Source: a virus
DNA: 44,995 bases
Direction: 5' to 3' (one strand)
IMG/VR virus record: IMGVR_UViG_3300031623_000010
Coordinates: 1 to 44,995 of that record
The notes beneath the pieces were generated by a model. That model searched no databases and was not told the origin of the DNA. It was given only the letters and a program-made list of their open reading frames with translations. Positions within the stretch are counted from its first letter, which is position 1. The number at the start of each line of letters is the position of its first letter. Shown piece by piece: positions 1 through 44,995 of the stretch. A program made the position numbers and the translations under genes.

Positions 1-138
1 ATGCTGGGGGGGAGGGGTGTCAGGTCTCCCTTGGGGTCCCGCGCGTTATCCTCGCCGTTCCGGCAAAATGGGTCGTTTTGGTCCGAAATCCCTTACTGGG
101 CGGACGTTTTGGGGGTTTTTGGGGCGTGTTTGGGGCTA
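1..138. repeat. Left copy of terminal direct repeat
   Basis: Bases 1-126 are identical to 44858-44983. The match continues to base 138 (44995) with two mismatches, at 127 (T versus G) and 137 (T versus G). This is either the overlap left when a circular or permuted genome was linearised during assembly, or a genuine terminal redundancy. The two mismatches close to the contig end suggest lower-quality end sequence or population variation. The true unit length would be about 44,857 bp. Confidence 0.9.
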
Positions 139-193
139 GTTTGGACACACAAGAGTGTTAAGTTTGTGTTAATACTGCCGTTTTGGCCGGATT

Positions 194-221
194 TTTACCC
201 TACTTCCGGTGATAGTATAGT
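194..221 (+). promoter_or_regulatory. Possible promoter for the rightward late genes
   Basis: A TTTACC hexamer at 194-199 and a TATAGT hexamer at 216-221 are separated by 16 bases, resembling a weak sigma-70 promoter upstream of the first plus-strand gene. The surrounding stretch (140-225) is much more AT-rich than the rest of the window. The phage carries its own sigma-like proteins, so late promoters may not match the host consensus. This is a weak call based on spacing and position only. Confidence 0.3.
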
Positions 222-262
222 AGAGGGACAAATAATCGGCCCGGTGCGCCGTGTGTCCCTCT
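222..262 (+). other. 5'-leader hairpin
   Basis: The 9-base arm AGAGGGACA (222-230) pairs perfectly with TGTCCCTCT (254-262), enclosing a GC-rich loop. It lies just after the putative TATAGT box and upstream of the first gene, where it could stabilise the late mRNA 5' end or act as an operator. Apart from this, the 264-373 stretch shows no recognisable feature. Confidence 0.45.
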
Positions 263-373
263 GAGGCGGAACCCCCATCGCCAATGTGAGGCGAACTTGG
301 CACGCGGATAAAGTCAACTGCTGGGGTGGGGCAGGAGCGGTGCGCTGGAGCGCGCAGAGAAGAGAGGCATACT

Positions 374-694
374 TTGGCATTGACATTGACCGAGATCAAA
401 TCGGGAGTCCAGGGCGACCTGGCCTACTGGATTGGCTCGGCCCTATGGGATACGGCGTACGCCGTCGGGGGCGAGTCGTTTACTGCAGCGAACGCGGGAC
501 TGAGCGAGATTTACTACCTCACCCTCGTGAACGACACGGTCACTTCGACCACGGGCCTGTCCCCAATCTGGGATAAGTCAGCGAGCAAGATCATTTTGAT
601 TGAGTCAGGTGGCGCATCGGGGCATTTCCCCGAAGTGGACACGGATAATATCAGCAACCTGATTACATACATCAAAGCAGAAGGTAGGCGGTAA
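374..694 (+). CDS. Small decoration/structural protein, copy 1 (106 aa)
   Basis: The probable start is TTG at 374, preceded by AGAGAGG. From it the protein begins (M)ALTLTEIKSG, which lines up with MALTWTKTVS of the following gene, so the two are diverged tandem paralogues. Both are just over 100 aa, with an early YW(I/L)G motif, a central GE(S/A)FT segment, and WDKSA followed by a glycine-rich stretch. Small beta-rich proteins of this kind near the start of phage late regions are usually virion surface or decoration proteins. No catalytic motif is visible. Its place at the head of the late operon suggests high expression. The function is inferred only, and the unusual start rests on the ribosome binding site and the paralogue. 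Confidence 0.7.
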   Translation: MALTLTEIKSGVQGDLAYWIGSALWDTAYAVGGESFTAANAGLSEIYYLTLVNDTVTSTTGLSPIWDKSASKIILIESGGASGHFPEVDTDNISNLITYIKAEGRR

Positions 695-697
695 CAC

Positions 698-1036
698 ATG
701 GCATTGACTTGGACTAAGACAGTAAGTGCACGCTTCGACGGGTTCAGTGCGGTGGGCTATTGGCTCGGCGTGGTTGAGTTCGACAACTCGTACCCTACGG
801 CTGGTGAGGCGTTCACGGAGGCGGACCTCGGCTTCTCGACGCTCTACCATCTCAGCCTCACGGTTGATCAGGGCGATTCGGCGACCGAGTTCTGGGGCGT
901 CGCATGGGACAAATCGGCGAAGAAGCTGCAGGCGTATGGCGGTTCTGGTGGGACTACTTCGGCCCTCGACGAGGTTGCGAGTACCGATGACCTCTCGACA
1001 TTCTCCGTTGATGTCTTCGCAATAGGCCTCAACTAG
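698..1036 (+). CDS. Small decoration/structural protein, copy 2 (112 aa)
   Basis: The ATG lies four bases after the preceding stop, with GGCGGTAAC upstream. The protein keeps the pattern of its neighbour: YWLGVVEFDNSYPTAGEAFT in the first half, WDKSAKKLQ in the middle and a glycine/threonine-rich turn (GGSGGTTS). It is predicted to be all-beta, with no signal peptide or membrane segment. The tandem arrangement with 374-694 indicates a gene duplication, and the copies could build mixed surface lattices or have diverged in binding. Structural annotation is inferred from position in the late operon and from the fold-like sequence, not from a recognised family name. Confidence 0.75.
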   Translation: MALTWTKTVSARFDGFSAVGYWLGVVEFDNSYPTAGEAFTEADLGFSTLYHLSLTVDQGDSATEFWGVAWDKSAKKLQAYGGSGGTTSALDEVASTDDLSTFSVDVFAIGLN

Positions 1037-1047
1037 AAGGGACGTCC

Positions 1048-1443
1048 ATGGGCAACCTAATTGGCGATCAAATTGCGCGACAGATCAGCGTCGTCGTCAA
1101 CCAGGCGGGCACCGCAGATCTCATCGCGAACACGGACTCCAACCTCCGCATCCGAGTCATCGGGTATTACATCACTGCTGACGCGGCGGAGACGATCACA
1201 TTCAAAAGTGGTACCGGTGGTACGGCCATCACAGGCGTGTTCGACATCGGTGCCCAAGGTGGCGTGGAGCATATCGAAGGCATGGCCCCTCCGGGTGGCT
1301 GGCTCTTTGAGTGTGCTGCGGGCGTGGATCTAGAGGTCACGCAGGGTGGTTCAGTCAACATCGACGGCTGGTTGCTCTACGAACTCAATCCGACGCACGG
1401 CGACAACACTGAGGGAGCGGGCTTCGGTCCCACCTCCTCATAG
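1048..1443 (+). CDS. Putative virion surface protein (131 aa)
   Basis: The start ATG is preceded by AGAAGGGACGTCC. The sequence is rich in beta-prone stretches (IRVIGYYITADAAETITF) and glycine turns (SGTGGTAITG), followed by a hydrophobic GGWLFECAAG segment and a polar Gly/Ser tail. Many phages encode similar 110-140 aa proteins near TerL that act as head decoration or fibre-associated proteins. It shares no obvious motif with the two preceding paralogues but lies in the same operon, 11 bases downstream. No enzyme motif is seen. The product assignment is tentative. Confidence 0.7.
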   Translation: MGNLIGDQIARQISVVVNQAGTADLIANTDSNLRIRVIGYYITADAAETITFKSGTGGTAITGVFDIGAQGGVEHIEGMAPPGGWLFECAAGVDLEVTQGGSVNIDGWLLYELNPTHGDNTEGAGFGPTSS

Positions 1444-1456
1444 CTATTGCGGGCGT

Positions 1457-1499
1457 GGGGGTGGAGCAGGGGCGCTTTACGTCTCTCAGCTCCGCCCCC
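1457..1499 (+). terminator. Intergenic hairpin, possible attenuator
   Basis: GGGGGTGGAGC (1457-1467) pairs with GCTCCGCCCCC (1489-1499) with one G-U pair and a 21-base loop. It directly follows the 1048-1443 gene and precedes the ribosome binding site of the next. No U tract follows, so it may be a weak terminator or a 3'-end stabiliser that sets higher expression of the upstream surface proteins. Confidence 0.45.
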
Positions 1500-1520
1500 G
1501 ACCCCAATCGAAAGGATACG

Positions 1521-1724
1521 GTGAGTAATCTTCTGCGTTTCAAGGGGGGACGGTACGGATTGGCCGTGCCTGACCGGAGTCTCACCCCGAGTATGGGGAT
1601 CACTACGATCTCGGGACCGGATGACCCGGTAGAGTTTTTGACGCTCGAGACCGGGGAAACGAAGACTGTCAGCTATAGTGCCGCGACGAAGCTGATCGAC
1701 CAGGGCGTCGGAATGCTAAAATGA
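1521..1724 (+). CDS. Hypothetical protein (67 aa)
   Basis: The chosen start is GTG 1521, placed correctly after AAAGGATACG. An upstream ATG at 1455 would run through the intergenic hairpin and is less likely. The product is a small mixed-charge protein (FKGGRYGLAVPD, then PVEFLTLETGETKTV) with no recognised motif, possibly a small fibre- or head-associated protein because of its place in the late operon. Its stop overlaps the ATG of the next tiny gene (ATGA), which indicates translational coupling. Confidence 0.6.
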   Translation: MSNLLRFKGGRYGLAVPDRSLTPSMGITTISGPDDPVEFLTLETGETKTVSYSAATKLIDQGVGMLK

Positions 1725-1804
1725 TCCATTGCCCCTGCGGAAAGCACTACCCAGTGTACTGGTTGAAGTGTCCGGCGTGTAATCGACCCAAGGAGAAAGT
1801 ATGA
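1721..1804 (+). CDS. 27-aa zinc-ribbon microprotein
   Basis: A 27-codon ORF overlaps the preceding stop (ATGA at 1721-1724) and the following start (ATGA at 1801-1804), so it is coupled at both ends. It begins MIHCPCGKHY and contains CPCG, then ten residues later CPAC, giving four cysteines in a CxC...CxxC arrangement with nearby histidines. Such spacing suits a single zinc site. Annotation software would normally skip a gene this short. The double ATGA overlap and cysteine pattern support it being real. Its role is unknown. Confidence 0.6.
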   Translation: MIHCPCGKHYPVYWLKCPACNRPKEKV

Positions 1805-1998
1805 GCCTTAAGCTACAAGTTTCGTTGATTCGGGCGGCGCGTAGTTTTGCTGCTACCCTGATCACGCTCGGCGTTGGCACACTCGCGTCATCTGAGTTTC
1901 GCGAGGCGATCAGTCAGGAGCCGTGGTCGGGCGTAATAGTTGGACTCATCCCGGCAGCACTGCTTGGTCTCGATAAGGCCCGGCGCTGGGTGACGTAA
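1801..1998 (+). CDS. Small membrane protein, holin-like (65 aa)
   Basis: The start ATG is preceded by AAGGAGAAAGT, whose SD sequence lies inside the 27-aa gene. Two hydrophobic stretches are visible, around residues 15-30 (FAATLITLGVGTLASS) and 43-57 (WSGVIVGLIPAALLGL), with a basic C-terminus (DKARRWVT). Two short transmembrane helices and a charged tail are typical of small holins or phage membrane proteins. It lies far from the endolysin, however, just before TerL, so it could instead be a host-membrane protein of unknown role. The holin assignment is inference only. Confidence 0.55.
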   Translation: MSLKLQVSLIRAARSFAATLITLGVGTLASSEFREAISQEPWSGVIVGLIPAALLGLDKARRWVT

Positions 1999-2046
1999 CC
2001 CGGGGGGACGAATCACCTGTAACCAACTAATTGAGGGGGGAACGCT

Positions 2047-3540
2047 GTGAGGGCCAAGCGCACTTCGGGGTATCCCCTGGACAAGAAGCAGTACGCCAGT
2101 TTCGTCAGTACGGGAGCGGCGAAGTTCCATTGGATGCGCGAGAAGGGCTACACGCCTCACGCGTGGCAGGCCTTGTTTCACGCGATGTCTCGGGACGACA
2201 AGACGCAGCGATCGCGTCACCTTGTCGCGGGACGCCGGGGAGGAAAGACCCTCTCGGCGGCCTGGGAGGTTCTCTATTATTGTGTGAACCCTTCCGCGTG
2301 GTGGGCGGATGCGCGCGGCATGAGCAGCACGGATCCTCTCTGGGTCTGGTGCATTACGAAGACTTTCAGGGCCGGGCGACCGGCCCTACTCACGTTCCTG
2401 TCCGCCGTTAAGCAGGCGGGGCTCACCAAGGGCGTGGACTATACGTACAATAAGACTGAGCGAATCATCGAATTCTCTAACGGCACGGTGATGGAGTTCC
2501 GCAGCGCTGAGAACCCGGATGACTTGAGAGGCCCAGGCCTCCACATTCTGTGGTTCGACGAGGCGGCGTTCCTACCGAGTGAGGACGCGTTTCTCACGGT
2601 TTACCCGGCCTTGGCGGATACGAAGGGGTCGCTCATTACGACCACTACTCCCAACTCCAAGAATTGGTACCACGAGAAATGGTGGGCCGATGGCTTGGAC
2701 GATCCCGACACGGGGTCGGTGGAGTACTGGTCGCTAGACAACCCTCACTTCTCTGCGGAGGAGTGGAAGCGCTACGAGAAGTGGTATCATCCGCTATACT
2801 TCGAGCAGGAGTTCAAGGCATCGTTTGACGCGATGGTTGGGCTGGACCTGCACGGTGAGTGGTTGCAGTACCACACGCTCGATGAGATGGAAGCCGATAA
2901 ACTCTGGCACCCGCTCACTCGGCGCTATAAGGGGATGTCCACCTACCTCGGCATTGACCCGGCGATCAGTACGACGGAAGCTGCCGACCACTTTGCAATG
3001 TCCCTCATCGGCGTGGCCGATACGGGACGCGTGTACCTGCTGGAGACGATAAAGACGAAGATAGATTTCGCTGATCAACTCCAGCTCATCCATCAGTGGC
3101 ACATGAAGTTCGCGCCTACGCTTATCGGCATCGAGTCGAACGCGTTCCAGGCCGTTCTGTCCCAGCAGGCTCAGCGCCTGGCGGGGATGCCTCCGATCGT
3201 TCCGATCCTCAACGCGGGGAAGAAGAATGACCGGATCATGCAGATGTCGCCACTGTTCAAGATCGGAAAGGCGACACTGCTCGAGAGTCATCGCGACTTT
3301 CAGCACGAGTGGATCAACTTCGAGTATGCTAATCGGCATAACGAAGACGACCTGTTGGACGCGACGGAGATTGCGCTGCAGACTGCTGGATCGCTTCACG
3401 CGGTCGGCGACCGTTCATGGAACAGCCCCATCCTGACTCCTTCGGAGGAGGATTGGGGCAAGATCGGTACGCCGGAGCACGAGGAGCTGTTCAGCCAGAC
3501 GGCAGCGGCGGTTGACGAAGAGTTCGGAGACGACTGGTAG
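2047..3540 (+). CDS. terL: Terminase large subunit (497 aa)
   Basis: This is the DNA-packaging motor ATPase and headful/cos nuclease. The N-terminal ATPase shows a Walker A-like GRRGGKT (about 62-68), a Walker B ILWFDEAAF with DE at 171-172, and a coupling motif TTTTPNS near 200. The C-terminal RNase H-like nuclease has GIDPA near residue 303, IGIESN about 60 residues later, and a final acidic cluster DDLLDATE near 435. The start is GTG, preceded by GAGGGGGGAAC. Length fits the family. Unusually, no small terminase gene lies just upstream. The best TerS candidate lies after the portal (6749-7258). The gene is followed by a strong SD driving an 8-codon leader ORF. Confidence 0.95.
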   Translation: MRAKRTSGYPLDKKQYASFVSTGAAKFHWMREKGYTPHAWQALFHAMSRDDKTQRSRHLVAGRRGGKTLSAAWEVLYYCVNPSAWWADARGMSSTDPLWVWCITKTFRAGRPALLTFLSAVKQAGLTKGVDYTYNKTERIIEFSNGTVMEFRSAENPDDLRGPGLHILWFDEAAFLPSEDAFLTVYPALADTKGSLITTTTPNSKNWYHEKWWADGLDDPDTGSVEYWSLDNPHFSAEEWKRYEKWYHPLYFEQEFKASFDAMVGLDLHGEWLQYHTLDEMEADKLWHPLTRRYKGMSTYLGIDPAISTTEAADHFAMSLIGVADTGRVYLLETIKTKIDFADQLQLIHQWHMKFAPTLIGIESNAFQAVLSQQAQRLAGMPPIVPILNAGKKNDRIMQMSPLFKIGKATLLESHRDFQHEWINFEYANRHNEDDLLDATEIALQTAGSLHAVGDRSWNSPILTPSEEDWGKIGTPEHEELFSQTAAAVDEEFGDDW

Positions 3541-3550
3541 GAGGCACTGA

Positions 3551-3577
3551 ATGGCTAACGAGGCGGTAGTTACATGA
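3551..3577 (+). CDS. 8-codon leader ORF (MANEAVVT)
   Basis: A strong SD (TAGGAGG, 3538-3544) ending in the terminase stop sits at good distance from ATG 3551. The ORF encodes MANEAVVT and its stop overlaps the ATG of the next gene (ATGA at 3574-3577). The following gene has no good SD of its own, so ribosomes probably load here and reinitiate. It is most likely a coupling leader rather than a functional peptide. Confidence 0.5.
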   Translation: MANEAVVT

Positions 3578-4080
3578 TTGTCCTTGATCCGCGCGAGATG
3601 ATTCGACCTAACTTGTGTCTGGTGTGCGAGATGACGCCCGACCCGGGTTCCTTCGTTGTGGACACGCTCCGCGACCTGAGTATTGGAGGCGTACCATCGA
3701 ACGACGGGAACGAAGCAATGGATTTGGTAACCCATTTGAGCGGACGAAAGTACGTGTGCAGCGGGTGCATCCACGATCTAGCGAAGGTGCTTGGATGGAC
3801 GACCCCGGAGGACGTGAATACTTTAGTTTTGACGCTCGGCGCGGTCGAAGAGGAATTAGCCACGACGAAGCGACATACCGAGCCGGCCGTCTTGCTCGCT
3901 CAGTCTCTCCTGCGAGCATCGGCCGCGTATCCAGGGTACTCAGAGGATGCTACGCTAGATTCGTCGGGTTCTACACCAGAGCTTATTGGGGCGCTGGCCG
4001 GTGAGACCAAGGGAAAATCTGGCGGAGCTGCAACGAGTAGCAAGCGAAAAAAATCTAGCGGAGACAAGGGAGCTGACTGA
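3574..4080 (+). CDS. Zinc-finger-like hypothetical protein (168 aa)
   Basis: The first part holds two cysteine pairs, CLVC near residues 15-18 and CSGC near 62-65, consistent with one zinc site. A helical middle follows, and the tail is low-complexity and lysine/serine rich (SSKRKKSSGDKG). Translation probably depends on the 8-codon leader, since the ATG overlaps its stop. The last 32 codons overlap the next ORF in another frame and contain an A7 run (4047-4053), so part of the product may continue in the +1 frame. It lies between TerL and portal, where phages often carry small head-assembly or packaging accessory proteins. Function not recognised. Confidence 0.7.
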   Translation: MIVLDPREMIRPNLCLVCEMTPDPGSFVVDTLRDLSIGGVPSNDGNEAMDLVTHLSGRKYVCSGCIHDLAKVLGWTTPEDVNTLVLTLGAVEEELATTKRHTEPAVLLAQSLLRASAAYPGYSEDATLDSSGSTPELIGALAGETKGKSGGAATSSKRKKSSGDKGAD

Positions 4081-4369
4081 CCGCTTTGAGCGGGAGTTAG
4101 AGCGCCAGGCCGGGCAGTTCACGGCAGAGATTGAGCGGCTCGTGGAGTCGTACGAGCGATCGAGCGCCACGCAGCAGGCGATGATTGATACGCTGCATAA
4201 GATCCTGAACCCCACAGTGACATCCGATCCCCCCGAGATGGCTCTCGGCGAGGAGGCGGAGCACTTGGCATTCGCGATCGACTCGAAGACGGCTGACCCT
4301 GGTTTGGCATCCGCCATGCAGGATCTTGGTCTTTTTCCTGATATGACCATCGAACCAGCAACAGACTAG
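3986..4369 (+). CDS. Coiled-coil protein overlapping the previous gene; start uncertain
   Basis: From about 4046 the frame encodes a convincing amphipathic coiled coil (NLAETRELTDRFERELER, then QFTAEIERLVESYERS), followed by an acidic C-terminus. The only start candidates upstream are TTG 3986 and GTG 4001, both inside the previous gene and without a good SD. The frame is +1 relative to that gene, and an A7 run (4047-4053) sits in the overlap. The product may therefore be made as a frameshift extension of the 168-aa zinc protein, or from a weak internal start. It ends ten bases before the portal start. The coiled coil suggests an oligomeric head-assembly helper, but this is inference. Confidence 0.6.
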   Translation: MGRWPVRPRENLAELQRVASEKNLAETRELTDRFERELERQAGQFTAEIERLVESYERSSATQQAMIDTLHKILNPTVTSDPPEMALGEEAEHLAFAIDSKTADPGLASAMQDLGLFPDMTIEPATD

Positions 4370-4379
4370 GAGGATGCCC

Positions 4380-6749
4380 ATGGCTACAGACCCCGGAAGC
4401 GCGGGGCCTGCCGCAGGCCGTGGACCAGCAGCGAATCTGAAGTCCGGCACTCAGTTGACAGCGCACTTTGAGGCACTTATTCGCGATCGCTCGCAGCTTG
4501 AGCAATCGTGGCGACTCAATCAGGCGTTCTTCGGCGGTGACCAGTACAGTTATTACAGTAAGGTCACCGGTAGCTTGGATAAGCTTCCGACCGAAGATCA
4601 TGAGAAACCGAACTACAGGGTACGTGTGACGTCGAATCAGATGGCACCGTTGGCCCATAACCTCCTTGCAAAGTTACAGAAATCTAAGCCGCAGTTCGGT
4701 GCCACGCCCGGGTCCGCCCAGGAGCGGGACGTGCGTGCCGCCGAGCTTGCGGAGAAGTTGTCGCGGTATTGGTATCAGTCTCTCGGACTGACGGTCAAGA
4801 CCCAGGAGGCGCAGCTTAACGCGATCAACACTGGACAGGGGTACTTGCACATCCAGTGGGACCCATTCGCGGGCAAGGTGTTCACCTTTACTCTCGACCC
4901 GGACGGGCAACCGATCCTGGATGATGAGTTGGTGGACGTGTACCGCGCGCAGATTGAGCAGGACCCGGACGCGCAGGCGCAAGGGATAACTGGTCCGGAG
5001 ACGAAGGACATTCCCCTCGGGGAGTTGCTCGTCGATAGCGTTAGTCCGTTCGATGTCATCCCTGACCCGAACTGTAAGAACGAAGATTTTTCTGACGCGG
5101 AGTACTGCTTTGTTGTCAGCCGGCTGTCGCCGGAGAACATCCAGGCGAAGTTCCAACTGCCTACGCCGCCCACGCCCGATAGCACGATGGGCGGGGAGAG
5201 CGCGAGCATCCCTTTCATGATGCGGACCGAGGGCGCGGGCAAGACGAGTAAGCGAATCGTTACGGGCTACTTTCCGCCGACCGCGCAGAACCCCGATGGC
5301 CGCTACGTCATCTTCATGCCGGGCCATGACGCCCCGCTGTTCGATGCCCCCTGGCCGTTCACAAAGACTCGAGAGATCCCGGTAGTCAAGTTTCCCGGGA
5401 TGCTCCACCCTGGTTCCTTCTATGATGACTGTCACGCGACGATCGCGAGGCCGATCCAGAAGGAGCTGAACAAGACGCTGAGCCAGATTGTGGCCTCGCG
5501 CAACCTGACGCTCAACCCGATGCTTCTCTCCCCTGCTGGTGCTCTCACGCGCCGCCGGGTGCAGATGTCCCCGGGAGGGGTGCTCACGTACAATACCATC
5601 GCGGGCAATAAGCCCGAATGGATGCAGCCCCCGCAGCTCCCGAACTACGTGTTCGAGCTGTTGCGCGAGATCCAGTCACGGCTGGAGGACGCGTACTCCC
5701 TCAAGGAGGTGGACATGGGCACGGTGCCACCGAACGTGGAGGCCGCCGTCGCCATAGACCTCCTGCAGGAGCAGGCATCCGATCGTATTGCCCCGACGCA
5801 GGAGCGGTACGAGCTGGCGCTGGGCCGGATGGGACGCATCATGTTCGCGTTCGCGCAGCAGTTCTACGAGGAGCCTCGGCTCATCAAGATCGCTGGAACG
5901 AACGGCTCGCAGATCGAGCGCTTCGGACAGGCTGATCTGCAGGGTCAGGTCGACATCTATGTCGAGGCCGGTTCCAGTCTCCCGCGCACGCGCGCGGGTC
6001 GCATGGCGCGGCTACAGTCCCTAGCTCAGTTGGGCCTCATGGGGCCGCAGGACATGTGGAAGCATGCGGATATTGCGGACATGAGTACGCTGAGCAAGCG
6101 CTTCCGGGCGGATGAGGACAAGGCCCACCGGGAGATAGATAAGCTTAACCGCGGGGAGATTCTGAACCCCGAGGCGTTGCAGCAGGCTATTGCCGCCATC
6201 GAGGCGGGGCAGAACCCGGAGACGGGCGATCTGATTACTAGTGACGCGGAGGTTCAGTTCCTGGTTGAGCGCGCAATGCTTGCGCCCGGCCCGGCGGACA
6301 ATCATCAACTAGAGATGGAGATCCATCGACAGTTCATTATCAACCCATCGTTCGACAATAAGCCGCCGGATGTGCGGCAACGACACCTCGTTCACTTCAT
6401 GTTGACTCAAGAGGCCGCAGCAATGCCGCCGAGCCCAGAGCCGCAGTCACCGCGCGTCACGTACCAGATCAAGGGTACGGCGGGTGCGACTGCGAGTGCG
6501 AAGCTGCTCGAGTCCGCTGGTGTGACTGTCTCCCCCGAGGAGATGTCGGAGGAGCCACTAGGCACCTGGGTCACTGATTCAGTCGATAAGCCGGACGCGG
6601 AGACGACCGGCAATTCGACGGAGCTGGATCCTAACGAGGAGCGTATTGCACAGGCTAAGGCGGAGGAGGCCGAGGTAAAGGTGAAGCTTGCGAAGAAGAA
6701 GCTGAGTGAGCCCGCTAAGACATCCGTCAGCAACAGTACTGACAAGTAA
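4380..6749 (+). CDS. Portal protein (789 aa)
   Basis: This is the dodecameric head-tail connector through which DNA is packaged and ejected. The long protein starts with a Gly/Ala/Pro-rich segment followed by an amphipathic region. It has YDDCHATIARPIQKELNKTL near residues 350-368, matching the stem/wing part of podovirus-type portals, then a large helical crown region. The C-terminal tail is charged (QAKAEEAEVKVKLAKKK). I chose ATG 4380 because TAGGAGG lies six bases upstream; ATG 4374 would abut the SD. The size and location after TerL and before scaffold and capsid fit the family. The stop overlaps the next start (TAATGG). Confidence 0.9.
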   Translation: MATDPGSAGPAAGRGPAANLKSGTQLTAHFEALIRDRSQLEQSWRLNQAFFGGDQYSYYSKVTGSLDKLPTEDHEKPNYRVRVTSNQMAPLAHNLLAKLQKSKPQFGATPGSAQERDVRAAELAEKLSRYWYQSLGLTVKTQEAQLNAINTGQGYLHIQWDPFAGKVFTFTLDPDGQPILDDELVDVYRAQIEQDPDAQAQGITGPETKDIPLGELLVDSVSPFDVIPDPNCKNEDFSDAEYCFVVSRLSPENIQAKFQLPTPPTPDSTMGGESASIPFMMRTEGAGKTSKRIVTGYFPPTAQNPDGRYVIFMPGHDAPLFDAPWPFTKTREIPVVKFPGMLHPGSFYDDCHATIARPIQKELNKTLSQIVASRNLTLNPMLLSPAGALTRRRVQMSPGGVLTYNTIAGNKPEWMQPPQLPNYVFELLREIQSRLEDAYSLKEVDMGTVPPNVEAAVAIDLLQEQASDRIAPTQERYELALGRMGRIMFAFAQQFYEEPRLIKIAGTNGSQIERFGQADLQGQVDIYVEAGSSLPRTRAGRMARLQSLAQLGLMGPQDMWKHADIADMSTLSKRFRADEDKAHREIDKLNRGEILNPEALQQAIAAIEAGQNPETGDLITSDAEVQFLVERAMLAPGPADNHQLEMEIHRQFIINPSFDNKPPDVRQRHLVHFMLTQEAAAMPPSPEPQSPRVTYQIKGTAGATASAKLLESAGVTVSPEEMSEEPLGTWVTDSVDKPDAETTGNSTELDPNEERIAQAKAEEAEVKVKLAKKKLSEPAKTSVSNSTDK

Positions 6750-7258
6750 TGGCCGAACCACGTAAGTCAAGGTTCAGTGAGGCTCAACAGGCGGATGTGA
6801 TGTTGAGCCTTCAGGTCAGTCAAGGTAACGTTAAGAGAACGGCCCGTGAGACGGCGATACCTGAGAGCACGGTTCGACGCTGGAAGAAGAAGTGGGATGC
6901 CGAGGGCATCCCGCCCGCCCTTCTCGAGGTGTCTAAGACTGTGGTCGGGGACTTCACCGTACGAGCTAAGCAGCTCCGCCAGTCGGCAGTTGATCGACTG
7001 GCGGGGGCGTTGGATGCGGGCGAGGTGAAGCCCGCCCAGCTCATCACGGTGATCGGGGTCTTGACGGACAAGATTAACCTGGCCGAGGGTTTCGCTACCT
7101 CGCGCCAGGAGCATGTGCAACAGGTCGCCCTTCCCTCTCCTGAGGAGACAGCAAAGTTCGTGGAGGACACGTATACGGCGCTGGAGGAGCGACAGGCTAC
7201 GATTGATGGTACCGCACGCGAACCAGCCGTACCGGCCCTCGCGAAACTGAAGGAGTAG
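6749..7258 (+). CDS. HTH protein, candidate small terminase subunit (169 aa)
   Basis: The N-terminus holds a helix-turn-helix of the transposase/TerS type (VKRTARETAIPESTVRRWKK, about 28-47), followed by a helical middle (QLRQSAVDRLAGALDAGE) and a flexible Pro/Ala tail. TerS proteins recognise the packaging site with an N-terminal HTH and oligomerise through the central helices, and this protein has that plan. No other TerS is seen near TerL. Its position between portal and scaffold is unusual. It could instead be a DNA-binding regulator of late genes. The start overlaps the portal stop. The assignment rests on architecture and on the absence of another candidate. Confidence 0.6.
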   Translation: MAEPRKSRFSEAQQADVMLSLQVSQGNVKRTARETAIPESTVRRWKKKWDAEGIPPALLEVSKTVVGDFTVRAKQLRQSAVDRLAGALDAGEVKPAQLITVIGVLTDKINLAEGFATSRQEHVQQVALPSPEETAKFVEDTYTALEERQATIDGTAREPAVPALAKLKE

Positions 7259-7260
7259 TT

Positions 7261-8193
7261 TTGTCAGATTTTAGCATCGAACCGGATCAGATCCGCGAAC
7301 TCGCAGCCTCAATGGAAAAGGACGCTAACAGCGCCCCCGTAGTGGCCGCGCCCGCGGTGCCAGAGACGCAAGGTGCAGAAAGCGTCACGCCAGAGTCCCC
7401 AGCAGCCCCCGAGGTCCCAGACCTCGGATCGGTGCCGAGCTTTGACGATGTGTTGGCGCTCATCCCTGAGAAGAACCGCGAGGCGGCGCTAACAGCGTAT
7501 AACGCTCGAGTCGGCGAGTTTCAGGGTACGTTCACTCAGAAGACTCAAGAGTTGGCTGAGGCGAAGAAGGCCTACGAGGGGCTGGGAGACCTCGATAGTG
7601 CAATGGAGGCGATGGAGTTCTACGAGAACATCCAGTATGACGCAGCGTTCGCCGCTGACGTTCACGCCCAGCTCGGTGAGGCGCTCGGCGTATCACCTGA
7701 GGAGGCTGCTGCTCAACTGCAAGAAGCAGCCCCTGAGGCTACGGCCGGTCAGTCGCTAGGCCAAATACTCGACCCCGATGTGGAGGGTCTCCGTGCGGAG
7801 ATCGCCACGATGAGGGCCGATATCGTTGAGGAGCGCGAGCAGCAGGAGTACGAGTCGCAGCATGCGGCTTTGTCCCAACGGCTCGCCTCTGAGGAGGCTC
7901 AGGTTCGGGCAGCACACCCGGGCTGGGACGACACTAAGATTGAGACCGTGTACGCGCTTGGCTCCGGGGACGGTGCAAACATTGACCTGATCGCTTCGGC
8001 GGCCCAGCTAGAAGCGTCCGACCAGTCGGCGATTACCGCTTGGATGGACGCGAAGACCTCCGGCAAGCCCCCAGCAGTGACGGGCGGGGCCGGGGAGGGT
8101 CACATTCCGGTCGAACCTCCAGACTCTCTTGATGCCGGGCATAAGAAGGCTATTGAGCTTTGGAACGCCCATAAGAGTGCGAACAACGAATAG
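7261..8193 (+). CDS. Scaffold protein (310 aa)
   Basis: An acidic, alanine- and glutamate-rich protein directly upstream of the major capsid gene, the usual place of the scaffold. It starts at TTG 7261, well placed after AAGGAGTAGTT. Residues about 20-60 are Pro/Ala rich (PAAPEVPDLGSVP) and the middle is predicted coiled coil (QKTQELAEAKKAYEGL; IATMRADIVEEREQQEY). The C-terminal segment ends in a short charged helix (KKAIELWNAHKSANNE), resembling the capsid-binding helix of podovirus scaffolds. No protease motif is visible, so it is probably recycled or expelled rather than self-cleaving. Confidence 0.8.
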   Translation: MSDFSIEPDQIRELAASMEKDANSAPVVAAPAVPETQGAESVTPESPAAPEVPDLGSVPSFDDVLALIPEKNREAALTAYNARVGEFQGTFTQKTQELAEAKKAYEGLGDLDSAMEAMEFYENIQYDAAFAADVHAQLGEALGVSPEEAAAQLQEAAPEATAGQSLGQILDPDVEGLRAEIATMRADIVEEREQQEYESQHAALSQRLASEEAQVRAAHPGWDDTKIETVYALGSGDGANIDLIASAAQLEASDQSAITAWMDAKTSGKPPAVTGGAGEGHIPVEPPDSLDAGHKKAIELWNAHKSANNE

Positions 8194-8230
8194 TCCATAA
8201 TAAACCGATACATTTGAAGGAGTTAAGGTA

Positions 8231-9430
8231 ATGGCTGGAGCCACCCTTACTACCCTCGACGATATCCTGAAGAACTGGTACCTGCCCCCGGTCATTCGAC
8301 AGTTGAATGACGAAGTGCTCGTGCTGCAGCGAATTGAGAACTCGAAGCAGAACTTGTACGGCAAGCAGGCCGTGGTTCCACTGAGCATCACCCGTACGTC
8401 GGGTGTTGGCCCGTCGCCTGAAGGCGGCGCGTTGGTGGATCCTGGCAACCAGGATTACGATCAGGCTACCTACACGCTCAAGTTCGTGTACGGTCGTCTG
8501 CGAGTTACAGGCCCGTCGATGGAGCTTACCGACAATCAAGCCGGTTCGTTCCTTGAATCACTGAAGTCCGAGATGGAAGGCCTCATGGTCGACCTGAAGA
8601 AGGACGTCGCCCGACAGACTTATGGCGACGGCCTCGGATATATCGCCACGTGCGGCACTACATCCGGCTCGGCAACGGTCGTACTCAATACGGATGAGGC
8701 CCTCCGAAAGGGCGACCTCTACGTGGGTATGCTCGTCGATATCGGCACTGCCGCGGACGAGGATTCTCTCATCGCTGGTGAAGCAATCACTGATGTCACC
8801 ATCGCTACCCCCTCGATCGTCGTCAGCACGTCGATCACGACAACCACGTCGCACTTCGTCAGCCGCAAGGATGCCCGATCGGGCACCACGGTCTACGAGA
8901 TCGACGGTCTTGCGAAGCTCGTTTCGCAGACTGCCAACACTGTTGGTGGTATTGACGCGAGTGCCACGGGCAAGGAATACTGGGATAACCAGCGGGACAA
9001 TGACAATGCGAACCTGACGCTCGACAGCCTGATGCAGGCCGAGAACAAGGTGCGGATTGCTGGTGGCTCGACCACGTCGCGCATTACTACGCACGGCATG
9101 CAGAGGCGCTTCTTCAACCTCCTGCAGTCCCAGGTTCGCTACACGGAGCCTCTCGATCTCAAGGGCGGGTTCAAGTCGCTCGAGTTCCAGGGTAAGCCGT
9201 TCATTGCGGACTATCAGGCCCCCCACGGAACTATCTTCCACCTTGACGAGCCCGGCCTTGCCGTGTTCTCGAACAAGGACTTCCATTGGGCCGACAACGA
9301 TGGGCACGTCCTCAAGTGGCGTTCCGGTTACGATGAGTGGGAAGCCATTCTTCGTCGGTACCTGCAGTTGGGCGCGAAGCGACGCAACACGCAGTACGTT
9401 CAGTACGGATTCACGGATAGCGGCTTCTAA
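8231..9430 (+). CDS. Major capsid protein (399 aa)
   Basis: The coat protein forming the icosahedral head. Its length and pattern fit the HK97-fold family: a helical N-arm (LKNWYLPPVIRQLNDEVLVL), a glycine-rich E-loop-like part (SGVGPSPEGGAL), a long spine region around SFLESLKSEMEGLMVDLKK, and a beta-rich C-terminal A-domain with GYDEWEAILRRYLQLGAKRR. A good SD (GAAGGAGTTAAGGT) precedes the ATG, and an intrinsic terminator follows at 9454-9490, as expected for a very highly expressed gene. A Thr/Ser/Val-rich inserted stretch (about residues 140-205) may be an extra surface domain. Confidence 0.9.
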   Translation: MAGATLTTLDDILKNWYLPPVIRQLNDEVLVLQRIENSKQNLYGKQAVVPLSITRTSGVGPSPEGGALVDPGNQDYDQATYTLKFVYGRLRVTGPSMELTDNQAGSFLESLKSEMEGLMVDLKKDVARQTYGDGLGYIATCGTTSGSATVVLNTDEALRKGDLYVGMLVDIGTAADEDSLIAGEAITDVTIATPSIVVSTSITTTTSHFVSRKDARSGTTVYEIDGLAKLVSQTANTVGGIDASATGKEYWDNQRDNDNANLTLDSLMQAENKVRIAGGSTTSRITTHGMQRRFFNLLQSQVRYTEPLDLKGGFKSLEFQGKPFIADYQAPHGTIFHLDEPGLAVFSNKDFHWADNDGHVLKWRSGYDEWEAILRRYLQLGAKRRNTQYVQYGFTDSGF

Positions 9431-9453
9431 ACCGGTCGTTCCGTAGTTTCAGC

Positions 9454-9490
9454 GGGGGGCGGGGTTCAGTCCTCGCCCCCCGTCTTTTTT
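9454..9490 (+). terminator. Intrinsic terminator after the capsid gene
   Basis: GGGGGGCGGGG (9454-9464) pairs with CCTCGCCCCCC (9471-9481) with one G-U pair and a six-base loop. It is followed by GTCTTTTTT (to 9490). This classical Rho-independent terminator lies 24 bases after the capsid stop and would make transcripts ending in the capsid gene the most abundant, with partial read-through into the tail genes. Confidence 0.85.
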
Positions 9491-9514
9491 CATACCCAAA
9501 CTGAGAGGAGCAGT

Positions 9515-9982
9515 ATGCGACGATCACTAGACGCTGCGCCGGGGTTCTACATCCCACCGTCGGCGACCATGCGCGAGGACGTTTCGATTCTGAGGAACAA
9601 CCGCGCCGTCAAGGACTATGACGAGCGCCTCCGGTTCGGTAAGAACGAGGAGCAAGGCGACTGGGTAGTTTTCATGATGATGCCGCACGGTGAGGCTGCT
9701 CGCCCCATCCTGGGGTTCGGCGGCAGTGTTCCGGAGACCGATGAGATGATGCAACGTCTGAAGCTATCGGACACTCTGCGACACGGTGAGTTCATGCGAG
9801 ACGACATCAACACGCACAACGAGCGAGAGCGCCTCCGCATGGAGAAGGCGAGCATCGCGAAGGCGCATGATGCCGCGGAGCGTGTCGAGGTGTGGCATCG
9901 ACACGCGGGGTCGCATCCTGCCCCACGAGTTTTTGTTCCCGATACAGACGCAACAGAGAAGGTGAAGGATGGCGACAGTTAA
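9515..9982 (+). CDS. Hypothetical head/tail-region protein (155 aa)
   Basis: The ATG is preceded by GAGAGGAGCAGT. The soluble charged protein has GDWVVFMMMPHGEAARPILG in the first half and a long charged helix (DINTHNERERLRMEKASIAK) in the second. It lies between the capsid and adaptor genes, a slot often used for small head-completion proteins in podoviruses. No recognised motif. The stop overlaps the start of the first adaptor gene by 14 bases, so the genes are translationally coupled. Confidence 0.7.
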   Translation: MRRSLDAAPGFYIPPSATMREDVSILRNNRAVKDYDERLRFGKNEEQGDWVVFMMMPHGEAARPILGFGGSVPETDEMMQRLKLSDTLRHGEFMRDDINTHNERERLRMEKASIAKAHDAAERVEVWHRHAGSHPAPRVFVPDTDATEKVKDGDS

Positions 9983-10628
9983 CGTGATCACCGCGGAGGC
10001 CGACGATTACGGGTTCTCCCACCTCGAATCAGCCCGCAAGATCAGTCTGCTGAACCAGGCGTACCAGCGCATCAACAGTTACGAGGCGTGGCCGTACCTG
10101 CAGGCGCTCGACAGCACGGTCGATTATACTGACGAGACGGCTACTAGCCCTACTAATTTTTTGCGGGTCATCGCGGCGCACACTGACGTGGCGACCGCGG
10201 GTTCGCGCTACCCAATCGAGTATGCCCCCCTGCAGCAAATAGAGTCGATGCGCTCCTCCGACCTGTCCGCGACTAGCGTTCAGGCTCGCTTCTACTTCTA
10301 CCAGCAAGACCCCGAAAACTCCACGACGGTGATGGGGCTCTGGCCGGGCCTCGGGAATGGGGTGGACGGTACCTTCCACTGCCGTTACATTCGTCGCGCG
10401 GCTGACCTGGCTGCGGGAGGGGCGGAGAGTACTATCCTTCTGCCCGCGAGACACCACGCGCTTCTGCGCTACCGATACCTGTTCGAGCTGTTCCTTCTGG
10501 AGAAGGACATCAACATGAGTGAGCACTTCCGGTCGCTCGGCGAGGAGGCTTGGCAGGTTGCGAAGCGGGATCTACTTGAGGAGAGCTACGATCCCGATTT
10601 CATCGTCTTCGACAACTTCAACTATTAG
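9969..10628 (+). CDS. Tail adaptor/tubular protein A-like, paralogue 1 (219 aa)
   Basis: First of three consecutive paralogues. Shared features are an N-terminal ITAEADDYGFSH segment, then K(I/M)SLLNQAYQRI with a helix ending in WPYL near residue 40, a beta-rich core, and AAGGAESTILLPARHHALL in the C-terminal third before a helix. This layout resembles head-tail adaptor (gp11-like) proteins that form a ring under the portal and join it to the nozzle. It lies in the usual place, between capsid and nozzle genes. Having three copies is unusual. Copy-specific differences lie in the central strands. Confidence 0.7.
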   Translation: MATVNVITAEADDYGFSHLESARKISLLNQAYQRINSYEAWPYLQALDSTVDYTDETATSPTNFLRVIAAHTDVATAGSRYPIEYAPLQQIESMRSSDLSATSVQARFYFYQQDPENSTTVMGLWPGLGNGVDGTFHCRYIRRAADLAAGGAESTILLPARHHALLRYRYLFELFLLEKDINMSEHFRSLGEEAWQVAKRDLLEESYDPDFIVFDNFNY

Positions 10629-10636
10629 GAGCGGGC

Positions 10637-11314
10637 ATGCCTGCCGTAGATACCATTGTTACAGAGGCGGAAGAGTACGGGTTCACCCGGTTCTCAACTG
10701 TCCGAAAGATCAGCCTACTTAACAAGGCGTACGATAAGATCATGACCACGCACCTTTGGCCGTTTCTTGAGAAAGTCGCGACCAGTGTGTCAGTTAGCTC
10801 GGGCGCGTGGTCGGTTCCCGCGGACATGCGGTCGATCATCAGCGTCACCAACCGCGCGGCGAACTTCTCCTTGACGGAGGAGACGCCAGAGGCGTTCGCA
10901 CTTCGCACTGCGGAGCACGGCTCGGAGGGCGCAACAGTGACGTCGGGCCAGAGCGCCCTGTACTACCGCGTTGAGGGTGGACTACCCGGCGGGGCGGTTA
11001 CGAACTGGCCGAGCGACAGCGCGTCTGTCCACGTCCAGTACTACCAGGATCACGCGGTACTTGCCAGCGGGGGGGCGGAGGGTACCATCCTCATCCCTAT
11101 CCGGCACCACGATGTCCTGTCTTACGGACTGATCCGCGAGCTGTACCTCATTAGTAAGCAGTACGATGACGCTCAGGCGTTCGACGGACTCTTCAGGCAG
11201 GGCATCCGCGACATGGAGGCTGACGTCTTCAGTACCAGTATCGACGACTCCGACCTGGAGCGTCAGTTCCAAATAAACCGCGGGCTTTCTCCCGCCGTAA
11301 CTGAGGAGGGTTAG
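10637..11314 (+). CDS. Tail adaptor/tubular protein A-like, paralogue 2 (225 aa)
   Basis: The second paralogue shows VTEAEEYGFTRF, KISLLNKAYDKI and HLWPFLEK near residues 38-45, and SGGAEGTILIPIRHHDVL in the C-terminal third. It carries a GGLPGGAVTNWPSD segment shared with the third copy (GGLPGGAITIWRSN) but absent from the first, so copies 2 and 3 look more closely related. The start ATG follows TTAGGAGCGGGC. It is predicted to take part in the portal-tail junction. Whether the three form one hetero-oligomeric ring or stacked rings cannot be told from sequence. Confidence 0.7.
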   Translation: MPAVDTIVTEAEEYGFTRFSTVRKISLLNKAYDKIMTTHLWPFLEKVATSVSVSSGAWSVPADMRSIISVTNRAANFSLTEETPEAFALRTAEHGSEGATVTSGQSALYYRVEGGLPGGAVTNWPSDSASVHVQYYQDHAVLASGGAEGTILIPIRHHDVLSYGLIRELYLISKQYDDAQAFDGLFRQGIRDMEADVFSTSIDDSDLERQFQINRGLSPAVTEEG

Positions 11315-11980
11315 ATGGCGACCGTAGACGCGATCGTCGATGAGGCCCAGCTTTGGGGCTTCTCGCACGTCAGCGACGCTAACATGGTGTCGTTCCTTAA
11401 CGCTGTGTACTTCCGCGTCATAAACCGGTACGCCTGGCCGTTCCTCGAGAAGAGAAATATCGCAATGTCGGTCAGCTCCGGGGTCGGTAGCGTTCCGGCG
11501 GACTGCCTCGCAGTGCTCGGGGTCTGGGACACGGCGAACGACCTCTTGCTAATTGAGGAGACCGAACGTGAATACCTTGAAAGAGTCGTCATCGCTGGTG
11601 GCGACGACGCTACTGGCGTTTCTACGCACTACCGCGTCAGTGGGGGTCTACCCGGGGGCGCGATTACGATTTGGCGGAGCAACAGCACGGCTCTGCGACT
11701 CAGCTACGTATCGCAACCGGCGGCGCTAGCCGCGTCCGGGGCTGAGGGCACGATCATCCTCCCACCCGAGTGGCATGATCTTCTCGTCACGGGCCTCGTA
11801 GCCAAGGGTTATCTTCTCGAGGAGAAGTTCGAGGAGGCGCAAGCCATGCGTGCAGTTCACGAGACTGACATACAAATGATGGAGAAGGCGCTGCTACATA
11901 AGGTCGTCGAGGATGATGACTCGTACCGCGTCGAGGCTGCTGGGCGAGAGCCGCGGCTGGGACAACTACCGACTGAATAG
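11315..11980 (+). CDS. Tail adaptor/tubular protein A-like, paralogue 3 (221 aa)
   Basis: The third paralogue begins immediately after the preceding stop with its SD (TGAGGAGGG) inside the previous gene. It keeps DEAQLWGFSHV, MVSFLNAVYFRV and YAWPFLEK, the GGLPGGAITIW segment and ASGAEGTIILPPEWHDLL. The C-terminus is longer and charged (YRVEAAGREPRLGQLPTE). It sits directly upstream of the nozzle gene, so by analogy with gp11-gp12 order it may be the copy in contact with the nozzle. Confidence 0.7.
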   Translation: MATVDAIVDEAQLWGFSHVSDANMVSFLNAVYFRVINRYAWPFLEKRNIAMSVSSGVGSVPADCLAVLGVWDTANDLLLIEETEREYLERVVIAGGDDATGVSTHYRVSGGLPGGAITIWRSNSTALRLSYVSQPAALAASGAEGTIILPPEWHDLLVTGLVAKGYLLEEKFEEAQAMRAVHETDIQMMEKALLHKVVEDDDSYRVEAAGREPRLGQLPTE

Positions 11981-11988
11981 GAGGCCAC

Positions 11989-14793
11989 ATGGCCCGCGAC
12001 TACCTGCCTTTGCCCGCCCCGTCTGGGGGCGTTAACTTTCGTAAGAGCCCAGACACCTTGGAAGCAAATGAGGCAGTAGCGCTGGACAATGCCCTCCTCG
12101 ACCGGCAGGGGATTGTTCGGCGTCGCGATGGCTGGATTAGTGTCGGGTCAACGTTGAACGGTAACGCTTTGTACGCGGACCAGCGGCCTGATGCTGTTGG
12201 TTCCACGACGAACCCGAGCGTCGGTGTCCGCCACGCGTTTCTCGCATCAACAGATTACAGTGGCGCGGACGATATGCAGATGCAGGCAATAACTGCTGCG
12301 GGGGCGGTTACTCTTGGCGTCAGTGACACGACTATGGATGCTCTTACTAATTCCCCGTTCAGTGAGGTGCGTGCTGGCACTAACGGCACACTCATGTGGA
12401 GCATCATGCATAAAAAGCACGATGATGTTGGGGCGACACAGACGGCGCCCTATGGGCTGTACCGTGTTTTGGGTAGCATTACTAACACGAAACCTATCAC
12501 GGGAACAATTACGACCACTGTAAGTGGCCCTGACAACAAAGCTGTTGTTGGTTCCGGCACGGCTTTCATTGCTGAAGCTGTGGTTGGTGGAGCCTTGTCT
12601 AACAACGCTACCGGGGCATTCATCGGCATAATCAAGTCGGTATCCAATGACACTAACCTTAAACTTGAGCAGTGTGCACTGCAGGCCTGGTCTGGTGTGG
12701 CTGGTCAGGTGCATAGCCACATACCGTTCTTCCCTACCCACGGCAAGGGACGCATAACAACCACGACTGGTAGCGCAACGGTCACGGGCAGCGGAACGAA
12801 GTTCCTTCAAATAGATAGTTTCTATGGGGTTACCACCCCAACTTACGCTTTCTACCGTCGACGCGATCTCGCCTACATAGGCAGTTACGCTGCGTCCATC
12901 CACAATGAGAGCGTAACGTTACAAGCCAACGCCGCTATAGCGATGGACAATGAGCCGTTCATAATTTACCCCATCGGGGTGGATATGAAGCCCGACAGGG
13001 TCACGCACAGTGACCCGTTCATGGGATTCCTCACCGCGGTATACGCTGGCCGATCATGGTACGCTAACAACCCTATGAACAGCCTAGACGGTGCCATATT
13101 TTGGGATAGTGGTAAGTTAACTTCCAGGGTAGTGTTCAGCAGCATCGACGTGTGGAACGACTGCGACTGGAGCCCGGACGGAGACTGGTTCGACCTCGGT
13201 GACCTCGGAGGGAAATCTGAGCCTATACTCACAATGTACCCGATCGCAAACGCACTGCTCGTGTTCAAAGCTGGTTCCGTGTGGGCGATCACTGGGTCTC
13301 ACCCCGGCAATTTCAGGGCTGACCCTATTCACCATGATGGACTGTGGGACAGTAATGCTGTCACGGCTTTCCGTGGTGGTTGCGCGTGGATCGGCAAAAC
13401 GGGTATCTGGGCGTTCGATGGTACGAACGCGCCGATCAACCTGATCGAGGAGAGCGTCGGCATGGAGTTGTGGGGTGACTGGGTCGCTGACATTGACACG
13501 TCGGGGGTTGACTCACAGTCCGCCTCGCGCGGGCCATGCCACATCTGGGAGAATAAGGGGCACTTGTTCGCCAGCATGACGGAGTTGCGTACTACTCGTA
13601 TGCGTCCTGTCACTACTGGTGGCGCGTCCATTAACCCTACGGCTCGAACGTTCGTTATTAACTTGGACACGGGCGCGTTGAGCACATGGTACAACTCGGA
13701 TATTCGATGCAGTACTGAAATCGACGGTACGATGTACGGGTTCGGCACGAACAATGCTGGTGACCCGGAGATGATTAATTTGGATTCATGTTTCACGGAT
13801 GGGTCGCGCCGGGACGGGGCGACGTTCCAGTCCACGACCATTGAGAACCTGTTCCCGAACGGGGGGTTCGAGACGGACACTACGGGGTGGACGAAGGGCG
13901 GGACGAACACTATCGGCACGTCCACTGCCGTAACAGCGAAGTTCGGCTCCAACAGCCTCCTCTGCACGTTTAAGGATGACGCCAACCTTGCGACCACGGA
14001 CCCCAACACTGTCGGGGTCACGGCGGGTGTTTACTACTGTGGAGTATGGTTGTACATTCCGTCTGGCTATGATGGAGACGACTTGACCTGGGGTCAGTCC
14101 GGGTACGCTGGCGCGTCTGGAACTAGGTCCGTGGCAGCGGATATGACGATAACGAACGCGTGGCAGCACCTGTCGTTCGACATAACCGTTGTCTCCGGTG
14201 ACATACTCGGGGTCGTTGGGTTAACTGTGTCCGACACCCCGTCCGCCGACAGTGTCGTGTACATTGACGGCGCACAATTTGAACGTCAACCCACTGGACC
14301 AACGAGATACGTTGAGACTGACGGGGCGGCATCTCAGGTTGGTGCCCGGTCGCACCCGGTGTTCCATTACGAGTCAGGTGCTATCAGTATCACGGATCAT
14401 GCGCAGCGTCTAGTCAATTGGTTGGGTCTTCGACTGGAGTACCAGGCGGACTTGCATGACCTCGTCCTTGACGTGTTCACTGGTCGGCAGGATGAGATCG
14501 ACATTGGTGCGGACGTCAGCACTGCTAGGGAAGTAACTCAGACGGCTTCTGCCGCACCCGTGGACACTACGGGCGGTACGGCGTACGATGATGTTGTTGC
14601 GAGTAGTGATGATACGTGGCAGAACAGGGATGTAATGTTTCCGCACATCTCGGGATGGTCTGGGCGAAGTGTCCGCGACCAGTACGTTCGATTCCGACTC
14701 TACGACGCGGAGAACGATAAGGCTGGAACGATTGCGCTAGGTCAAATGGGGCTATGGTTTCGGACGGTCGGCGATGACGCGAGGAGGAAGTAG
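11989..14793 (+). CDS. Tail nozzle (tubular protein B-like) with inserted carbohydrate-binding-like domain (934 aa)
   Basis: The N-terminus (GGVNFRKSPDTLEANEAVALDNALLDRQ and RRRDGW within the first 45 residues) is the hallmark start of podovirus nozzle proteins, whose six copies form the tail tube below the adaptor. A beta-propeller-like body follows. Residues about 620-775 contain NGGFETDTTGWTKGG, then a beta-sandwich pattern ending in VVYIDGAQFERQP, which resembles family 4/9-type carbohydrate-binding modules. The C-terminal part returns to the nozzle fold. The inserted domain probably contacts cell-wall polysaccharide. The start follows AGGAGGCCAC. The stop overlaps the GTG of the next gene (TAGTG). 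Confidence 0.8.
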   Translation: MARDYLPLPAPSGGVNFRKSPDTLEANEAVALDNALLDRQGIVRRRDGWISVGSTLNGNALYADQRPDAVGSTTNPSVGVRHAFLASTDYSGADDMQMQAITAAGAVTLGVSDTTMDALTNSPFSEVRAGTNGTLMWSIMHKKHDDVGATQTAPYGLYRVLGSITNTKPITGTITTTVSGPDNKAVVGSGTAFIAEAVVGGALSNNATGAFIGIIKSVSNDTNLKLEQCALQAWSGVAGQVHSHIPFFPTHGKGRITTTTGSATVTGSGTKFLQIDSFYGVTTPTYAFYRRRDLAYIGSYAASIHNESVTLQANAAIAMDNEPFIIYPIGVDMKPDRVTHSDPFMGFLTAVYAGRSWYANNPMNSLDGAIFWDSGKLTSRVVFSSIDVWNDCDWSPDGDWFDLGDLGGKSEPILTMYPIANALLVFKAGSVWAITGSHPGNFRADPIHHDGLWDSNAVTAFRGGCAWIGKTGIWAFDGTNAPINLIEESVGMELWGDWVADIDTSGVDSQSASRGPCHIWENKGHLFASMTELRTTRMRPVTTGGASINPTARTFVINLDTGALSTWYNSDIRCSTEIDGTMYGFGTNNAGDPEMINLDSCFTDGSRRDGATFQSTTIENLFPNGGFETDTTGWTKGGTNTIGTSTAVTAKFGSNSLLCTFKDDANLATTDPNTVGVTAGVYYCGVWLYIPSGYDGDDLTWGQSGYAGASGTRSVAADMTITNAWQHLSFDITVVSGDILGVVGLTVSDTPSADSVVYIDGAQFERQPTGPTRYVETDGAASQVGARSHPVFHYESGAISITDHAQRLVNWLGLRLEYQADLHDLVLDVFTGRQDEIDIGADVSTAREVTQTASAAPVDTTGGTAYDDVVASSDDTWQNRDVMFPHISGWSGRSVRDQYVRFRLYDAENDKAGTIALGQMGLWFRTVGDDARRK

Positions 14794-15509
14794 TGGGACT
14801 AAACGATGACGTTGACACTAGGGTAATTGGGGGGGCGGGCAGCGACCCGCTCTCCGCGTTCACTACTACCGAAGTTAATGGTGTGCTCGTGGCATCCAGG
14901 CCCCGCATAGATTTCCGTGAGGGACCGGGGCTTAGGTTCGTCTCCACAGATGAGCGGGAATCAGGTCGCGTTACTGTTCGAGGAAGCAAGCGCGCCATAG
15001 GCGGCAAATACCACATGTGGCAGAACCAGCCCATACCCAGGGCCTGTTGGTGTGGCGTTCACACCGGAGGCTCTAAGGATAGCGGGTGGAACTACGGTGG
15101 CGTTGAAGGAACCGCGGCATCGTCCTCCTTCAATGGCGCGGACGGCATGAAAGTATTAGTGACCGGGGTCTGGGCGCTGACCGCTAACATAACGGCGAAC
15201 ACGGGCACGGTTGACAGTTACATGGGACTCGCGTGCAACGACACCGCGTTCTACGGGGCAGGGCAACCAAACCTCGCCCAGACTGGCCCATACACTGCTG
15301 TTGGGGACGTCAATCTTCGTCAGCAGGTCTCCACTATCGCTCGCCTCACGGCTGGGACTGAGTGGGGCGTGTACATGTACCATACCCTTGGGGGTAATGC
15401 GACCGTGACAGGCACCGTCAGCCAGTCGTTCATGGTCTGCGAGTTCCTCGGTGAGGTCCCGCTAGAGATAGAGCCTGCGGCCAAAAACTATAGACATTCG
15501 CAACCTTAG
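14793..15509 (+). CDS. Tail fibre/spike-like protein (238 aa)
   Basis: Starts at GTG 14793, overlapping the nozzle stop and following GAGGAGGAAGTA. An N-terminal segment, RIDFREGPGLRFVSTDE followed by GRVTVRG, resembles the repeat found at the head of many phage fibres. The rest is Gly/Thr/Ala-rich and beta-prone with an aromatic C-terminal domain (EWGVYMYHTLGGNATVTG; SQSFMVCEFLGE), resembling a trimeric jelly-roll head. It is too short for a long fibre but suits a short spike or a fibre tip. Receptor binding is inferred from sequence texture and its place after the nozzle. Confidence 0.65.
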   Translation: MGLNDDVDTRVIGGAGSDPLSAFTTTEVNGVLVASRPRIDFREGPGLRFVSTDERESGRVTVRGSKRAIGGKYHMWQNQPIPRACWCGVHTGGSKDSGWNYGGVEGTAASSSFNGADGMKVLVTGVWALTANITANTGTVDSYMGLACNDTAFYGAGQPNLAQTGPYTAVGDVNLRQQVSTIARLTAGTEWGVYMYHTLGGNATVTGTVSQSFMVCEFLGEVPLEIEPAAKNYRHSQP

Positions 15510-15521
15510 ACGGGAGGACTT

Positions 15522-15602
15522 ATGGCTGAACATGACTCAACTAATAGAAAGGGGGGAGCATGTCAACTACGGCCCCGGAGTACAACGACGATGACCTCAT
15601 AG
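15522..15602 (+). CDS. Possible 26-codon leader ORF
   Basis: ATG 15522 has a strong SD (GGGAGGACTT) and opens a 26-codon frame beginning MAEHDSTNRKGG. It overlaps the next gene, which starts at 15560 in another frame with its own SD (AAAGGGGGGAGC). The latter part of the peptide is a shadow of that gene. It resembles the other short SD-driven leaders in this genome and may only deliver ribosomes. Low confidence as a functional product. Confidence 0.25.
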   Translation: MAEHDSTNRKGGACQLRPRSTTTMTS

Positions 15603-16339
15603 ACACGTACGGGGAGGACGACACCGACCCTCTCGGCAGCCTCGACCAAACGGGTCGAGACACCAAGAGCGTGTACGAGTCGAGCTATCGGACCGCGACG
15701 AAGAGACTCGACACGAAGCGCAACCGTTACCTCAGTGACTTCGGCCTGAACACTGACAAGGAACCGAACCAGGACGCGCAGTTCGGCACGTACCAGGACA
15801 CCCTCCGCAGGGGTGGAGCGCACCTCAGTAGCTTCGAGGGTCGGAGCGCGGGGAGAGGTTTCCTGGGTGGCAGTGGTTTGGCCCGTAGTGGGGCCGAGCA
15901 GGCGCGCGCCGGCGTGGCGGACGAGAAGGACATGTTGCTGGGGAGATTCGATGACACGATAGCGGGCGACACATACCAGCTCGCCGCGCTCGGAGACCAG
16001 TTTGATCTTAACCTAATTCAGAACAAGCAGGCCTCGTTTGACAGGAAGTGGGCGGCCCAGAGCTTCATTGACCCGGTGGAGGAGCTTCCCGAGATCGACG
16101 GGGAGGATCCGGCTCCGGCGGATCCGGCGGAAGCGGCGCCCGATACGGCTGTTCGAGAGCCGGATAATGTCGAGAAGGCGGGCAGGTTCGCGAAGAGGCG
16201 GCTTAAGAGGATGCGGAAGGCGAAGATCTTTAAGGGTTCCATTCCGTTGGGTGATGTTGAGGCCGCCGCGAAGTTTAGACAGTTTAACGCGAAGCTGACA
16301 CCAGCCCAGCGCAAGCTACTTAAGAAGAAGGTGAAATAG
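15560..16339 (+). CDS. Internal virion protein, small (259 aa)
   Basis: An acidic N-terminus (EYNDDDLIDTYGEDDTDPL) is followed by helical segments (SVYESSYRTATKRLDTKRN; QARAGVADEKDMLLGRF), an acidic Pro/Ala linker (EDPAPADPAEAAPD) and a very basic C-terminus (GRFAKRRLKRMRKAK). Its place as the first of three genes before a giant 1,555-aa protein matches the gp14-gp15-gp16 order of T7-like internal core/ejection proteins. No direct similarity to gp14 can be shown by eye. The SD is AAAGGGGGGAGC. The next gene starts immediately after its stop. Confidence 0.6.
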   Translation: MSTTAPEYNDDDLIDTYGEDDTDPLGSLDQTGRDTKSVYESSYRTATKRLDTKRNRYLSDFGLNTDKEPNQDAQFGTYQDTLRRGGAHLSSFEGRSAGRGFLGGSGLARSGAEQARAGVADEKDMLLGRFDDTIAGDTYQLAALGDQFDLNLIQNKQASFDRKWAAQSFIDPVEELPEIDGEDPAPADPAEAAPDTAVREPDNVEKAGRFAKRRLKRMRKAKIFKGSIPLGDVEAAAKFRQFNAKLTPAQRKLLKKKVK

Positions 16340-18202
16340 ATGGCGTATAAAACGTCACTGGGCGGAGAAGAGGCTCGGATTGTCGAGGCGTACAACCGGG
16401 GCGAGCTTGAAGAGGTAGACGCTGACAATCAACTGAAGCGGCTGCTCAGGTTGGGACAACGCACCACGCCCAGTATCGAGGGGTACCGGGCCTCGGGGGA
16501 GGCTGTGGCTCGTGCGACGTGGCAACGTACAGGGAATCGTAAGAAAGTGCTCCGAGAGCGGAGTGCAGAGCACGGGAAGCGTGCGAAGGCCAGTAAGTAC
16601 GGCCAGGCCGCCGGGAAGCGGAACCAGTACTCGAGCATACTCGCGAAGTCCGTCACCGCGCAGCGCAAAAACCAAAAGGGTAAAGCCCCGGGTTCCGATG
16701 CCGAGTATGAGGAGCGCCTGGCGACCCCGGGTTCCGCTGCCCGATTCGCCCTGGCTGGTCAGGGCCCCGATAATGGACTCAATCGTCGCCGGCATCTAAC
16801 TAGTCTCACGAAAGTCCAGAGCCGGGATTTCCTCACGGCTCTGGGCTACGATGTCAAGACGCCAAGGGCTCTCCAACGGGCCGAGAAGAGTTACATCAAT
16901 CGAGGGAAGAGGGGCGTTGCGGCGTTCAACAATAACGCTGAAAGTAAGGGATTGAACAAGCCTTATGGACCCGAGGTCCAAAGCGTGGATTGGCTGCGTG
17001 GGCGTCCTGGGTCCACCCCAGGAGGCGCTCCAGGAGGCGCTCCAGGCGCTCCAGGCGGCGCCGCTGGCGATCCTGCTAGTGGAAATCTCGACGCAGCAGA
17101 CGGCAACCTGGGGATCCCTGGGGGGCCTGTAGAGCCCGGCGAGGGACTATCGGCCGAGGACGAGGCCGCGGCAGCAACGGCCAGGATATTTGACCCCCTA
17201 GAGTTGCTCGAGACGGCGGACGTGAGTCAGGCGCTCGCACGGCGCGGGTCACGATTGCGGCAACTCACCACGCGTCAGAAGGGCATGAACGCGTTCATGG
17301 AGGGGTTGAGCAAGGATCGCGAGGAATCGAACACAGCGACGCTCAAACAGCAGATGGAGGCGAACGCGAGGCGAGAGGGAGTGGCCGGTCGGCGCGAGTC
17401 GCAAGCCATGGCGGGGGCCACGTCGGCGCTCGCCCAGCAGGGTATCATCAGTTCCGATCTTCGCGCTAGCCTGGACGCTAGCTCGAGGCTGGGTGGTAAG
17501 GAGACGCGTCAGCGTCAGCAGATGATCGAGGATAAGAACATTAGTGAGCAGCGGCGTGAGTTGATTGGATTGCAGGCTCAGCGCGGGCAGTTCGAGTTCG
17601 ACACGAGGACCTCGATTCGTGACAGGAACGATGCCTTGAAGCAGCAGACGTTCCAGAACACGATCGCGACTAACGCGCAGAATCTTGCGCGCGACCAGCT
17701 TGGACTTCAGCAGCAGCAGGTCGACTTCGCGGAGGGGCAGGCGACCGCTGGACCCTCGGAGGAGGATAAGCTGTCTCGCGGGATCTTACAAGCGACACTT
17801 ACCAATAAGCAGATAGCTAACGAGCGGGAGTACATTGCTTGGATGAGCGAGGCTAGCGGTGCGAACGCGGAAGAGGTGCTGGGTACATTCGAGAGGGTGG
17901 GCACCACGTCGGGGGCCATCTATAAAGGGGCTATCGAGGAGGTTGGTCGTCTCGAGGGGTTCCTCGAGGGAAACCAAGAGGGCGGGGTAGCGGGTATGGA
18001 CCCCCATGACTTGGCTAAAAAGCTGGCGAACACCATCGACAACTTTCTGCAGGCCCAAAACCTGGGGCTGAGTGACCCGATTGTGCGGGGCGTGCGTAAC
18101 GCGCTCCTCCGGGGTCGATTTGAGGAGTGGTTTCTGAGGGACGCGGGCTTCCAGGTCAGCAACATGGGGGAGATCATACCCCCATCCGACGACAACGAGT
18201 AG
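16340..18202 (+). CDS. Internal virion/ejection protein, glutamine-rich coiled coil (620 aa)
   Basis: The ATG abuts the preceding stop. The first 200 residues are basic. Around residues 225-240 there is a collagen-like linker (PGGAPGGAPGAPGGAAGDP) encoded by a short GGAGGCGCTCCA-type DNA repeat. From about 310 to 480 the protein is long, Gln/Arg/Glu-rich helix (QQMEANARREGVAGRRESQ; LARDQLGLQQQQVDF). Such architecture fits the middle ejection protein of podoviruses, which lines the channel across the envelope. Its position between the small and giant ejection proteins supports this. No catalytic motif was found. Confidence 0.6.
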   Translation: MAYKTSLGGEEARIVEAYNRGELEEVDADNQLKRLLRLGQRTTPSIEGYRASGEAVARATWQRTGNRKKVLRERSAEHGKRAKASKYGQAAGKRNQYSSILAKSVTAQRKNQKGKAPGSDAEYEERLATPGSAARFALAGQGPDNGLNRRRHLTSLTKVQSRDFLTALGYDVKTPRALQRAEKSYINRGKRGVAAFNNNAESKGLNKPYGPEVQSVDWLRGRPGSTPGGAPGGAPGAPGGAAGDPASGNLDAADGNLGIPGGPVEPGEGLSAEDEAAAATARIFDPLELLETADVSQALARRGSRLRQLTTRQKGMNAFMEGLSKDREESNTATLKQQMEANARREGVAGRRESQAMAGATSALAQQGIISSDLRASLDASSRLGGKETRQRQQMIEDKNISEQRRELIGLQAQRGQFEFDTRTSIRDRNDALKQQTFQNTIATNAQNLARDQLGLQQQQVDFAEGQATAGPSEEDKLSRGILQATLTNKQIANEREYIAWMSEASGANAEEVLGTFERVGTTSGAIYKGAIEEVGRLEGFLEGNQEGGVAGMDPHDLAKKLANTIDNFLQAQNLGLSDPIVRGVRNALLRGRFEEWFLRDAGFQVSNMGEIIPPSDDNE

Positions 18203-18214
18203 ACAGGAGGGGAC

Positions 18215-21200
18215 ATGGCGCGAGTCGAGTCAAGGGCAACGGGGCGGGAGGGACGGATATCGTCGGGGCGGTCTGGGCGACCAACGCTCGAGGAGGACAA
18301 TGGTCCTAACTTTGTGGAGCGAAGCTTTAACTTCGTACTGAACAATACGGTGGACAAGCTACCCGTGAAGATCCCGACCGTCTTCGCCTTCCTTCCCACC
18401 CCCATCGCGCCGCTCGCAATTATGCAGCGGCGCACCGACGTGGGCCGGGTCTTCACGAACGCCGCCACCCAGGCGCGCGACATCGTGGTGGGCCTGCCCC
18501 AGGGGCTTGTCGCCATGGCACTGCACCCACTGGACACCACCAAGGCGATCGCGGAGTCGTACGCCAACCTGTACGGTCCCCTGCTACACGGGGACTTCCA
18601 GACGTTCGGGGATCGCGTGTCGGAGGAGCCGCTGTCACCGCTCCTCGACGCAATCTCAATAGTATCCGGTGGGGCTGGTGCCGCGGTACGCATTGGCGGA
18701 GCTGTCGGCAAGGGCGGTCAGATCAGCCGGGCCGCCAAGGTAGCGTACAAGCGGAAGATCAAAGATGGAAGCGACATCTACGACATTGTCGGTCCGCAGC
18801 CATTCCTGACGTTCGGGCAACCGAAGAAGCGGGGTCCGATCACGCCGGAGGAACTCGCGGAGCACACGGCGAAGCGGGCGGCATGGCAGCTCGCCAAGGA
18901 CAACCCGCGCGACATCACGATCCGCCTCCGGAACCTCGGAAACCCGGACGGCAAGCACGACATCTACGTGGACAACCCCGCGGGTCAGCCGCAGTTCTCG
19001 GCCCCGGGGCGCACAAACCCCGTGTCCCGTGGCGCGCAGCGCGCGCGCTCCAAGTTAGTGACGTTCACGAGCGAGGCTGCGGATGCGGTCGCTAAGAAAG
19101 TCACGAGCAAGGCGCAGGGCAAGGGGAAACTGGAATGGGCCGATGCTCGGTCGCAGGCCAAGGGCAGCCGCGGGAACAAGATTGAACAGCGGCGCGAGAA
19201 GCGTGCGAAGGCGGCCGCGACCGTGGCCGCCTACCAACTGGCTCAGGCAACAGCGCGCGCCACCCCGGAGGAGGCGGCGGCGTTCGGCATCGTCGCGAAG
19301 GGCGTTGTGCCCGAGGAGTACGCGGCGGCCGTGCGACAGGAGATCACGGGCGACAAGAACGCGACGGATCTGGCCGCGCCCCTCCTCTCGTATCTAGACG
19401 ACCCCAACGTGACAGCGATAGTGCTGGACTACTACGCTGGAAAAACCGGTCAGAAGGGCAGCAAGTCCACTAAGAGCTTCGGCATAATGATCGAGAAGGC
19501 TAAAGAGGTCGCGCACATCCATCGTCAGCTCGGCCTCGAGAACGGCACCATGAGTATCGCGGAGGCCTGGCTCACCCCGTTCACCACGGAGCGCGCGATC
19601 ATCGCGGGCGGTAAGATCGGTATCGAAGCCAAGCGGTCCTACCAGGAAACCCTCCGGGGGAAGTCACGAATACTCATTGACGCGGCGAAGGAGAGTAGAC
19701 GAAAGAAGCAAGCTGATAAAAAAGGTCTAACCAATGAGAGGTCGGAAATCTACCGCGCCCGATCGCGTGCGGCCGAAGAGCTTCGCCTCATGGACGAGAT
19801 ACTCGGGCAGACCAAGAGGGCACTGCTCGAGGCGGAAGCGGTCGCCGCGAACATAGTGAGTAAGACCGCCACAGTCACGCATCTAGAAGAAGTGATGCGC
19901 CAAACACAGACGACCACGGCAGTTGCGAAACACAGGATGCTGGATAACGATCCCATGGGACATGATCTACCGGTGTACCGCAGGGAAGCGAGGGCCACAG
20001 AGGAAAACCTCAATCAAGCGAAGGTCGAGCTGGTCGACGCCGACCAACTTGGGGCCATCGCAGAGAACACGTCGCGCTACGAGATCAGCAAGATCATCGA
20101 GCTGGATAACGAGTACAACAGCCTATTGATCGAAGAGGCGAGGGTAACGCAGCGACTCGACAACGGCGGTACGGACGCCGAGATCGCGAAGCTCACCAAG
20201 GAACAAAAGACGCTCGCCAACAAGGTCGACCTGAAGGCCCAGAAAATCCGTGGGGCGTACATCAGGCTCGGCAGAGAACAGACCAAGATGGAGATCGCCA
20301 AGGCGAAAGCCGACGGGCGCAATGATCTAGTCACGCAACTCACGGAACAACTGGTAAAGGAGCAGGCGCAGGGCACGGTCAAGCGCGGTGAGCATCAGGC
20401 CAGGCCGTACAACAAGCGACTTGGCGAGCAGATCAAAGCTCAGAGGGCATGGGAGCTTGAGTACAACAAACTCCACGCCCTAGAGGCGAAGCACAAGCAC
20501 TTAGAGCTTCAAACATACGAATACTTTCTAGAGCTGGACCAGCGCTACGCCGCGAAGCTCGATCTCGACGACCAGCATACATTGGTCGACGAGATGGCGG
20601 GGCGCATGGACGCCCTGGCCGACCTGCACGAGAAGTTCATAGAGCAGAACAGCGCGGAGCGAGCGATCATAGAGGTCGAGAAGAAGGTCATGCGGGATGC
20701 CAACCCGTCCTACTGGGTTCACGGCCCGGGGGCACTGCTAGACGAGAACCTACCCGCGGCGGCCCGCGCGGGGCTGGAGGAACTGATCGCCAGGTACGGT
20801 CCCGATGTCTTCGAGGCCCGCGAGCTGGGTGCTGGCATCCCTGAACTGAGGCAGCTAGTGGCCCGGGGCATACCGTTCTACCTGCCGGATAAGCTGTTCG
20901 TACAGTTCAACAAGGAAGGTATGCAGCACCTGAACCAGGGCATCAGCGCCCTGCTGGGCGCGGTAGCCCTGGACCCGAGCCTCCTCACGCATTCGTACAT
21001 GAACATGGTGAGGTTCACGCAGCATCGGGAGATGCTGAAGTACCTTGAGGGGCAGCAGGAACAGGTCAGTCTGAACGACGCGCTGAACGGCCGGATCAAG
21101 GATGGCTGGGAGGTCGTGGACAAGCGCACCCAGGAGCGAGCGAACTACATCGCCAACTTCAAGCACACGAGCGATGCGGATACTCGACGGAAGCACGGGG

Positions 21201-22882
21201 AACTGGACCCCGATGACGCTCAGCTTGACGATCTGCTCGACTTGAGCGAGTCGTACTTCTCGGGCCAGGGTCAGGCGAACAGGGATAACTGGATCGTCCG
21301 GGGTAAGGATGGAAATGAGACGGTGACGATCGCCCCGACCTCTAGTGTGGTGGCAATGGCGCGCGAGTCGAAGCGTCAGGCAACGGTCCTGACGGTGCTT
21401 GCCAAAAAGCCGCTGACGATCTGGCGGTCGATAGTGCTGGGCACGCGCCCCGCGTTCCTCGTCAACAACCTGCTCGGCAACCACCTACTCTACGCGATAG
21501 AGTGGGGGGGCAAGGACGGCCTCAACGGGTACATCGACATGATGGTCGCCAACTTACCCGAGAAGCGTCAACGCGGTACATCCGATCCATCAGAGCCAAC
21601 CCCGGAGCCTAGCGGGGCGAGGGCTATGGACGCTCTCTGGGATGCCGGACTGTCCGGGCACAGCCTGGACGAGAAGCTCATCACGATCATGGCGAACGGG
21701 TACTTCCCGACCTCGGTCGGTACTCGAGGAACCTTCGGCGGGACGCAAACCCCGGTGCGGTCAGCGTCTCAGAACCCGCTGTCGGAGAAGTGGATCGCGG
21801 GGGTTACGTTTGAGCTTCCCTCGATCAAGCGGGACCAGGCCGGTACGCGGATAGGGAAGAAGCGACGCCTCATCCGGTTCCAGGATCTCGGTCTCGGGGT
21901 TATCCCTGCTACGCAGGCGATCACAGAGACGAGCCTCCGTCAGGCCGCGATGTACGCGGAGCTGAGGGGGGCCGCCAAGGCGGCGGGCCTGGTCGGGCGC
22001 CTGGCGCGCACGAAGAACGTGCTCCGGCGCTCGGGCATGATGAGCGGCGAGACGATTGACTTCAATCGCCTCTACATCCAGATGCTCGAGAACGATCCGA
22101 AGCTCCAGGCGAAAGTTTCCAACTCGGTCCTAGAGGGACTGGGAAACTACTTCGACCTCGGGGCGATCGAGCGTCACTATGTCCGGCAGGCGGCGCCGTT
22201 CTACAGTTGGTACAAGGCCATCACGTCGATAACGCTACGGATGCCGTTCGACCACCCCGCGAAGTCCACAATGTTGCGGGCCGTGGCGGCGGTTGGGATT
22301 GAGGAGACCATAGCGGACGGCGAGGTGCCGTCCTACCTCCTCGGACACGTCGATCTCCGACCCGGGCTCGTTAACGCGATCCCCGGTCTGGGTACGATAG
22401 CGGGCCGGCAGCCAATCCTCACCACGAACGGGATCAACCCGTTCCAGACGGTAGCCGAGGTCGGCGAGGCAATCGCCGGCATCAGCGGCCTGGGCGGGGG
22501 CGGCGTAGGGGCGGGTCTGTCCGCAGCGGCGCAGCTAGGCAACCCGTTCGGTACGGTCCTGGTGGAGGAGATCACGCAGAGAAGCGTGCTAACGGGGGGT
22601 AAGAGCACGACGGTCGTTGGCGGCGGCTTCCCCTCGTACGTTGAGCGCGTGCTCCGGCAGCTACCGCCCTCGAAGCTGATCACGGCCGCGGTCAAGGGTG
22701 ACGTGACGAAACCAACGTACCTGTTCGAGAAGACGTTCGCTAAGGAGTTCTCCTCCCAGTTGGGCATCCCAATCCGCAACATGAGTCCTGAGGTAGCCAA
22801 AAAGTTGGCGAAGGAGGAACGGACTCGCCGGGGGACAACGGAGAAGAAGATCATTATTGACTGGAACAGAGACGGATCGTGA
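18215..22882 (+). CDS. Giant internal virion/ejection protein (1,555 aa)
   Basis: The largest gene of the window, starting after AGGAGGGGAC. The N-terminal third is basic. Residues about 500-830 are almost uninterrupted charged helix (ELRLMDEILGQTKRALLEAE; EEARVTQRLDNGGTDAEIAK), and the C-terminal third carries mixed hydrophobic stretches (WRSIVLGTRPAFLVNNLLGN near 1070-1090; AEVGEAIAGISGLGGGGVGA near 1415). This plan, together with operon order, fits the T7 gp16-type channel/ejection protein that enters the host cell before DNA. Unlike gp16, no transglycosylase domain is visible here. The muralytic activity lies in the next gene instead. The protein may be the length- and membrane-interacting part. 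Confidence 0.6.
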   Translation: MARVESRATGREGRISSGRSGRPTLEEDNGPNFVERSFNFVLNNTVDKLPVKIPTVFAFLPTPIAPLAIMQRRTDVGRVFTNAATQARDIVVGLPQGLVAMALHPLDTTKAIAESYANLYGPLLHGDFQTFGDRVSEEPLSPLLDAISIVSGGAGAAVRIGGAVGKGGQISRAAKVAYKRKIKDGSDIYDIVGPQPFLTFGQPKKRGPITPEELAEHTAKRAAWQLAKDNPRDITIRLRNLGNPDGKHDIYVDNPAGQPQFSAPGRTNPVSRGAQRARSKLVTFTSEAADAVAKKVTSKAQGKGKLEWADARSQAKGSRGNKIEQRREKRAKAAATVAAYQLAQATARATPEEAAAFGIVAKGVVPEEYAAAVRQEITGDKNATDLAAPLLSYLDDPNVTAIVLDYYAGKTGQKGSKSTKSFGIMIEKAKEVAHIHRQLGLENGTMSIAEAWLTPFTTERAIIAGGKIGIEAKRSYQETLRGKSRILIDAAKESRRKKQADKKGLTNERSEIYRARSRAAEELRLMDEILGQTKRALLEAEAVAANIVSKTATVTHLEEVMRQTQTTTAVAKHRMLDNDPMGHDLPVYRREARATEENLNQAKVELVDADQLGAIAENTSRYEISKIIELDNEYNSLLIEEARVTQRLDNGGTDAEIAKLTKEQKTLANKVDLKAQKIRGAYIRLGREQTKMEIAKAKADGRNDLVTQLTEQLVKEQAQGTVKRGEHQARPYNKRLGEQIKAQRAWELEYNKLHALEAKHKHLELQTYEYFLELDQRYAAKLDLDDQHTLVDEMAGRMDALADLHEKFIEQNSAERAIIEVEKKVMRDANPSYWVHGPGALLDENLPAAARAGLEELIARYGPDVFEARELGAGIPELRQLVARGIPFYLPDKLFVQFNKEGMQHLNQGISALLGAVALDPSLLTHSYMNMVRFTQHREMLKYLEGQQEQVSLNDALNGRIKDGWEVVDKRTQERANYIANFKHTSDADTRRKHGELDPDDAQLDDLLDLSESYFSGQGQANRDNWIVRGKDGNETVTIAPTSSVVAMARESKRQATVLTVLAKKPLTIWRSIVLGTRPAFLVNNLLGNHLLYAIEWGGKDGLNGYIDMMVANLPEKRQRGTSDPSEPTPEPSGARAMDALWDAGLSGHSLDEKLITIMANGYFPTSVGTRGTFGGTQTPVRSASQNPLSEKWIAGVTFELPSIKRDQAGTRIGKKRRLIRFQDLGLGVIPATQAITETSLRQAAMYAELRGAAKAAGLVGRLARTKNVLRRSGMMSGETIDFNRLYIQMLENDPKLQAKVSNSVLEGLGNYFDLGAIERHYVRQAAPFYSWYKAITSITLRMPFDHPAKSTMLRAVAAVGIEETIADGEVPSYLLGHVDLRPGLVNAIPGLGTIAGRQPILTTNGINPFQTVAEVGEAIAGISGLGGGGVGAGLSAAAQLGNPFGTVLVEEITQRSVLTGGKSTTVVGGGFPSYVERVLRQLPPSKLITAAVKGDVTKPTYLFEKTFAKEFSSQLGIPIRNMSPEVAKKLAKEERTRRGTTEKKIIIDWNRDGS

Positions 22883-22888
22883 GGGTAA

Positions 22889-23836
22889 ATGGCGATATCG
22901 TATAACGAGCAGATGGTCGGGTGGATGAAGCAGTCCGCGGCCAAACATAACATTGACTACGCCGCGAGCATGGCGGTCGCCCTCAGTGAGGGCGGCCTCG
23001 TGCCGGGCGCGGTCGGTGATGGTGGGACGAGCTTCGGTCCGTTCCAATTGCACGTGGGGGGCGCGCTCCCGAAGAACAGGGGGGCCGCGTGGGCCAACAG
23101 CCGGGCGGGTATCGACTACGCGTACCGCAAGATGGCGGAGTCCGGGTCAGCGGGGCTGACCGGGGCGGCGGCCATCGGCAACATCGTCCGAAAGTTCGAG
23201 CGGCCAGCAGACCCCGACAGTGAGGTCTCGAGGGCCAGGGAGCATTACTCCAACCTACTCTCGGGGGGCCTCGGCAAGGGCGTCAGAGTCAAAGGGCAGG
23301 TGCTTGTTGATGGACCCAATGTGCCGGGTAGCCGGCAGAATAACATTGTGTCGGCGCTACTGAAGTCGAGCGTCGAGTTCTCGAGGACGGGCAAGATGCG
23401 TAGCGACATCATCACGGCGGCTCTCGTCGCCCAGGCGGAGAACACGGACACTGGATGGGCGATAGGTAAACGCAACCCAATCAATGTACCAGCCGGGCAA
23501 CTGGGGGACCCGGAGAAGGCGATACGACATTCGATGAAGGTCGCACGAGAAAAGTTCGGACTCACGGTTCTCGAGAACAACGTGTACGATCCGGTCAACC
23601 CGGACGTGCACACCCCGACATCGAACCACTACCAGAAGTTCTCGGGGAGCAGGGTAAACCGGGCCGCCGACATCAGCGGTGACCCGACGAGCATGATGGC
23701 CTACACCAAGTGGGCCAACAAGACGTACGGCGGGATGACCCGCGAACTGTTCTACGACTCTTGGGGTGGTACTAAAGGTACCACGTCCATCGGCGCAATC
23801 GGTGGTCATTCTGACCACGTCCACATAGCGTTCTAG
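22889..23836 (+). CDS. Virion-associated lysin: lysozyme-like plus M15-like peptidase domains (315 aa)
   Basis: The N-terminal half begins with a helical segment leading to AVALSEGGL (about 29-37) and DGGTSFGPFQLH (about 46-57), matching the catalytic Glu and SxG-QL pattern of transglycosylase-type lysozymes. The C-terminal half has TSNHYQKFSG and NRAADISG (about 237-259) and ends in GGHSDHVHIAF, the His/Asp pattern of zinc-dependent M15-type peptidases. A two-headed protein cutting glycan and peptide would open the wall during DNA entry. The position just after the ejection proteins supports a virion role. An alternative is a lysis role with the endolysin at 24907. Confidence 0.75.
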   Translation: MAISYNEQMVGWMKQSAAKHNIDYAASMAVALSEGGLVPGAVGDGGTSFGPFQLHVGGALPKNRGAAWANSRAGIDYAYRKMAESGSAGLTGAAAIGNIVRKFERPADPDSEVSRAREHYSNLLSGGLGKGVRVKGQVLVDGPNVPGSRQNNIVSALLKSSVEFSRTGKMRSDIITAALVAQAENTDTGWAIGKRNPINVPAGQLGDPEKAIRHSMKVAREKFGLTVLENNVYDPVNPDVHTPTSNHYQKFSGSRVNRAADISGDPTSMMAYTKWANKTYGGMTRELFYDSWGGTKGTTSIGAIGGHSDHVHIAF

Positions 23837-23844
23837 GAGACACA

Positions 23845-23913
23845 ATGACGATGATTGGAATCATACCTCGGCCTCGCGTAACTCGGGACGTCCCGCTCGG
23901 GGAGAAATACTAA
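23845..23913 (+). CDS. 22-codon coupled leader ORF
   Basis: ATG 23845 has a strong SD (TAGGAGACAC) formed over the lysin stop, and its TAA overlaps the ATG of the next gene (TAATG at 23911-23915). The peptide starts MTMIGIIPRP and ends DVPLGEKY. The ending resembles GPLAEKY in the N-terminus of the protein starting at 24287, and both lie near copies of the ATGCCTGCGGG repeat, suggesting it is a decayed piece of a duplicated gene start. It probably delivers ribosomes to the basic-protein gene. Confidence 0.45.
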   Translation: MTMIGIIPRPRVTRDVPLGEKY

Positions 23914-24287
23914 TGCCTGCGGGAGTAGGATACTCACAGGGCAGTGGCCCTATTGATCCGCGAGCGGCCGGGGCTCGCCGGCAACGAGCCCGAAAGAACG
24001 CCAAGCGCAGGGCGGCAGCGTCGGGGCTACGCAGCACGGCCACGCGCCAGAAGCTGCGTCGCAAGAACGCGGCACTAGTCGGTAACACGCGGCAAGGCAT
24101 CGGTACCGGAGAGCCTGGACCGAGTCGCCTCCGGCCGGACGGAAGCATCAGGCGATCGGCAGCGACCGTCGCCGCCCAGAAGGAAAAGAACCGCATAAAT
24201 CGCAAGCGCAAGAGGCGCCTCGGAGAGCAACGTCAGAAGCGGCGCGCGGATCGAGCTAGTCGTGCTGCCTCTGAGGCACTCGGATAA
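23913..24287 (+). CDS. Highly basic Arg/Lys-rich protein (124 aa)
   Basis: The start overlaps the leader stop. After MPAGVGYSQGSGPIDPRAAG the protein is dominated by Arg, Lys, Ala and Gln (RRQRARKNAKRRAAASGLRS; NRINRKRKRRLGEQRQKRRA) with hardly any acidic residues, so it should bind nucleic acid strongly. It could be packaged with DNA (histone-like) or be an RNA-binding protein. Its first residues MPAGVGY are shared with the next protein, and the two starts lie in a duplicated DNA segment (TAATGCCTGCGGG at 23911 and 24285). The function is unknown; the codon phase and overlaps make it a solid gene. Confidence 0.65.
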   Translation: MPAGVGYSQGSGPIDPRAAGARRQRARKNAKRRAAASGLRSTATRQKLRRKNAALVGNTRQGIGTGEPGPSRLRPDGSIRRSAATVAAQKEKNRINRKRKRRLGEQRQKRRADRASRAASEALG

Positions 24288-24673
24288 TGCCTGCGGGGGT
24301 AGGATACCCAGCGGGGGATGGCCCGCTCGCGGAGAAATACGCGAGCCAAGTCTCCCGCAAGTCGCAGACACAAGCGCTCGCGCAGGAGGGCCGCAACCAG
24401 ACGGACGCCTTCGGCATCAGCCGGGGCCAGCCGAACCAGGGTGGAGACACCACGGGCTACTCACCACCCCCAGCGGGGAGAATGACCGGCCCGGGCTTCA
24501 GTCTGACACGGTCAGCGGACGGCGCGGGTAGCCTACCGACCGTCCTCCGCAACCTCATGAAGGCGAAAGCCCTCAAGAGGAATCGCGGCGGCGAGGATCG
24601 AATGGACGTGGTTCGGAGATTCTTCGCTGGCCGAAACCACTACAACAACCTCGGCGGAAAGAGGCGTCCATGA
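24287..24673 (+). CDS. Hypothetical late protein with MPAGVGY start (128 aa)
   Basis: The start overlaps the preceding TAA. The N-terminus MPAGVGYPAGDGPLAEKYAS shares its first residues with the basic protein upstream. The middle is Gln/Gly/Pro-rich and probably disordered (ISRGQPNQGGDTTGYSPPPA), and the C-terminus is basic (NLMKAKALKRNRGGEDR). It sits between the virion and lysis genes. A disordered, basic protein could be a minor virion component. The stop overlaps the next start (ATGA). No family recognised. Confidence 0.6.
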   Translation: MPAGVGYPAGDGPLAEKYASQVSRKSQTQALAQEGRNQTDAFGISRGQPNQGGDTTGYSPPPAGRMTGPGFSLTRSADGAGSLPTVLRNLMKAKALKRNRGGEDRMDVVRRFFAGRNHYNNLGGKRRP

Positions 24674-24879
24674 GTCCGCCTGAGGTGGGGTACACCGTCA
24701 AGGAGATCGTCGAAGAGATCCGAGAAGACGTGAAGGAGCTGCGGCTGCGGCCCACACCGAACCCCGACCACGAGCGGCGCATCCGGCGGATCGAACGGTG
24801 GATGTGGGCACTGCCCGCGGGGGCAATGGCCGCCATCTTCGCGGCGGCAACCATCATCATCAACGCGACAGGATCCTAA
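24670..24879 (+). CDS. Holin-like membrane protein (69 aa)
   Basis: An amphipathic charged helix (TVKEIVEEIREDVKELRLRP), a basic segment (DHERRIRRIERW) and a single hydrophobic helix (MWALPAGAMAAIFAAATIII, about 47-66) with a short tail. This plan resembles the XhlA-type membrane proteins that assist lysis and sit next to endolysin genes, as here (endolysin 28 bases downstream). It is coupled to the preceding gene by ATGA. It most likely makes or regulates the membrane lesion that lets the endolysin reach the wall. Holin activity is inferred from topology and context. Confidence 0.65.
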   Translation: MSPPEVGYTVKEIVEEIREDVKELRLRPTPNPDHERRIRRIERWMWALPAGAMAAIFAAATIIINATGS

Positions 24880-24906
24880 TGGCGCGTAACTAGAAAGGAC
24901 CCCGCT

Positions 24907-25782
24907 TTGCATGCGACAACAGAGGAACTTAAGTCCGAGCTGGCTGACACGAAGATACTTGACACGGATGGCTTCTACGAGGTCATTGGTCAGCGCCCTG
25001 ATCTGTATCTCCCGCGTGCTGACCTGATCGAACGACTAGAGACGAAACGTCTCGTCGTCGATGACGGTCGCGTCAAGGTCAGGAACAACTACCGCGCCCT
25101 TGGTGTGTGGAAGGGAGCGCAGATCAACGTTGAAGGCCCGTACGGGTCGAACCTGCTTGATCTGACATGGCAGCTCGTATCAATGTGCAAGCAGGAGAAC
25201 CATGCCCCCGAGATTGGGGTTGGTTTCTGGAAGAAGCTGGAGTCCCTTGAGACACCCATCCCACTGAAGTCAACGTGGGCGAAGCCTCCCGCCCCCGCCC
25301 GGGGGTACGTCGGTTACGTGTCGCGGGCCAAGTGGGGCGCTCGTTATCCGAAGAGCGCGAACTCGACTAACGTCCGTAACGGGTATGTTAAGGCCCATTG
25401 GACTGTGACGTGTCAGCCTGGTGATCACTCGAAGTGTAATAAGCATATCCAAGGAATCCAAAATTACCATATGGATAGCTACGGTTGGAATGACATCGCA
25501 TATTCCGAATTAATTTGTTCCCACGGATATGTGTATTGTGGCCGCGGCCCGGGTGCGCGCAGCGCTGCGAACGGTGACGGCCAATTGAATTACGAGCACG
25601 AGGCGATCAGCCTGATTGGTGGCCCTGACTGTGGCCCAACTACAGCGCAGAAGCATGCGTTGTATGCGCGGATGGATGAGCGGGCTTGCGTCGAACTTCT
25701 CGGCCATCGGGATGGCTACTCCACTTCGTGCCCAGGTGACGAAATCCAAAAATGGGTACGAGCGTACCATCCCATTAAATAG
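24907..25782 (+). CDS. Endolysin, N-acetylmuramoyl-L-alanine amidase (291 aa)
   Basis: The start is TTG 24907, well placed after AGAAAGGACCCC. The N-terminal part (to about 100) has no clear family and may be a wall-binding or regulatory domain, followed by a linker (KSTWAKPPAPARGYVGY). The C-terminal amidase-2/PGRP-type domain starts SRAKWGARYP and shows KAHWTVT with a zinc-ligand His, IQNYHMDSYGWNDIAYSELI and the LLGHRDGYSTSCPGDEIQKW signature carrying the second His and Cys ligands. The catalytic domain comes last, the reverse of many endolysins. It is the last plus-strand gene, before a bidirectional terminator. Confidence 0.9.
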   Translation: MHATTEELKSELADTKILDTDGFYEVIGQRPDLYLPRADLIERLETKRLVVDDGRVKVRNNYRALGVWKGAQINVEGPYGSNLLDLTWQLVSMCKQENHAPEIGVGFWKKLESLETPIPLKSTWAKPPAPARGYVGYVSRAKWGARYPKSANSTNVRNGYVKAHWTVTCQPGDHSKCNKHIQGIQNYHMDSYGWNDIAYSELICSHGYVYCGRGPGARSAANGDGQLNYEHEAISLIGGPDCGPTTAQKHALYARMDERACVELLGHRDGYSTSCPGDEIQKWVRAYHPIK

Positions 25783-25795
25783 AACGACGAAAATC

Positions 25796-25824
25796 GGCCC
25801 CACCCTCAACATGAGGGTGGGGCC
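25796..25824. terminator. Bidirectional terminator between converging operons
   Basis: A perfect 12-bp stem, GGCCCCACCCTC (25796-25807) with GAGGGTGGGGCC (25813-25824), has a five-base loop. It is flanked by AAAAT on one side and ATTTATTT on the other, so it can act in both directions. It lies between the endolysin stop (25782) and the end of the minus-strand operon (25835). Confidence 0.85.
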
Positions 25825-25834
25825 ATTTATTTCG

Positions 25835-26125
25835 TTACGGCGCGTACAACGCCCAGGTTGCCTGCTCACGCTGCCCGTTGCAGATGATGCTAGCGAGGGG
25901 AAAGTCCTCCCCCGGCCGGGCTATAAAGTAGCACGTCCAGCGTTGCTCCACGATCCTGACGCACGTGACCGTGGCGTCATGAAGCTGCTTGGATCGCTTA
26001 GACCACTTAAGATCCCACGTGTCTGGTGTGACGTTCATCGCATTCAGCTCGAAGACGAACAGCCTGAGCTGTTCGACCGGCGAGTTGAACATAACGTCGA
26101 TCGTGTCGCCCTTACCCCGCGCCAC
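25835..26125 (-). CDS. Hypothetical protein (96 aa)
   Basis: Last gene of the leftward operon. The preferred start is GTG 26125, overlapping the upstream zinc-protein gene by 14 bases. Longer starts would run deep into that gene. The protein is compact with alternating strands and helices (GDTIDVMFNSPVEQLRLFVF; QLHDATVTCVRIVEQRW) and an acidic C-terminal half. No motif recognised. Its position after ribonucleotide reductase does not define a role, since it may simply be carried at the operon end. Confidence 0.55.
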   Translation of the reverse strand: MARGKGDTIDVMFNSPVEQLRLFVFELNAMNVTPDTWDLKWSKRSKQLHDATVTCVRIVEQRWTCYFIARPGEDFPLASIICNGQREQATWALYAP

Positions 26126-26309
26126 GGGGCTTCTTCTCTCCGCACTTGGGGCAGCTAGACCCGAGGTATTTACGGGAATAATCAGTCCACTGCTGAACCT
26201 CGGCGTCTGCCGCGCGCCGAGCATCCGAGCACTTGCATAGCCGGCGTTTACGTTTCGCGGGGTTACCTTGACCGAAACGCTTCGGCATAATGTTGCTACC
26301 GAAACTCAT
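26112..26309 (-). CDS. Small zinc-ribbon protein (65 aa)
   Basis: The start ATG 26309 overlaps the ribonucleotide reductase stop (ATGA). The basic N-terminal half contains CKC near residue 36 and the C-terminal half CPKC near 55-58, giving a CxC...CxxC pattern suited to one zinc. Basic residues (PAKRKRRLCK) suggest nucleic-acid contact. It may be a redox or zinc partner of the reductase or an unrelated regulator. Coupling suggests it is made in proportion to the reductase. Confidence 0.6.
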   Translation of the reverse strand: MSFGSNIMPKRFGQGNPAKRKRRLCKCSDARRAADAEVQQWTDYSRKYLGSSCPKCGEKKPRGAG

Positions 26310-28048
26310 ACCTCGCACGACCCATCAGGGCACGACGGGTCGAACGGGGCGAGATCATCCGCGACCTCCTCGGCCACCTCGGCTGGACCCAGGGGCTGGA
26401 TGGGTTCGTTGTCCCGGCTGCCCCACCGGTAGAACGTCGATCCTTTAATGACCGGCAGGTATTTCAACCACAAGTCGCTCAACTCCTCCTTCGGGAAGTC
26501 CTTCGGTAGGTTGATTGTCTTCGACACGGCGTTATCGACGTGCATTTGCACGACTTCCTGCATCTTGAAGTGCGCCTCAGGGTGCATGTTCGACGCATCC
26601 TCGATGTGATCCGGGTACGCTATCGAGTGCCAGTCCTCGACCACGGCGGAGTCCTGTCCCTCCTCAGTGTTGTACCGACGCAAGTATCGGGCGCTCATGA
26701 CGGGCTCGATGCCCGTGGTGACGCCGTGAACCATACCGGTCGTTCCCGTGGGAGCGACCGTGAGTAGTGCTGCGTTGCGCAATCCGTGCGTCCTGATCTT
26801 ACTACGGATCCCCCGCTTCAGGGTCTTCGCGAATCCACTATCGAGTAGCTGCGGGGAGTACGCTGGGAACGACCCCTTCTCTGCGGCTAGCGTAGTAGAC
26901 TCGTCGTACGCCGTGTTCTTGATGAACTGGAACAGATTGTCCACCTCGTTGCGTCCGCTCTTGCTTGAATATTTCAAGCCCTTCTTCAGGAGGTAAGTGT
27001 GCAACCCCATGACACCGAGACCGAGCCGGCGAACCTCCCGGCTATTCTCACTGATCTCGGTTAGTGGGTAGTCGTTCACGGTGAGGACATTATCGAGGAA
27101 CCGTACGGCGATCCGAACGACACGATCGAGCGCATCCCAATCCGTGTCACCGCTCTCGTTAACGAACCTCGAGAGTACGAGTGCGCCGAGGCAGCACGAC
27201 CCGTATTCCTCCAACCAGATCTCGCCGCACGGGTTCGTGCACACGAGCGGCTTGTGATAGAAGATGTTGCTCTGCTCGTTAGCGAGCGCCCCGTTGAGTA
27301 CGCCCGGTTCCCCGCTCGTCCACGCGTTATGGACTATCGTTTCCCAGAGTTCAGCGGCGTCCATGCCTGGCCCCCCGGTGGGGGTGCCCCGGTGCATCGG
27401 CGCGATATCGTTGCCAGCTTTGACATCCCGAATCAGCTCATCCGCGCCATACCCGGTGGGAAGGACGATCGACACGTTCGCGTTCGTCAGCTCCTCCCGG
27501 TTCAACTTGACGTTAATGAACTCGCTCACGTCCGGGTGATTAATATTCAATGCGAGCATGAGCGCCAGGCGGCGACCGCCGCCACCCCTTAGCACGTCCC
27601 CGACCCGGTCGATCATCTGCATCAGACTAACGGAACCCGTGGCATAGCCTCCTGTGCCCTTAATCTCTGAACCTCTTGGTCTAACTGGACTAGCGTTAAT
27701 GCCAACTCCACCGCCAGTGCCGGATACGATGATGGTGTCGGATAGGGTCTTTCCCCATCCTTCACGACTATCCACGGCGGGTACCACAAAGCAGTTGAGT
27801 AGCTGAGCTTGGGGTCGCCCAGCCCCATACCAGATTCGACCACCCGGCATGAACTGCCCTTCCACCAGTACTTCATTGAAGTTGTCACGCCAACGCGCAA
27901 CCCGGTCATCAGGCTCGGCAGCAGCGACATGATTCGCCACCCTCTCACACGCCTTATTCCATGTCTCATCGGGTGTCCTCGCGTACCTTCCTTGGAACGT
28001 TGTCTTACCTAGACCCTCTGGCTCAAAGCTCACAGTCGATTGCTCCAT
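26306..28048 (-). CDS. nrdJ: Ribonucleotide reductase, class II (adenosylcobalamin-dependent) (580 aa)
   Basis: Reduces ribonucleotides to deoxyribonucleotides using a cobalamin-derived radical, without oxygen or a second subunit. The family fingerprint TNPCGEIWLE (271-280) supplies the Asn, Cys and Glu of the active site. LLNCFVVP (Cys86) and GSCCLG (285-286) give the redox pair in the barrel. GTGGGVGINAS and GGRRLALMLALNINHP belong to the nucleotide site. The C-terminus ends in CPDGSCEV, the thioredoxin-accessible cysteine pair. No N-terminal ATP-cone is visible, so overall activity control by ATP/dATP may be absent. It supplies dNTPs together with the carbamoyltransferase upstream. The start overlaps the phosphoesterase gene by 19 bases. 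Confidence 0.95.
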   Translation of the reverse strand: MEQSTVSFEPEGLGKTTFQGRYARTPDETWNKACERVANHVAAAEPDDRVARWRDNFNEVLVEGQFMPGGRIWYGAGRPQAQLLNCFVVPAVDSREGWGKTLSDTIIVSGTGGGVGINASPVRPRGSEIKGTGGYATGSVSLMQMIDRVGDVLRGGGGRRLALMLALNINHPDVSEFINVKLNREELTNANVSIVLPTGYGADELIRDVKAGNDIAPMHRGTPTGGPGMDAAELWETIVHNAWTSGEPGVLNGALANEQSNIFYHKPLVCTNPCGEIWLEEYGSCCLGALVLSRFVNESGDTDWDALDRVVRIAVRFLDNVLTVNDYPLTEISENSREVRRLGLGVMGLHTYLLKKGLKYSSKSGRNEVDNLFQFIKNTAYDESTTLAAEKGSFPAYSPQLLDSGFAKTLKRGIRSKIRTHGLRNAALLTVAPTGTTGMVHGVTTGIEPVMSARYLRRYNTEEGQDSAVVEDWHSIAYPDHIEDASNMHPEAHFKMQEVVQMHVDNAVSKTINLPKDFPKEELSDLWLKYLPVIKGSTFYRWGSRDNEPIQPLGPAEVAEEVADDLAPFDPSCPDGSCEV

Positions 28049-28941
28049 CCTGGGGACTCAATAATGAGCCGCCCGTCAGCATCCATTAGTCCGTACCCTT
28101 GTTGCCAACACGGGTGCGCGGTTGTGCGTTGCAGGTACTCCGTCTTGTCTCGATCAAACAGTCCGCCGATCTCAGCGACCGGGGTAACGCCATCCTTCGC
28201 ATAGCCGATAGCAGCGTGGTGCGAGTGCGCCGTAATGATCGCCTGCTTGTACACGGCCTCGAGCTTGATTGCTGTTGACAGCGGCTGCTGAGTGTACGCC
28301 TTCGGGTGGCACACTCGCCACACCCGGTCAGGCGCGTTGATAAGGATATGGTCGAGGTTGCTGAACTCGATCTTGCTGAGAACTTCCTCGCCCACGTCAC
28401 CGAACGCTAGGCGCATCGCTTCCTTGAACTGGAGCTGGTACCCGAGCGCCTTCTGGAGTCGGGCATCATGGTTCCCGTAGCTGTAGACTATACGATCGAA
28501 CCGATCGGCGACCAGTCGCATCAGACGGCTGCTCTCCGGCAGCTCAATTGACAACGCGGCACTAGCCTGCTTACTATCGAACGAGCTGAGACCGTCCATG
28601 TGTAGCCAGTCCCCAGCGATAATGAGGTTACGTACCCCCAATTCCGTCGCGTGGTCGAGGAACTGCGCGACGTAATTGTAGTCGACGATCGGGACATGCC
28701 AGTCCGCGGTGATCGCCCAGCCGTCCTCGGTGTCGACCTCGATCGGCTTGTCCATGAACCCTTCGAGTGCCTGCGGGGGGCGCCCCTCGAGTACGTCCGC
28801 TAGCGTGCTTCCCTTCAGCTTGCGAAGGTGCCTCCGGACAGTGGCCTCATCCACCCCGAGGGCGGTGGCGATGTCCACGTTCGTGTGTCCCTGCTGCTTC
28901 AGGTCGTAGTAGACCTGGGCCTGGTGCTTGAGCTGACTCAT
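28030..28941 (-). CDS. Metallophosphoesterase with N-terminal HTH (303 aa)
   Basis: Residues about 5-45 form a helix-turn-helix (VYYDLKQQGHTNVDIATALG, then VDEATVRRHLRKLKG). From about 75 a calcineurin-like phosphoesterase follows: DWH at 80-82, GDW at 110-112, GNHD at 156-159, then a later His and AHSHH at 238-242, enough for a two-metal site. Stand-alone phage metallophosphoesterases act on DNA ends, nucleotides or cyclic nucleotides; the HTH suggests DNA targeting or autoregulation. It lies directly after the split sigma pair and before NrdJ, with short overlaps on both sides. Substrate cannot be told from sequence. Confidence 0.85.
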   Translation of the reverse strand: MSQLKHQAQVYYDLKQQGHTNVDIATALGVDEATVRRHLRKLKGSTLADVLEGRPPQALEGFMDKPIEVDTEDGWAITADWHVPIVDYNYVAQFLDHATELGVRNLIIAGDWLHMDGLSSFDSKQASAALSIELPESSRLMRLVADRFDRIVYSYGNHDARLQKALGYQLQFKEAMRLAFGDVGEEVLSKIEFSNLDHILINAPDRVWRVCHPKAYTQQPLSTAIKLEAVYKQAIITAHSHHAAIGYAKDGVTPVAEIGGLFDRDKTEYLQRTTAHPCWQQGYGLMDADGRLIIESPGWSNRL

Positions 28942-29234
28942 CGTCCTCCTCTGTTCATCAGGTGCGTGAGCCGCTTGATGGCGCTCTCGTACCGGTCTAG
29001 TGTCGTCTGCGTGGGCACGCCAGAGCGCGCCATGATTTCGTCGAGGGTGAGGGCCGACACCCCATGGAATATCAGAGCCTCTCGCTCGAGCCGAGGCAGG
29101 CGCGTAAAGTACGCCTCCACGTCGAGCAGGCGGACCTGCAGCATCGGGCGGCTACGTTTCGCGCAGAACTCTTGGTACCCCTCCACGATGGCCTCGACCT
29201 CGTCAGGGGTGTAGTTAGCCGGTGGCCTCTTCAT
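28938..29234 (-). CDS. Sigma-70 region 4-like protein (98 aa)
   Basis: The C-terminal half reads LPRLEREALIFHGVSALTLD, then EIMARSGVPTQTTLDRYESA, the layout of sigma region 4 with its helix-turn-helix that binds the -35 element. The N-terminal part (TPDEVEAIVEGYQEFCAKRS) is helical and has no region 2. The upstream gene encodes a region 2-like protein and overlaps by 20 bases, so the two together could make a complete sigma factor. Alternatives are an anti-sigma/co-activator or a plain DNA-binding protein. The downstream gene overlaps by ATGA. Confidence 0.65.
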   Translation of the reverse strand: MKRPPANYTPDEVEAIVEGYQEFCAKRSRPMLQVRLLDVEAYFTRLPRLEREALIFHGVSALTLDEIMARSGVPTQTTLDRYESAIKRLTHLMNRGGR

Positions 29235-29538
29235 CGAGGTATCCGCGGGCTATCATGGCGTCGACCTCCTCGATCACGTCGCCGGTCTCTTCCCCCGGTT
29301 GCCGCAGGGACTGACGGGCGTCTCGTCGTATCTCGTTCATCATGTGCCGCTCAATAATCTTCATGCTGGGAACCACCCCCTTCTCGATCGCTCTCCATGC
29401 GGCGATCAGGCCTACTTGCGTGAGGTCGCTCGCGTCGATCCCGCCCGAGAGGGGGCGCATTCCTGCGGCCACCCTCTCGATGCGGGGTCGTAGCTCCGTC
29501 AGCTTGTCCGCGACCTCGTCGCTACCAGGCGCTGCCAT
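29215..29538 (-). CDS. Sigma-70 region 2-like protein (107 aa)
   Basis: The start is ATG 29538, inside the end of the SSB gene; longer in-frame starts would overlap SSB entirely. Residues about 35-85 match sigma region 2: GIDASDLTQVGLIAAWRAIE, then IIERHMMNEIRRDARQSLRQ. This is the core-binding and -10-melting part (FliA/SigB-type). The remainder is acidic (EETGDVIEEVDAMIARG) and no region 4 follows in the same chain. The next gene supplies a region 4-like protein, overlapping by 20 bases. Together they look like a two-piece phage sigma for late genes. Confidence 0.7.
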   Translation of the reverse strand: MAAPGSDEVADKLTELRPRIERVAAGMRPLSGGIDASDLTQVGLIAAWRAIEKGVVPSMKIIERHMMNEIRRDARQSLRQPGEETGDVIEEVDAMIARGYLDEEATG

Positions 29539-29893
29539 CTTCAACGGCAGCGGCGGTCGGCGCGCTGGCCGGGATACCAGCCACGTCCTTCGGGGCCTTC
29601 GCGATGACCGCGATCTCGGCGACCGAGAGGTTGTAGTACGTGACCGCGTCGCCCGACTGGTTCGTGGCGTCGTTGGTCTTGAGGTTACCGTCGATGATGA
29701 CGGCGTCACCCTTCTCGATGCTGCCGAAGAGTGACGCGTGCTCACCCCAGAGGGTCGCCTTGATGCGGCGCTGCGTGGCAGCGCACCGGAAGCTGAACTC
29801 GTAGACCTCTTGCCCGAGGGACTCGATGGTCTTGCGCTCCGGATCGAACTGCACGACACCCGTCAGGGTTACCCATTTTCCGTCACTAGCCAT
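29522..29893 (-). CDS. ssb: Single-stranded DNA-binding protein (123 aa)
   Basis: An OB-fold pattern is visible: WVTLTGVVQFDPERKTIESL, YEFSFRCAATQ, RIKATLWGEHAS, then GDAVIIDGNLKTNDA and TYYNLSVAEIAVIA, as in bacterial/phage SSB. The tail (APTAAAVEDGSAW) is short and lacks the usual DDDIPF tip, so it may not recruit the host SSB interactome in the normal way. ATG 29893 is preceded by an excellent SD (CAAGGAGGAA). It lies between the Hjc-like nuclease and the sigma pair in the replication operon. Confidence 0.8.
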   Translation of the reverse strand: MASDGKWVTLTGVVQFDPERKTIESLGQEVYEFSFRCAATQRRIKATLWGEHASLFGSIEKGDAVIIDGNLKTNDATNQSGDAVTYYNLSVAEIAVIAKAPKDVAGIPASAPTAAAVEDGSAW

Positions 29894-29894
29894 A

Positions 29895-30245
29895 CTACGT
29901 TTCCTCCTTGCGAATGTACTCGATGACCACCGGGGTGCCCCGGGGGCCTTGGAATGCGTGGACAGGGGTCGTGCCTGTCTCCCTCGCCAGGGTCCAGAGT
30001 TTCTCGCGCTCTGCTCGCGGTAGTTTCCCATCCCGTTTACATTGTACGAGGTACACGCGCGCCCCGGGGTAGTTGACCTTACCGTTCCCCGTGAACAGGG
30101 CGATCAGGTCGGCCGCCCCCTTTGACTGGGCGGCGCGCATCACGTAGACGGCCCCCATCTCGTTGATCAGGTGGTCCCGGGTCTTGTACTCGAACTCCCT
30201 TCCGCGCTTGTAATTGCGGTTGCCTACCTTACTCATCCGGGTCAC
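29895..30245 (-). CDS. Hjc-like Holliday-junction/PD-(D/E)XK nuclease (116 aa)
   Basis: The pattern NRNYKRGREFEYKTRDHLIN, AAQSKGAADLIALF, then VYLVQCKRDGKLP matches the archaeal-type Hjc/VRR fold: a Glu in the first helix, a GxxDL metal-binding Asp and a QxK motif. Such enzymes cut branched recombination intermediates and, in phages, can debranch DNA before packaging. The start is GTG 30245, overlapping the preceding stop (GTGA); ATG 30236 is an alternative. It works in the same operon as the Rad52-like annealase and Cas4-like nuclease. Confidence 0.75.
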   Translation of the reverse strand: MTRMSKVGNRNYKRGREFEYKTRDHLINEMGAVYVMRAAQSKGAADLIALFTGNGKVNYPGARVYLVQCKRDGKLPRAEREKLWTLARETGTTPVHAFQGPRGTPVVIEYIRKEET

Positions 30246-30724
30246 ACGACTGCGTATTGTTCGTCTTCGGGTGGTTCACGCCATACCCTTTCCGGCTCGT
30301 AATCGAGCGCAGGTACGTGGCGAAGCGCCCACTCCGGTTCGATGATCTCGACCAGCCAGCGCTTCTTGATTTTGTCCCAGCCCTGCAGCTCGTAGAACCT
30401 ACCGAGCGAGCGGACTAAGCCGAACGTCACATCCTTGCGGAACTCGTACCCGCACCGCAGTAGATCCTCTTGCGAGAGCCAGAACTGTGGAGGCGGCCCC
30501 AGCCGGAAGGGTTGAAGATCCATCGGGGGGTCAGGATCGCTCGGGTACCCGCCCATGCGGAGCATGGTGAGGGTACTGACCTTAAGCACCCAATCCGCGT
30601 GAGGGGCAAGGTGGGGGTGACTTTCCTGCGGGGTGTCGCAGCCCTCAACCGGGCATCCACCACCCTCCTTGACCATCGTGAACGGGTACCGAACAAGGTG
30701 GTCGGGGCAACGGCGCGACGCCAT
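30242..30724 (-). CDS. Hypothetical protein with zinc-like cysteines (160 aa)
   Basis: The start is ATG 30724, overlapping the primase-helicase stop (TAATG). The N-terminus contains RRCPDHLVRYPF, then GGGCPVEGCDTPQESHPHL, giving Cys and His residues spaced like a zinc site. The rest is Trp/Pro-rich (WLVEIIEPEWALRHVPALDY). No known family recognised. It lies between the TOPRIM-helicase and the Hjc-like nuclease. Because the helicase lacks the zinc domain typical of full primases, this protein might supply a DNA-binding zinc module, but that is speculative. Confidence 0.55.
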   Translation of the reverse strand: MASRRCPDHLVRYPFTMVKEGGGCPVEGCDTPQESHPHLAPHADWVLKVSTLTMLRMGGYPSDPDPPMDLQPFRLGPPPQFWLSQEDLLRCGYEFRKDVTFGLVRSLGRFYELQGWDKIKKRWLVEIIEPEWALRHVPALDYEPERVWREPPEDEQYAVV

Positions 30725-32073
30725 TACCAACCAGCCCCGTTCGTACTCGCGTCCTTCCGCTTGCCCGGCACCAGCATGGTCGGCTCGCCGGGGTTGCCGA
30801 CTACCCCGTACCCCAGGTGCCCGAGGGAGGCGCCTCGTCGGGTCTTATCCTGGGCCAGCATGAGGTCGTCAACGCTGTCGCCGAACACGCGCCACACCGC
30901 GTCGGCCATGCTCATGATCGAGGTCGACCCTCGGGGCGTGGCGTTCATTCCCTTTTGGGGCTTAGTCATGTGGTGGAGCATGAGCGTTGGGACCTTGAGG
31001 CCACGGCAAATCACGGACAGTGCGTTCGTCCAGAGTTGCATGATATCTTGGGAGCTGTTCTCGTTGCCCATGTGCAGGGTGCTGAGTGAGTCCATGATGA
31101 CCAACCTCGGCTGCTCATGATCGACGAACTCCACGAAGTCGGCCGCCACTTCGGCGTCGTCGAGTCGCACCCCCTGGAAGTGAAGGAACCGCAGCTTTTC
31201 CTTCCCCGCGTCGGTCAGCCCAAGCTGCTCGAAACGGTTACGGATCACGTCTTCGGGGTTCTCTTGGTCAACATAGACGACCGAGCCACCCCCGTTGAGG
31301 GGTAGCCCGAGGAACGTGTCCCACTCCTCGATGATTGCGACCGCCAGCCCCATTGAGAGCCAGGACTTACCTACCCCCGGCTCCCCAACGAGGAAGGCAA
31401 GGTCGGGCACGGCCATGTAGCCTTCCCAGAGCCAGTCGTAACTCGGGGCAGGCGCAGAGAAGTCGAGGGGCTTGAACCGTCCCGAGTACTTCCGGCTGTT
31501 GGCGATGAGGAGGTCGAAGGCTTCGACCGTGTAGTCGTCCCAGAACTCAACGAGATCGTTGGGGCCGGAGGGAAGTCGAACTCGACTCGCGCGTCGACCC
31601 AGAGTAGCTCGGATCTTGGCGAAGGTGGCGTCCGCGACACTAGTTTTCTCATAGCCCGTATCACTGTCAAGGCAGACATAGACCGACGGTACCTCCTCGA
31701 ATAGGATTGCGTGGTCGTCACGCCAGGCGTTCAGGCCAGGCAGACCAACGACATTGACCTTGCGCCCACCCCGCTGGACCAGCTCCTGCCACGTGCGCCA
31801 CGTGTCGGTCTCGCCCTCGCAAAGGAGGACGGGCAGACCGGAGATGATCCCGCCGGGCGGGGTGTACAGGGGCTGCGTGCCCGCAGCCATCAGTGGCTCC
31901 CAGATGAACTGCTTCTTGCCGTCCTCGTCGGGCGGCTTGCGAATCTTGACGCTCTCGGTGCCAGCGTACGGAATGTGCAGGCGGTCACCCTTCTGCTCCA
32001 CGCCCCAGGACGCGAGCGTATCGGGGTCTATGCCCCGCTGCGTCACCACGAAGTCATGTTGCGTCAGGCCCAT
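30724..32073 (-). CDS. TOPRIM-RecA-type DNA primase/helicase (449 aa)
   Basis: The N-terminal part holds a TOPRIM domain: VLLCEGETDTW (83-92, catalytic Glu86) and VYVCLDSDTG with the DxD pair at 136/138. A RecA/RepA-type ATPase follows: Walker A GEPGVGKS (230-237), VVYVDQENPED near 265-275, Walker B LVIMDSL (Asp328) and a terminal sensor region with HHMTKPQKG. This is the fused replicative helicase-primase arrangement of many phages, though no zinc-binding primase domain precedes the TOPRIM, so priming activity is not certain. The start follows GAGGAGGATA. Confidence 0.85.
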   Translation of the reverse strand: MGLTQHDFVVTQRGIDPDTLASWGVEQKGDRLHIPYAGTESVKIRKPPDEDGKKQFIWEPLMAAGTQPLYTPPGGIISGLPVLLCEGETDTWRTWQELVQRGGRKVNVVGLPGLNAWRDDHAILFEEVPSVYVCLDSDTGYEKTSVADATFAKIRATLGRRASRVRLPSGPNDLVEFWDDYTVEAFDLLIANSRKYSGRFKPLDFSAPAPSYDWLWEGYMAVPDLAFLVGEPGVGKSWLSMGLAVAIIEEWDTFLGLPLNGGGSVVYVDQENPEDVIRNRFEQLGLTDAGKEKLRFLHFQGVRLDDAEVAADFVEFVDHEQPRLVIMDSLSTLHMGNENSSQDIMQLWTNALSVICRGLKVPTLMLHHMTKPQKGMNATPRGSTSIMSMADAVWRVFGDSVDDLMLAQDKTRRGASLGHLGYGVVGNPGEPTMLVPGKRKDASTNGAGW

Positions 32074-32104
32074 TATCCTCCTCGTATGGTTGTCCGGTTA
32101 AGCC

Positions 32105-32542
32105 TCACAGTACCCACTCCTCCGGCCTGATTGACGGCCGGCGCGCCCAGAGCGCTTGACCTTTCGCACGCACCCCGACCATCTCGACCATCTTCGGCCA
32201 GGAGGTCGTCCCCCCCGGGAAGAAGATGGCACGATCGTCGATGTACGCGACGGCTCCCGGCTTCCCGGCGGCCATCCATATCTGCACGAACCGAAGTCCC
32301 GCATCATCAAACAACGCACGCATCGCCGTGTACGTATCGAGTACTTCCTGCGGCGTCCGTCGCTCCCCGGTGTGCGGGTCGTAGCGGCTCAGCCGGGCCG
32401 AGTCAACGACAAGGTGGTAGCCCTGGTCACTCAACGTATGGAGTGCGTCGACCGCGCCGGTCAACCACGACCCCATCTCCGGCCATGCCATGGTCACGCA
32501 CGTACCGTCGAAGTCGACGACGACCGTGTGGACGTTGCTCAC
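32105..32542 (-). CDS. HAD-family phosphatase (145 aa)
   Basis: HAD motif I is clear (VVVDFDGTCV, residues 7-16, with both Asp). Motif II appears as LVVDSARLSR, and a motif III/IV region GKPGAVAYIDDRA supplies the Lys and acidic pair. The size is that of a minimal HAD hydrolase without a large cap, typical of enzymes acting on nucleotides or 5'/3' DNA phosphates. GTG 32542 overlaps the preceding stop (GTGA). Its context with dNTP genes suggests nucleotide phosphatase or DNA 3'-phosphatase activity. The substrate is not determinable. Confidence 0.8.
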   Translation of the reverse strand: MSNVHTVVVDFDGTCVTMAWPEMGSWLTGAVDALHTLSDQGYHLVVDSARLSRYDPHTGERRTPQEVLDTYTAMRALFDDAGLRFVQIWMAAGKPGAVAYIDDRAIFFPGGTTSWPKMVEMVGVRAKGQALWARRPSIRPEEWVL

Positions 32543-32838
32543 GTCGCGCTCCCCTCGCCCTCCTCGAACAGGATCAGTCCGATGATCGCGTAGACCGAGA
32601 GATCCATGAGGCTGTCGGCCACGCCCTCGTTGCTAAGCTCGACACCCTTCGCCGCGTTCTGCAGGCGCTTCATCTTATCGTTCGCGCGCATCATACACCC
32701 GACCCAACCCGCGACACCGAAGTCCTCGCTCGCTCGCACGTTGGCGAACGGGTCGGACACCGTTGCGTAATCGTTCTGCTTACTGTCGTGGAGCCTCCCC
32801 ATCTCCGCGAGCTTCGCGTGAAAGCGAGGATCACCCAT
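32539..32838 (-). CDS. Nmad1-like (DUF1599-type) protein (99 aa)
   Basis: LHDSKQNDYATVSDPFANVR, then GWVGCMMRANDKMKRLQNAA and NEGVADSLMDLSVYAIIGLI follow the pattern of the nucleotide-modification-associated domain 1 proteins, all-helical and related in layout to MazG-like nucleotide-binding folds. In phages this family is linked to unusual nucleotide or base metabolism, though no further modification enzyme is seen here. The start is ATG 32838, overlapping the upstream gene; a longer frame reading back through that gene is a shadow. It is coupled to the HAD gene by a GTGA overlap. Confidence 0.75.
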   Translation of the reverse strand: MGDPRFHAKLAEMGRLHDSKQNDYATVSDPFANVRASEDFGVAGWVGCMMRANDKMKRLQNAAKGVELSNEGVADSLMDLSVYAIIGLILFEEGEGSAT

Positions 32839-33481
32839 TTTCGGCGGGATCCTTAACGAACCCTCGGGGGTGGGCGTCATCGTCGTCGGCCTGCGCGACC
32901 ATGGAGCGTAGCTCGGCCAGCTTCTCAGCAACCTCGGGACTCTCGTCGCCATCGTCGATGCTCGGACCCTCCCACTCGTCCTCGGTGAACTCGGCCATCC
33001 ACTCCGCCTCGGTCATGCGGGACACCGTTAGGATCAGGCACCCGTTCTCATCGTTGTCCCCCTCGATGTCCCGTTCGACCTTGACGGGCGTCGCGATACT
33101 ATTAGTGCACGTCACCTCGTAATTGGGGACGCGGTGAACATCGCCGTCCGGTCCCCTCGCTCGTCGCCTCTCTTGCTCCACGACGGCGAGCACCACGTTG
33201 CCGAGAAACTGATCATCCTGCTGCTGGCGTAATGAGGCTTGCTCGAGGAGGTCCTGGAGGTTCCTGATATGGAACTCCTGTAACTCCACGACCTGCTGTT
33301 GGATCGGGGTCATCTCAGCCACGGCCTGTTGCATGGTGGACTGAATCTCCTCATCACTCTTGTCCGACAAATCCACTCGCGGCGGGGCCGCGGGCGTCTC
33401 CGGGTCGCAACTCAGGTTCGTTCGGGGGACGCCGCTCTTGAGGGCGGCCTTGCGCTTCGCGCGCGCCTTACTCTGACTCAT
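32831..33481 (-). CDS. Hypothetical acidic protein (216 aa)
   Basis: The start is ATG 33481, overlapping the polymerase C-terminal stop (ATGA). After a basic start (SQSKARAKRKAALKS) the protein has a glutamine-rich helix (QQAVAEMTPIQQQVVELQEF) and ends acidic (EWEGPSIDDGDESPEVAEKL; QADDDDAHPRG). No family recognised. The helix-plus-acidic tail plan fits a protein that binds another protein rather than an enzyme. Its position after the polymerase C-terminal piece makes a polymerase accessory role possible but unsupported. Confidence 0.6.
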   Translation of the reverse strand: MSQSKARAKRKAALKSGVPRTNLSCDPETPAAPPRVDLSDKSDEEIQSTMQQAVAEMTPIQQQVVELQEFHIRNLQDLLEQASLRQQQDDQFLGNVVLAVVEQERRRARGPDGDVHRVPNYEVTCTNSIATPVKVERDIEGDNDENGCLILTVSRMTEAEWMAEFTEDEWEGPSIDDGDESPEVAEKLAELRSMVAQADDDDAHPRGFVKDPAENG

Positions 33482-34221
33482 GCTGTTACCTCCAGGGGCC
33501 GCTTCTCGGCCCAATTAGTGTCCGACCATTCAATGTCGACCACGATGGGTACCACCTCGTTGATACGTTCATCATTCATGCTCGGACGGATGACCATGCT
33601 TTCCAGCCCCCGCCGGTCCTCGGTCGGGCCGTCGAAGATCAGCTCATCGTGCACCGTGGCGACCAGCTTCGTCGAGAACTTGCCCTCGGCGAGCGCCACA
33701 TGGGCGGACACGAGCGCCTGCTTCATGAGATCGGCGGCACTGCCCTGGACTAGATGGTTGATGGCAGCATGATCCGAGTGCGGGTGCAGCCGGCGACCCC
33801 ACGGGGTCTTTATGTACCCGCGCTTACGATACGTCGCCAGGATACCCGAGAGCAACTCGGGCACGGCGGGCCATGCGTCGTAGAACTCCCCGCGGATCCT
33901 CTTCGCCTCCGCGACCTGAACCCCGAGGGAGCTTGCCAATTTTCTCGTTCCAGCGCCGTATAGCAGACTTAGGAATACGGTTTTGCACGTCTGTCTTTCC
34001 TCCTTAGTTATCTTCTCAATGGGCCTGTGATACACGCCGACTGCGGTTGCCATGTACGCGTCACCCGCGTCTCGGATGAACTCCGCCAGCTCGGGGTTCC
34101 CTTGCTTCGCCATGAAGTACGCGGTGAGCCTCGGCTCAATCTGCGACCAGTCGGCGAACGTGAACACGTTACCCTCGCTCGGGATGAAGAGGCGCTTCAC
34201 AGTCTGATCAGTGCGTGGCAT
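33478..34221 (-). CDS. polA: DNA polymerase I (family A), C-terminal piece: palm/fingers catalytic domain (247 aa)
   Basis: Begins MPRTDQTVKRLF, the sequence that normally follows NVQN in family A polymerases. The upstream DNA still encodes N-V-Q-N in frame, right after the carbamoyltransferase stop, before an in-frame TAG. All catalytic parts are present: motif A FADWSQIEPR (Asp24), motif B RQTCKTVFLSLLYG (Arg76, Lys80, Tyr88, with Leu84 at the position of E. coli Phe762) and motif C ATVHDELIF (191-193). It needs the N-terminal piece (35164-36225) for the exonuclease, thumb and first palm strand. The ATG lies 10 bases after the carbamoyltransferase stop without a strong SD, so reinitiation is likely. 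Confidence 0.9.
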   Translation of the reverse strand: MPRTDQTVKRLFIPSEGNVFTFADWSQIEPRLTAYFMAKQGNPELAEFIRDAGDAYMATAVGVYHRPIEKITKEERQTCKTVFLSLLYGAGTRKLASSLGVQVAEAKRIRGEFYDAWPAVPELLSGILATYRKRGYIKTPWGRRLHPHSDHAAINHLVQGSAADLMKQALVSAHVALAEGKFSTKLVATVHDELIFDGPTEDRRGLESMVIRPSMNDERINEVVPIVVDIEWSDTNWAEKRPLEVTA

Positions 34222-34231
34222 GTTTTGTACG

Positions 34232-35164
34232 TTAATCTAGATCACCCTCATCTCTTTCTTCGGGGGCACAAGCCACAAGGTCATATAGGACGGCCATTCG
34301 TACGACGAGTCCGTTCCGGACCTGACGTTGGATGAGCGGCTCGGCTGCGTCAGCGACGTCGGACGCGATCTCCACGCCCCGGTTCATTGGGCCAGGGTGC
34401 ATGACGCGCTGCCCCTCGGTCAGGCGCCCGGCACTTACACCCCACCGGGCGGTGTACTCCCGCAACGACGGTACGAAGTTTGCGCCGGCTTCCATGCGCT
34501 CGCGTTGCATTCGGAGCACGTAGACGACATCAGCGCCGCGGATCGCAGCGATGTCGTTCGACACCTCGCACCCTAGCGCTTCGATGCCCCGGGGGATTAG
34601 CGGCGGCGGTCCTACGAGTGTCACGCGTGCGCCCATCAGCACGAGTGCTTGAATGTTTGAGCGCGCGACGCGCGAGTGCAGTACGTCACCGACAATCGCG
34701 ACATGGATTCCATCGACCCTACCGAACTCCTCGTCGATCGTGAAGAGGTCGAGCAGTGCCTGGGTCGGATGCTGGCGCTTACCGTCCCCCGCGTTAACGA
34801 CGTGCGCGTTGACATGGCGGGCAACGACGTCGGGTGCGCCGATGCTCGGGTGGCGGATCACAACGATGTCGGGGTCGTATGCGCCGAGGGTCAGCGCCGT
34901 GTCTTTGAGGGACTCGCCCTTGGCGGCGGATGACCCCGATGCCCGTATGGACATGACGTCCGCGGACAGTCTCTTCGCGGCCAGCTCGAAGCTCGTAGAC
35001 GTTCGGGTCGAGGGTTCGTGGAACATGCTGACGACCGTACGTCCCCGCAGGGTTGGCAGCTTCTTCACGTCGCGGTCGAGGGATGCCTTGAAGGTGCGCG
35101 CGAGACCGAGGAGGCGCTCGATGTCGGGGCGCCCCAGATCGGAGATCGAGATCAGGTGTCTCAT
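34232..35164 (-). CDS. pyrB: Aspartate carbamoyltransferase inserted in the polymerase gene (310 aa)
   Basis: Condenses carbamoyl phosphate with aspartate, the first committed step of pyrimidine synthesis. The full-length catalytic chain has all key residues: STRT (52-55), SAAKGES (Lys82), IRHPSIGAP (Arg104, His105), GDGKRQHPTQ (His132, Gln135), GDVLHSRVARSN (Arg165), LRMQRERM (Arg218, Gln220) and HPGPMNRGVEI (256-266). KKLPTLRGRTVV and the HPGPM box look actinobacterial. There is no regulatory-chain gene, so it is probably a simple, feedback-free trimer. The start overlaps the polymerase N-terminal stop (TGATG), with GAGAGG upstream. It is a complete enzyme, not a homing endonuclease or intein. 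Confidence 0.93.
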   Translation of the reverse strand: MRHLISISDLGRPDIERLLGLARTFKASLDRDVKKLPTLRGRTVVSMFHEPSTRTSTSFELAAKRLSADVMSIRASGSSAAKGESLKDTALTLGAYDPDIVVIRHPSIGAPDVVARHVNAHVVNAGDGKRQHPTQALLDLFTIDEEFGRVDGIHVAIVGDVLHSRVARSNIQALVLMGARVTLVGPPPLIPRGIEALGCEVSNDIAAIRGADVVYVLRMQRERMEAGANFVPSLREYTARWGVSAGRLTEGQRVMHPGPMNRGVEIASDVADAAEPLIQRQVRNGLVVRMAVLYDLVACAPEERDEGDLD

Positions 35165-36225
35165 CAGTCGTCGCCTCTCTCTGCCCCGCTCGAGGTTCGC
35201 CCCGTAATGGCACCATTCTGTCGGATATTGACATGGAACACGTCCTCCAGACCGATCTCATCGCGGAGACCCACGAGGTACGTGGTGTAAATCTTCTTGA
35301 CGTGCCGGTACTCGAGGATCGCTCGGGCCAAGACCCCGGCCTCGCTGTTACGTTCCGCGATCGGTGCGAGCGCCTCCTTGTTCGTCTCGGTCACGGTAGT
35401 CACGCCGCAACGCCTGAAGCCCTCGAGCAACTGCTGCCAACTCGCGGGGTTCAAGCCGTCATCCTTGGCGGCCTCCCGCACGCTGGCCTCAGCCCGCACG
35501 AGCTTGACCGACCAGACCTTGATCGCCTCGTCGAGGGCGGGCTTGTCCACGCGCATGCCGTTCCTGTACATGGTCGCGAGCACATCCATCAGGCTCATCT
35601 CGCGCCGGTACAGCTCGAACAGGTCGTCGTCCGCCGCGATGTGCGGCCACAGGCGCTCGTAGATCCGGAGCGTGAACTCCGCGTCCTTGATCGCGTACGG
35701 CATGAGGATCTCCCGATCGAGAACATGGTAGCCCTCATCCTTCTTGACGCCGAGCTGTCGGCGGTGCGCCGCCAGAACCTCGGCCTCGTCAGTGCTCTCG
35801 CCGAGAAGCTGGGCGGCCACGTACTTCAGGCCCTTACGCTTGTTCTCGTTCAGCAAGTGACAGATCGTCTCGGTGTCCTCCCACTTAGTGACCGGGACGT
35901 CACGCCAGGACGTGACGCCAATACGGTTAACCATTTGCAGGTCGAAGCGGAGGTTGTGGCCGATCACGGCGCTCGCATCCCGCAGGATGTCGCCGGCGAT
36001 CGTTGCGTTCCCGCAGAAGGGCGTGTCGATCTCAAGGTAGTGGGACGCCAACGACTTGTCGGCGCGACGCCACGCCACCGTCACGCAGAACAACTGGTCA
36101 CTCCAACTGAACCCGGAGGTCTCCGTGTCGAACGCTACCGGGCCACCCGACCCGGTAACGCCCCAATCACGGAGACACTCCGCGCCCAACGCCCCCCAAT
36201 CAGGTGTCGTCACGGTCGAGCGCAC
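35164..36225 (-). CDS. polA: DNA polymerase I (family A), N-terminal piece: 3'-5' exonuclease, thumb and start of palm (353 aa)
   Basis: Exonuclease motifs are complete: Exo I AFDTETSG (Asp33, Glu35), Exo II VIGHNLRFDLQM (Asn91, Asp95), Exo III YAIKDAEF (Tyr177, Asp181). A thumb region follows (RREMSLMDVLATMYRNGMRV; NPASWQQLLEGFRRCG; AILEYRHVKKIYTTYL). The piece ends in the palm motif GAITGRTSSGA, after which ERGDD and a stop replace the expected P-N-x-Q-N-x-P. These last codons overlap the carbamoyltransferase SD (AGAGAGG), so they appear to come with the inserted gene. The start is GTG 36225, or GTG 36213, overlapping the Rad52-like gene. No 5'-nuclease domain is present. Confidence 0.9.
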   Translation of the reverse strand: MRSTVTTPDWGALGAECLRDWGVTGSGGPVAFDTETSGFSWSDQLFCVTVAWRRADKSLASHYLEIDTPFCGNATIAGDILRDASAVIGHNLRFDLQMVNRIGVTSWRDVPVTKWEDTETICHLLNENKRKGLKYVAAQLLGESTDEAEVLAAHRRQLGVKKDEGYHVLDREILMPYAIKDAEFTLRIYERLWPHIAADDDLFELYRREMSLMDVLATMYRNGMRVDKPALDEAIKVWSVKLVRAEASVREAAKDDGLNPASWQQLLEGFRRCGVTTVTETNKEALAPIAERNSEAGVLARAILEYRHVKKIYTTYLVGLRDEIGLEDVFHVNIRQNGAITGRTSSGAERGDD

Positions 36226-36829
36226 GCTGGAGCGCCGCCCGGTCGTTCAGGTCTCGAGTGCGGATCCCTGCCCGCTCACCGACCTCGTACCGCGAGGTCG
36301 GTTCGCGACCGAGGATACCCGTGACCATCTCGGTAAGCTTCTCCTTCAGCTGCGCCAGTGACGGCAGCTCCCGAGCCCGGTGGTCGATGTCCTCTCGCCC
36401 GGTCTCACCGTACAGCGACAACCCGAACTGTTCCCCAAGGTTCACCGCGCAACGTTTTAGCGAATCCGTCTCTGCCTCCTTGGTCGCCAACTCGTGCGTG
36501 TCCAGTGCGGCTGTTGCCGTGTACATCGTGCTGTTGCCGTACCCGACGTCCTGTATGACGTGGTCCCCGGTCGGGGTGTGAATCCGTAGACTGAGGACAC
36601 ACGTGTACGCCGTGGCGCTCCCGGTCTTGTCGCTCTTCGCGACATCGACGGTGCCCCGGTGGCTCAACTCCTCAATCTTGGTACTCCAGCCGTCGTGGCC
36701 GAAGATCCTGTTCAGTGTGTCCCGCACGTAGTGGCCCTCGATGTAGCTCAGGCGCTGCCGGGTCTTCACATTGTCCGGGTGGAGTGGTTCAGCGAGCAGG
36801 CGAAGCTGCTCGTTCGTGAAATCAGCCAT
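36200..36829 (-). CDS. Rad52/Rad22-family single-strand annealing protein (209 aa)
   Basis: Anneals complementary single strands in phage recombination and can act with a partner nuclease. Typical Rad52-like layout: LRLLAEPLHPDNVKTR, LSYIEGHYVRDTLNRIFGHD with the GW that follows, then YTCVLSLRIHTP and ALDTHELATKEAETDSLKRC in the conserved domain, and a variable basic/acidic C-terminus (EVGERAGIRTRDLNDRAALQ). ATG 36829 follows AAGGAGTACG. The Cas4/RecB-like nuclease gene directly upstream makes a two-component recombination system likely. Confidence 0.85.
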   Translation of the reverse strand: MADFTNEQLRLLAEPLHPDNVKTRQRLSYIEGHYVRDTLNRIFGHDGWSTKIEELSHRGTVDVAKSDKTGSATAYTCVLSLRIHTPTGDHVIQDVGYGNSTMYTATAALDTHELATKEAETDSLKRCAVNLGEQFGLSLYGETGREDIDHRARELPSLAQLKEKLTEMVTGILGREPTSRYEVGERAGIRTRDLNDRAALQRALDRDDT

Positions 36830-36842
36830 CGTACTCCTTCAA

Positions 36843-37793
36843 TTAGAGGGTCTCACTCGGTTCGATCGTCGGGGCCTCGGTATCGAAGCCCTTGCGGGGC
36901 GTGTAGTCCCCGCCCGTATCGTAGTGCCCGATCTTTCGCATCCCATCCTGGAACTTGCACCCGCAGAGCTTGCCGGGATAGTCACAGAACATGCTCGACC
37001 AGTGCGGCTTGGACTTCAAATCCCAGACGCCCTGCGACCGGTTTCGATGGAGAACCTGCTCCCGGTCTGCGACCGGGGCCAGCTCGTCCGTGTGGAAGAT
37101 ACCGTAGTCAACCGCCTCAGCGTCCGGACCCCAGTCATCCTCGCCGTGTACTTGCCCCGCCATCGCCAGGGCCTCCGTAGGGAGCGACGCCTTGTACCGG
37201 TCGGCGGCCTCCCGCCGGGTACGCATCGTCTCGCCGAGGTCATCCTTCGCCAACGGCGTGAAGTAGAGCGTGGTGGGCAGTGGGTTGTCGCTCGTGTTCG
37301 TGATCGGCCAGTACAGGATCGAGGCCTCGGGCATCATCGGCAACCCCATCTGCTCGCAAGCATGAAAGTAGCTGCTGACCTGGTGCACGTGCTCCTTCTT
37401 GACCCCGTCCCTGGCGATCCATGGCATCGACTCACCCTTCGTGGTCTTCACGTCCATCAGGTGGTACCGCTTGTGCTCGGGGTCGAAGATCAGGTGGTCG
37501 GCAGTGCCGCCCCAACCAGGGGGCATCCACGGCGTGACATTGATCTCCGACATCGAGATGACCTGCTCCAGCTTGAAGCGACGCTCAAGCCACTCATGCA
37601 AGAGCGTGCCAACCATCATGCGGACATCAGCGGTTACGCTCCGTGCTCGGGTCGGCGCACCGGCCAGGCTGAGTTGGGAGTGTCGAAGCGGCCCTACGAT
37701 GTCGCTTGAGGAGTGCAGCAGGGCGTCGGGCGCCCGCCGGTCTTCGGCAAGTCCCCGGCTAATAATCCCCCGGAGGTCAATAGGTAGCGGCAT
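36843..37793 (-). CDS. Cas4/RecB-like PD-(D/E)XK exonuclease (316 aa)
   Basis: A PD-(D/E)XK nuclease core is visible: GTLLHEWLERRF (about 62-73, His), GGTADHLIFDPE (about 94-105, Asp) and LMDVKTTKGE (about 111-120, the D-x-K motif), followed by HQVSSYFHACE with the QxxxY motif. A C-terminal CDYPGKLCGCKF cluster with an earlier HACEQ cysteine could hold an iron-sulfur cluster as in Cas4/AddB. It likely resects DNA ends for the adjacent Rad52-like annealase. ATG 37793 has GGCAAGGGGGC upstream; an 18-codon leader ORF with a better SD overlaps its start. Confidence 0.8.
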   Translation of the reverse strand: MPLPIDLRGIISRGLAEDRRAPDALLHSSSDIVGPLRHSQLSLAGAPTRARSVTADVRMMVGTLLHEWLERRFKLEQVISMSEINVTPWMPPGWGGTADHLIFDPEHKRYHLMDVKTTKGESMPWIARDGVKKEHVHQVSSYFHACEQMGLPMMPEASILYWPITNTSDNPLPTTLYFTPLAKDDLGETMRTRREAADRYKASLPTEALAMAGQVHGEDDWGPDAEAVDYGIFHTDELAPVADREQVLHRNRSQGVWDLKSKPHWSSMFCDYPGKLCGCKFQDGMRKIGHYDTGGDYTPRKGFDTEAPTIEPSETL

Positions 37794-37833
37794 GCGCCCC
37801 CTTGCCCGTATCGTCCTTGTTCTTGTGTCCCAA
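37777..37833 (-). CDS. 18-codon leader ORF overlapping the nuclease start
   Basis: TTG 37833 follows a strong SD (TAGGAGG, seven bases upstream) and encodes MGHKNKDDTGKGAHAATY, ending inside the nuclease gene in another frame. It is the first ORF after the putative control region at 37858-37995. It may regulate or deliver ribosomes to the recombination operon. A coding role for the peptide itself is unsupported. Confidence 0.3.
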   Translation of the reverse strand: MGHKNKDDTGKGAHAATY

Positions 37834-37857
37834 GGTGAGGCCTCCTAGTTTACTATT

Positions 37858-37995
37858 GGGGGGGCGAAGCCCCCCTGTGGACTATTGTTACTCGTTGTAT
37901 GAGTAACTTATTGTTACCCTTATTTCCTTCTCTACTCTTATAGACGCATGCCGAGGCACTTTGTCCAAGCAAAAATGAAGATCTTAACACAATCC
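37858..37995 (-). promoter_or_regulatory. AT-rich control region of the replication operon
   Basis: This stretch is unusually AT-rich. It contains a GGGGGGC/GCCCCCC hairpin with a GAA loop (37859-37875), a perfect inverted repeat GTTACTC/GAGTAAC (37887-37907) and a second ATTGTTAC copy (37910-37917). A possible leftward promoter has TTGGAC at 37963-37968 and TATAAG at 37937-37942, with a long 20-base spacer. The layout suggests a regulated promoter for the polymerase/recombination operon, with the inverted repeat as operator. Promoter strength cannot be judged. Confidence 0.4.
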
Positions 37996-38544
37996 TTACC
38001 TGAGCCCTAGACGCAGTGAACATGCGGGCCACGCTCGCCAACCCTGCGTAGCGAGAACACGCTCCCCAACCATGACCTGCATTCGAGGACTCGCCTGCCA
38101 GGCGTACCGCGGGTAGCCCGTCAGCTTGAAACTCGACCATGTCTCGGGGTGGAACTGAATGCCCCCGTCGAAGCCACTGCTGCCATTGTAGGCCCAGCGT
38201 CTGTTGCTCTCGCAGCCGGCGATCCTGCCCCACGGGTGACCCGGCACCGTGGCGTGGTAACGACGGATCCGGTCGAGTTCCCTACGCCAATACGCGAGCT
38301 TCCCGGCGCGCTTGCGGGGCGGGATCGTCTGAACGGCCCGGCTGATGCGCGTACGCGGTTGGCGGACGAGACCTTGCAGGCGGTGGGTCTTCGCCTGGAG
38401 CCGCTCGATCTTCCAGGCCTGGGATTTGCCGGTTCGCTCGGGGGGGAGCGAGATACCGTCCGCCCCACGCGGCTGGACTGCGACCACCGCGATGACGAGG
38501 GCGATGACCAGTATTGTGATGGCTGCTCGTGTGGTAAATGAGAT
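37996..38544 (-). CDS. Rpf-like secreted muralytic protein (about 182 aa)
   Basis: The C-terminal 75 residues match the resuscitation-promoting-factor domain: WGRIAGCESNRRWAYNGSSG with the catalytic Glu of CES, DGGIQFHPETW, then AWQASPRMQVMVGERVLATQ and GWRAWPACSLRLGLR, including the conserved cysteine pair. This lysozyme-fold domain cuts peptidoglycan in actinobacteria. The frame extends upstream of the first GTG (38487) into a hydrophobic segment ITILVIALVIAVVAV, preceded by CGGAGGTCAACC and an ATC codon at 38544 in the start position; no ATG/GTG/TTG is available there. It is likely membrane-anchored or secreted. The start codon is uncertain. Confidence 0.75.
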   Translation of the reverse strand: MSFTTRAAITILVIALVIAVVAVQPRGADGISLPPERTGKSQAWKIERLQAKTHRLQGLVRQPRTRISRAVQTIPPRKRAGKLAYWRRELDRIRRYHATVPGHPWGRIAGCESNRRWAYNGSSGFDGGIQFHPETWSSFKLTGYPRYAWQASPRMQVMVGERVLATQGWRAWPACSLRLGLR

Positions 38545-38565
38545 GGTTGACCTCCGAGTGGTTAC

Positions 38566-38584
38566 GAAAAGTGTGACACTTTTC
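38566..38584. promoter_or_regulatory. Palindromic operator-like site
   Basis: GAAAAGTGT and its exact complement ACACTTTTC flank a single central base (19 bases). It lies about 20 bases upstream of the Rpf-like gene start on the minus strand. The AT-rich arms and tight symmetry are typical of a repressor binding site, but an mRNA leader hairpin is equally possible. Confidence 0.5.
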
Positions 38585-38605
38585 TCGTTATCCTGCTATA
38601 GGGGT

Positions 38606-38637
38606 ACAGGGTGAGCGACGCACGTCGCCCACCCTGT
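38606..38637 (-). terminator. Hairpin after the sigma factor gene
   Basis: ACAGGGTG-A-GCGAC pairs with GTCGC-C-CACCCTGT around a GCAC loop. The single A/C mismatch leaves 13 paired bases. It begins three bases after the sigma gene stop. No U tract follows on the minus strand, as is common for actinobacterial-type hairpin terminators. Confidence 0.6.
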
Positions 38638-38640
38638 GAC

Positions 38641-39141
38641 TCAGAGCGCCCCCCGCAACTGGGCGGCAGTCTGCGCGTTCCAGGCGTACACCGCGGCGCG
38701 GGTAACCCCGAGGCGCTCAGATGCCTCCTCAGCGCTCGCGCCACGCAGTACACACAGGCACCAAGCCTCCCGCTGCGGCCCCGTCAGGGCGCGAATGGTG
38801 GCGTCATGCGCCTCCCGCAACGCGCCCTTCTCCGGGTTGTCAGCCCAATCTACCACCTCCTGGTCGGGCCACAGGTCTTCCGACTGATCAATCCAATCCA
38901 TATCGGGGAGCAGGGTCGGGCGGGCATCCTGCGCCCGGCAGTGCGACACCCACGCATTGTACGCGACCCGGCGAATCCAGGCCGGCTGATCAATCAGCGT
39001 CTCGCCGGCGGACTTGACCTCCCACAGCTTGAAGCTGACCGTCTGCGCGATGTCCTCGCGGTCATGGTGATTACAGCCGGTCTTCGACCGCAGGGACTCG
39101 TAGGCGATCGTCCGCGCCTCCCGCAACTCCATGGCAGTCAA
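38641..39141 (-). CDS. ECF-like sigma factor (166 aa)
   Basis: Region 2 is recognisable as NHHDREDIAQTVSFKLWEVK, then PAWIRRVAYNAWVSHCRAQD. After an acidic linker (DWIDQSEDLWPDQEVVDWAD), region 4 follows as ALTGPQREAWCLCVLRGASA, then EEASERLGVTRAAVYAWN with its helix-turn-helix. The two-domain size and absence of region 3 place it with extracytoplasmic-function-type sigma factors. It probably redirects host RNA polymerase to phage promoters. The start is TTG 39141, overlapping the upstream stop (TTGA); ATG 39132 is an alternative. It is the second sigma system in the genome. Confidence 0.8.
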   Translation of the reverse strand: MTAMELREARTIAYESLRSKTGCNHHDREDIAQTVSFKLWEVKSAGETLIDQPAWIRRVAYNAWVSHCRAQDARPTLLPDMDWIDQSEDLWPDQEVVDWADNPEKGALREAHDATIRALTGPQREAWCLCVLRGASAEEASERLGVTRAAVYAWNAQTAAQLRGAL

Positions 39142-39308
39142 GACGCCCTCCGGCCCCGGTCGAGGTGACTGTCAACGCTGGTGCCCCGCAACGCCCGGGC
39201 ATCAGCGGCATCGTTCTGGCGCTCCAGCTCCACCGCGATCCGAGCAACCGCGGCAGCGATCGACTCGATCGCGCGCGTGGTGCGAAGGTCAAGATCAGGA
39301 ATCGTCAT
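39138..39308 (-). CDS. Small coiled-coil hypothetical protein (56 aa)
   Basis: ATG 39308 follows GGAGGGTACGC, giving a short helical protein (TTRAIESIAAAVARIAVELE) with a basic tail (DSHLDRGRRAS). It overlaps the sigma gene start by TTGA, so it is coupled to the sigma factor. A small helical partner next to an ECF sigma could be an anti-sigma or adaptor, but nothing in the sequence proves this. It also overlaps the previous gene by 14 bases. Confidence 0.5.
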   Translation of the reverse strand: MTIPDLDLRTTRAIESIAAAVARIAVELERQNDAADARALRGTSVDSHLDRGRRAS

Positions 39309-39465
39309 GCGTACCCTCCATCTGTGCCAGTATTTGGCGGTCATCGGTCTCACGCTTCGACTTCAGCCGCGTGACATCACGGGTGAGAGTGAGCAGCTTA
39401 CGCCGCACCGCCTCGTACCCGTCCTCGCCGAGCTTGTCAGTCAATTCATCCTCGATCGTCCTCAC
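39295..39465 (-). CDS. Hypothetical helical protein (56 aa)
   Basis: Starts at GTG 39465, overlapping the upstream stop (GTGA). The SD is within the upstream Glu-rich end (GAGGAGGAGGAAG). The product, VRTIEDELTDKLGEDGYEAV at its start then a long charged helix (RRKLLTLTRDVTRLKSKRET), is probably a single coiled coil. It is part of a chain of tightly overlapping small genes (40074 down to 38641). Function unknown. The start and stop overlaps with both neighbours support translation. Confidence 0.5.
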   Translation of the reverse strand: MRTIEDELTDKLGEDGYEAVRRKLLTLTRDVTRLKSKRETDDRQILAQMEGTHDDS

Positions 39466-39782
39466 TCTTCCTCCTCCTCCTCCGGTTCTTCGTGCAGACC
39501 AAAGCGGCGCAGATCCTCCACCAACACGTCCGACGGGGTAGACCGTGGCCGCTCGACCGCGCCAACCTCACACTCCAGGTACTCGAACAGCGACCCAACA
39601 TCAACCATGTCAATACAATTCGCCAACGCCTGCAACCAGAACGACGGTTCAGTAGTGCCGTCCCGATACGCAAGCTCCACGGCCGCGCTCGTGATGAGTC
39701 GCAGCAGCTCCGCCTGCGAGAGTACCGCCAGCCCCCGAGCGACATCGCCGCTCGGGGGCTCAGGGATTTCGCTTTCAGACAT
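39462..39782 (-). CDS. Hypothetical acidic protein (106 aa)
   Basis: ATG 39782 overlaps the end of the upstream gene by 8 bases. The protein is helical (RGLAVLSQAELLRLITSAAV; WLQALANCIDMVDVGSLFEY) and ends in a run of glutamates (EEPEEEEEE), whose codons serve as the SD of the next gene. No motif recognised. The acidic tail could mimic DNA or bind a basic partner, but there is no evidence for either. Confidence 0.55.
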   Translation of the reverse strand: MSESEIPEPPSGDVARGLAVLSQAELLRLITSAAVELAYRDGTTEPSFWLQALANCIDMVDVGSLFEYLECEVGAVERPRSTPSDVLVEDLRRFGLHEEPEEEEEE

Positions 39783-40074
39783 TGACCGCCGCCCGCGCCG
39801 CGACAAGCCGCGTGTTCAACGCGATAGCCTTCTCGACTCGCTCGGCCACGTCCAACTGGTGGCGGGGCAACAGCCCGACGATGCCCAGGCTCCGGCACAA
39901 CTGGCGGCTACCGTAGATGCGCTTATCGACCTTGTCGAGTGCCCGCAGCAGGTCGCAGAGCTGCGTCCGCGGGTAGCCCACGTCGATCGCCGTGTCGAGC
40001 ACACTCGCGGTACCGAACTTGTCCGCGTGCCGCTTGAAGTCCCGCAAGCTCGGTCGCCCAGTAGTCTTACTCAT
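39775..40074 (-). CDS. Hypothetical HTH-like protein (99 aa)
   Basis: ATG 40074 overlaps the upstream zinc-ribbon stop by 8 bases and has GGGGGAAG upstream. The sequence (GRPSLRDFKRHADKFGTASV, then LDTAIDVGYPRTQLCDLLRA) has the look of a small DNA-binding helix-turn-helix, followed by a second helical part (QLDVAERVEKAIALNTRLVA). It may regulate the neighbouring operon. The family is not recognised. Confidence 0.5.
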   Translation of the reverse strand: MSKTTGRPSLRDFKRHADKFGTASVLDTAIDVGYPRTQLCDLLRALDKVDKRIYGSRQLCRSLGIVGLLPRHQLDVAERVEKAIALNTRLVAARAAVNV

Positions 40075-40234
40075 AATATTCTTCCCCCTCGTCAACCATC
40101 TCGAACGAATCCGGCACCTCGATCTCACGATCGAGACCACAATCACGGCAACGGACACTCACGCGGCCACTCATCATCGAGCCGAGAATCACGGCCCCAT
40201 TCGATCCTGATTCGCACACTGGGCAATTACCCAT
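40067..40234 (-). CDS. Zinc-ribbon protein, copy A (55 aa)
   Basis: ATG 40234 follows AGGAAGGTGCGAC. The protein has MGNCPVCESGSNGA near the N-terminus and VRCRDCGLDREIEV in the middle, a four-cysteine zinc ribbon, and an acidic tail (VDEGEEYYE). It is a paralogue of the 54-aa protein at 41331-41495, which has CPICES and VRCRNCGY at the same spacing and a similar acidic tail. Such ribbons bind DNA, RNA polymerase or other proteins. It ends overlapping the next start. It is too short to be picked up by default length cut-offs. Confidence 0.65.
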   Translation of the reverse strand: MGNCPVCESGSNGAVILGSMMSGRVSVRCRDCGLDREIEVPDSFEMVDEGEEYYE

Positions 40235-40249
40235 GTCGCACCTTCCTGT

Positions 40250-40300
40250 TGAGGTTTGGGTGGGTCGCCGACCCCGCGACGGCGACCCACCCCAACCTCA
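40250..40300 (-). terminator. Long 21-bp hairpin upstream of zinc-ribbon gene
   Basis: Bases 40250-40270 and 40280-40300 pair over 21 positions with a single G-U, around a nine-base loop (ACCCCGCGA). It lies after the 40323-40676 gene and ends 16 bases before the SD of the zinc-ribbon gene on the minus strand. There is no U run. A terminator or attenuator is the simplest reading. Confidence 0.7.
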
Positions 40301-40322
40301 CGGCTGGGGACTACGTAGCCGA

Positions 40323-40676
40323 TCAGACTCGCTGACCCGTCTCCGACCGAACCCGCACGGTCGCCAGCACCAGCTGCTCAAACTCCTGGTCATCGAAACC
40401 CGGGGGGGTCTTGCAGAACAGGGTGATGCAGTTTCGCCGATCCTCATGGCCGGCAGGCCGAACCTCGCAGGTGAAGTTCCCGCCCGGGCTCAGGCGGTGC
40501 ACCGTGCTGTTGCCCTGCACGTACCGGATGAACTGATCGGCCGTCACATCCTGCAACGTTGCCGCCACCGTAGTCGTGTGCTCGTCAAGCTCAGCCTGGA
40601 GGTTAGCGGCCTCGATGGCGTGGAAGAACAAGCCTACGACCCGTTCAAGAACTTCGTCGGTAAAATGCGTGGACAT
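40323..40676 (-). CDS. Hypothetical protein (117 aa)
   Basis: ATG 40676 lies two bases after the upstream stop. The protein is mixed alpha/beta (ERVVGLFFHAIEAANLQAEL; NFTCEVRPAGHEDRRNCITL; DQEFEQLVLATVRVRSETG) with two cysteines in the middle. No known family is recognised. A strong 21-bp hairpin follows the gene, so it may end a transcription unit. It belongs to the leftward small-gene cluster, where many genes of lytic actinophages act early against the host, but that role is not shown here. Confidence 0.55.
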   Translation of the reverse strand: MSTHFTDEVLERVVGLFFHAIEAANLQAELDEHTTTVAATLQDVTADQFIRYVQGNSTVHRLSPGGNFTCEVRPAGHEDRRNCITLFCKTPPGFDDQEFEQLVLATVRVRSETGQRV

Positions 40677-40677
40677 A

Positions 40678-40857
40678 CTAAGCCTCCCGGCGCAGGACGG
40701 ACAGCGCCAACTCTAGATCGAGGGTTGAATCGGACTCCTCAGCCTCGACGGCCAAGGCTCGAACCCGGCGGCGCGCATCCGGGTCAATCGCGCCGTTCCG
40801 CGCCAGCACGGCAGCCTCGCCGAGGAGCGCGCGCAGCTTGCGGGTGTGTAGGATCAT
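40678..40857 (-). CDS. Hypothetical small protein (59 aa)
   Basis: ATG 40857 has GGAGAATGGAGATAC upstream. The short helical protein (MILHTRKLRALLGEAAVLAR, then DPDARRRVRALAVEAEESDS) is amphipathic and charged, without cysteines or membrane segments. It follows one copy of the repeated hairpin element (40893-40939) and precedes 40323-40676 by one base. Function unknown; a coiled-coil partner protein is possible. Confidence 0.5.
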   Translation of the reverse strand: MILHTRKLRALLGEAAVLARNGAIDPDARRRVRALAVEAEESDSTLDLELALSVLRREA

Positions 40858-40892
40858 GTATCTCCATTCTCCAGTGTGCCGGTATGGCGTGG

Positions 40893-40939
40893 CTGGTGGC
40901 AGCACGGCCGTCGGTGGCGCGTGCTCCCATCAGTCTCGC
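40893..40939 (-). repeat. Repeated 3'-end hairpin element, copy 1
   Basis: CTGGTGGCAGC (40893-40903) and GCTCCCATCAG (40923-40933) form an 11-base stem with two mismatches, followed by TCTCGC. The same arms occur at 41522-41560. Both copies directly follow the stop codons of minus-strand genes. The loops differ in length and sequence while the arms are conserved. It is probably a terminator family or an RNA-processing site. Confidence 0.65.
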
Positions 40940-40952
40940 TACGTTGAGTGTA

Positions 40953-41153
40953 TCACACCAGCGGGCGCAAGGGGGCGGTCTCCCCCGTATCGGCCTCAAA
41001 ATCCCGGTTGTCGAGCACCTGCCCGACCACGTCGTACAAGTCGTCGTCCCCGTACCCGAACGTCTCCTGTAGCTCGGTGAGCGATGCGTGCGCTCTCGCC
41101 AGTGCGTCAAAATGGTTGTCCATGCGTTCACTGAAGTCAGTCGTCTCGGTCAT
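40953..41153 (-). CDS. Hypothetical acidic protein (66 aa)
   Basis: ATG 41153 overlaps the upstream stop (ATGA). The protein is acidic with a long helix (ERMDNHFDALARAHASLTEL) and a DDDLYDVVGQVLDN stretch, then a short charged tail. No motif recognised. The repeated hairpin element follows its stop by 13 bases, suggesting the end of a small transcription unit made of 41563-41901, 41331-41495, 41150-41350 and this gene. Confidence 0.5.
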   Translation of the reverse strand: MTETTDFSERMDNHFDALARAHASLTELQETFGYGDDDLYDVVGQVLDNRDFEADTGETAPLRPLV

Positions 41154-41350
41154 ACCGCACCGCCATTATCGTACACGACGAATGCGTGCGCGGCGAGAGC
41201 CGCGGTCTCCGAGTCGTGACGCTCGCAATACACGTCACCCCAATCGGTGATCACTCCGTCAGCCGACGGAAACACCATCGTCTCGAACTCACGCCCGAGC
41301 GACACCGTCGAGACAGTCACATCGCCACAGTCAGTACGCAGCATCATCAT
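41150..41350 (-). CDS. Hypothetical protein (66 aa)
   Basis: Three consecutive ATG codons (41350, 41347, 41344) could start this gene. I use the first because GAGGAAG lies about ten bases upstream. It overlaps the zinc-ribbon gene by 20 bases and its own stop overlaps the next start. The protein has a beta-strand texture (MLRTDCGDVTVSTVSLGREF; ADGVITDWGDVYCERHD) with two cysteines and one histidine, and a hydrophobic C-terminal part. Function not recognised. Confidence 0.5.
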   Translation of the reverse strand: MMMLRTDCGDVTVSTVSLGREFETMVFPSADGVITDWGDVYCERHDSETAALAAHAFVVYDNGGAV

Positions 41351-41495
41351 CACCGTAATCTTCCTCGTCGCGTTCAGGGGTATCAATCACGTACACGTAG
41401 CCGCAGTTGCGGCAACGCACATTCGTGTCGCCGAGGCGCGTCGAGCCGAAACTCACCGCGTCCGCGCTCTCACATATCGGGCATCCTGCTTCCAT
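41331..41495 (-). CDS. Zinc-ribbon protein, copy B (54 aa)
   Basis: ATG 41495 follows a strong SD (ACAGGAGGTTCACG). The pattern EAGCPICESADA, then VRCRNCGYVYVIDT and an acidic tail (ERDEEDYGDDDAAY), matches the 55-aa protein at 40067-40234, so the two are paralogues. Four cysteines make one zinc ribbon. The SD context (AGGAGGTTCAC) is shared with the 41563-41901 gene, suggesting co-ordinated, strong translation. Ribbon proteins of this size in phages often bind host RNA polymerase; this is a possibility only. Confidence 0.65.
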   Translation of the reverse strand: MEAGCPICESADAVSFGSTRLGDTNVRCRNCGYVYVIDTPERDEEDYGDDDAAY

Positions 41496-41521
41496 CGTGA
41501 ACCTCCTGTCGTTTGCGCAGA

Positions 41522-41560
41522 CTGGTGGCAGCCCCTGCCCGGGGCTCCCATCAGACTCGC
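41522..41560 (-). repeat. Repeated 3'-end hairpin element, copy 2
   Basis: The arms CTGGTGGCAGC (41522-41532) and GCTCCCATCAG (41544-41554), followed by ACTCGC, are the same as in copy 1. The inner part here is GC-rich and self-complementary (CCCTGCCCGGG), making a longer stem. It begins two bases after the stop of 41563-41901 on the minus strand and sits before the SD of the zinc-ribbon gene. Confidence 0.65.
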
Positions 41561-41562
41561 GG

Positions 41563-41901
41563 CTAGTAGCCGTCCTGTGGCACCTGATACTCGGGAAGCT
41601 GCCCGCTGTCGAACGCCTCGACGAACGCACCGATAGCCGCCTCCTCAGTGTACTGCACGCCTGCTGCCGATCCCGCACTGTCATGCACGAGAATCTCTGA
41701 AGTGCAATCGACGCTGCCAGTCACAGTAGCCCGGAGGCTACCCACAGTCAGACCCAAAGCTACTGGGCAACATTCTCCCTCAGAGTAGCCGCACGGCAGG
41801 GCATCCAACTCCCTGTATCCAAACTCGGCGCGGATCTCGTTCACCCGAGTCAGCGCTCCGAGCACGAGCGTGATCCTGGTGTTTATCGGTAGATGAGACA
41901 T
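41563..41901 (-). CDS. Hypothetical protein, first gene after a consensus promoter (112 aa)
   Basis: ATG 41901 follows an excellent SD (TCAGGAGGTTCACC). The protein has hydrophobic and polar stretches (TRITLVLGALTRVNEIRAEF; PCGYSEGECCPVALGLTVGS) with four cysteines in the middle, and an acidic C-terminal half (EEAAIGAFVEAFDSGQLPEY). The first cysteine cluster may bind metal. It is the first gene downstream of the best sigma-70-like promoter in the window (41978-42007), so it is probably expressed early. Family not recognised. Confidence 0.6.
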   Translation of the reverse strand: MSHLPINTRITLVLGALTRVNEIRAEFGYRELDALPCGYSEGECCPVALGLTVGSLRATVTGSVDCTSEILVHDSAGSAAGVQYTEEAAIGAFVEAFDSGQLPEYQVPQDGY

Positions 41902-41977
41902 GGTGAACCTCCTGATTGTTTTAGCTCGCACCCTGATCCGCTTCACTTGGCGGGGGGTGGTCGGTGGCGCTGATTGA

Positions 41978-42007
41978 GTTATAGCATGGCCTGGGGCAGT
42001 CTGTCAA
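41978..42007 (-). promoter_or_regulatory. Leftward sigma-70-type promoter
   Basis: On the minus strand TTGACA (42002-42007) and TATAAC (41978-41983) are separated by 18 bases. This is a near-consensus host promoter about 75 bases upstream of the 41901 gene start. It should be recognised by the housekeeping sigma of the host soon after DNA entry. A small hairpin followed by TTTT lies just upstream (42013-42031). Confidence 0.75.
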
Positions 42008-42012
42008 ACATG

Positions 42013-42031
42013 AAAACCCGCTATTTGCGGG
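42013..42031 (-). terminator. Small terminator upstream of the leftward promoter
   Basis: On the minus strand CCCGC-AAATA-GCGGG is followed by TTTT, a short intrinsic-terminator shape (five-base stem). It lies ten bases before the TTGACA box. It may insulate the promoter from transcripts coming from the right. The stem is short, so efficiency is uncertain. Confidence 0.45.
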
Positions 42032-42270
42032 AATTATGCGTTTTACCCCCGCCCCGCTTAGGGATTCTGACCCCGGGGGGTGGCACGGTATCGGCGCCGA
42101 TTCGACGAGGCCTCCTACGCGCGCGCGCATTCGAGTGATGGGCGAAACCGGCCTCCCCAGCTCTGTGCGCGCGACGCGCATAATGCGCGGCGCAGCCGCC
42201 CGCGTACGCGCCCCCGCGAGGGCGCGCATGCCCGCACGCGCCGAGCGCATCGGCGCACAGGACGCACAGA
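42032..42270. other. Gene-free CpG-rich stretch
   Basis: No convincing gene lies here. Open frames on both strands are Arg/Ala/Pro-rich shadows of very high CpG content. It contains one CGCGCATAATGCG copy (42175-42187), a motif repeated in the 44-kb control region, and alternating GCGCGC tracts. It may be spacer or a further control element. Confidence 0.5.
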
Positions 42271-42310
42271 AGGCCCCCAAACCCCAGTGTTCATGGGGGT
42301 TTGAGGGCCT
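42271..42310 (-). terminator. Strong hairpin terminator
   Basis: AGGCCCCCAAACCCC (42271-42285) and GGGGGTTTGAGGGCCT (42295-42310) pair over about 15 positions with one bulge, around AGTGTTCAT. It lies 31 bases beyond the stop of the 42341-42520 gene on the minus strand and probably ends the first leftward transcription unit. No U tract on that strand. Confidence 0.65.
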
Positions 42311-42340
42311 CCGGCGGAGCCTGCGCCGAGGTACTCGGCG

Positions 42341-42520
42341 CTACGCCTGTTCGGCCAGCTCGCGAGCGTGGCGGAGCCCGGCGTAATGCCCCTGCATGTG
42401 GACGACCTCATCGTGCTCGACGAGCCCATCGGCTTCGAACGCCTCCGCCTGCCCGACGAGCGCGTCCGCGTCCGCGATCGCGATGTCGAGGCGTTTCAGG
42501 ATGTCGTTTCGCGTGGTCAT
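42341..42520 (-). CDS. Hypothetical helical protein (59 aa)
   Basis: ATG 42520 is used; an upstream in-frame ATG at 42538 sits within the SD context (ACGAAAGGCCCG). The protein is a helical hairpin (RNDILKRLDIAIADADALVG; HDEVVHMQGHYAGLRHAREL) with acidic centre and no cysteines. The leader ATGACGAAAGG before it is nearly the same as before the 43686 gene, so the two share translational signals. A strong hairpin terminator follows. Function unknown. Confidence 0.55.
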   Translation of the reverse strand: MTTRNDILKRLDIAIADADALVGQAEAFEADGLVEHDEVVHMQGHYAGLRHARELAEQA

Positions 42521-42558
42521 TTTCGGGCCTTTCGTCATGCTGCGCTTGGGATTCTGAG

Positions 42559-42858
42559 CTATCGGGTCGCGAGGCCGCATGTGGCCGCGACGCTGGTGTG
42601 CAGGACAGCGTCCTGATTCGCGACGAACCGCGCATCCTCGGCCACGCGGGCGACCTTGGCGGGATCGGCAGCGTGCGCCACCGTGGCGATCAGCGTAGGC
42701 TCCGCCGCACCGTGCCATCGTCCGGTGCCGATTGTGGACGTCCACCCGTCAGGGTAGGCACTGTCCAAGACCGCCTCGACAAGGTCGCGCTCCGCATCCG
42801 CGAGAGCGCGGCCGTGACGGTCGTGCAGTCCTACGTAGAATGTGGTAATCGTGTCCAT
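42559..42858 (-). CDS. Hypothetical protein (99 aa)
   Basis: ATG 42858 follows ACGAAAGGCTGAT. The N-terminus MDTITTFYVGLHDRHGRALA resembles small phage proteins with a ferredoxin-like beta-alpha-beta layout, and the second half (AAEPTLIATVAHAADPAKVA) is Ala/Val-rich with a helix. No catalytic motif or family name is recognised. It lies between the two genes sharing the GAAAGG leader in the first leftward transcription unit, probably expressed early. Confidence 0.55.
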   Translation of the reverse strand: MDTITTFYVGLHDRHGRALADAERDLVEAVLDSAYPDGWTSTIGTGRWHGAAEPTLIATVAHAADPAKVARVAEDARFVANQDAVLHTSVAATCGLATR

Positions 42859-42912
42859 ATCAGCCTTTCGTAGCAGGGATTTTCATTGTAGCGGACAGTG
42901 CCGATTTTCGCG

Positions 42913-43686
42913 CTACGCTAGGTTCGCGTCGTCGAGGGTGAAATCAGCCTCGACGCCGTTGCGCGATCCGTCTGCGCGCACCCAATGCGTGCGAATAACG
43001 AGCCAAACGATCGCCTGCATAACGCTTGGACTCTCGCCTCGACGGGCGGCCGCATCGGAATATGCCGATTGCATAATCGCCATTCTGCCCTTCGGGAGGC
43101 CATCGCGGCGCGGGTCATCGGCGCGCAGATTCGCGAGGCGCGACATCGCGATCGTCGAGGCTCGGATCGCCCAGACATCCATCGTTCGGCAGTCAGTGTC
43201 GCCCATGATCGCGCGGTAGAATTCGGCGACCTTAGGCCCGTGAATCGGACATCGGCCGCAATGCTTCCCATTGCATTTCACCTTCCGACCGGATCCGGTC
43301 ATAGACCGAACGTCTGTTCCGGTACAGGATCGGCTGTCGCGAGTGAGCAGAATTCTCCATGCCTTCTCGAAATTGGCATCATACCCCGCGCACCCGAGGG
43401 GTTTTACGTGCCTGATACCGGCGGAATACAGCGCGATTAGCAGGCTTCCCGCCTTCTTATTAGCTGTCCAGGACAGGTTCGGCGATAGTACCGCGAGCAC
43501 GCCCGCGGTTAGGCGCACGTCCAGACCGTGCTCAAACGCCAGCGCAGAGGCGAATTCTAGGGCTTCGATATACCAATTTCGACCGGCTGCTATCTGCGCG
43601 GGCGTGGCCGCGTCGTAGTAGGCGACAATTCTGTCGGACATTGCCTTGCGATTAGAATACGTGGGCGGGATAGATGGTCGCTGCAT
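42913..43686 (-). CDS. Putative HhH-GPD-like DNA-binding/glycosylase protein with Cys cluster (257 aa)
   Basis: ATG 43686 follows ACGAAAGGACGAAA; longer frames upstream cross the 14-bp hairpin and are rejected. The pattern LTAGVLAVLSPNLSWTANKK near residues 65-84 and GPKVAEFYRAIMGD, then MDVWAIRAS in the centre, resembles helix-hairpin-helix base-excision glycosylases (G-P-K-x-A followed by a late Asp-x-Trp). A cysteine stretch CNGKHCGRCPIHG before it could bind metal. It is the first leftward gene beside the origin-like region. The family assignment is inference; a phage-specific nuclease or modification protein is an alternative. Confidence 0.6.
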   Translation of the reverse strand: MQRPSIPPTYSNRKAMSDRIVAYYDAATPAQIAAGRNWYIEALEFASALAFEHGLDVRLTAGVLAVLSPNLSWTANKKAGSLLIALYSAGIRHVKPLGCAGYDANFEKAWRILLTRDSRSCTGTDVRSMTGSGRKVKCNGKHCGRCPIHGPKVAEFYRAIMGDTDCRTMDVWAIRASTIAMSRLANLRADDPRRDGLPKGRMAIMQSAYSDAAARRGESPSVMQAIVWLVIRTHWVRADGSRNGVEADFTLDDANLA

Positions 43687-43711
43687 TTTCGTCCTTTCGT
43701 CATGGAGCGGT

Positions 43712-43749
43712 TTAGACTTCGGCGTTCGCGAAGCTACGCCGAAGTCTAA
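43712..43749. promoter_or_regulatory. Perfect 14-bp stem upstream of the first leftward gene
   Basis: TTAGACTTCGGCGT (43712-43725) is exactly complementary to 43736-43749, with a 10-base loop. It ends 26 bases before the start codon of the 43686 gene. It could be an operator for a dimeric repressor, an attenuator or a leader hairpin in the mRNA. Confidence 0.6.
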
Positions 43750-44418
43750 CAGACGCCCCAAAACCCCCTGTGCGCCACGATCTCCGCGCGCAGTTCTGCG
43801 CGCCGAGACGCCGCTGCGCGCGCCCCTGTGCGTTGGTAAGCTGTCGCCGATCGGCCATCGCGTCGCGCGCGCACGAGGCCTTCGGCCGGCGAGCGCACGA
43901 GGCCTTCGGCCCGCACGCATAACGCGCGCGCATACGCGCATAGCAGATCGCTGAAACGCGCCAAAACCCCCCGCGCGCACATCGACACGCGCGCATAATG
44001 CGGGCGCATCGAGAGGCCATGTCGCCGATCCGACATCGCGGATCTGAGGCGCGCGCATAATGCGGGCGCGTCAGCGGCGCCATCGAGGCACCATCGGCGA
44101 CCTCGCGCGGGCGCGAAATCGGCCCTATAATCCCTAGTGCCAGTAGGGATATCGGGGTTTTCGCCTCTTGGGCTAAAACCCCCCTTGATGCCTAAAATCG
44201 GCCCCACCACCCGCGCATTATGCGGGCGCCGTGGCATGGGCGCGCGATCGTGCCTTAGAGGACTCAAATCGGGGTTATAGACTGTCAGGCGAAAACCCTA
44301 AAACGGGCCTCATTCCGGCCCAATAATCCGGGCGCGAGCTTGTCCCCCGTTCGCCCCCCGCCATCGCGCGTATGTAAAGCACTCCCAGAGTTGGCGGTGC
44401 CTTTCGGTGCGCCAGTGC
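43750..44418. repeat. Gene-free region with direct repeats
   Basis: No real gene is seen in this 670-base stretch. It holds two copies of GCACGAGGCCTTCGGCC (43871-43887, 43895-43911), two perfect copies of GCGCGCATAATGCGGGCGC (43989-44007, 44051-44069), and a third nearly identical CGCGCATTATGCGGGCGC (44212-44229). GGGTTTTCGCCT also occurs in inverted orientation near 44155 and 44300. The content suggests protein-binding sites in a control or origin region. Confidence 0.65.
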
Positions 44419-44521
44419 GGGACACTTGGGGCAGATAGGGCATCTCTTCCGGATAACTATCTACGGTGTGTCCGTAGTCATAGTTTCCCTATAGTCCTGC
44501 CCCAGCTGCCTTAAGTGTCCC
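44419..44521. other. Nested inverted-repeat element, candidate origin or structured RNA
   Basis: Four pairs of complementary segments are nested in order: GGGACACTT (44419-44427) with AAGTGTCCC (44513-44521), GGGGCAG (44428-44434) with CTGCCCC (44497-44503), ATAGGG (44435-44440) with CCCTAT (44487-44492), and AACTATCTACGG (44455-44466) with CCGTAGTCATAGTT (44472-44485, bulged), closing on a TGTGT loop. Together they give a roughly 100-base branched or bulged hairpin with about 33 pairs. Its function is unknown. Its setting between repeats and palindromes suits an origin or packaging signal. Confidence 0.75.
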
Positions 44522-44583
44522 TCAGAACGCCCGGGGTCTCTCTCGCTGCTTTTGACGGGCTGGCGGAGCCAAGCCCCTCTATG

Positions 44584-44623
44584 ACGTACTAGTACGTTCC
44601 TAGTCCCCTTAAGGGGACTAGGA
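44584..44623. promoter_or_regulatory. Two adjacent perfect palindromes
   Basis: ACGTACTAGTACGT (44584-44597) is a perfect 14-base palindrome. It is immediately followed by a perfect 26-base palindrome (44598-44623; half-site TCCTAGTCCCCTT). Two back-to-back perfect palindromes in non-coding DNA are likely binding sites for dimeric proteins or extruding cruciforms. Confidence 0.75.
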
Positions 44624-44640
44624 CTAAGAGGGACTATGGG

Positions 44641-44667
44641 GGATTAGGATGCTTCGCATCCTAATCC
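44641..44667. other. 12-bp hairpin with triloop
   Basis: GGATTAGGATGC (44641-44652) pairs perfectly with 44656-44667 around a TTC triloop. It lies between the double palindrome and the terminator. It may be part of the same structured origin/control element or form an RNA hairpin. Confidence 0.65.
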
Positions 44668-44694
44668 ATGTTTAGTCATTGTTCCTCCCCCCCT

Positions 44695-44731
44695 ATAGTC
44701 CCCCCCTCCGCTCTGGGGGGGACTATTTTTT
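44695..44731 (+). terminator. Intrinsic terminator, rightward
   Basis: ATAGTCCCCCCC (44695-44706) pairs perfectly with GGGGGGGACTAT (44715-44726), with an eight-base loop and a T run after it (to 44731). A rightward terminator here implies that some rightward RNA is made upstream, between 43.7 and 44.6 kb, where no plus-strand gene exists. That RNA could include the nested inverted-repeat element. Confidence 0.8.
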
Positions 44732-44754
44732 GGGGGTGGTTCCTTCCCATTTGT

Positions 44755-44858
44755 TGACCTCCTTGGGGGGTCGTTGACCCCCTTGGGGGATGTGGTGACC
44801 TTCTTGGAAGGTTGTCATCACATGTCCCAAGGGGGTCATATTTGGCCCAAGGGGGTCA
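44755..44858. repeat. Iteron-like array TGACC(C/T)(C/T)CTTGG
   Basis: Five copies of a 12-base motif are seen: three forward (44755-44766 TGACCTCCTTGG, 44775-44786 TGACCCCCTTGG, 44796-44807 TGACCTTCTTGG) and two inverted (44827-44838 and 44847-44858, CCAAGGGGGTCA). Start-to-start spacing is 20, 21, 31 and 20 bases, so most sites lie on the same helix face. This is typical for an initiator or repressor binding array beside an origin. Confidence 0.75.
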
Positions 44859-44995
44859 TGCTGGGGGGGAGGGGTGTCAGGTCTCCCTTGGGGTCCCGCG
44901 CGTTATCCTCGCCGTTCCGGCAAAATGGGTCGTTTTGGTCCGAAATCCCTTACTGGGCGGACGTTTTGGGGGTTTTTGGGGCGGGTTTGGGGCGA
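44858..44995. repeat. Right copy of terminal direct repeat
   Basis: Repeats bases 1-138 with identity over the first 126 bases and mismatches at 44984 and 44994. The last iteron copy ends at its first base, so in the circular form the iteron array is directly followed by the AT-rich promoter region at 140-225 and the late genes. Confidence 0.9.

Follow-up and report, generated by a model that had tools for sequence, protein, structure and literature searches.

A hairpin array at the divergent arm junction of an uncultured phage genome as a candidate DNA-level control region

The terminal repeat of phage Jasmine has been published (PMC5513430). The Arthrobacter phages Jasmine, Brad, Casserole, and Adat have deposited terminal repeats of 1330–1558 bases, and their capsid proteins are 27–30% identical to the one encoded in the sequence studied here. 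In all four of these Jasminevirus genomes, whose deposited ends are of uncertain independence, the start of the terminal repeat falls within a hairpin of 52 bases (positions −30 to +21), 5 bases past its centre, and a second inverted repeat is located about 100–167 bases before the repeat start. The terminus hairpin of Jasmine is also terminator-like, and that role may be the real one. Phage Shocker, with a direct terminal repeat (DTR) of 484 bases, has no hairpin at its repeat start. T7 reportedly forms a hairpin when its concatemers are processed (cited in PMC4281155 and PMC9503643), and weak inverted repeats occur at −129 to −92 and −210 to −170 of its repeat.

Hairpins have other described uses in phages. 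In actinophages, start-associated repeats (the ESAS of cluster K and the 18-bp repeats of Microbacterium cluster EG) are found directly before the start codons of non-structural genes. The early promoters of N4 are extruded DNA hairpins read by the virion RNA polymerase.

The sequence studied, hereafter the window, is the whole IMG/VR virus record IMGVR_UViG_3300031623_000010, 44,995 bases long. The record is a circularly closed assembly, since its first 126 bases recur at its end (bases 1–126 equal 44858–44983), and three related circular contigs show an overlap of about the same length (127 bases). The rightward arm, from about 326 to 25.5 kb, encodes the terminase large subunit, portal, and capsid, while the leftward arm, starting at 43.7 kb and reaching about 26 kb, encodes DNA polymerase pieces, a helicase, a nuclease, and a ribonucleotide reductase. 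As the ends of the record join, the hairpin array described below is placed between the leftward replication genes and the rightward structural genes. The first leftward gene (42913–43686, minus strand) matches phrog_3842, and phage relatives are annotated as DNA glycosylase. A pyrB-like gene (34232–35164, minus strand), predicted to encode an aspartate carbamoyltransferase and about 38–43% identical to copies in other records, is located between the exonuclease-like and polymerase-like parts of the split DNA polymerase. Where both arms converge, a second structured spot (25691–25935) probably represents bidirectional terminators. The features of the divergent region are as follows:

43690–44857, continuing across the circular junction into 1–325, no strand: gene-free divergent region of ~1.5 kb (gene map and end overlap)
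43712–43749, minus strand: hairpin upstream of the first leftward gene, ~25 bases from its ATG (sequence)
44404–44535, no strand: hairpin H1 (RNA fold, DNA folds, and inverted-repeat analysis)
44598–44623, no strand: perfect 26-base palindrome TCCTAGTCCCCTTAAGGGGACTAGGA (inverted-repeat analysis)
44641–44667, no strand: perfect 12-bp hairpin with a TTC loop, giving a GCGAAGC apex on the minus strand (inverted-repeat analysis)
44695–44732, plus strand: 12-bp hairpin (44695–44726) followed by a T run, resembling a rightward terminator (inverted-repeat analysis)
44741–44871, no strand: second large hairpin, in which TGACC(Y)CCCTTGGG-like repeats recur as inverted copies (fold and inverted-repeat analysis)
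44969–44981, plus strand: 13-mer GGGGTTTTTGGGG, once per circular map, recurring at 112–124 through the end overlap
194–221, plus strand: candidate sigma-70-like promoter (TTTACC-16-TATAGT) reading rightward, located downstream of the array

A preliminary description of this DNA had noted nested complementary arms at 44419–44521. These are present, and the structure is wider, spanning 44404–44535 (H1). The outer stem comprises 16 bp (44419–44434 paired with 44506–44521) and is followed by small internal loops; the inner stem has 6 + 6 bp, a bulge of 2 bases, and a loop of 5 bases. RNA folding, which had been proposed as a check, gave a single hairpin for 44400–44540 at −69.1 kcal/mol against a shuffle mean of −43.7 (z = −6.42), and none of 200 shuffles folded as well, which agrees with the earlier claim that the arrangement is very unlikely by chance. 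Folded as single-stranded DNA, H1 has a z-score of about −6 on both strands. By raw energy alone, H1 ranks only about sixth on the plus strand of the window because GC-rich genes fold well too, and the exceptional part is the z-score; raw folding energy was rejected as evidence, given that GC-rich genes reach −100 kcal/mol. On the circular map, the sequence GTGTCCCTC has only two occurrences: one at 44514–44524 in the outer arm of H1, the other within 223–262, where it belongs to a second inverted pair (AGAGGGACA/TGTCCCTCT) that directly follows the rightward promoter candidate.

The early observation was incomplete, as H1 belongs to a group of five hairpins or palindromes that occupy 44404–44871, where folding is stronger than anywhere else in the 45-kb record. 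In a z-score scan of the whole window, the block at 44.4–44.9 kb ranks top because these five elements stand in a row. Four inverted repeats scoring at least 60 were observed in 44380–44880, compared with none in 100 shuffles, and 44741–44871 is the best plus-strand hairpin of the whole window (−89.6 kcal/mol). Within the latter, TGACC..CCTTGGG repeats (44753–44858) are present in forward and inverted copies and resemble putative initiator or repressor binding sites.

No DNA similar to the window was found in the phage records searched, and no relatives were found with a neighbouring gene as bait. A 16-mer scan of IMG/VR yielded 10 matches, which were discarded as chance or coding matches, none of them with H1. 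A terminase profile search of IMG/VR returned many relatives at about 45–51% identity, together with L015 and L016, nearly identical short contigs that end before the hairpin. A terminase 44% identical to that of the window was seen in a contig labelled as a Dehalococcoidia MAG (JADLBJ010000156.1, L153), possibly a misbinned phage. The window terL groups with isolates at only 22–26% identity and is not of the Jasmine type. Many of the relatives from the profile search, with terminases ~47–50% identical to that of the window, carry arrays of 3–8 inverted repeats in the divergent region, 0.4–2.5 kb upstream of terL, and these repeats, too, are far above shuffles. The array is recurrent and not universal, as relatives L102, L103, and L131 lack one. 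Large hairpins in L093, L110, and L132 were dropped as coding-like sequence. Contig ends of relatives cluster 1–2 kb upstream of terL, which was set aside as an indication of genome ends since assembly bias explains it as well as real ends do.

Among the relatives, the first hairpin of the array belongs to family A (model R1), which has an invariant loop; of its 20 pairs, 15 show double-sided changes in the array copies and 9 in short copies within the left arm. Family A hairpins are located 5–29 bases before a leftward start codon and in one orientation in all 26 cases checked, compared with 22% in the control. In the left arms of L091, L096, L134, L075, L115, and L121, covarying 48-base hairpins with a constant loop are found directly before the Shine-Dalgarno sequence of leftward genes. 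Family C (model R2) occurs once per array in a constant orientation, with double changes in 12 of the 18 consensus pairs, and R2 gave strong matches at 11 array loci; this model was built on a hand-made structure, and its outer stem scored lower owing to an alignment offset. Covariation in related phages had been suggested as a check, and the paired changes sought are thus found in the hairpins of relatives but not for H1, for which no homologue was found. R1 had no match in the whole window; its best score in the window region (13.8 bits, E = 0.01, at 44689–44736, in a search of 1.4 kb with no filters) is not significant, and the best E-value of R2 in that region was 1. Because neither model matches the window, its array is linked to those of its relatives by position and architecture rather than by demonstrated homology.

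When pairing is under selection in an RNA, G-U pairs normally persist on one of the two strands. Across 80 distinct hairpins from the relatives, G-U accounts for 1.1% of pairs on the plus strand and 1.6% on the minus strand, compared with 12.8% in tRNAs of the same loci. This scarcity on both strands suggests that the inverted repeats are maintained as DNA, and such upkeep may occur through selection on both strands or through template-switch repair between the arms. The contrast is support and not proof, as picking hairpins by Watson-Crick pairing exaggerates the scarcity.

The window resembles the Jasminevirus genomes in its two-arm layout, in having inverted repeats in the matching intergenic region, and in GGGGTTTTTGGGG, of which Jasmine and Casserole each have a single copy, in both at position −79 relative to the DTR start, and which adjoins the array in the window. 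Model R1 matched the Jasmine hairpin weakly (E = 0.0056). The Jasminevirus genomes differ from the window in having two inverted repeats instead of five, in carrying an Lsr2-like gene inside the terminal repeat, and in belonging to another terminase lineage. With T7, the window shares a podophage-like gene set with an A-family DNA polymerase and, if its terminal repeat starts where presumed, nearby inverted repeats, whereas its hairpins are many and long and its terminal repeat is presumed, the record being a circular assembly. As in the cluster K and EG repeats, family A and the window hairpin at 43712–43749 are placed before start codons. The stem sequence of those actinophage repeats is conserved, however, whereas stems of the relatives differ through paired changes, and H1 itself is not associated with a start codon. 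The C-GNA-G-like apices and, probably, an action as DNA are reminiscent of N4 promoters, but the stems in the window are far longer and it is the non-template strand that carries the GAA loop. N4-type hairpin promoters were rejected as no RNA polymerase motif or family match of the N4/T7 type is present in the window; a window protein of 1555 aa has no Pfam or PDB match and no polymerase motif.

We tentatively read the array containing H1 as a region that acts in cis, at the DNA level, to control the formation of genome ends and/or replication; we hold this reading at slightly less than even confidence. The earlier interpretation of H1 is partly supported. Its DNA options, a packaging site or a replication origin, fit the low number of G-U pairs in the arrays of relatives and the Jasminevirus terminus inside a hairpin better than an RNA does. 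Replication would yield head-to-tail concatemers, and single-strandedness or negative supercoiling of the region may allow the arms to fold into hairpins. The terminase or the replication machinery might then nick or stop at one hairpin, which would become the start of a direct terminal repeat. Genome ends would thus be made by T7-like concatemer processing and packaging, and/or replication would start at the arm junction. The genome-terminus role in the window phage is extrapolated from distant cultured relatives, and its terminal repeat, any part that the hairpins play in cutting or replication, and the identity of the hairpin marking the end are likewise inferred.

The main rival is a structured leader RNA, in which a leftward transcript starting to the right of the array would carry the hairpins as elements for mRNA processing, stability, or translation, comparable to RNase III sites or start-associated hairpins. 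It is the best fit to the start-associated hairpins, namely family A with its fixed placement, including the first array hairpin, and the window hairpin at 43712–43749, which precedes the first leftward gene by about 25 bases and is placed like those of the relatives; start-associated inverted repeats are also known in actinophages. However, about 720 bases separate H1, which is in the non-start part of the array, from the first leftward gene, stems in the relatives are strand-symmetric and almost free of G-U pairs, and a sigma-70-type search found no leftward promoter candidate, so that we regard a leader as unlikely, if worth serious consideration. An independent plus-strand non-coding RNA, which had also been proposed, fares far worse and is very improbable. 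The rightward terminator-like hairpin on which the proposal drew is real (44695–44726 with its T run), has no preceding rightward gene, and the RNA fold is good. Such an RNA gene would nevertheless have no start signal, because no sigma-70-type promoter-like site is present in 43600–44995 in either direction. At gathering cut-off, Rfam 15 gave no match in the window, and the loci of relatives matched tRNAs only. A similar orphan rightward terminator-like hairpin is found at the Jasminevirus genome end.

An origin or operator that acts independently of genome ends, with the palindromes and TGACC..CCTTGGG repeats bound by a phage initiator or repressor, would account for the forward and inverted repeats at 44753–44858 and for a gene-free divergent site at which GC skew changes sign on the circular map. 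Skew had been put forward as a check for an origin, and the sign change is indeed located there, but it follows gene orientation and is thus no independent evidence. Since no initiator gene was identified and the repeated sites are clear only in the last hairpin and not in H1, we consider this explanation improbable.

In direct-terminal-repeat phages, how the ends are duplicated and cut is still debated, even for T7. Should the control-region reading extend to widespread uncultured podophages, an array of DNA hairpins would control their genome ends and their replication, and the terminase would cut at a hairpin apex; we regard this generalization as doubtful at present. In this view, paired changes would keep the hairpins perfect, with no wobble intermediates, and a cut at the apex is suggested by analogy to the Jasminevirus ends. 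The large covarying hairpins at the arm junction of this phage group, together with the ends of Jasmine, Adat, Brad, and Casserole, make a hairpin-guided cut directly testable, and the near-absence of G-U pairs may provide a way to distinguish DNA from RNA hairpins in other phages.
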